This document shows, piece after piece, positions 1-33,187 of a DNA stretch of 33,187 nt. The translations under genes and the position numbers were made by a program. The DNA comes from an uncultured Gammaproteobacteria bacterium (GTDB taxonomy: Bacteria > Pseudomonadota > Gammaproteobacteria > GCA-001735895). The stretch lies in NCBI GenBank assembly GCA_937984095.1, contig CALJYH010000077.1, forward strand, positions 1 through 33,187, read 5' to 3'. The notes under the pieces were generated by a model. The model was not told where the DNA came from. It saw only the letters and a list, made by a program, of their open reading frames with translations, and ran no database searches. Every line of letters begins with the position of its first letter. Within the stretch, counting starts at the first letter, position 1.

Positions 1-367
1 GCCCAAAGATTATCCGCGCAGTGAACGGATTGCCTCGCAGATCCAGCGTGCATTGGCGGCCCTGATTCAAAGTGGTTTGAAAGACCCGCGCCTGTCAATG
101 CCGAGCATACTCGAAGTTGAAGTCAGCAAGGACCTGGCGCACGCCCGGGTTTTCTTCAGTGTACTGGACCCGGATGACGCCAGTGACTGTCTCGAGGCTT
201 TGAATCGAGCCAGTGGTTTCCTGCAGCGAGAAATCGGCAAAAGTCTCAAGTCCCGGATTACCCCCAGGCTCAGTTTTATATACGACGATACCGATATCCG
301 GGGACGCCAGTTATCCGATTTGATAGACTCCGTGGTCGCTAACGACAAGATCAAAGCCGACCAGTAA
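1..367 (+). CDS. rbfA: Ribosome-binding factor A, 5' end just cut by window
   Basis: RbfA is a small KH-like protein that binds free 30S subunits and helps mature the 5' end of 16S rRNA. The reading frame is open from base 2 and begins PKDYPRSERIASQIQ, the usual RbfA N-terminus after the start Met. Base 1 is a G that would complete an ATG lying just outside, so only about two bases are missing. This gives about 122 residues, a normal RbfA length. A TTG at 53 is in frame but would remove the conserved first helix, so it is not the start. The stop TAA shares its last base with the ATG of truB. The position upstream of truB-rpsO-pnp is the classic order, with infB expected upstream. Confidence 0.95.
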   Translation, partial: PKDYPRSERIASQIQRALAALIQSGLKDPRLSMPSILEVEVSKDLAHARVFFSVLDPDDASDCLEALNRASGFLQREIGKSLKSRITPRLSFIYDDTDIRGRQLSDLIDSVVANDKIKADQ

Positions 368-1290
368 TGGTAGGCAGAAGGGGGTTCAGTGATTATCGGG
401 ATGTCGATGGTATCCTGATTCTCGATAAGCCCCTCGGCCTCAGTTCAAACCAGGCTTTACAGCAGGTACGTAAACTCTATCATGCCCGTAAAGCAGGGCA
501 TTGTGGCAGCCTGGATCCGCTGGCGACCGGCGTATTGCCGATATGCCTGGGTGAGGCAACCAAGTTCTCCAGCTTTCTGCTCGGTGCCAACAAGACTTAC
601 CGCGCCTGCTGTCGTTTGGGCCAAACGACTACGACGGGTGACGCCGAAGGCGAAGTGCTTGAAACCAGGCCAGTGCAGGCGGATGAAGCTCGAATCGGGC
701 GAATGCTTGAGCGTTTTATGGGTGAGATCGAGCAGATTCCGCCGATGTATTCCGCCCTCAAGCACGAGGGTCAAAGGCTTTATAAACTGGCGCGCCAGGG
801 CAAGCAGGTTGAGCGTAAATCGCGCCAGGTAAAAATTGACGAACTTACTCTGCAGTCCGTTACCGGTAACAGCTTTACATTCGAAGTGACCTGTTCCAAA
901 GGCACCTATGTCAGGACGCTTGCCGAAGATATCGGCGCTGCCCTGGGATGTGGTGCGCATTTAACCGCTCTGCATCGTACGGCGGTAGAGCATTTCAGTG
1001 AACAGGACGCGGTTACAATGGAGCGATTGCAGGAGCTTGAGCAACAGGGAATGGATCGAATCGACGAGTTGCTGCTTCCCGTAACAACGACCCTGGCGCA
1101 GTTTGCCGAATTGAAACTGGATGCCGCAACCTGTGTCGACATATGTCATGGCAAACGGATTCAGTTGGATCACGATCAAGTGCCGGGGCTTTATCGGCTG
1201 GTGTCAGTCGATGGCGGTTTTATCGGCCTTGGCGAAGTTGATCCAGAAGGCGAGTTGAAAGCAAAAAGATTAATGAATACAGCAAGATAG
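367..1290 (+). CDS. truB: tRNA pseudouridine(55) synthase TruB
   Basis: TruB converts uridine 55 in the T-loop of most tRNAs to pseudouridine. The protein has 307 residues, a normal length. The catalytic motif GHCGSLDPLATGVLP lies at residues 44-58, with the nucleophile Asp50. The Lys-Pro pair of the N-terminal LDKPLGLSS segment (19-27) is present, and the C-terminal part from about 240 is a PUA-like domain. The start ATG overlaps the rbfA stop by one base, which points to translational coupling. One oddity is Cys46, where TruB proteins usually have Thr in GHTG[AST]LDP. The catalytic Asp and the preceding His45 are intact, so the enzyme should be active. Confidence 0.97.
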   Translation: MVGRRGFSDYRDVDGILILDKPLGLSSNQALQQVRKLYHARKAGHCGSLDPLATGVLPICLGEATKFSSFLLGANKTYRACCRLGQTTTTGDAEGEVLETRPVQADEARIGRMLERFMGEIEQIPPMYSALKHEGQRLYKLARQGKQVERKSRQVKIDELTLQSVTGNSFTFEVTCSKGTYVRTLAEDIGAALGCGAHLTALHRTAVEHFSEQDAVTMERLQELEQQGMDRIDELLLPVTTTLAQFAELKLDAATCVDICHGKRIQLDHDQVPGLYRLVSVDGGFIGLGEVDPEGELKAKRLMNTAR

Positions 1291-1296
1291 CACTAT

Positions 1297-1334
1297 CCGG
1301 GATAGTCCCGGCTAATTACCGGGATTAATCCGGT
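1297..1334 (+). repeat. Two tandem GC-rich inverted repeats between truB and rpsO
   Basis: The first palindrome pairs CCGGGA (1297-1302) with TCCCGG (1306-1311) around a 3-base loop. The second pairs ACCGG (1318-1322) with CCGGT (1330-1334). Both arms carry the word CCGGGAT. There is no T-run after either hairpin, so a simple intrinsic terminator is unlikely. They sit just upstream of the rpsO promoter and could attenuate readthrough, protect the truB 3' end or bind a regulator. The role is inferred only. Confidence 0.45.
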
Positions 1335-1342
1335 GAAAGTTC

Positions 1343-1371
1343 TTGTTACCACCTGCCCAGATAGGTAGAAT
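1343..1371 (+). promoter_or_regulatory. Probable sigma-70 promoter of rpsO-pnp
   Basis: A -35 box TTGTTA (1343-1348) and a -10 box TAGAAT (1366-1371) are separated by exactly 17 bases. Transcription would start near 1378, giving a leader of about 25 bases before the rpsO ATG at 1405. An internal promoter ahead of rpsO is known in Escherichia coli. Confidence 0.6.
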
Positions 1372-1404
1372 ACCTGCCTTTTTCGGGCCCACGAGGTTTT
1401 ATCC

Positions 1405-1674
1405 ATGGCAATGTCAGCTGAACAGAAGGCTGTAATTATCGCTGATTATCAGCAAGGTAACGGTGACACCGGATCACCCGAAGTGCAGGTTGCGCTATTG
1501 TCGCACCAGATCGGTCACTTGACTGAACATTTCAAACAGCATATTCACGACCATCATTCACGCCGCGGCTTGTTGAAGATGGTTAACCAGCGTCGCAATT
1601 TACTGGATTATCTAAAATCCAAGAATCAGCAGCGTTATAAAGATTTGATAGCAAAACTCGGACTGCGTCGTTAA
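1405..1674 (+). CDS. rpsO: 30S ribosomal protein S15
   Basis: S15 binds the central domain of 16S rRNA early in 30S assembly and contacts 23S rRNA in an intersubunit bridge. The 89-residue product is the standard length. The conserved segments [12 protein letters not shown] (22-33) and [20 protein letters not shown] (51-70) are present. The start ATG is preceded by GAGG at 1393-1396, eight bases upstream. pnp starts 15 bases after the stop, as in other gammaproteobacteria, where rpsO and pnp are cotranscribed. In E. coli S15 represses its own translation through the leader; the short leader predicted here would need folding to test for that. Confidence 0.98.
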
Positions 1675-1689
1675 TAAAGTGAGAAACCA

Positions 1690-3792
1690 GTGAATCCAAT
1701 TAAAAAGACATTTCAATACGGCGCGAACGAAGTCACGCTGGAAACCGGAGAAATAGCGCGCCAGGCCAGCGGTGCTGTATTTGTAACCATGGCCGATACG
1801 GTCGTAATGGTGACCGTGGTAGGGTCGAAGACTGCTGACCCGGGACGCGGGTTCTTCCCGCTCACAGTGGACTACCAGGAAAAAACCTATGCCGCGGGCA
1901 GAATCCCCGGCGGATTTTTCAAGCGCGAGGGTCGTGCCAGCGAAAAGGAAACCCTGACCTGTCGTCTTATCGATCGACCGATTCGTCCTCTTTTTCCTAA
2001 AGGGTTCATGAATGAAGTACAGGTTGTTGCGAACGTGGTTTCGAGCAACCCGGAAATTGATGCTGACGTACTGGCGTTGCTAGGCACCTCGGCTGCCCTG
2101 GCTATTTCAGGAATTCCATTCAGTGGTCCAGTCGGTGCGGCCCGCGTCGGTTATCTGGACGGTGAATACGTACTCAATCCTACCGCTAGCCAGATCGCCG
2201 AATCGGATTTGGACCTGGTGGTGGCAGGTACCAAGAACGCGGTTCTTATGGTTGAATCAGAAGCCAATTGCCTGTCTGAAGAAGTGATGCTGGGTTCGGT
2301 TGTTTTCGGTCATGAGCAGATGCAGAGCGCAATCCAGGCAATCGAGGAACTGGCTGCCGAAGTCAACGTCGAAACCTGGGAATGGCAGGCACCCGAAGCC
2401 GATGAAAATATTGCGCAAAAGGTAAGCGGCCAGGGTGAATCAGCGATTACAGCGGCTTATTCTGTTGCCAATAAACTGGAACGTCAAAACAAACTGGGTG
2501 AAGTACGCGACGAAATCGTTGCGTCGCTAGTTAGTGATGCGGAGGATTCGCCTGCGGAAGGCGATGTTCGTGGCGCTATCAGCAAACTCGAAAAATCAAT
2601 TGTTCGCGGACGTATCATTGCCGGTGAACCCCGTATCGATGGTCGTGATACTGCCACCGTACGACCGATCATAATTCGTACCGGCGTACTGCCTCGTACC
2701 CACGGTTCGGCTCTGTTCACGCGCGGTGAAACCCAGGCTCTGGTTGTGACTACCCTCGGAACCGGGCGCGACGCGCAGCTAATCGATGCCATCGAGGGTA
2801 CCCGCAAAGAAAATTTCATGATGCATTACAATTTCCCACCCTCCAGCGTTGGTGAAACCGGCCGTATGATGGGGCCCAAGCGTCGTGAGATCGGACACGG
2901 CCGTCTCGCCAAGCGTGGCGTACAGGCAGTAATGCCGCATCTTGACGATTTTCCCTATGTCATCCGAGTAGTATCGGAAATTACAGAATCCAATGGTTCT
3001 TCTTCAATGGCCAGTGTCTGTGGTGCCAGCCTGTCATTGATGGACGCGGGCGTACCTTTGAAGGCGCCGGTTGCCGGTATCGCAATGGGCCTGATCAAGG
3101 AAGGCGATGATTTCGCGGTATTGTCCGATATTCTCGGCGATGAAGATCATCTTGGCGATATGGACTTTAAAGTTGCCGGAACGACCGATGGTATTACAGC
3201 GCTGCAGATGGATATCAAGATCGACGGTATCACAACCGAGATCATGCAAAAGGCACTGGACCAGGCAAAGGATGGGCGTTTGCATATCCTGGGTGAAATG
3301 GCGAAGGTCATTTCCGAGAGCCGTGAAGAAATGTCTGAATACGCACCGCGCCTGATCACCTTTAAAATTAATCCTGAAAAGATTCGCGATGTCATTGGTA
3401 AGGGTGGTGCAACGATCCGTTCGATTACCGAAGAAACCGGGGCCACGATCGAAGTTGACGATGACGGCATGGTGAAAATCGCGTCGGTTGAGAAAGCCGC
3501 GGGTGATGAAGCCAGGCGCCGGGTTGAGCAGGTGACCGCCGACGTTGAAGTCGGAGTAATCTATGAAGGCAAAGTTGCCAAGATCATGGATTTCGGTGCT
3601 TTTGTTAACATCTTGCCGGGCAAGGATGGGCTGGTGCATATCTCTCAAATTTCTGACGAACGCGTCGAAAACGTCAGTGACAAGCTGTCAGAAGGCGATA
3701 TGGTCAAGGTCAAGGTACTTGAGGTAGATAGACAGGGTCGTATTCGCTTGAGCATGAAGGCGGTTGCCGAAGGCGAGGCCGCTACGGTCTAG
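1690..3792 (+). CDS. pnp: Polyribonucleotide nucleotidyltransferase (PNPase)
   Basis: PNPase degrades RNA 3' to 5' by phosphorolysis and is part of the RNA degradosome in many bacteria. The 700-residue protein has two RNase PH domains (about 10-230 and 310-540), the second with the [18 protein letters not shown]-like region near 395-405, a KH domain (about 553-612, with VIGKGG near 569-574) and a C-terminal S1 domain (about 618-688). The start is GTG at 1690, giving [11 protein letters not shown], with an AGTGAGA ribosome-binding sequence just upstream; no in-frame ATG fits the family N-terminus better. In E. coli PNPase controls its own message through RNase III cleavage of the leader, and rnc lies about 19 kb downstream here. 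A strong terminator follows. Confidence 0.98.
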
Positions 3793-3820
3793 TTAAACTA
3801 CGTAATCATTGCGTAACCGA

Positions 3821-3845
3821 GGGGAAACAGTGTTTCCCCTTTTTT
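3821..3845 (+). terminator. Rho-independent terminator after pnp
   Basis: An 8-bp stem pairs GGGGAAAC (3821-3828) with GTTTCCCC (3832-3839) around a 3-base loop, and is followed directly by six T residues (3840-3845). It lies 28 bases after the pnp stop and closes the rbfA to pnp run. Confidence 0.93.
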
Positions 3846-3880
3846 GTGCCCGCAAGGAATATTGATTCGAGTTTATAAAC

Positions 3881-3904
3881 CTGCGTTTCGGAGTTGAAAC
3901 GCAG
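3881..3904 (-). repeat. Perfect hairpin at the 3' side of the ilvE-zinc-finger unit
   Basis: CTGCGTTTC (3881-3889) and GAAACGCAG (3896-3904) form a perfect 9-bp stem with a 6-base loop. It lies about 60 bases beyond the stop of the minus-strand zinc-finger gene and 36 bases beyond the pnp terminator. There is no good T-run on either strand, so it may be a transcript-stabilising hairpin or a weak or rho-assisted terminator for the minus-strand operon. Confidence 0.4.
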
Positions 3905-3966
3905 CTGCGAGTGACTGATAACTATGGTTTAGCCTGGGCTCTGCGGTATTCCGAGAGTAGAGACGA

Positions 3967-4179
3967 TTAAAGTAGTTTGAACAAAGTGCCGCAGTAGGGA
4001 CACTTGGCCTCGCCACCATTTTCCGCAACGGGTATATAAACCCTGGGATGCGAGTTCCACAAACTGGAACCTTCCTGTGGGCAGTGCATAGGCAAATCGT
4101 CGGTTTTCACTTCAACCGCGGTCTTTGCATTGGGTGTCGAATATGCGCCCTGATTAGATGCTGTGTCTGGATTGACCAT
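3967..4179 (-). CDS. Small CHCC-type zinc-finger protein (zf-CHCC family)
   Basis: This 70-residue protein carries the metal-binding pattern of the zf-CHCC family: Cys33, His44, Cys60 and Cys63 within MHCP...NSHPRVYIP...AKCPYCGTLFKL. The same fold occurs in the mitochondrial complex I accessory subunit NDUFS6. In proteobacteria the family is found as short, poorly studied proteins, often next to ilvE as here. The ATG lies 7 bases downstream of the ilvE stop, so it is probably the last gene of glnE-ilvE-zf. The first 28 residues are polar and look disordered. The bacterial function is not known; zinc binding is inferred from the residues. Confidence 0.85.
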   Translation of the reverse strand: MVNPDTASNQGAYSTPNAKTAVEVKTDDLPMHCPQEGSSLWNSHPRVYIPVAENGGEAKCPYCGTLFKLL

Positions 4180-4186
4180 GAATTAT

Positions 4187-5110
4187 CTATTTTATAAAAG
4201 TTAGCAAGTCTAGGTATTTCTCGTTACGCCCATGCACCAAATCAAAATAGTCGGATTGCAGGCGCTCGGTTATCGGGCCGCGCGTGCCGTTGCCAATTGC
4301 GCGATTATCGAGTTCAGCAATGGGCGTGACTTCGGCCGCGGTTCCCGTGAAAAAGGCTTCGTCGGCAACATAAATCTCATCACGAGTCAGGCGCTTCTCG
4401 ATGATGTCCAGACCCTGGTCTGCGGCGAGCTTGAAAATGGTCTTGCGCGTAATGCCATTTAATGCGGTCGTCGTTTCAGGCGTATAGATTACGCTATCGC
4501 GAATGACAAAGATATTCTCACCACTGCCTTCTGCGACATATCCTTCGGGGTCAAGCAGCAGGGCCTCATCATAACCGTCTTTCAGCGCCTCACCGAGTGC
4601 TACCATCGAGTTGATGTACTGTCCGTTTGCCTTGGCCTTGGTCAGGGCGATATTTGGATGATGGCGGGTATAGGAGGAGGTCTTGATACGAATACCTTTT
4701 TCCAGTCCTTCCTGGCCAAGGTAGGAACCCCATTCCCAGGCGGCAACTATGCAGTGGACGCTCAGGTTGTCAGCGCGCAAACCCATGCCCTCGGAGCCGT
4801 AAAAAACCATCGGTCTGATGTAGGCGCTATCGAGGTTGTTGTCGCTGACTGCGGCGATCTGGGCCTCCATCAATTGCTTTTTGTCGAAAGGAATCGCCAT
4901 ACCGAGTACCTTGCAGGAATCCAGCAGGCGTGAGGTATGAGCATCAAGCGCGAAAATGGCAGTGCCCTGGTCGGCATGATAAGCACGCACACCCTCAAAG
5001 CAGCCCATGCCATAGTGCAAGGTGTGGGTTAAGACGTGTACTGTGGCATCACGCCAGGCGACCATTTCGCCGTCAAACCAGATGAAGCCATCGCGATCAT
5101 CCATCGACAT
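4187..5110 (-). CDS. ilvE: Branched-chain amino acid aminotransferase
   Basis: IlvE is a PLP enzyme of fold type IV that makes the last transamination step of leucine, isoleucine and valine synthesis and the first step of their breakdown. I choose the ATG at 5110 (MSMDDRDGFIWFDGE, 307 residues): a GGAGA ribosome-binding site lies seven bases upstream, the length matches the family, and the frame's longer reading to 5149 would overlap glnE. Conserved features are the THTLHYGMGCFEGVRAY segment (28-44), the PLP lysine Lys160 in TKAKANGQYINS, and EGSGENIFV followed by GITRKT and the FFTGTAAEVTPI segment. The gene starts two bases after the glnE stop, and its ribosome-binding site lies inside the glnE 3' end. 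Confidence 0.96.
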   Translation of the reverse strand: MSMDDRDGFIWFDGEMVAWRDATVHVLTHTLHYGMGCFEGVRAYHADQGTAIFALDAHTSRLLDSCKVLGMAIPFDKKQLMEAQIAAVSDNNLDSAYIRPMVFYGSEGMGLRADNLSVHCIVAAWEWGSYLGQEGLEKGIRIKTSSYTRHHPNIALTKAKANGQYINSMVALGEALKDGYDEALLLDPEGYVAEGSGENIFVIRDSVIYTPETTTALNGITRKTIFKLAADQGLDIIEKRLTRDEIYVADEAFFTGTAAEVTPIAELDNRAIGNGTRGPITERLQSDYFDLVHGRNEKYLDLLTFIK

Positions 5111-5112
5111 TT

Positions 5113-7947
5113 TCAATTCTCCTGCAAGCTGAAACACTCGTTCCAGCAATTAACAACATGCTTTACCTGCTCAGCAATCACTTCGGCGTCAACTTCGGCA
5201 GACTGGTTTTGCAGCACGGATTCGTGCAACAACCGATGATAGGTCTGGTAAATTTCAACCAGTTGCGATTGCGAACTGGTGATCAGATTTAACCGAAATA
5301 ACTCGTTTAGCAGGCGAATATTATCAGAATATAAACAATCGGAGCCAATATTATTTGCCTCGGCGAGTACCCAGAATTGCACCAGGAATTCGATGTCAAC
5401 CATACCGCCGCGAGATTGTTTCAAATCTCTGCGCTCATCCTCGGGAGGCCGCTTATTACGATATATCCGCTCACGCATTTCAGCGATATCCTGGCGTAGT
5501 TTCTCAACGTCGCGCGGTATCCTGAGCACCTGTTCGCGGACACGATCAAACTCGGGCCGTAACGCAGGGTCACCGGCAACCACGCGGGCGCGCACCAGCG
5601 CCTGGTGCTCCCAGGTCCACGCCTTTTCCAGCTGGTAGCGCAGGTACGCATGCGTAGATGATACCAACAGACCCGAAGATCCCTCCGGTCGCAGCCTGGA
5701 ATCAATCTCATAGAGCTTTCCCGAAGCTGTCAGTACACTGGTCATGGATATGATTTTCTGCGCCAGGCGCGCGAAATAGGTCGAGTTCTCGACCGATTTG
5801 TTACCGTTGGTATGCTGTTGTTCACCCTCTGAATCGTGCAGGAAAATAAGGTCCAGGTCCGATTGGTAGTGCATCTCAAGACCACCGAGCTTGCCGTACC
5901 CCACGATCGCAAAATTTGCCTTGCGGCGGGTTCCGGCCAAGGTACATTCGGGTATACCGAACTGTTGTTGCAAGGCCTTTTCGGCTAACTGATAGACCGA
6001 CTCCAGAACGACCTCCGCGAGTTCACTGAGGTAGCGGCTAACCTGGTTGGCGTCGATCTCCTCGGCCAGCTCTGCGCAAGCGATTACCAGTGTTTGCTCA
6101 CGTTTGAATAAACGCAGGCTGTCAAGTTCGAGTTCGGTGTCGCCCTCGATGTTGGCAAGCTGTTGCTGTAAGCGTTGCAGTAAAACTGCTTTATCGAATC
6201 GATTCTGATCACCCGTCTGGATTAGATTCTCGAGCAACATCGGATACTGCGAGACTTCCTCGGCGATCCAGGCACTTTTCTCGAACAGGGAGGCAAGCTT
6301 TTGCAATAGGGCCTGGTTCTGAAACAGCAGTTCAAAATAAACACTACGTCCCGCTATTGAGGAAAACAAACGCATGAAGCGTTCAAACAGAATGTCGGGA
6401 TTGGCTCTGGGTCGAATGACATCGATCAAAATTGGTGACAGAGTGCTGAAGCGTTGCTTTGCCTTTGCTGACATAAAACTCCACGCCTTCGATTGCAGGA
6501 ACCGGTTGAGTAACTGGTTAATTTCCTCCGCTTTATCGATATTGGCTTTGGTGATAAATTCCCACTGCCGGCTGTCGTCATTTGCGTCGACAAAACTATC
6601 GTCGAGAACCGGTTCAGCTACAGATGTCACTTCCTGTTTGAACAGCTCGGTAAAACAGGAATAAACCCGATCACGATGTTGCTGTAATTGTGCCACTAGA
6701 GAGTTCCAGTCGCTAAAGTTCATGGTTGCGGCAATCCGTATTTGTTGATCCGGATTGTCTGGTAAATCGTGAGTCTGCTGGTCGTTGTACATCTGGATAC
6801 GATTTTCAAGCAACCTCAGAAAGCAATAAGCTTCACGCAGTTTCTGAATTGTTTCAGTATCGACAATTTTATGCTGGTCGAGCGCATCAAAGCAGACAAA
6901 AATCTCGGTACTCTGTAACTGGTGATTGCGCCCGCCTTTGAGGATTTGAAATGCCTGCACGAAAAACTCGATTTCCCGTATTCCGCCCTGGCCAACCTTT
7001 ATATTGACTCGCATCTTTCTGGATTTTGCCTGTGAATCAATCTTTTGCTTGAGCCCGGCAAGGCCTTCAAATACACGATAATCGTGATATCTGCGGTAAA
7101 CAAAAGGTTTAAGCATCGACGCGAGGTAATTGCGACTGGCTTCGCTACCCGTCAAGACTCGTGCCTTGACCATTGCGTATTGTTCCCACTCGCGCCCGTG
7201 GAGCTGGTAGTAGTGTTCGAGTGCACTGTGATTCAGGGCTACAGGACCTGATTCCCCCCAGGGTCGCAAACGCAGGTCAACTCGATAAACGAATCCTTCT
7301 GCAGTCGCTTCGCTCAGCACCTGGCTGGTTAGCCTTACCAGGCGATTAAAGTATTCCTGGTAACTCAGTTGTCCGTAGCCGGAGAGCTCTCCATCGCTGT
7401 CATAACAGCAGATCAGATCGATATCGGAAGAAAAATTAAGTTCGCGCCCACCCAGTTTACCCATGGCAATAATATTCAACTCCATCACGTCACCGTTAGA
7501 TTCCAGGGGTTGACCATGTTTTGCAGATAGTTGTTGCTGGCAAGCTTTCAGGGCCGTCCGGATTAACTGATCGGCCAGGTCGCTCAAATGACGCAGGATT
7601 ATCTCGACCGGGATAGCGGCCACCACGTCGAGATAAATAATCTCAACCATTTTTTGATGTCGATACAGGCGCAATTGTTTCTTGAGGTGTTCCAGATCAA
7701 TTTTGTCCTGCGCCTCAAGGTCCATAATTTTTGGTTCAAGAAAAAATTTTTCAAGCCGGGGCAGGGCGTCAATCCATTCCGGGTAGTGATGTAGTTGCTG
7801 CAGGGCATAGGGGCTCGCGATCGCGAGACGTTCGATTTTTTCAATTGCCTCGGTCTGGACCTGTTTTGACTCGAGGTAGTCGGCAACCTTCTGCCACTGG
7901 ATACGATTTTCAGCTAACAGGGTTTGATGATCGGGAATGGCATTCAT
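5113..7947 (-). CDS. glnE: Bifunctional glutamine synthetase adenylyltransferase/deadenylase
   Basis: GlnE (ATase) adds AMP to glutamine synthetase to switch it off and removes it to restore activity, under control of P-II protein and glutamine. The 944-residue protein has the expected two nucleotidyltransferase halves. The N-terminal half has MGKLGGRELNFSSDIDL (162-178, metal ligands Asp175 and Asp177), and the C-terminal half has GYGKLGGLEMHYQSDLDL (683-700, Asp697 and Asp699). Each is followed by RLRP[WE]G and a GGxxxIEF motif. The second tyrosine-like position of the GGLEMHY motif is typical. No clear Shine-Dalgarno sequence precedes the ATG. It is divergent from fbpB, so the 222-bp gap must hold promoters for both. 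A P-II gene is at 32398. Confidence 0.97.
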   Translation of the reverse strand: MNAIPDHQTLLAENRIQWQKVADYLESKQVQTEAIEKIERLAIASPYALQQLHHYPEWIDALPRLEKFFLEPKIMDLEAQDKIDLEHLKKQLRLYRHQKMVEIIYLDVVAAIPVEIILRHLSDLADQLIRTALKACQQQLSAKHGQPLESNGDVMELNIIAMGKLGGRELNFSSDIDLICCYDSDGELSGYGQLSYQEYFNRLVRLTSQVLSEATAEGFVYRVDLRLRPWGESGPVALNHSALEHYYQLHGREWEQYAMVKARVLTGSEASRNYLASMLKPFVYRRYHDYRVFEGLAGLKQKIDSQAKSRKMRVNIKVGQGGIREIEFFVQAFQILKGGRNHQLQSTEIFVCFDALDQHKIVDTETIQKLREAYCFLRLLENRIQMYNDQQTHDLPDNPDQQIRIAATMNFSDWNSLVAQLQQHRDRVYSCFTELFKQEVTSVAEPVLDDSFVDANDDSRQWEFITKANIDKAEEINQLLNRFLQSKAWSFMSAKAKQRFSTLSPILIDVIRPRANPDILFERFMRLFSSIAGRSVYFELLFQNQALLQKLASLFEKSAWIAEEVSQYPMLLENLIQTGDQNRFDKAVLLQRLQQQLANIEGDTELELDSLRLFKREQTLVIACAELAEEIDANQVSRYLSELAEVVLESVYQLAEKALQQQFGIPECTLAGTRRKANFAIVGYGKLGGLEMHYQSDLDLIFLHDSEGEQQHTNGNKSVENSTYFARLAQKIISMTSVLTASGKLYEIDSRLRPEGSSGLLVSSTHAYLRYQLEKAWTWEHQALVRARVVAGDPALRPEFDRVREQVLRIPRDVEKLRQDIAEMRERIYRNKRPPEDERRDLKQSRGGMVDIEFLVQFWVLAEANNIGSDCLYSDNIRLLNELFRLNLITSSQSQLVEIYQTYHRLLHESVLQNQSAEVDAEVIAEQVKHVVNCWNECFSLQEN

Positions 7948-7958
7948 GATTTAATGCG

Positions 7959-7977
7959 AATGAGAACTGTTATTATT
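7959..7977. promoter_or_regulatory. Predicted Fur box between glnE and fbpB
   Basis: AATGAGAAC-T-GTTATTATT is a 19-bp imperfect palindrome with 7 of 9 positions complementary, very close to the Fur operator form AATGATAAT-n-ATTATCATT. It overlaps the predicted -35 box of fbpB by two bases, the position expected for iron-dependent repression. It also lies 12 bases upstream of the glnE ATG. Binding is inferred from sequence and from the iron-transport type of the downstream genes. Confidence 0.65.
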
Positions 7978-8004
7978 TACGTTCTTGCCTATATTCATTA
8001 GAAT
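7976..8004 (+). promoter_or_regulatory. Probable sigma-70 promoter of fbpB-fbpC
   Basis: A moderate -35 TTTACG (7976-7981) and a good -10 TAGAAT (7999-8004) are 17 bases apart. The start point would be near 8011, giving a leader of about 160 bases before the GTG of fbpB. The -35 box touches the Fur-box match, which fits repression by Fur. Confidence 0.45.
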
Positions 8005-8041
8005 CTGTGCGTATTTACGTGGTTTGGGATTATTTCCACAT

Positions 8042-8173
8042 ATGACAAGTTTAGCGCCGAAACGAGTATTCAAACCAGTTAATTTAGCTGGATTGAGGAA
8101 AACCAAATTGCCGGGTAAAAAGCTACCTGGCGTCCTTAATTATCTTTGGGTTGTAACCATCAGGCTACAGTGA
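8042..8173 (+). CDS. Possible 43-residue leader ORF ending over the fbpB start
   Basis: The frame opens at ATG 8042 (MTSLAPKRVFKPVNLAGL...) and ends at a TGA (8171-8173) that overlaps the fbpB GTG start in a GTGA junction. The same frame extends back to a TTG at 7985, but that would start upstream of the predicted transcript. The product is short and basic (many Lys and Arg), with no signal peptide, and I recognise no family. The ribosome-binding sequence is weak (GGGAT, 11 bases upstream). It may be a leader peptide that couples translation to fbpB, or a chance open frame. Confidence 0.2.
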   Translation: MTSLAPKRVFKPVNLAGLRKTKLPGKKLPGVLNYLWVVTIRLQ

Positions 8174-9816
8174 CCGCAAGCTACCCCTACCTGCAACGAC
8201 TATGGAAACCCGGAATACTACTGGTTGCGATCCTGTTCAGTTTGCCGATTTTCACGATCGCGAGTTTTATCATCCATCCGACTAACGAGGTCTGGCAGCA
8301 TTTACTCGATACGGTACTGAGTGAGTACCTGGTGAACTCGGCGCTGCTCATGTTGGGTGTTGGCATCGGCACATTGGTGATCGGAGTCGGATGTGCGTGG
8401 TTGACCAGTGTATGTATATTTCCAGGGAAGCGCTTTTTTGCCTGGGCTTTGCTGCTACCCCTGGCTTTCCCAGCTTACATAATCGCCTATACCTATACCG
8501 GGATGTTCGATTATGCAGGCCCGGTGCAGACCTGGATCAGGGACACTACCGGCTGGGGATTGCACGATTACTTCTTTCCCGAGGTGCGTTCGCTGGGAGG
8601 CGCGGTAACGATGTTTTCACTGGTGCTTTATCCTTATGTATACCTGCTCTCGCGTGCAGCATTTCTTGAGCAGTCAGTTTGCGTGCTTGAGGTAAGCCGG
8701 ACTCTGGGCTGTTCGGTTTGGTCGAGTTTTTACCGGGTTGCGTTGCCGCTGGCCCGGCCTGCCATCGTTGCGGGTTTATCGTTGGCACTGATGGAAACCC
8801 TGGCCGATTATGGTGCGGTTTCCTATTTCGGATTAGGCGTTTTTACGACCGGAATTTTTCGCACCTGGTTCGGTCTTGGTGATGGTACCGCTGCGGCCAA
8901 GCTGGCAGCTATCTTGCTAGTGTTTGTATTCGTGCTTGTCGTCATCGAGCGTTGGTCTCGTAAGCAGTCCCGATATCATCATACTTCGAATCGCTACAGT
9001 GCCTTACCCCAGTATCGCCTCGATGGATATCATGCCGGTCTAGCGTTTTGCGCCTGTTTTATCCCGTTACTGCTGGGTTTTCTGCTGCCGGCCTACCAGC
9101 TTGCCCTTTGGGCATTTGAAACCTATGAACACATGATCGATATCTCCTTTGTAAAACTCACCCTCCATTCCATCACCCTCGCCTTAAGCGCCGCGGTGCT
9201 CGCGGTTGTGCTTGCGCTTTTCCTGGCTTACGGTAAACGGCTGTTCAGCAGCAATGCAGTTGCGACGTCGATTCGCGTGGTCGCAACCGGTTATGCGATA
9301 CCCGGTACCGTGGTTGCCGTTGGTGTCATCATTCCCTTTGCGTGGATAGACAACAGCCTCGATACCATAATGCGTGAACATTTTGGATATTCGAGTGGAT
9401 TACTGTTAAGTGGTAGCCTGTTTGCGGTGATGTTTGCCTACATGGTTCGTTTTCTGTCCGTTTCGATTCAATCGGTTGAGTCGGGATTGACCAAGATTAA
9501 ACTCTCCATGGACGATGCCGCACGTTCCTTGGCGTACACTCCTATTGAGATTCTAATGAAGGTTCATTTACCTCTGATGAAAGGAACAGTGCTGACAGCG
9601 TTTCTGATCGTGTTTGTCGATGTCATGAAAGAATTACCAGCAACGCTGATACTGCGTCCCTTCAATTTCAACACGCTTGCTGTGCGGGCATTCGAACTTG
9701 CGTCGGATGAACGCCTGGCTGACTCATCTACCGCAGCCTTAATGATAGTGGTTGTGGGTTTGGTGCCTGTTGTCCTGTTAAGCCATAGTATCGCTGCCTC
9801 CCGAGTTGGCTCATGA
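8170..9816 (+). CDS. fbpB: Ferric-iron-type ABC transporter permease (FbpB/AfuB/SfuB family)
   Basis: This inner-membrane permease is of the fused, double-domain type that forms the channel of ferric iron (Fbp/Sfu/Fut) importers. With the GTG start at 8170 it has 548 residues and about twelve hydrophobic segments. Each half carries a cytoplasmic EAA-type loop that docks with the ATPase: one at about 174-199 (EVSRTLGCSVWSSFYRVALP) and one at about 448-471 (DDAARSLAYTPIEILMKVHLP). A TTG at 8146 is a possible longer start. The stop overlaps the fbpC ATG in an ATGA junction, so the two are coupled. A predicted Fur box lies upstream. No periplasmic binding protein gene (fbpA) is adjacent, which is unusual for this family. 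The substrate is inferred to be Fe(III); related permeases also carry phosphonates or thiamine. Confidence 0.9.
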   Translation: MTASYPYLQRLWKPGILLVAILFSLPIFTIASFIIHPTNEVWQHLLDTVLSEYLVNSALLMLGVGIGTLVIGVGCAWLTSVCIFPGKRFFAWALLLPLAFPAYIIAYTYTGMFDYAGPVQTWIRDTTGWGLHDYFFPEVRSLGGAVTMFSLVLYPYVYLLSRAAFLEQSVCVLEVSRTLGCSVWSSFYRVALPLARPAIVAGLSLALMETLADYGAVSYFGLGVFTTGIFRTWFGLGDGTAAAKLAAILLVFVFVLVVIERWSRKQSRYHHTSNRYSALPQYRLDGYHAGLAFCACFIPLLLGFLLPAYQLALWAFETYEHMIDISFVKLTLHSITLALSAAVLAVVLALFLAYGKRLFSSNAVATSIRVVATGYAIPGTVVAVGVIIPFAWIDNSLDTIMREHFGYSSGLLLSGSLFAVMFAYMVRFLSVSIQSVESGLTKIKLSMDDAARSLAYTPIEILMKVHLPLMKGTVLTAFLIVFVDVMKELPATLILRPFNFNTLAVRAFELASDERLADSSTAALMIVVVGLVPVVLLSHSIAASRVGS

Positions 9817-10859
9817 CATCCCATCTAGAGGTCGAGAAACTGGATGCCGGATATGAAGATCTGCAGGTCTTAAACCAGGTTAGCTTTACGCTGCAACCGG
9901 GTGAAATTGGATGCATGCTCGGACCTAGTGGCTGTGGTAAAACGACGGTTTTACGTGCTATTGCAGGTTTTGAGCCTGCCTGGCGCGGACGCATCCTGAT
10001 AGATGATGTCGAAGTCAGTTCCAGGAAAATCTACCTGCCACCCGAAAAACGTAATATTGGTATGGTGTTCCAGGATTTTGCATTGTTCCCTCATTTAAGA
10101 GTTGAAGACAATGTTCGTTTTGGTTTAAAGAGCTTAAGCAGAAAAGAACAACAGACACGTATCCAGGAGATGCTTGCGATCGTTGGTATGCCTGCCTATG
10201 CGCAGGCCTATCCGCACCAGCTCTCGGGTGGGCAGCAACAGCGAATAGCGCTGGCGCGTGCACTGGCCCCTCGTCCCAGAATCCTGTTGCTTGATGAACC
10301 ATTTTCCAACCTGGATGTAGAACTGCGTGAACAATTAGCGCGCGAGGTCAGAAGTATTCTTAAGCAGGAGAATAAAACCGCCATATTGGTAACCCACGAT
10401 CAAAACGAAGCTTTTGCGATGGCTGACCAGATCTGTGTTATGAACGAAGGCAGCATCCTGCAGCAGGGAAGTGGTTATGATCTATATCACAGGCCGGCTA
10501 ATCGATTTGTGGCAGATTTTATCGGCCAGGGAGTCATTATTCCGGCGACGGTCGAGAGCTCGATGCGCGTCAAAACTGCTCTGGGTGTTATTGAAGGTAA
10601 CAACAAGATCGATGCCGAGCCTGGTGCGATAGTAGATGTCCTGATTCGACCAGACGATGTTATCCATGATGACGAGTCCACAGATTCGGCAATCGTTGTC
10701 GAAAAGGCGTTTCGGGGTGCTGATTTCCTATATTTTTTACGAATGGATAGCGGAATAGAGGTTATGTGCCTTGCACCGAGCCACCATAACCATAAAATTA
10801 ACGAACGCATCGGGATCCGGCTCAATGTTGACCATCTGGTCACCTTTTCCCGCAACTAG
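9813..10859 (+). CDS. fbpC: Ferric-iron-type ABC transporter ATP-binding protein
   Basis: This is the ATPase that powers the FbpB permease from the cytoplasmic side. All nucleotide-binding motifs are present in the 348-residue protein: Walker A GPSGCGKT (37-44), Q-loop Gln87, signature LSGGQ (137-141), Walker B ILLLDE (157-162) and H-loop His195. The part after about residue 240 is a C-terminal regulatory region of the TOBE type, as in FbpC and other CUT/MOI-family ATPases. It begins with ATG inside the last codons of fbpB. Its neighbour and the upstream Fur box support an iron role over spermidine or sugar transport. Confidence 0.92.
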   Translation: MTSHLEVEKLDAGYEDLQVLNQVSFTLQPGEIGCMLGPSGCGKTTVLRAIAGFEPAWRGRILIDDVEVSSRKIYLPPEKRNIGMVFQDFALFPHLRVEDNVRFGLKSLSRKEQQTRIQEMLAIVGMPAYAQAYPHQLSGGQQQRIALARALAPRPRILLLDEPFSNLDVELREQLAREVRSILKQENKTAILVTHDQNEAFAMADQICVMNEGSILQQGSGYDLYHRPANRFVADFIGQGVIIPATVESSMRVKTALGVIEGNNKIDAEPGAIVDVLIRPDDVIHDDESTDSAIVVEKAFRGADFLYFLRMDSGIEVMCLAPSHHNHKINERIGIRLNVDHLVTFSRN

Positions 10860-10884
10860 AACCAAATTCAAACCTCGAGTTTAA

Positions 10885-11247
10885 ATGATCAGCAAAATAC
10901 TTATTACCCTGGCGGTAATCGTCGCATGTATGTGGATGCTGTCGTCACGTGCGAAACCGGAACTCAGAAAGGTTGCAAATCCGGTTGTCGAGCGCAGGAA
11001 AAAACACATACGAAATGCAGCGATTGGATTCATGATTATCATGTCCATTGCTGCCGGTGTGATGATTTATCTCGAGTTCGATAAGCGAACCGCGGTTGTT
11101 ACTGTACACGTCATCAATACGCAGTCAGGCGCAAAGAAGTCTTACCGGGTTATGAAAGACGATATCCACAGCGATGGGTTTACCACGCTCGAAGGGCTGC
11201 AGGTATTTGTTGCGGGTATCGAACGCATTGAAATCGAAACCCGCTAA
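10885..11247 (+). CDS. Small membrane protein with two predicted helices, function unknown
   Basis: This 120-residue protein has a hydrophobic N-terminus (about 4-20), a basic stretch rich in Lys and Arg (24-43), a second hydrophobic segment (about 46-64) and a soluble C-terminal part of about 55 residues ending IERIEIETR. The C-terminal part has the alternating pattern of a small beta-rich domain (TAVVTVHVINTQSGAKKSYRVMKDD). It starts 25 bases after fbpC on the same strand and may share its transcript, but it is not a known part of Fbp importers. Its 3' end faces adk with 15 bases between. I do not recognise a family. Confidence 0.75.
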   Translation: MISKILITLAVIVACMWMLSSRAKPELRKVANPVVERRKKHIRNAAIGFMIIMSIAAGVMIYLEFDKRTAVVTVHVINTQSGAKKSYRVMKDDIHSDGFTTLEGLQVFVAGIERIEIETR

Positions 11248-11262
11248 ATCGACTGTCAGGGA

Positions 11263-11898
11263 TTAAATCCGATCCTTGATTGCTTCCATGACACTATCGA
11301 TATCAGATCCGGGTACACTGACCAGTAGGCCCTCATCGCGATAAAACGCAACCAGTGGAGCGGTTAACTCGTTGTATACCTGAAGACGATTTTCGATCGC
11401 TTCTTCGGTTTCATCATCGCGCTGTACGATTTGATTGCCGCAGACATCACAGACACCCTCGACCTTTGACGGCTTGGTTTTAACATTGTAAATTTCGCCA
11501 CAGTTGGTGCAGGTACGACGCGTAGTTAATCGGTCGATAATGACGTCTCGGGGAATGTCCAGCTCCAGTGCGCAGTCGAGCTTTTCTCCCAGTTTTGCCA
11601 GCAACGCCTTCAGGGCCTCTGCCTGGGGTATCGTGCGCGGGAATCCATCGAGTAAATATCCCTGCTTGCAGTCTTCTGCCTGTAAACGTTGTTCCATGAT
11701 TTCCATGATGAGTTCGTCGGTGACCAGGTCACCGGCTGCCATTACAGCCTCCACCTGTTTCCCCAACTCGGTGCCTGCGGCAATTGCGTCACGCAGTATG
11801 TCGCCGGTTGATATCTGTACCGATCCGTCGTGCTGCATCAAGGCTTTCGCGATCGTGCCTTTACCGGCACCGGGTGGTCCTAACAGAATGATTTTCAT
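11263..11898 (-). CDS. adk: Adenylate kinase with zinc-type LID
   Basis: Adk interconverts ATP plus AMP with two ADP. The 211-residue protein has the P-loop GPPGAGKGT (7-15), the AMP-binding segment ISTGDILRDAI (29-39), DGFPRT (84-89) and the DDxxEAIxxRL motif near 161-171. The LID holds four cysteines, Cys130, Cys133, Cys150 and Cys153 (CTNCG and CDVCG), which is the zinc-binding form common in Gram-positive bacteria and some proteobacteria. The E. coli enzyme has His, Ser, Asp and Thr there. The ATG is preceded by GAGGGGC. The gene is convergent with the small membrane protein gene upstream in coordinates. Confidence 0.97.
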   Translation of the reverse strand: MKIILLGPPGAGKGTIAKALMQHDGSVQISTGDILRDAIAAGTELGKQVEAVMAAGDLVTDELIMEIMEQRLQAEDCKQGYLLDGFPRTIPQAEALKALLAKLGEKLDCALELDIPRDVIIDRLTTRRTCTNCGEIYNVKTKPSKVEGVCDVCGNQIVQRDDETEEAIENRLQVYNELTAPLVAFYRDEGLLVSVPGSDIDSVMEAIKDRI

Positions 11899-11991
11899 GT
11901 TTGCCCCTCAAGTTTGTTTGCTTGTTTTGGCCTCATTCTCCGGTTTTATCCGCTAATGGCAAGGTGCATCTCTTCAGGCTGATAGTAAATC

Positions 11992-12408
11992 TTAAGAACC
12001 GGTGAGCGTGATCGTAAGCTTACGGCGATGAGCCCGGTAGCGGTGTTCCCACAGAAATAGACCCTGCCAGGTACCCAGTGCGAGCCTTCCGGCCTGGACC
12101 GGAATAGTGATTTCGGACTGGGTTAGCACCGAGCGTATATGGGCGGCCATATCATCGGGGCCTTCCTGGTCATGTCGGTATGCCGGGTCGCCGTCGAGTA
12201 CCAGTTTGGCGATATAGTTCTCGAGATCCCGGCGCACATCGCTATCGGCGTTCTCGGTAATGATCAGCGATGCGCTGGTGTGATGCACAAAAACATGGCA
12301 AAGCCCCTGCTCAACTCCGGAGGTCCGCAACACCTGTTCAACCTCGCGAGTAATATTAATCGTCTCACGCCCCTGGGTTTGAACCGAAATCATCTCCTGC
12401 TCAATCAT
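11992..12408 (-). CDS. yjbQ: YjbQ/UPF0047 family protein
   Basis: This 138-residue protein belongs to the YjbQ (UPF0047) family, annotated as secondary thiamine-phosphate synthase because some members complement thiE mutants weakly; the physiological role is unsettled. Conserved segments are HHTSASLIITENAD (42-55), HDQEGPDDMAAHI (79-91) and LGTWQGLFLWEHR (111-123), whose His, Asp and Glu residues line the metal-like site of solved family structures. The start at 12408 has no obvious ribosome-binding site; the Met at residue 6 has AGGAG directly against it, which is too close. Its promoter region would lie in the repeat-rich gap upstream. Confidence 0.9.
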   Translation of the reverse strand: MIEQEMISVQTQGRETINITREVEQVLRTSGVEQGLCHVFVHHTSASLIITENADSDVRRDLENYIAKLVLDGDPAYRHDQEGPDDMAAHIRSVLTQSEITIPVQAGRLALGTWQGLFLWEHRYRAHRRKLTITLTGS

Positions 12409-12465
12409 CCGACCATTCTAACACTCCGATCTCGCCAGGCGTAATTCCGAACTATCGACCGTAGC

Positions 12466-12593
12466 CACCTCGGTATATGTCCCGCAAAAGGCGCTCCCAA
12501 CCGGCGCTTGCGCGCCAGTTGGTCCATCCATGGAATCGCTTGGACCTCGGCATCCATGCCTCGGTACACTTTTGCGGGACATATACCGAGGTG
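12466..12593. repeat. Structured repeat element 1: 24-bp perfect inverted repeat with nested palindromes
   Basis: The outer arms 12466-12489 and 12570-12593 are perfect 24-bp inverted copies (CACCTCGGTATATGTCCCGC... and its complement), enclosing 80 bases. Inside are a GC-rich hairpin (12497-12507 paired with 12512-12522, one mismatch, 4-base loop TTGC) and two short palindromes around the same core, TCCATCCATGGA (12523-12534) and GGCATCCATGCC (12549-12560). It holds no convincing gene. This looks like a mobile or dispersed structured repeat of REP/MITE-like type without a transposase. Confidence 0.85.
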
Positions 12594-12670
12594 TCTACTA
12601 ATACAAATCTTGGGTGTTCGTCAAAAATCTATTCCTCGAAAGCGATTAATATGAATCTCGGCACAATCGA

Positions 12671-12781
12671 GGCGTGAGCTCCGGCATATCTTTTCAGAAC
12701 GCTGCGCAACAGGGATGTTGCGCGCGAGCCTACATGGATGTATTCACGGCGCTTCTGAAAAGATATGCCGGAGTTCTCGCC
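12671..12781. repeat. Structured repeat element 2: 21-bp core inverted repeat with nested palindromes
   Basis: The core arms 12679-12699 and 12753-12773 are perfect 21-bp inverted copies (CTCCGGCATATCTTTTCAGA...). They extend outward to 12671 and 12781 with only two mismatches, making about 29 bp. The 53-base centre has a perfect 8-bp hairpin GCGCAACA (12704-12711) with TGTTGCGC (12716-12723), then the palindrome TACATGGATGTA (12731-12742). The layout, long arms around a GCGC hairpin and a CATCCATG-core palindrome, repeats that of element 1 although the arm sequences are unrelated. It lies 38 bases after the nadB stop and could fold at the nadB 3' end. Confidence 0.82.
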
Positions 12782-12818
12782 GTTTAGGTGGCTCTTAACC
12801 GACCTGGTTTTTGCAGTA

Positions 12819-14435
12819 TTAGATCGAGGCGAGTTTGGCTGGGCTTTTTTTGAGTTGGTTGGGGTCGAGAATGGTTGGTGAGAGAAACTTGTCGCTGGTT
12901 TTCGGGTAGTCGAGAGTAAAATGCAGGCCACGACTTTCCTTGCGCATCAGCGCTGAGCGGATGATCAGGTCAGCAACCACGACCAGGTTACGTAATTCGA
13001 GCAGATCGGGTGATACCTTGTAATTGCCGTAGTACTCGTTGATTTCGCTCTTCAGCAGGTCGGCACGACGGAGCGCGCGCTCCAGGCGTTTGTTGGTACG
13101 CACAATGCCGACGTAATCCCACATAAAACGCCGCAGTTCATCCCAGTTGTGTGCCACCACGATGTCTTCGTCCGAATCGGTAACCTGGGACTCATCCCAG
13201 CGTTCGAGAACCGGTAAGGCTGTCCTGGTTTCGATCTCTGTGGCGATATGATTGGCTGCCGCCTGCGAAAACACCAGGCATTCGAGTAGCGAGTTGCTGG
13301 CCATGCGGTTGGCCCCATGTAGTCCCGAATAGGCTACCTCACCGACGGCATACAGATTTTCCAGATCAGTGCGTCCATTCATATCGACCATGACGCCGCC
13401 GCAGGTGTAGTGGGCTGCAGGCACAACGGGTATCGATTGCTTGGTGATGTCGATGTCAAAGTCCAGGCATCGCTGATAAATAGTTGGGAAATGTGATTTG
13501 ATAAAGGCCCTGCTTTTATGACTGATGTCGAGGTAAACACAATCAATGCCGAGACGCTTCATTTCATGGTCAATCGCACGTGCGACGATATCTCGTGGCG
13601 CGAGCTCTGCACGCTCATCGAAGCGCCGCATGAAACGTTCGCCGTCGGGCAGCAATAATTTCCCACCTTCGCCACGTATCGCTTCGGTAATCAGGAAAGA
13701 CTTTGCTTCCGGGTGATAAAGACAGGTCGGGTGGAACTGAATAAATTCCATATTGGCGACGCGGCATCCGGCTCGCCATGCCATTGCAATGCCGTCACCG
13801 GTTGAGCCATCCGGATTACTGGTATAGAGATAAACCTTGCTGGCGCCGCCGGTGGCCAGGATTATCTTACGTGCCCTGAAGACGTCGACATGCTGATTCT
13901 TTCGATTAAAGGCATAAAGACCGGCGCACTTTTGCTGCTTGTGAATCAGGTCGATAGCGACGTGCTGATTGAAGATTTTAATGTTGTCGCGTTCGAGTAC
14001 GTGTGCTTCCAGCGTTTGCTGAAGAGCTTTACCTGTAGCGTCGGCGGCGTGTACAACCCGGCGGCGACTATGTCCGCCTTCGCGAGTTAAATGAAAACCA
14101 CTGCTGCTAATATCCTGGCGATCGCGCGAAAATGGCATACCGAGATCTGCGAGCCATTCGATATTTTGCCTGCCGGCACCGGCACAGAATCTTACTACCG
14201 ATGCGTCACACAGGCCGGCACCTGCCTCGATCGTATCGAGGGTATGCTGATCGATACTGTCCTCCGGCTCGAGCACTGCAGAAATCCCGCCCTGCGCCCA
14301 GTAGCTTGAATGCTGTTCGCCGGGTGTTTTGGCAAGAATCGCAATCTTGAGCGATGCTGGCAAATGCAGCGCTGCGGAAAGGCCTGCAGCGCCAGAGCCG
14401 ACGATAATTACGTCGAATTTAGATTGAATCGGCAT
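12819..14435 (-). CDS. nadB: L-aspartate oxidase
   Basis: NadB is a flavoenzyme that oxidises L-aspartate to iminoaspartate, the first step of NAD synthesis. I choose ATG 14435 (MPIQSKFDVIIVGSG, 538 residues, like E. coli NadB at 540); an AGGG lies upstream, and the frame's extension to 14483 is not conserved-looking. The FAD dinucleotide motif is VGSGAAG (12-18). Other family hallmarks are SSYWAQGGISAVL, TREGGHSRRRVVHAAD, the NPDGSTGDGIAMAWRAG segment and the C-terminal GLHGANRMASNSLLE. NadA and NadC are not in the window. In many gammaproteobacteria nadB lies divergent to rpoE, as here. Confidence 0.97.
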   Translation of the reverse strand: MPIQSKFDVIIVGSGAAGLSAALHLPASLKIAILAKTPGEQHSSYWAQGGISAVLEPEDSIDQHTLDTIEAGAGLCDASVVRFCAGAGRQNIEWLADLGMPFSRDRQDISSSGFHLTREGGHSRRRVVHAADATGKALQQTLEAHVLERDNIKIFNQHVAIDLIHKQQKCAGLYAFNRKNQHVDVFRARKIILATGGASKVYLYTSNPDGSTGDGIAMAWRAGCRVANMEFIQFHPTCLYHPEAKSFLITEAIRGEGGKLLLPDGERFMRRFDERAELAPRDIVARAIDHEMKRLGIDCVYLDISHKSRAFIKSHFPTIYQRCLDFDIDITKQSIPVVPAAHYTCGGVMVDMNGRTDLENLYAVGEVAYSGLHGANRMASNSLLECLVFSQAAANHIATEIETRTALPVLERWDESQVTDSDEDIVVAHNWDELRRFMWDYVGIVRTNKRLERALRRADLLKSEINEYYGNYKVSPDLLELRNLVVVADLIIRSALMRKESRGLHFTLDYPKTSDKFLSPTILDPNQLKKSPAKLASI

Positions 14436-14504
14436 GATTACCCTGGGTGGAAGTTCAACCCAGTATAGTGAAATCCTTCGCAACTCAAAACCCCGGAGTG
14501 GGCA

Positions 14505-14531
14505 GAACTTTTTGATATATAATCAGTCTCT
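14505..14531 (+). promoter_or_regulatory. Probable sigma-E (RpoE/AlgU) autoregulatory promoter
   Basis: GAACTT (14505-14510, preceded by A) followed after 16 bases by TCTCT (14527-14531) matches the extracytoplasmic sigma-E promoter form GAACTT-N16-TCnnA in its -35 and the TCT of its -10. It lies about 65 bases upstream of the rpoE ATG, and rpoE operons are commonly autoregulated. A TATAAT (14518-14523) lies within the spacer and could serve sigma-70 instead. Confidence 0.6.
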
Positions 14532-14595
14532 ATCACGAAGTGCGGAGTATAAAATTCAGTTATCTCCGAAAAATATAAACAAACCAGGGTTATAA

Positions 14596-15171
14596 ATGGG
14601 GACTAATCTGCTTGATGCAGAGTTGGTGAAAAGGGTACAGGCTGGAGATACTGGCGCTTACGATATCCTGGTGCAAAAGTATCAGCACAAGGTGATCAAT
14701 TTGGTTGGAAGGTTTGTATCTGATCATGCCGAGTGCCAGGATATTGCGCAGGATTCTTTTATCAAGGCGTTTAGAGCGATCCATAATTTCAGGGGCGATA
14801 GCCAGTTTTACACCTGGCTTTACCGTATTGCGGCCAATACGGCCAAGAATTACCTGGCGTCGCGGGCACGAAAGTCACCTGGGTATACGGTCGATGTCGA
14901 TGATGCCCAACATTATGAGGGTGAATCGGGGCTCAAGGAGTATTCCAATCCTGAAAACCTGTTGTTAACGGATGAAATCAAGACAACGATTTTCAACGCT
15001 ATTGAGAATTTGCCGGATGATCTGAAGTCGGCAATTACCTTGCGAGAACTGGATGGTTTGAGCTATGAAGAGATTGCGGAAGTAATGGATTGTCCGATTG
15101 GTACGGTTCGATCGAGAATTTTTCGTGCCAGAGACGTAATCGATAAGGAACTTAGACCCCTGTTAGAGTGA
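14596..15171 (+). CDS. rpoE: Envelope-stress sigma factor RpoE (AlgU)
   Basis: RpoE is the extracytoplasmic-function sigma factor that directs transcription in response to misfolded outer-membrane proteins and, in pseudomonads (as AlgU), alginate control. The 191 residues have region 2 (about 22-95, with DHAECQDIAQDSFIKAF and FYTWLYRIAANTAKNYL) and region 4 (about 135-185, with LPDDLKSAITLRELDGLSYE and the helix-turn-helix around EEIAEVMDCPIGTVRSRIFR). An AGGG site precedes the ATG. It leads the operon with rseA, rseB, rseC and mucD. Its activity is held by RseA, the next gene. Confidence 0.97.
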   Translation: MGTNLLDAELVKRVQAGDTGAYDILVQKYQHKVINLVGRFVSDHAECQDIAQDSFIKAFRAIHNFRGDSQFYTWLYRIAANTAKNYLASRARKSPGYTVDVDDAQHYEGESGLKEYSNPENLLLTDEIKTTIFNAIENLPDDLKSAITLRELDGLSYEEIAEVMDCPIGTVRSRIFRARDVIDKELRPLLE

Positions 15172-15229
15172 CTAAGTACCAGATAATAACAGTCGTAACA
15201 TGAATAATGGCTTAATATGAGACTTGGAA

Positions 15230-15853
15230 ATGACAGATCTAGATGACAAATTATCGTTCCTTTTGGACGATCATCCTGGCGAAAATGCAGATGCAAAGCT
15301 TGACGAATTGATTGGTGATATCAATTTGCAATATCGCATGCGGCGTTACCACATGATAGGTGAAGTCATGCGGCATGAGCTGCCCCGGGCGATTGATACG
15401 AGCTTCCACAGCAATGTCATGGCTCGAATTCGTGATGAAAACCTGCAGCAAAGTGCCGGGCAGACGGCGACCGAAACGCCTGCAAGAAATGCTTCGATCC
15501 TGAGCTGGATTACATTGAAACCATTTGCTGGGCTTGCCGTGGCCGCCAGTGTTGCAATGGTTACGGTTGCGTTATGGCAACCGCTCAAGCAGGAGTCGGG
15601 GCAAAACGACAATAGCCTTGTTTCGGCTGACCAGCAAAAAATTCAACAACTTGCCAAACAGCAGATACAGGGTGGCGTGGTTACGGCCTCAACCAAGGTG
15701 CAACCGCTCGGTATGCGCTGGAAGGTAGAGCGTGAAACCCCCGGGCTGCAACAGAAATTGAATGCATACCTGGTGACGCACACCGAGTACTCTAATTCAA
15801 TGCAAAGTTTGATCCCACAGGCTCGGGTGGCTGGATTTGATTCACAACAGTGA
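15230..15853 (+). CDS. rseA: Anti-sigma factor RseA (MucA)
   Basis: RseA is a single-pass inner-membrane protein that binds RpoE on the cytoplasmic side and is degraded stepwise under envelope stress. From ATG 15230 it has 207 residues. The N-terminal anti-sigma domain (about 1-75) contains RMRRYHMIGEVMRHELP; one membrane helix lies at about 98-116, followed by a periplasmic part rich in Gln. The frame also opens at a TTG six bases earlier, but the ATG has a TGAGA site at good spacing. It lies 58 bases after rpoE. Confidence 0.93.
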   Translation: MTDLDDKLSFLLDDHPGENADAKLDELIGDINLQYRMRRYHMIGEVMRHELPRAIDTSFHSNVMARIRDENLQQSAGQTATETPARNASILSWITLKPFAGLAVAASVAMVTVALWQPLKQESGQNDNSLVSADQQKIQQLAKQQIQGGVVTASTKVQPLGMRWKVERETPGLQQKLNAYLVTHTEYSNSMQSLIPQARVAGFDSQQ

Positions 15854-15866
15854 CCCGGGAAGCAAG

Positions 15867-16835
15867 TTGACTATTATATCGAAGAGACTAATTCCTATCC
15901 TGATATCGTCGCTGGTTAGCATACCGGTATTTGCTGACCCTGCGATGGATTGGGTGCAAAAGATGTCAGACGCGATGCGCAATCTCAACTATCGAGGCGA
16001 TTTTGTTTACGTGCACGAAAATCTGCTCGAAAGTATGCAGATCTCTCACTACAGGGATGCCCATGGTGAAAAGGAGCGCCTGATTTCGCTTAATGGTGAG
16101 GCGCGTGAGGTGATCCGTGATAATCAGAACCTGACCTGCATCTGGCCCTCGAGTCGCAAGGTTGTCGTTGATTTGTCGCGCAAGAACAGTTTCTCCCCAA
16201 TTTTTATCCCGGAAGACATCGCCCGGCTGGAAAAATTCTATGTGATGAAGCTACTGGGTAAAGATCGCGTTGCCAACATGAACGCCGTGGTGGTGCATAT
16301 CGATCCCAAAGATAAGTATCGATATGGCATGAAGTTCTGGATTAACGAGGACAATGGACTAATGATGAAATCCAGCCTCATTAACGAAAACGGCAAGGTT
16401 GTTGAGAAAGTCATGTTTACCAGTTTGGAGTTGTTTGAAGGCGATGAAAAACCGGTGATAGATACGATGCCGAAAATTGACGAAAGCTTTACCCTGGTAC
16501 GCTATCACAGTGGCGATAGCTCAAAATCTTTTGCGGCTGACAATTCCTGGCAACTTGGGCGAACACCGGGTGGTTTCTGGCGCGAATCGGTGATGAAACG
16601 CAAAATCCCCGATTCTGATTATTTTGTGCATCAAATGGTTTATACCGACGGCCTGGCTTCGCTTTCGGTATTTATTGAACGTCAAACCGGCGTAACCTCC
16701 CAGGGCGGATCCTCTATGGGCGCGGTTAACGCTTTTATCCGTATTCTGAACAATCATTCAGTGACCGCGATCGGTGAAGTGCCGGCGGCGACCGTGAAGG
16801 AAATTGCGGAATCGGTATCGTACCAACAGCAGTAA
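15867..16835 (+). CDS. rseB: Periplasmic sigma-E regulator RseB (MucB)
   Basis: RseB binds the periplasmic part of RseA and shields it from the first protease until lipopolysaccharide intermediates release it. I take the TTG at 15867 as start because a CGGGA site lies six bases before it and it yields a clean signal peptide (about 22 residues, ending IPVFA before DPAMDWVQKM). An earlier in-frame TTG at 15837 would start inside rseA. The 322-residue protein has the LolA-like MucB N-terminal domain (SDAMRNLNYRGDFVYVHEN) and the C-terminal MucB_RseB domain (GGFWRESVMKRKIPDSDYFV). The gap to rseA is 13 bases. Confidence 0.93.
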   Translation: MTIISKRLIPILISSLVSIPVFADPAMDWVQKMSDAMRNLNYRGDFVYVHENLLESMQISHYRDAHGEKERLISLNGEAREVIRDNQNLTCIWPSSRKVVVDLSRKNSFSPIFIPEDIARLEKFYVMKLLGKDRVANMNAVVVHIDPKDKYRYGMKFWINEDNGLMMKSSLINENGKVVEKVMFTSLELFEGDEKPVIDTMPKIDESFTLVRYHSGDSSKSFAADNSWQLGRTPGGFWRESVMKRKIPDSDYFVHQMVYTDGLASLSVFIERQTGVTSQGGSSMGAVNAFIRILNNHSVTAIGEVPAATVKEIAESVSYQQQ

Positions 16836-16945
16836 TTCTGAAAATGGAATTAGTCCCATTCTGCGGCAAATATGATTCAACTTGCGGGCACGGCAAATTG
16901 ATATCAAAATTGACTTAATCTTCGATTCGATCAGGGCATACCTGG

Positions 16946-17398
16946 ATGATTACTGAATCAGCTATTGTCACGCGTTGCAAAGGGAAATTGGTTGAGCTCG
17001 AGCTGCAACGGAACTCAACTTGTGGCCAATGCGAACTCAGCAAGGGCTGTGGCACGGGTGCCCTTGGGCGTTTGCTGGGGCATCGCAGCAAACCAATCCT
17101 GATCGAAACCGAGCATGATTTAAAGCCAGGCGATAGATTGCAGCTGGGGCTGTCTGAATCGGCCCTGGTAAAGGCGAGCTTGACGATTTACGGATTTCCT
17201 CTGCTGGGAATGATCTGTGCCGGATTGCTGACCTCGCTGGTAACAGCATCCGAAGGATTGGTGGCTGTGGCCGCGATTGCCGGATTCTTTATGGGCTTTA
17301 AACTAGCCAGTTTTGTTACCAATTCACTTGAAAATCGGCAGTTTACACCCTATATCGTCGATATCCATGTGAACCCCGACCCCGGCACGAGGTCATAA
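16946..17398 (+). CDS. rseC: RseC/MucC family membrane protein
   Basis: RseC is an inner-membrane protein encoded in sigma-E operons, with a minor positive effect on sigma-E and a link to the Rnf/SoxR-reducing system in E. coli. The 150 residues have a cysteine cluster Cys26-x2-Cys29-x5-Cys35 (CGQCELSKGC), an extra Cys11, two membrane helices (about 76-97 and 100-124) and a short tail. The cysteine group is the family hallmark. It follows rseB after 110 bases that carry a weak AATGG/CCATT hairpin near 16843, and is followed by mucD. Confidence 0.94.
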   Translation: MITESAIVTRCKGKLVELELQRNSTCGQCELSKGCGTGALGRLLGHRSKPILIETEHDLKPGDRLQLGLSESALVKASLTIYGFPLLGMICAGLLTSLVTASEGLVAVAAIAGFFMGFKLASFVTNSLENRQFTPYIVDIHVNPDPGTRS

Positions 17399-17429
17399 GA
17401 CTGTATTTGAAATAATCTGGAAGTTACTA

Positions 17430-18845
17430 ATGAAATTGTTTAGCAAGTTTATTTATCAAACCGTTTTCGCGGTTATATTGATCATGCCTTTAGTGGCACA
17501 GGCGGCCTTGCCTGACTTCACGAAAATTGTCGACCAGGCTAAAGATTCAGTGGTCAATATCAGTACCAAATCCAAGCCCAAGCCGTCCAGTACGAGAGAA
17601 TACAATATTCCTGAGTTACCGGAGGGCTCACCCTTCGGAGAGCTGTTCGAGAAGTTTTTTGATCGCGATGAATTTGATCGCAGACGCCGTGATGCACAAT
17701 CCCTCGGCTCTGGATTCATCATTTCGGACGACGGCTATATTCTAACTAACCACCATGTCATCGAGGGCGCCGATGAAGTCATCGTGAGAATGTCCAACCG
17801 CAAGGAATTCGTGGCTAAAATTATTGGTTCGGATCAGGCATCTGACGTCGCAGTGTTAAAGGTTGATGCCGATGATTTACCGGTTCTGCAGTTTGGAGAT
17901 TCGGATAAGCTTAAAGTTGGCGAATGGGTACTTGCGATCGGGTCACCTTTCGGTTTTGACCACAGTGTGACGGCTGGAATTGTGAGCGCCAAAGGTCGTA
18001 GCTTGCCCAGCGATAATTACGTGCCCTTCATTCAAACCGATGTCGCGATCAATCCAGGAAATTCAGGCGGGCCACTTTTCAACCTTGATGGTGAAGTGAT
18101 TGGCATTAACTCGCAAATATATAGCCGCACGGGTGGTTTCATGGGATTGTCATTCGCCATTCCGATTGAAATGGCTGTGGATGTTGCCGACCAGATAAAA
18201 GAAACCGGTTCGGTTTCTCGAGGTTGGTTGGGCGTATTGATACAGGAAGTTACGCGGGAGCTTGCGGAATCATTTGGCATGGAAAATCCGCATGGCGCCC
18301 TGGTCGCCAAGGTTTTGGATGATAGCCCGGCAGCTGCGGCAGGCCTCGAAGTAGGCGATGTCATTGTCGAATTCAACGGCAAGAAAGTGGTGCGCTCGAG
18401 CGGATTACCGCCGTTAGTTGGACGCGCAAAGGTTGGTGAAAAGGCGCGAGTCACGGTAATACGTGATAAAAAGCGGCGTACCATTGGCGTTCAGATAGCT
18501 GAATTGCCGACCGCTATCACCCAGGCATCATTCTCTCCACAAGAGGAGCAAACCAGTGAGGATTCGGCGCTGGGTATGAAGGTCGAGTCTTTGAGCAATG
18601 AGGATAGCAAGCGGCTCAAAATCGAAAATGGAGTGCAGGTCGTCGAAGTGGATGAATACGGCCCTGCGAGCGATGCCGGGATTTTGAAAGGCGATGTCAT
18701 TACCATGATTGATAATCATGAAATCGAATCACTGGACGATTTTGCGGCGATAACCGATGAATTGAAAGCCGGCAAATCAGTTGCGCTTTTAGTGCAGCGC
18801 CGTGCCGGACCGGTATTTCTCGCAATACGCCCAGAAGAATCCTAA
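17430..18845 (+). CDS. mucD: Periplasmic DegP/MucD-type serine protease
   Basis: MucD (DegP/HtrA family) degrades or refolds damaged periplasmic proteins and in Pseudomonas restrains AlgU activity. The 471-residue protein has a signal peptide (about 1-26, ending AQA), a trypsin-like domain with the triad His109 (TNHHV), Asp139 (SDVAVLKV) and Ser212 (GNSGGP), PDZ1 at about 265-355 and PDZ2 at about 380-465. A GGAAG site precedes the ATG. This is the fifth gene of the rpoE operon, as in pseudomonads. Confidence 0.96.
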   Translation: MKLFSKFIYQTVFAVILIMPLVAQAALPDFTKIVDQAKDSVVNISTKSKPKPSSTREYNIPELPEGSPFGELFEKFFDRDEFDRRRRDAQSLGSGFIISDDGYILTNHHVIEGADEVIVRMSNRKEFVAKIIGSDQASDVAVLKVDADDLPVLQFGDSDKLKVGEWVLAIGSPFGFDHSVTAGIVSAKGRSLPSDNYVPFIQTDVAINPGNSGGPLFNLDGEVIGINSQIYSRTGGFMGLSFAIPIEMAVDVADQIKETGSVSRGWLGVLIQEVTRELAESFGMENPHGALVAKVLDDSPAAAAGLEVGDVIVEFNGKKVVRSSGLPPLVGRAKVGEKARVTVIRDKKRRTIGVQIAELPTAITQASFSPQEEQTSEDSALGMKVESLSNEDSKRLKIENGVQVVEVDEYGPASDAGILKGDVITMIDNHEIESLDDFAAITDELKAGKSVALLVQRRAGPVFLAIRPEES

Positions 18846-18860
18846 CCGAGTATCGGCTCG

Positions 18861-19100
18861 TTGGAGCTGAGCCTTTATTACCGGGAACAATGCCACCTGT
18901 GTGATGCGATGCGCAAAGCACTGGTGGCATTTACCCGCAATCACCCTTCAGTTAGCTGGCACGAGATAGATATTGACAGGGATAGCGAGCTAATTCGGCG
19001 ATTCGATGCCCGGGTTCCGGTGCTCTGTTACGGAGATACGGAAATCTGTCACTATTTTTTCGATGAATCGGCATTGATAGCTGCATTGGCTTTAGCGTAA
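18861..19100 (+). CDS. Glutaredoxin-like (DUF836) protein
   Basis: This 79-residue protein resembles the glutaredoxin-like DUF836 family with a thioredoxin fold. The CxxC pair is Cys11-His-Leu-Cys14 (YREQCHLCDAM), and the cis-Pro loop VPVLCYGD follows at about 52-59. The start is TTG at 18861 in the absence of an ATG in frame before the CxxC. It lies 15 bases after mucD and just before lepA, where small glutaredoxins are common in gammaproteobacteria. Substrate unknown. Confidence 0.85.
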   Translation: MELSLYYREQCHLCDAMRKALVAFTRNHPSVSWHEIDIDRDSELIRRFDARVPVLCYGDTEICHYFFDESALIAALALA

Positions 19101-19112
19101 ACTCTGCAGGTT

Positions 19113-19141
19113 TTGTACACCCATAGCCAGATTCCTATACG
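19113..19141 (+). promoter_or_regulatory. Weak candidate promoter for lepA
   Basis: TTGTAC (19113-19118) and TATACG (19136-19141) are 17 bases apart and lie about 55 bases before lepA. The match is only three of six and four of six to consensus, so this is a suggestion. Confidence 0.3.
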
Positions 19142-19197
19142 CTGGCATTCCACTTAACTTTGCTAAATCATGAAGCCGGGCAGGGCGGCTACTATTT

Positions 19198-20994
19198 ATG
19201 CGCATGGAGCTAATACGCAATTTTTCCATTATCGCCCACATCGATCATGGGAAATCCACGCTAGCGGACCGCTTTATCCAACTTTGCGGTGGCTTGAGTG
19301 AGCGCGAAATGGAATCCCAGGTACTCGATTCAATGGACCTGGAACGTGAACGTGGAATCACGATCAAGGCACAGAGCGTCTCGTTGAAATACAAGGCTCA
19401 TGACGGCAGGGAATATACCCTCAATTTTATAGATACGCCCGGCCACGTGGATTTTTCCTACGAGGTGTCGCGATCACTCGCGGCCTGTGAAGGCGCCCTG
19501 TTGATTGTTGATGCCTCCCAGGGCGTCGAGGCGCAAAGTGTCGCCAACTGCTACACCGCCATCGATCTGGACCTTGAAGTCATTCCAGTGTTGAACAAGA
19601 TTGACTTGCCGGCAGCGGATCCAGAGAGAGTTAAACACGAAATTGAACAAATTATTGGGCTCGATGCTTCCGATGCGATCGAGATCAGTGCCAAAACTGG
19701 CGTTGGAATTGAAGATCTGCTGGAGCAAATCATCGAAAAAATTCCACCGCCGGTTGGTTCAGAAGAAAATAAGACCCAGGCGTTGGTGATTGATTCATGG
19801 TTCGATAATTATGTCGGAGTCATTACCCTGGTGCGCGTCATGGAAGGTCAGATCAGGCCTAAGCAAAAGATCAAGATGATGTCGAGCGGGCAGGAATTTC
19901 TGGTTGAGAAGGTCGGAATTTTTACCCCTAAACGCAAGGATACTGAAAACCTGCAGGCTGGTAGCGTTGGATTTATTATCGCCGGAATCAAGGATATCGA
20001 GTCAGCCCGGGTCGGCGATACCATAACCCTGGCGCAGCGGCCGGCCGATAAGGCGTTGGCAGATTTCAAACAAGTCCAGCCGCGTGTATTTGCAGGCCTG
20101 TTTCCAATCAGTGCTGACGACTACGAGGACTGCCGCGAGGCGCTTAAGAAGCTGAAGCTGAACGATGCCGCGCTGCAATTTGAGCCGGAATCGTCACAAG
20201 CGCTTGGTTTCGGGTTTCGTTGTGGTTTTCTGGGTATGTTGCACATGGAAATCGTGCAGGAAAGGCTGGAACGTGAATATGATCTAGACCTTATTACCAC
20301 GGCACCTACCGTTGTTTACCAGGTGGAAACAACCTCTGGCGAACTGGTCGAGATTCACAACCCGGCAGATTTGCCCGCGATTAATAAGATCGACGAAATT
20401 CGTGAACCGATTATCCAGGCTAATATACTGTTACCGGAGGCTTATATCGGCGCTGTGATTTCGCTGTGTATCGAAAAGCGGGGCGTGCAAAAAGATATGC
20501 AGTTCCTCGGAAACCAGGTGTCACTGGTTTTCGAGATACCATTGAGCGAGGTCGTGCTCGACTTTTTTGATCGCCTGAAATCGGTTAGTCGCGGCTACGC
20601 TTCATTCGACTACGAGTTTTTGCGCTTCGAGGCGTCAAACCTGGTTAAACTCGATGTACTGATAAACGCTGAAAAAGTGGATGCCCTGTCGTTGATCGTG
20701 CATCGCAGTAACGCGGATTACCGGGGTCGCGAACTTGCTTCCAAAATGAAAGAGTTGATTCCACGGCAGATGTTTGACGTGGCGATACAGGCTGCCATCG
20801 GTTCAAACATTGTTGCGCGGACAAATGTAAAGGCATTGCGCAAGAACGTAACCGCCAAATGTTATGGTGGCGATGTCACACGAAAGCGGAAATTGCTTGA
20901 GAAGCAAAAAGCCGGTAAAAAGCGTATGAAGCAGGTTGGGAGTGTCGAGATTCCGCAGGACGCTTTTCTTGCGGTATTGAAGGTAGATAGTTAG
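19198..20994 (+). CDS. lepA: Elongation factor 4 (EF4/LepA), translational GTPase
   Basis: LepA is a ribosome-bound GTPase of the EF-G superfamily linked to translation initiation, ribosome biogenesis or back-translocation. The 598 residues, the family length, show G1 AHIDHGKST (13-21), the switch I RGITIK (52-57), G3 DTPGH (79-83), G4 NKID (133-136) and the LepA C-terminal domain rich in Lys. The start ATG at 19198 has GGGCGG upstream; a second ATG two codons later is equally possible. It leads the lepA-lepB run. Confidence 0.98.
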
Positions 20995-21027
20995 TTACTA
21001 GTATTGCACGAGGTAGAGACATACTGA

Positions 21028-21858
21028 ATGATCCATTTTGATTTTGAGCTTTTATTGCTGATACTAACCGCAGTGACGGGCTTATTATGGCTTGCCGATG
21101 CACTCGTGTTCGCTCGTCTGCGGCAACAACCGGCGACTAGTAAGATTAAGAAGGAACCGCTTGTCATCGAGTACTCGCGGGCCTTTTTTCCGGTTCTGAT
21201 AGCGGTTCTGGTGTTACGTGCGTTTTTATTTGAACCATTTCGTATTCCCTCGGGTTCAATGATGCCGACGCTTTTAGTTGGCGATTTTATCCTCGTAAAC
21301 AAGTTTACTTATGGCTTGAGGTTACCAGTCTGGCAAAACCGTATAACCGAGGGTAACAAACCAAAACGTGGCGATGTCGTCGTTTTCCGCTATCCTCAGG
21401 ATGAATCACAGGATTATATTAAGCGAGTTGTTGGGTTACCTGGTGATCACGTGGGCTACTATAATCGACGCTTGTCGATCAATGGCAAACTGCTGGATAT
21501 CGAAACAGACCGTGTTTACGATGGATTAGGCGATTTGAATAACATGCAATATGCGAATGGATGTGACCGGGCAGCTGCCAACTGCCAGGTGTATATCGAG
21601 AAACTTGGCCAGGCCGAATATAAGATAATGACCAATCCCAGCTCCACATTTGGTGTTAATGGAGAATTATTCGTTCCGGAAGGACAGTACTTCGTGATGG
21701 GCGATAATCGCGATCACAGCAATGACAGCAGGATATGGGGCTATGTTCCCGAAGAAAACCTGGTTGGCAAGGCTGTTATGATATGGATGCACTGGGATTG
21801 GCGGACGGATGGAACGGGTCTGGATTTGTCCAGGGTTGGCCGTAAAATTTCGAATTGA
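21028..21858 (+). CDS. lepB: Signal peptidase I
   Basis: LepB cleaves signal peptides from exported proteins at the periplasmic face of the inner membrane. The 276-residue protein has two N-terminal membrane segments (about 6-28 and 51-70), the nucleophile Ser77 in PSGSMMPTL and the general base Lys132 in YIKRVVGLPGD. Box E reads MGDNRDHSNDSR near 225-236. A GAGG-like site precedes the ATG. It lies 33 bases after lepA. Confidence 0.97.
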   Translation: MIHFDFELLLLILTAVTGLLWLADALVFARLRQQPATSKIKKEPLVIEYSRAFFPVLIAVLVLRAFLFEPFRIPSGSMMPTLLVGDFILVNKFTYGLRLPVWQNRITEGNKPKRGDVVVFRYPQDESQDYIKRVVGLPGDHVGYYNRRLSINGKLLDIETDRVYDGLGDLNNMQYANGCDRAAANCQVYIEKLGQAEYKIMTNPSSTFGVNGELFVPEGQYFVMGDNRDHSNDSRIWGYVPEENLVGKAVMIWMHWDWRTDGTGLDLSRVGRKISN

Positions 21859-21865
21859 GGAACTG

Positions 21866-22252
21866 ATGATGAAAAGATCAACGAACTCGAGACACCGACA
21901 AAAAGGTATGTCAAGTTTTGGCTGGATTGCCGTGTTCGGTATTTTTGCATTATTACTGATAATGTTTTTCAAGGTTTTTCCAATGTATTACGGTAATTAT
22001 CAGGTCAAGACTGCATTGGAGTATCTGGCGACGGACGAACGAGTGGATCCAAAATCCAAGCGCGAGATCTGGGAGTCCCTGCAAAGACGTCTGTATGTAA
22101 ATGAAGTCAGATCCATCAAGCGCGAGCATGTAACCATGACGCGCAAGGATGGCAAAACCACTGTGACCGTCGATTACGAGGTCAGGGATAATTTTATAGG
22201 GCCCTTGTTTATCGGCGGTCATTTCGTTCAAAGCATAGTGATTGAGCGGTGA
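21866..22252 (+). CDS. DUF4845 family membrane protein
   Basis: This 128-residue protein has one membrane helix at about 17-38 and a periplasmic or external tail ending VIER. It belongs to the DUF4845 group that sits between lepB and rnc in many gammaproteobacteria; function unknown. I choose the ATG at 21866 (or the adjacent one at 21869) because a GAGG site overlapping the lepB stop lies just upstream. Its stop overlaps the rnc GTG in a GTGA junction. The conserved setting suggests a role near signal peptidase or membrane assembly, but that is only inference. Confidence 0.88.
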   Translation: MMKRSTNSRHRQKGMSSFGWIAVFGIFALLLIMFFKVFPMYYGNYQVKTALEYLATDERVDPKSKREIWESLQRRLYVNEVRSIKREHVTMTRKDGKTTVTVDYEVRDNFIGPLFIGGHFVQSIVIER

Positions 22253-22920
22253 ATGCCGACAAATTCTGCAACCTTACCGGATACCAATTCAGGCAGCAGG
22301 ATTTACTGGAACAGGCGCTTACCCATCGCAGTTATTCACGTAGCAAAAATAACGAGCGACTCGAGTTTCTCGGCGACAGTATCCTCAATCTGATCATTTC
22401 AAACCATATCTATTTGCGTTTCACAGATGCCGACGAGGGGGACCTGAGTCGCATTCGCGCATCCCTGGTAAAAGAAGAATCACTGGCTCAAATCGCCATG
22501 GATGTTGGCCTGGGTGATCATATTCGCCTGGGTGGCGGCGAGTTGAAAAGTGGGGGATTTCGTCGAGCATCCATTCTATCTGACGCACTGGAAGCATTGA
22601 TTGCTGCCATTTATCTCGACAGTGATTATGCCCAGACCGAAGCTACTGTTCTGCGTTTATACCATGGACAGTTGCAAACCGTCGATGAAAACGCCAACCT
22701 GCGTGATCCAAAGACCCAATTGCAGGAGTATCTGCAGGCGAGAAAGATGCATTTGCCCCGTTACCAGGTAGAACAAACCAGTGGTAAATCTCATAACCAG
22801 GTTTTTACCGTAAGCTGTAATATCACTGATCTCGAACTACAGAGTAAAGGCAAGGGGTCTAGTCGCAAAAAAGCAGAACAACAGGCCGCACAAGAAATAT
22901 TAGACAAACTGGAAACATGA
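22249..22920 (+). CDS. rnc: Ribonuclease III
   Basis: RNase III cuts double-stranded RNA, maturing rRNA and processing messages such as rpsO-pnp. The 223-residue protein has the catalytic signature ERLEFLGDS (36-44), with metal ligands Glu39, Asp43, Asp112 and Glu115, followed by a double-stranded RNA-binding domain (about 153-223, KSHNQVFTVSC and SRKKAEQQAAQEIL). The start is GTG at 22249, overlapping the previous stop; there is no in-frame ATG at the N-terminus. Confidence 0.97.
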   Translation: MNADKFCNLTGYQFRQQDLLEQALTHRSYSRSKNNERLEFLGDSILNLIISNHIYLRFTDADEGDLSRIRASLVKEESLAQIAMDVGLGDHIRLGGGELKSGGFRRASILSDALEALIAAIYLDSDYAQTEATVLRLYHGQLQTVDENANLRDPKTQLQEYLQARKMHLPRYQVEQTSGKSHNQVFTVSCNITDLELQSKGKGSSRKKAEQQAAQEILDKLET

Positions 22921-23816
22921 TTGACGAGTTTCAATGTGGTTACGTTGCACTGATTGGCAAACCCAACACGGGCAAATCGACCTTAATGAATGCGCTCGTC
23001 GGTCAAAAACTCAGTATTACCGCGCACCGGCCGCAAACCACCAGGCATCAAATTCTCGGTATCAAAACAACCGAGAAGTACCAGTGCATTTTTATTGATA
23101 CCCCGGGCATTCACGACAACAATAAAAAAGCGATCCACCGCTATATGAATCGTGCTGCAACCAGTATGCTGGATGATGCCGATCTGATATGTGTGCTGCT
23201 CGACATTTCTCATTTCAACCAGGAAGATGAAAAAATTCTGCAACGTGTTGCGCACTACGAACAGGTTTTGATTGTGCTTAATAAGATCGATCAAAAGAGT
23301 CGCGAGTCCTGCCTGCCGATAATGCATCAAGTCTCGCAGCAAGTTCCAGGTTTCGAATGTGTCCCAGTGTCGGCCCTTACCGGTGAAAACCTGGAGCGTC
23401 TCGAGCAGCTTATAGTTGCCCGTCTGCCCGTTGGCGTGCCGCAATTTCCAGACGATCAGCTGACTGATAAATCGATGCGATTTATCAGTGCGGAAATTGT
23501 GCGAGAAAAACTTTTCCGCGAACTTAAGCAGGAATTACCTTATTCAATCACGGTTAACATAGATCATTATATCGAGGAGACGGATATCACGCGTATATCG
23601 GCAACCATCTGGGTTGAACGTAAATCGCAAAAATCGATCGTCATCGGTAAAAGCGGAACTCTGTTGAAAAAGGTAGGATCCCTGGCACGCAGTGATATAG
23701 AGCGGCTGATAGATGCAAGAGTCTATCTGCAGCTCTGGGTGAAAGTGCGAGCTGACTGGTCTGATGATGAACAGTCGCTGGCGACCTTTGGTTACTCGGA
23801 TGGAACCCAGGGTTAG
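22917..23816 (+). CDS. era: GTPase Era
   Basis: Era is an essential GTPase that binds the 3' end of 16S rRNA and guides 30S assembly. The 299 residues have G1 GKPNTGKS (14-21), G3 DTPG near 61-64, G4 NKID near 122-125 and a C-terminal KH domain with VIGKSGTLLKKVG. G1 usually reads GRPNVGKS in the family; here Lys and Thr replace Arg and Val, which keeps the GxxxxGKS pattern. The ATG overlaps the rnc stop by four bases. Confidence 0.97.
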   Translation: MIDEFQCGYVALIGKPNTGKSTLMNALVGQKLSITAHRPQTTRHQILGIKTTEKYQCIFIDTPGIHDNNKKAIHRYMNRAATSMLDDADLICVLLDISHFNQEDEKILQRVAHYEQVLIVLNKIDQKSRESCLPIMHQVSQQVPGFECVPVSALTGENLERLEQLIVARLPVGVPQFPDDQLTDKSMRFISAEIVREKLFRELKQELPYSITVNIDHYIEETDITRISATIWVERKSQKSIVIGKSGTLLKKVGSLARSDIERLIDARVYLQLWVKVRADWSDDEQSLATFGYSDGTQG

Positions 23817-24498
23817 TGATCAGATCTCCTTTATTCTGCGTCGGCGTGACTGGCAGAATTCAAGCCTGATACTGGACTTTTTTACCCGGGATCATGGTTG
23901 TATCCGGGCGATTGCCAGGGGTGCCCGCCGGAATCCCGCGAAAACACCTTACCAGCCTTTTGTAATGCTCAGTATCAGCTGGACCGGAAGGCAGGAACTA
24001 AAGACCCTGACCGGCATCGAAGGTCAGGCTCTGCCGGTCGACGAGAAGAACTACCTGGCATTATTGTACGTGAACGAGTTACTGGGTGCCTTGCTGCCAC
24101 AAGGTGAAGCTAATCCGGCAGTATTTGCGAGTTACCAGTCATTATTACAACAGTCCATAGACGATATCGGCGAAGCTGGATTGCGAAGGTTTGAGCTGGA
24201 ATTGATGCAGCGACTCGGTTACTTCCCCGATCTTTCTCGGGATGCGGCTAGTGGGCAGGAGATCCAGGCGGAGGCTTTTTATCAGTTTGTAATCAATAGC
24301 GGCTTTGTTGCCTGTGCTGATTCTGCCAGGGATTCCGTAAGCGGGCGGGTGGTTATCGACTGGATCCGGGGCGATTACCAGCAGGATCCCGTGTTACGCC
24401 TGGCCAAAGCGGTGTTACGCAGTACTATTGACTTTAACTTGCACGGAAAAACGCTAAAATCGCGCGATGTCCTGCTTGAAATGATGAGGCGAAAATGA
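23800..24498 (+). CDS. recO: DNA repair protein RecO
   Basis: RecO works with RecR to load RecA on SSB-coated single-stranded DNA in the RecFOR gap-repair pathway. I place the start at ATG 23800 ([18 protein letters not shown], 232 residues), the usual RecO N-terminal region; the frame extends to 23764 but inside era and without family support. An OB-fold occupies about 1-80 and a helical region follows. There is no four-cysteine zinc finger, which is normal for gammaproteobacterial RecO. It overlaps the era stop and ends over the pdxJ ATG. Confidence 0.93.
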
Positions 24499-25235
24499 CA
24501 AGCCCTGTAACCCTGGGGGTCAATATTGACCATGTTGCTACCTTGCGCCAGGCGCGCGGTACACGCTTTCCCGACCCTGTATACGCCGCCCAGGTTGCGG
24601 AGCATTCCGGAGCCGATTCGATAACCTTTCACCTGCGAGAAGACCGGCGTCATATCCAGGAGCGCGATGCACTGTTGCTCAAGCAGGTGGTCAATACCAA
24701 GCTCAACCTGGAAATCGCGATCACCGACGAAATGATTACTTTTGGCTGCAAGCTACAGGCTGAAGATGTCTGCCTGGTGCCGGAAAAACGTGAAGAACTA
24801 ACCACCGAAGGAGGCCTGGATGTTGCCGGTCAGATCGAACAGGTTCGTTCCGCCTGCGCCCGACTGGCAGAGGTCGGGACGCGAGTTTCACCATTCATCG
24901 ATGCCAGTCGAGATCAAATCGATGCGGTTATCGAATGCGGCGCACCCTGTATTGAAATCCATACCGGGCACTATGCCGATGCGCAGGGCGACGAACAGTT
25001 GCGAATGCTGGAAAAAATAAACGAGGCGGTAGCCTACGCGCATGGTAAAGGTTTGCAGGTCAATGCGGGGCACGGGCTTAATCGTCATAATGTGCGACCG
25101 ATTGCTGCTAACCCGTTGGTGACTGAATTAAATATTGGTCATGCAATCATTGCTGATGCCGTTTTCCTTGGGCTCGGGCAGGCGATCCGGGATATTAAGC
25201 GGCTGATTCTAGACGCCAGAAGCCAGGGATTATGA
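24495..25235 (+). CDS. pdxJ: Pyridoxine 5'-phosphate synthase
   Basis: PdxJ closes the pyridoxine ring from deoxyxylulose 5-phosphate and 3-amino-1-hydroxyacetone phosphate in vitamin B6 synthesis. The 246-residue TIM barrel shows the family landmarks [15 protein letters not shown] (9-23), His46 in FHLREDRRH, Glu73 in LNLEIA and His193 in NAGHGLN. The ATG overlaps the recO stop (ATGA). Its product cofactor, PLP, is used by ilvE and cysM in this window. Confidence 0.97.
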
Positions 25236-25609
25236 TAGTCGGCATTGGTGTCGATATCGCAGAAACCGCTCGCTTCGAGAAACTGAGTGCAAAGTTCGGT
25301 GATCGTTTCGCGCGCCGAATTTTGACCGACGACGAACTGGCAGAGTTTGATCGACGTAAGCAATCCAAGGTATTCCTGGCAACCCGATTTGCCGCGAAGG
25401 AGGCCGTGGCCAAGGCGCTGGGAAGCGGAATTGGCGAACAACTGGGATTTCATTCGATTCAAATCGATAATGATAAGCAAGGCAAACCACTGCTGCGATT
25501 TCTGGGTAGCGCCAATGACTTGATTGCTCGCCTCGAAATCAAAAATGCATTGCTTTCACTATCTGATGAAAAGCATTATGTCGTGGCAATGGTGGTACTG
25601 GAGTCTTAG
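25232..25609 (+). CDS. acpS: Holo-[acyl-carrier-protein] synthase
   Basis: AcpS transfers the phosphopantetheine arm of coenzyme A to acyl carrier protein, giving active ACP for fatty acid synthesis. The 125-residue protein has the magnesium ligands Asp8 (GVDIAE) and Glu57 ([13 protein letters not shown]). The ATG overlaps the pdxJ stop (ATGA). The last codons overlap, tail to tail, the last codons of the minus-strand kinase gene by four bases. Confidence 0.97.
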
Positions 25610-28332
25610 CTCGATTTTCCTTCTGCTTCCATTAGTTCCAGGTAGCGATCAACTTCCAGTTTTACGGCTGTTAACTCTTGGTTCAATTTCTGTACCGGTT
25701 TTTCTAGTGGAATATTGTCGTCGTGTGCCAGGTGCTTCTGAAAGCCAAGAATATTACGCTGCAATCTTGGCAGGCTTGCGTAGCAGGTAACACCATGGAG
25801 TTTATGGGCAATTGCTGCAAGCCGCTGCTGGTCAAGCTGGGCCAGGGCGCTCTCGAGTTGCAGCTGTTGATCAGGAATGTCGCGCTGCAAGATTTCAAAT
25901 ATCTGCTTGAGCAAAGACTCGTTGTCGGCCGACAGGGCTAAAGATCTCTCGTAGTCCACCGAACAATCCCCGGTGGAATCGGCAGTATCGGGTATTTCAG
26001 AATTGGCTACCTTGTGAACTGGCTCACCGTCAAGTAAACAGCGAAATTTATCCTCATCCAGGGGTTTGCCGAGAAAGTAGTCGAATCCCAGTTCAATCAA
26101 TCTTCCAGCCTCGTCATTCAGGACATTAGCGGTTAACGCGACAATGGGTGTCCTGTCCCCGGGGTTATGCTTCCGCATCATCTGTAACAGGCTGACACCA
26201 TCGATATCGGGCATTTGTATGTCGAGAATGATAATGTCGAAAGGCTCTTTCTTATAGATATTCAGGGCATCAATACCATTTTCCGCTTCTACAACCTGAT
26301 GCCCCCAAAGGCGGATGAGTTCACCTGCTAATTTTAAATTTATCTGGTTGTCATCAACCAGAAGGGCTCTCTTTTGCCGGATCTGTAACTGATTTTCGGG
26401 CATTTCTTTTTCGGATTCATTTCCTGTTACCCTGGCGACAACCTGCGCAATAGCCTGACTGGTATTTATGATCGAAACAAACTCAACCCTGCCTGAACGG
26501 GTTGGTGATTGGGAGCCTTCGTCGTAGTCCATGATGATAATTCGAGCGGTTCCGGTAACTTCCGGGGCAATGACTTTTTCAAGATCAAAGCTTAAGTGTC
26601 GTTTATCGAAAACCAGTAAATCTATATAAGCAAGATTACGCTGAATACATTGCAGGACAGGATCGGTCCCTTTTTGATTATCGATCAGGATAGATTCGGT
26701 ATTGACTCCTGCGCGATCGAAAAGTGTGCGGGTCTCCATAAGGCAATAATTGTCGGCAGCGAATATCAGAGCCTTGGGATTTTCTGCTTTATCGACGGCA
26801 ACAGCCCCGGCCTTTCCTCCGAGGTCGAACGGCAGGTTTAGTGTGAATTTCGAACCTTCGCCCGGTGTTGAAACCATGGTGATGTTGCCACCCATCAAGT
26901 TTGCCAGGTTTTTACTGATAACCAGCCCCAAACCGGTACCTGCGAAGCGTCTTGTGTCAGAACTTTCGACCTGGCTAAAAGCCTGAAACAGAGATTGCTG
27001 GTCTTGCTTTGAAATGCCAATTCCGCTGTCTTCGACGGCGATTTTAATATCGACCTTTTCGAAGTTCTCGTCTTCCAGGCTTACTTTTATCACGACCCGG
27101 CCTTGATCGGTGAACTTGATTGCATTACCAATAAGGTTAAGCAGGATTTGCTTCAGTCTTAACTTGTCACCGACAACCCAGCGTGGCGTGTCACTATAAA
27201 TAATCAGGTTCAAATCGATGCTTTTTGTTAATACATTTATAAAAAGTATGTCACGGGTTTGTTCGAGAACTTCGTAGAGATCAAATTCTTCATCAACGAG
27301 TTGTAACTTACCGGATTCCATTTTTGAGAAGTCCAGGATTTCATTGACGATGTTGGTGAGATCGCTGGTGGATTTCAGGATAATATCCACATAACGTTGC
27401 TGTGATTGTTCAAGCCTCGATTGGCTCAGTAAACTGATAAAGCCCTTGATGCCATTAATCGGGGTTCGGATTTCATGGCTCATGTTGGCAAGAAATTCGG
27501 ATTTGGTCCGATTTGCATTTTGCGCCTCATCACGCGCCAAACCCAGTTCCCGATTTTTTGTTTCGAGGTTGGATATAGCTTCGTTTAGCTGCTGAGTAGC
27601 CTGCTGAATTCTTCGATTCAAATGTCGTCTGTTGGCGAGCAGGGCATGGGTCATACGATTGAAGCCCTTCTGCAGTGCACCAATCTCGTTCGCCTCTAAA
27701 GGTTCAATCGTTTTGCCGAGTTGACCGGTTTCGACATATTTTAGATGCTCCATCAAACGAAAAATAGGTTGCGTGATTCTGCGACTGATAATCACGGTCA
27801 AAATCACTGCCATGATTAAAATCGAGATAAAAAACACGATCGAGTCGCTGATAATCAGTCCGGTTGTCTGCTTTAACTGCTGACGTGAAATATATAGATG
27901 TACCCAACCAAGAACACTGGTCGTGCGCGCATCGTTATTGTCGGGTGCAAACACGTCCGAGTGCTCATTGCCTTGCGACTGAATGGCTTCGCGAGAGTAA
28001 TAATATTCGGCGACCTCGGATTGCTGAAAATCCTTGGAGACTGATTCGGCAATCAGGTTACCTTGCTGATCATAAATCGAGGCCAGTACAATATTGTTGC
28101 TGCCGACAGATTGCTCCAGCAGATACTGGATTTGCCTGTCGTTACCTGTGAACAGGTTGAATTCGGAGGCGCCTGCAATCTGGCGAGCGATGATCTGGCC
28201 TTTACTCTGCAGTTGTTCGTTGGCCTGCCCGATGCTCCCATTAATATGTTGAAAGGTAAAAAACAGGTCGATCAGAAACACCGGGATGAGCGTGATCAGC
28301 AGGATCTGATACTTGATACCAAGGCGTTTCAC
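25606..28332 (-). CDS. barA: BarA/GacS-type hybrid sensor histidine kinase
   Basis: This tripartite kinase of the BarA/GacS type would signal to a GacA/UvrY response regulator and thence to Csr/Rsm small RNAs in its relatives. Domain order in 908 residues: membrane helix (about 9-28), periplasmic sensor (29-158), membrane helix (159-182), HAMP (about 183-235), HisKA with His286 in SHEIRTPING, HATPase with N-box Asn403 and DSGIGI (435-440), a degenerate receiver-like region (about 518-635, start ALIFAADN without the acidic pair), a full receiver (about 655-770, Asp660, Asp661, phosphoacceptor Asp704, Lys756) and an Hpt domain with His843 in AAIAHKLHG. Its ATG overlaps the stop of the upstream binding-protein gene by four bases, so the two are probably coupled. 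Confidence 0.93.
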   Translation of the reverse strand: MKRLGIKYQILLITLIPVFLIDLFFTFQHINGSIGQANEQLQSKGQIIARQIAGASEFNLFTGNDRQIQYLLEQSVGSNNIVLASIYDQQGNLIAESVSKDFQQSEVAEYYYSREAIQSQGNEHSDVFAPDNNDARTTSVLGWVHLYISRQQLKQTTGLIISDSIVFFISILIMAVILTVIISRRITQPIFRLMEHLKYVETGQLGKTIEPLEANEIGALQKGFNRMTHALLANRRHLNRRIQQATQQLNEAISNLETKNRELGLARDEAQNANRTKSEFLANMSHEIRTPINGIKGFISLLSQSRLEQSQQRYVDIILKSTSDLTNIVNEILDFSKMESGKLQLVDEEFDLYEVLEQTRDILFINVLTKSIDLNLIIYSDTPRWVVGDKLRLKQILLNLIGNAIKFTDQGRVVIKVSLEDENFEKVDIKIAVEDSGIGISKQDQQSLFQAFSQVESSDTRRFAGTGLGLVISKNLANLMGGNITMVSTPGEGSKFTLNLPFDLGGKAGAVAVDKAENPKALIFAADNYCLMETRTLFDRAGVNTESILIDNQKGTDPVLQCIQRNLAYIDLLVFDKRHLSFDLEKVIAPEVTGTARIIIMDYDEGSQSPTRSGRVEFVSIINTSQAIAQVVARVTGNESEKEMPENQLQIRQKRALLVDDNQINLKLAGELIRLWGHQVVEAENGIDALNIYKKEPFDIIILDIQMPDIDGVSLLQMMRKHNPGDRTPIVALTANVLNDEAGRLIELGFDYFLGKPLDEDKFRCLLDGEPVHKVANSEIPDTADSTGDCSVDYERSLALSADNESLLKQIFEILQRDIPDQQLQLESALAQLDQQRLAAIAHKLHGVTCYASLPRLQRNILGFQKHLAHDDNIPLEKPVQKLNQELTAVKLEVDRYLELMEAEGKSS

Positions 28333-29240
28333 GGTTGCATCTCGTCAATTTTGGATCGCAGTTCACGTTCTTCGGGTAAATCAATTCCCAGGGCATTCGC
28401 AACACGCAAGTTAGTTGCAATGGTGTAAAACCTGGCAAATTGAAGCGGGGGACCATTGTGAACCTGGTTATTCAGTCTTTGATTTAATAGCAATGCCAGA
28501 TGCCTGCCAATGTCAACTGGAGATGAAAAAATTGATGCGACGGCACCTGATTTCACATGGGCTGGGGAATAACTGATTGCCGGCTTGCGATTCCGATAAC
28601 TGGTCAGCAACACACCTTTAATCGTGTCACGATTGTAAATCGATTGTCGGGGTAGCATTAGTAGTACATCGTTTTGGCTCAGTAGTTCTCGCAAAACTGG
28701 TAGCAGTTTGTTAACCCTGTCTATGCGGTACTGATTTAACTGGAGCTGAAATTTGTCCAGGATTTGAGTTCGATATTGGTTGGGATCGATTCCGTTTGTC
28801 TCGATTACACCGATGCTTTCGATGTCGAGCATGAGCTTGCAAAAGGCGAGATAACGATGCATTGGTTGATCGAGCACAATGGTCAAATGTTGATTAAGGT
28901 TCAGATCCTGGTATTCCTCCAGTGTCAGGTAGGCATTAATTGAATTTGCCTGGGCATTGAATTGATTGACCGCTTCAACCGCCGATTGACCCAGCGCGAC
29001 GAAGAGGTCGTCTTGGCTGGTACTGGCTAACCCATCGCTAAGCTCTGTTGCCTTCAGTACCTCGAATCGTGTAGTTGCTTCAACATGGTTCATCAGGGTG
29101 CTGATGGTTTGATCAAAATAGACGTTATCGCTACTTTTCACGATTATTACCTGGCCGGCCACTTGCTGGGGTGCGAACAGGCCGAAAACCAACACCAGTA
29201 ATGCGCTGAAAATTGATTCTTTAAATCGGCGACTTAGCAT
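28329..29240 (-). CDS. Periplasmic ABC_sub_bind-type protein coupled to BarA
   Basis: This 303-residue protein has a signal peptide (about 1-29, ending AGQ) and resembles the ABC_sub_bind (COG2984-like) class of periplasmic binding proteins. The segments DDLFVALGQSAVEAVNQFNAQ and DVLLMLPRQSIYNRDTIKG, and RKPAISYSPAHVKSGAVASIFSS with DIGRHLALLLNQRL, fit that fold. No permease or ATPase partner gene lies nearby. It is cotranscribed with, and overlaps, barA. I infer that it may supply a ligand or protein contact to the kinase sensor domain in the periplasm. The ligand is unknown. Confidence 0.75.
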   Translation of the reverse strand: MLSRRFKESIFSALLVLVFGLFAPQQVAGQVIIVKSSDNVYFDQTISTLMNHVEATTRFEVLKATELSDGLASTSQDDLFVALGQSAVEAVNQFNAQANSINAYLTLEEYQDLNLNQHLTIVLDQPMHRYLAFCKLMLDIESIGVIETNGIDPNQYRTQILDKFQLQLNQYRIDRVNKLLPVLRELLSQNDVLLMLPRQSIYNRDTIKGVLLTSYRNRKPAISYSPAHVKSGAVASIFSSPVDIGRHLALLLNQRLNNQVHNGPPLQFARFYTIATNLRVANALGIDLPEERELRSKIDEMQP

Positions 29241-29364
29241 GAATCCTTTCCTCAGACTCCTTCAAACCACACTAACCTGGGGGTTACTTTTCCTGATGCT
29301 GGCAGGAGATGCAGGCAGCTGCTTTGGCATGCCCGACGCTATTAAAGTAAAATCTTTTTCTTAG
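29239..29364 (+). CDS. Possible 41-residue signal-peptide-like ORF
   Basis: An ATG at 29239 opens a 41-codon frame (MNPFLRLLQTTLTWGLLFLM...) that stops at 29362-29364. It has a basic start and a hydrophobic run like a signal peptide or a single membrane helix, then GDAGSCFGMPDA. It starts divergently inside the first codon of the binding-protein gene and its 3' end covers the cysM promoter. There is no good ribosome-binding site. It may be chance. Confidence 0.2.
   Translation: MNPFLRLLQTTLTWGLLFLMLAGDAGSCFGMPDAIKVKSFS
29324..29353 (+). promoter_or_regulatory. Probable sigma-70 promoter of cysM
   Basis: TTGGCA (29324-29329) and TAAAAT (29348-29353), each five of six to consensus, are 18 bases apart. 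The start point would fall near 29360, about 37 bases before the cysM ATG. Confidence 0.6.
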
Positions 29365-29396
29365 ATCCCGTCCTGGCTAGTTTGGTTTTCTATTTT

Positions 29397-30281
29397 ATGT
29401 TTTTGCATGATTATATCGGAAATACCCCTCTGATAACATTACAGCGGCTTAACGCGGGCAATGGTAACCAGATTTCGGTAAAACTTGAGGGCAACAATCC
29501 CGCTGGTTCGGTCAAGGACCGCCCGGCCTATAGCATGATCCGGCATGCCGAGGCGCGTGGTGAAATCAGGCCGGGTGATGCGCTGGTCGAAGCAACCAGC
29601 GGAAATACAGGAGTTGCCCTGGCCATGGTAGCAGCAATGCGTGGTTACCGTATGACATTGATCATGCCTGATAACATGAGCCATGAACGACTCACTACCA
29701 TGCGAGCTTTTGGTGCCAATATTATCCTTGTCACCCGGGAAGAAGGTATGATGAAGGCGCGTGATATTGCCGAAGATATGAATGCGCAGGGGAAAGCAAA
29801 GATGCTCGACCAGTTTGCGAATCCGGATAACCCCCTTGTGCATTACGAAACCACTGCACCTGAGATATGGCAGCAGACGAACCAGGGGATAACGCACTTT
29901 GTCAGCGCCATGGGAACCACGGGTACAATCATGGGTTGTTCGCGATTTTTCAGCGAGGTCAATTCGCAGATTGAGATAATCGGTGTGCAGCCTGCGGAGG
30001 GATCTTCCATTCCTGGCATCAGGCGTTGGCCAGTGGAATATGTTCCGCGCATTTATAACCCCGAGGCTGTCGATCGAATCATCGACGTGTCGCGCGAAGA
30101 AGCCGAGGAATTCACCCGCGAGCTGGCCGCCAGCGAAGGTCTATTTTGCGGTATTTCCTCGGGCGGCAACCTGTGCGCGAGCTTGCGTCTCGCGCAGGAA
30201 TTGTCCGATGCGCATATTGTGACAATCATGTGCGATCGAGGTGATCGCTACCTGACAACCGAGGTTTTCCACAATTCCTGA
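29397..30281 (+). CDS. cysM: Cysteine synthase B (O-acetylserine sulfhydrylase)
   Basis: CysM makes cysteine, or S-sulfocysteine from thiosulfate, from O-acetylserine. I choose ATG 29397 (MFLHDYIGNTPLITLQRL, 294 residues) over a TTG at 29382, since the family starts this way. The PLP lysine is Lys40 in GSVKDRPA, and the SGNTGVALA loop follows at about 69-77. The RRWPVEYVPRIY segment matches CysM rather than CysK. In pseudomonads cysM lies near gacS and rlmD as here. Confidence 0.95.
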   Translation: MFLHDYIGNTPLITLQRLNAGNGNQISVKLEGNNPAGSVKDRPAYSMIRHAEARGEIRPGDALVEATSGNTGVALAMVAAMRGYRMTLIMPDNMSHERLTTMRAFGANIILVTREEGMMKARDIAEDMNAQGKAKMLDQFANPDNPLVHYETTAPEIWQQTNQGITHFVSAMGTTGTIMGCSRFFSEVNSQIEIIGVQPAEGSSIPGIRRWPVEYVPRIYNPEAVDRIIDVSREEAEEFTRELAASEGLFCGISSGGNLCASLRLAQELSDAHIVTIMCDRGDRYLTTEVFHNS

Positions 30282-30294
30282 TACAGGCTTGAAT

Positions 30295-31060
30295 ATGAAT
30301 GTTCTAGTGTTCGATATTGAAACCATTCCCGACATTGATGGCTGTCGCAAGATATACGACCTGCACGGACTGTCGGATGATGATGTCGCAAAAGCCGTAT
30401 TCCAGATGCGGCGGCAGCAGTCAGGAACCGAGTTCCTGCGGCACTATTTGCATCGCATCGTTGCGATATCGGCGGTACTACGCACCCGGGATCAGTTCAA
30501 GGTCTGGTCGCTGGGAGACATCGAGGCAAACGAACAGGATTTACTGCAGCGATTTTACGGTGGCATTGAACGCTACACACCACGCCTTGTTTCCTGGAAC
30601 GGTAGCGGATTCGATTTACCAGTCATGCATTATCGAAGCCTGCTTTATCCCATCAACGCGGCGCACTACTGGGAGACCGGGCAAAACGATAACAGCTTTC
30701 GCTACAATAACTATTTAAGCCGCTTTCATGAACGTCACACCGACCTGATGGACGTGTTGGCGGCCTACCAGCCGCGTGCAAGCGCCCCGTTGGATGAAAT
30801 TGCAGGCCTTTGCGGTTTTCCAGGGAAAATGGGGATGAGTGGATCAAAGGTCTGGGACGCCTATCAACAGGGCCAGATAAAAGAAATCAGGGATTATTGC
30901 GAAACCGACGTGCTCAATACCTACCTCGTTTACCTTAATTTTGAGCGCAGCCGCGGCAATTACGATCAAACCCGGTACCAGGCCGAATGTCAGCTGGTTA
31001 GAGAAGAATTGAAAGCTTCGGACCAGCAGCACCTGCTCGATTTTGAAGCCGCGTGGCACG

Positions 31061-31068
<8 letters not shown>
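30295..31068 (+). CDS. Predicted 3'-5' exonuclease of the PolB-like DEDDy type
   Basis: This is a stand-alone exonuclease domain related to the proofreading domain of family B DNA polymerases (DNA_pol_B_exo2 family). From ATG 30295 it has 257 residues. Exo motifs are DIET (7-10, Asp7 and Glu9), WNGSGFDLP (101-109, Asp107) and YCETD (201-205, Asp205 with Tyr201). A TTG six bases earlier is the alternative start; AGG lies upstream of the ATG. Activity is likely; the biological role in these bacteria is unclear. It overlaps rlmD by eight bases. Confidence 0.88.
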
Positions 31069-32736
<1,668 letters not shown>

Positions 32737-32794
32737 AAAGGCTAAAAATTTATTACTCTTAGATTCCGTGGAACTCTAGATGTGAGTGAAAGCG

Positions 32795-33187
32795 ATGAGT
32801 GCGAATGCTAATTTTGAAAATAAGATTGCTGAACACGTGTCACATGGAGCTAAGGAAGATATAGCTGTCTCGGCAAGGCCAGGTGTGATCCTGTCCGAAC
32901 CGCGTAACAACCGCGTGACCTCCTCTGTTGTAACTCAACTGGACCGCTGGATTGCCAGGCAAATGGTGGAAGTGGTGGGAAATCCGCCCATTGTGCTAAT
33001 ACTCTGGGACGGCGTCGCGGTTACACCGCCGGTCACGAATCCGATTGCGACTATTCGCTACTACAATCGCAGCGCGATGATCAAAACCATTTTGAATCCC
33101 GAGCTTTATTTCGGCGATTTGTATTCGACCGGTCAGGCCACGGTCGAGGGCGATCTGGTCAGGTTTTCGGAGATTATCTATTCGAAT
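32795..33187 (+). CDS. Cyclopropane-fatty-acid-synthase-like protein, 3' end outside the window
   Basis: The frame opens at ATG 32795 and is open for 131 codons to the window edge. The visible segment LNPELYFGDLYSTGQATVEGDL resembles the N-terminal domain of CFA synthase and related methyltransferases (pattern D/NPELxFGExYxxGxxxVEGDL). The catalytic methyltransferase part is not in the window. It lies 58 bases after glnB. The reading as a CFA synthase is likely, though the related DUF family or SAM-dependent methyltransferases cannot be excluded. Confidence 0.75.
   Translation, partial: MSANANFENKIAEHVSHGAKEDIAVSARPGVILSEPRNNRVTSSVVTQLDRWIARQMVEVVGNPPIVLILWDGVAVTPPVTNPIATIRYYNRSAMIKTILNPELYFGDLYSTGQATVEGDLVRFSEIIYSN

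Follow-up and report, generated by a model that had tools for sequence, protein, structure and literature searches.

Two palindromic repeats of a dispersed, MITE-like kind, referred to here as elements A and B, lie side by side in a 410-bp spacer flanked by a UPF0047 (YjbQ-type) gene (11992–12408, minus strand) and nadB (12819–14483, minus strand; an L-aspartate-oxidase-like FAD protein by Pfam). The spacer lies in the window, that is, the whole stretch of 33,187 nucleotides that was analysed, and the genome assembly it belongs to comprises 1.97 Mb and is 62.7% complete. Element A represents a new family of this genus, while the sequence of element B relates it to YPAL/RU-2, a repeat of Yersinia. 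We consider it fairly probable that these elements are YPAL/TwoAYGGAY-like mobile repeats, spread throughout the Gammaproteobacteria, whose RNA would present paired sites of the CsrA/RsmA type.

Architecture of elements A and B

Three short palindromes had been listed in a preliminary description of the spacer, TCCATCCATGGA (12523–12534, plus strand), GGCATCCATGCC (12549–12560, plus strand) and TACATCCATGTA (12731–12742, read on the minus strand). All of them are indeed present, and they constitute the tips of two larger palindromes. Element A (12461–12598, with the CANGGAYG-sense strand being the minus strand) is a long palindrome built around three hairpins, where the left (12461–12490) and right (12569–12598) outer arms, which have no strand of their own, are 30 nt long and 97% complementary, and co-vary over the copies. 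Its hairpins, in the minus-strand sense, are a GC-rich one devoid of a GGA loop, CCAACCGGCGC..GTTGG (12497–12522), and two with an NGGA loop, TCCATGGATGGA and GGCATGGATGCC, which correspond to TCCATCCATGGA and GGCATCCATGCC, respectively. Element B (12671–12781, CANGGAYG-sense strand plus) is a long palindrome around two NGGA hairpins with a YPAL/Ysr224-like core, and its outer arms (12671–12699 and 12753–12781), again without a strand and co-varying, are 29 nt long and 93% complementary. The first B hairpin, TACATGGATGTA on the plus strand, is the third palindrome of the list, while the second, GCGCAACAGGGATGTTGCGC with a GGGA loop (12704–12723, plus strand), is a fourth palindrome, GCGCAACATCCCTGTTGCGC on the minus strand, which the list had missed.

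Whether treated as DNA or as RNA, both elements fold into a long stem leading to a junction with the small hairpins. The folding z-scores of the long arms as DNA were -12.0 and -10.1, far beyond chance, and as RNA the minimum free energies were -88.1 kcal/mol for A and -69.2 kcal/mol for B, each with a z-score of -10.5. The eight-base core CATCCATG taken alone is not significantly enriched in the window (4 matches versus 1.5 expected, with 6 of 100 shuffles as high), and its fourth match, at 22497–22504, has unpaired flanks. A chance origin was ruled out by the folding z-scores together with the genome-wide count of CATCCMTG, which occurs 218 times as compared with 27 for the reversed control pattern.

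Repeat copies, paired changes and the strand that folds

Element A is present in about 20 copies in its own genome and element B in about 16, often as pairs in which A is followed by B on the opposite strand, the spacer between them being mostly of ~10 bases and of ~70 in the window. Copies of either element may contain further hairpins, CCGATGCGTCGG and a CCCGG..TATCA block, which are optional and differ between orthologous copies. The small hairpin CCGATGCGTCGG was observed inserted at varying points of the A and B cores (e.g. at loci L011, L015, L039 and L046), like an exchangeable module.

The preliminary description had interpreted the flank pairs TC/GA, GG/CC and TA/TA around the fixed core as compensatory outcomes of selection on a hairpin or on a symmetric protein site. 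These pairs are no such outcome: they belong to three different positions, spread over the two elements, and each of them hardly varies from copy to copy. Selection on hairpins finds its evidence over the repeat family instead, as both sides had changed with pairing kept in 26 of 51 pairs among 16 aligned A copies and in 21 of 43 pairs among 14 aligned B copies, and none of 500 shuffles reached the observed covariation score of the two alignments. These paired changes sit in the outer arms and in the second hairpin of B, and the three listed sites do not differ from one another in this way. As evidence against hairpins, the preliminary description had named the finding of random flanks at further CATCCATG sites, and outside the repeats such flanks do occur. 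In fact, when the flanks of 106 distinct sites were read, the first two flanking bases were complementary in 55 and 58 of them (chance ~26), an excess due to the sites within repeat copies, the flanks of all the other sites being random. This does not refute the hairpins, since the latter sites are unrelated chance 8-mers.

The B locus of the window, compared by eye with that of a congener of ~90% flank identity, differs at about four arm positions where both partners of the pair have changed and at two where one partner has. This mostly two-sided change in an orthologous copy, which includes C-G to G-C swaps, would also be produced by arm-to-arm copying at replication (quasipalindrome correction or arm recombination), with no selection on the fold. 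Moreover, between the orthologous loci L032 and L313 the B core is inverted within kept arms, L313 also carrying extra hairpin modules, and this inversion suggests arm recombination. Arm-to-arm copying may be a contributor; as the explanation of the repeats it is very improbable, since it has no strand preference and so cannot give the mismatch asymmetry described below.

Mismatches in the arms were counted on the CATGGATG strand of 60 non-redundant B-type copies taken from a wide search, yielding 75 G-T, 16 A-C and 78 others (p 2.7e-10 versus equal G-T and A-C). The A copies of two genomes gave 27 G-T versus 9 A-C (p 0.004), and the asymmetry was absent when the own genome was taken alone (10 versus 8). 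Any process at the level of double-stranded DNA would leave both mismatches equally frequent. The folded molecule is therefore a single strand, either RNA or ssDNA, of CATGGATG sense, although a similar asymmetry could also arise from a strong strand bias in mutation. The idea that the arms lack G-U pairs, hence reflecting an effect at the DNA level, was rejected, as it stemmed from counts of the CATCC strand; on the other strand, G-T pairs are common. In general, comparing G-T with A-C mismatches in fast-changing arms represents a simple test for which strand is the working one in a palindromic repeat. The second option raised in the preliminary description, a symmetric site in double-stranded DNA recognised by a dimeric protein, would suit the perfect short palindromes. 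Nevertheless, it is scarcely credible, because such a site would not yield a large excess of G-T over A-C on one strand, and both the long arms and the GGA loops on stems of unrelated sequence argue against it.

Conserved loops and putative CsrA/RsmA sites

On the folding strand, the loops read CATGGATG, CAGGGATG, CAAGGATG, CATGGACG, CAGGGACG and CAGGACG. The search pattern consisted of hairpin 1 only, so that hairpin 2 provides a fair test. In 47 aligned, diverse B-type copies, selected for an alignable hairpin 2, the fixed bases of this hairpin were C (46), A (44), G (47), G (46), A (46) and G (46), the third position being T, G or A and the seventh being T or C in 44, while its stem columns made use of all the bases with compensating pairs. 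In a wider and less selected set, GGA was found in the apical loop in 50 of 57 copies, across 33 stem contexts, and the GGA-to-GGA distance was 23 nt in 39 of 50 copies. CANGGAYG is the RsmA consensus (PMC7705225), and CsrA recognizes the consensus RUACARGGAUGU, with GGA preferred in a hairpin loop (PMC4347634). The first hairpin of B, TACATGGATGTA, is near this CsrA SELEX consensus, and the hallmark of CsrA/RsmA-type targets, CANGGAYG/GGA in hairpin loops with two of them per RNA, was found in the elements. The second hairpin has a TCCA loop and is of the opposite sense in certain copies from Methylotuvimicrobium. Composite copies, with CATCCATG-type hairpins of opposite sense followed by more hairpins, were seen at L059, L088, L064, L150 and L163 (Methylomicrobium/Methylotuvimicrobium and similar).

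The mechanism we propose is that RNA of one strand would fold in such a way that the long outer stem displays two NGGA-loop hairpins in a CANGGAYG context, these most likely being putative sites for one CsrA/RsmA dimer. If the spacers are transcribed, read-through transcripts of the neighbour genes would carry candidate CsrA-docking hairpins, which may serve as decoys or alter transcript stability. Since the GGA strands of A and B are opposite within a pair, only one of the two elements is in the CsrA sense per transcript. Were the loops to bind CsrA/RsmA, the repeats would amount to mobile sponges or to elements that spread its regulon, for which CLIP-seq of CsrA and RNA-seq, in Yersinia as in other Gammaproteobacteria, would offer a direct test. 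The sponge RNAs CsrB and RsmX/Y/Z are the products of dedicated sRNA genes, with many sites and under GacA/UvrY control. Elements A and B share with them the GGA-loop hairpins in CANGGAYG context, but contain two sites per element and are scattered in spacers.

Regarding the distribution of the regulator, a B-class covariance model, applied at E 1e-4 to 299 Pseudomonadota genomes, matched 21, which are without exception Gammaproteobacteria, and csrA was found in all 21, as compared with 157 of the 299 overall, a difference confounded with phylogeny. The genome of the window has two csrA matches. One genome of the phylum sample, G174, combines at least 15 B-class matches with nine csrA matches.

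The placement of the elements bears on a further possibility, namely that they are selfish or structural stabilisers of mRNA 3' ends, or read-through barriers, acting through the outer stem without binding any particular protein. The GGA strand was co-directional with the 5' neighbour gene in 38 of 63 elements (p 0.13, not significant), and convergent spacers were favoured over divergent ones (22 versus 9); a cis-regulatory role in 5'-UTRs was discarded on account of the lack of orientation bias and this preference for convergent spacers. The same preference, the high stability of the folds and the possible effect of YPAL on the stability of upstream transcripts (PMC2229807) are consistent with 3'-end stabilisers. 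This explanation is nonetheless improbable, as it leaves unexplained why the CANGGAYG loop bases are kept amid changing stems.

The likeness to CsrA/RsmA sites would be a mere coincidence if a transposase read the NGGA-loop hairpins in single-stranded DNA of one strand, in the manner of the RAYT/IS200-type enzymes that act on REPs. In fact, ssDNA of one strand would also favour G-T over A-C, and the high copy number, the presence or absence of elements between congeners and the turnover at the same spacer all suit mobility at the DNA level. As an account of the hairpins we regard this as rather unlikely, since hairpin recognition does not need long variable arms, chance agreement with every fixed base of CANGGAYG is not to be expected, and no recurrent transposase or recombinase appeared in the 1.5 kb around the far cores, where 1522 ORFs were examined. 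Among these ORFs, no RAYT was found adjoining the copies either, and the ORF clusters corresponded to repeat-derived frames, housekeeping genes and a regulator-like family in three loci. Under the reading as carriers of paired CsrA/RsmA-type sites, the elements, as non-autonomous MITEs, may still be moved by a cognate transposase with the same ends.

Relatives of the elements and turnover between congeners

An exact search with the 19-base B core returned at least 117 stretches, the matches listed including Yersinia, Marinobacter, Methylotuvimicrobium, Cellvibrio, Haliea, Lysobacter, Alteromonas and many uncultured Gammaproteobacteria. The usual B-type layout consists of a variable arm, GACCGT, hairpin 2, CGAGCC-TACATGGATGTA-TTyACGGCG and a variable complementary arm. 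The Yersinia copies are YPAL/RU-2, according to the RU-2 sequence in Table 1b of PMC2759123. YPAL/RU-2 (Rfam Ysr224, RF02770) resembles B in its 26-nt core CGAGCCTACATGGATGTATTyACGGCG, in the second NGGA hairpin ahead of this core, in the long palindromic arm pair and in being intergenic, multicopy and mobile-looking, whereas the arms and ends are unrelated and B-type copies are found far outside Yersinia. B carries the TACATGGATGTA hairpin and the adjoining NGGA hairpin which identify the YPAL/RU-2 core, while its score against Ysr224 (33.1 bits, E 7e-6) is under the gathering cut-off of 70 and the similarity does not extend over the whole element of ~168 bp. YPAL was reportedly described in 2006. 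The literature searched yielded neither an established function of YPAL nor a paper tying CsrA to it.

Element A scored 32.1 bits (E 0.003) against TwoAYGGAY (RF01731), under the gathering cut-off of 43, and no part of the window matched Rfam at gathering score. TwoAYGGAY likewise has two AYGGAY-loop hairpins within one outer stem, which is poorly conserved, but A contains a third, GC-rich hairpin and a core sequence of its own; the part of the Rfam entry that we consulted does not describe TwoAYGGAY as a dispersed mobile repeat. Genuine members of TwoAYGGAY neighbour A copies in this genus. Matches above the cut-off were obtained for 12 of its 31 genomes analysed, and in the own genome a full match directly adjoins an A copy. 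To our knowledge, Ysr224 and TwoAYGGAY are Rfam entries with no known role. CsrA binding has been proposed for TwoAYGGAY from the same kind of loop evidence (PMC4333381). A wider proposal, offered tentatively as a real possibility, is that YPAL, TwoAYGGAY and the A family are branches of one mobile-element class, which would disperse putative paired CsrA/RsmA hairpins into spacers, titrating the regulator or recruiting transcripts to its regulon.

REP/BIME (RAYT) and ERIC sequences are likewise short intergenic palindromes that recur, frequently arranged as opposed pairs (PMC3733652), but the arms of A and B are much longer than those of REP/BIME (29–30 bp, in elements of ~110–140 bp), and neither element contains the palindromic unit of 20–40 bp with an unpaired GTAG or CGTC tag which defines REPs of this type. 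A plasmid or phage origin was discarded, since two Sagittula plasmids gave no more than partial matches of low strength and phages gave none; a single IMG/VR contig was matched, and its copy is of the Yersinia YPAL type.

The comparison of orthologous spacers showed elements that were kept (L001/L233, L010/L263 and L042/L282) and others that were replaced by an element with other arms, inverted or missing. Among the apparently inverted orthologues, those inspected comprise the core inversion of L032/L313, the pair L017/L262, in which two congeners carry the whole A-B segment, together with part of its flank, in opposite orientations, and L003/L284, L005/L285, L008/L267, L011/L273 and L039/L286, whose differing arms indicate turnover. 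Target site duplications of 3–26 bp, with targets at dyad symmetry, characterise YPAL/RU-2. At the orthologous empty sites no clean target duplication was obtained, these being too diverged or affected by secondary deletions: the sites of L004 and L012 are empty in congeners with a joint too diverged to be read, and L016/L309 was rejected as an empty site, since it looks like a later deletion at a CCGGGG microhomology. In the nadB spacer itself, the elements of the window are absent from congeners or other palindromes are found there. In this same spacer after nadB, the congeners G026 and G012 (loci L236 and L240, respectively) present a further palindrome class, whose core is GCGAAGTAAACCGCAGGCGGC..GAGGCATTCGC and whose complementary arms are long and variable.
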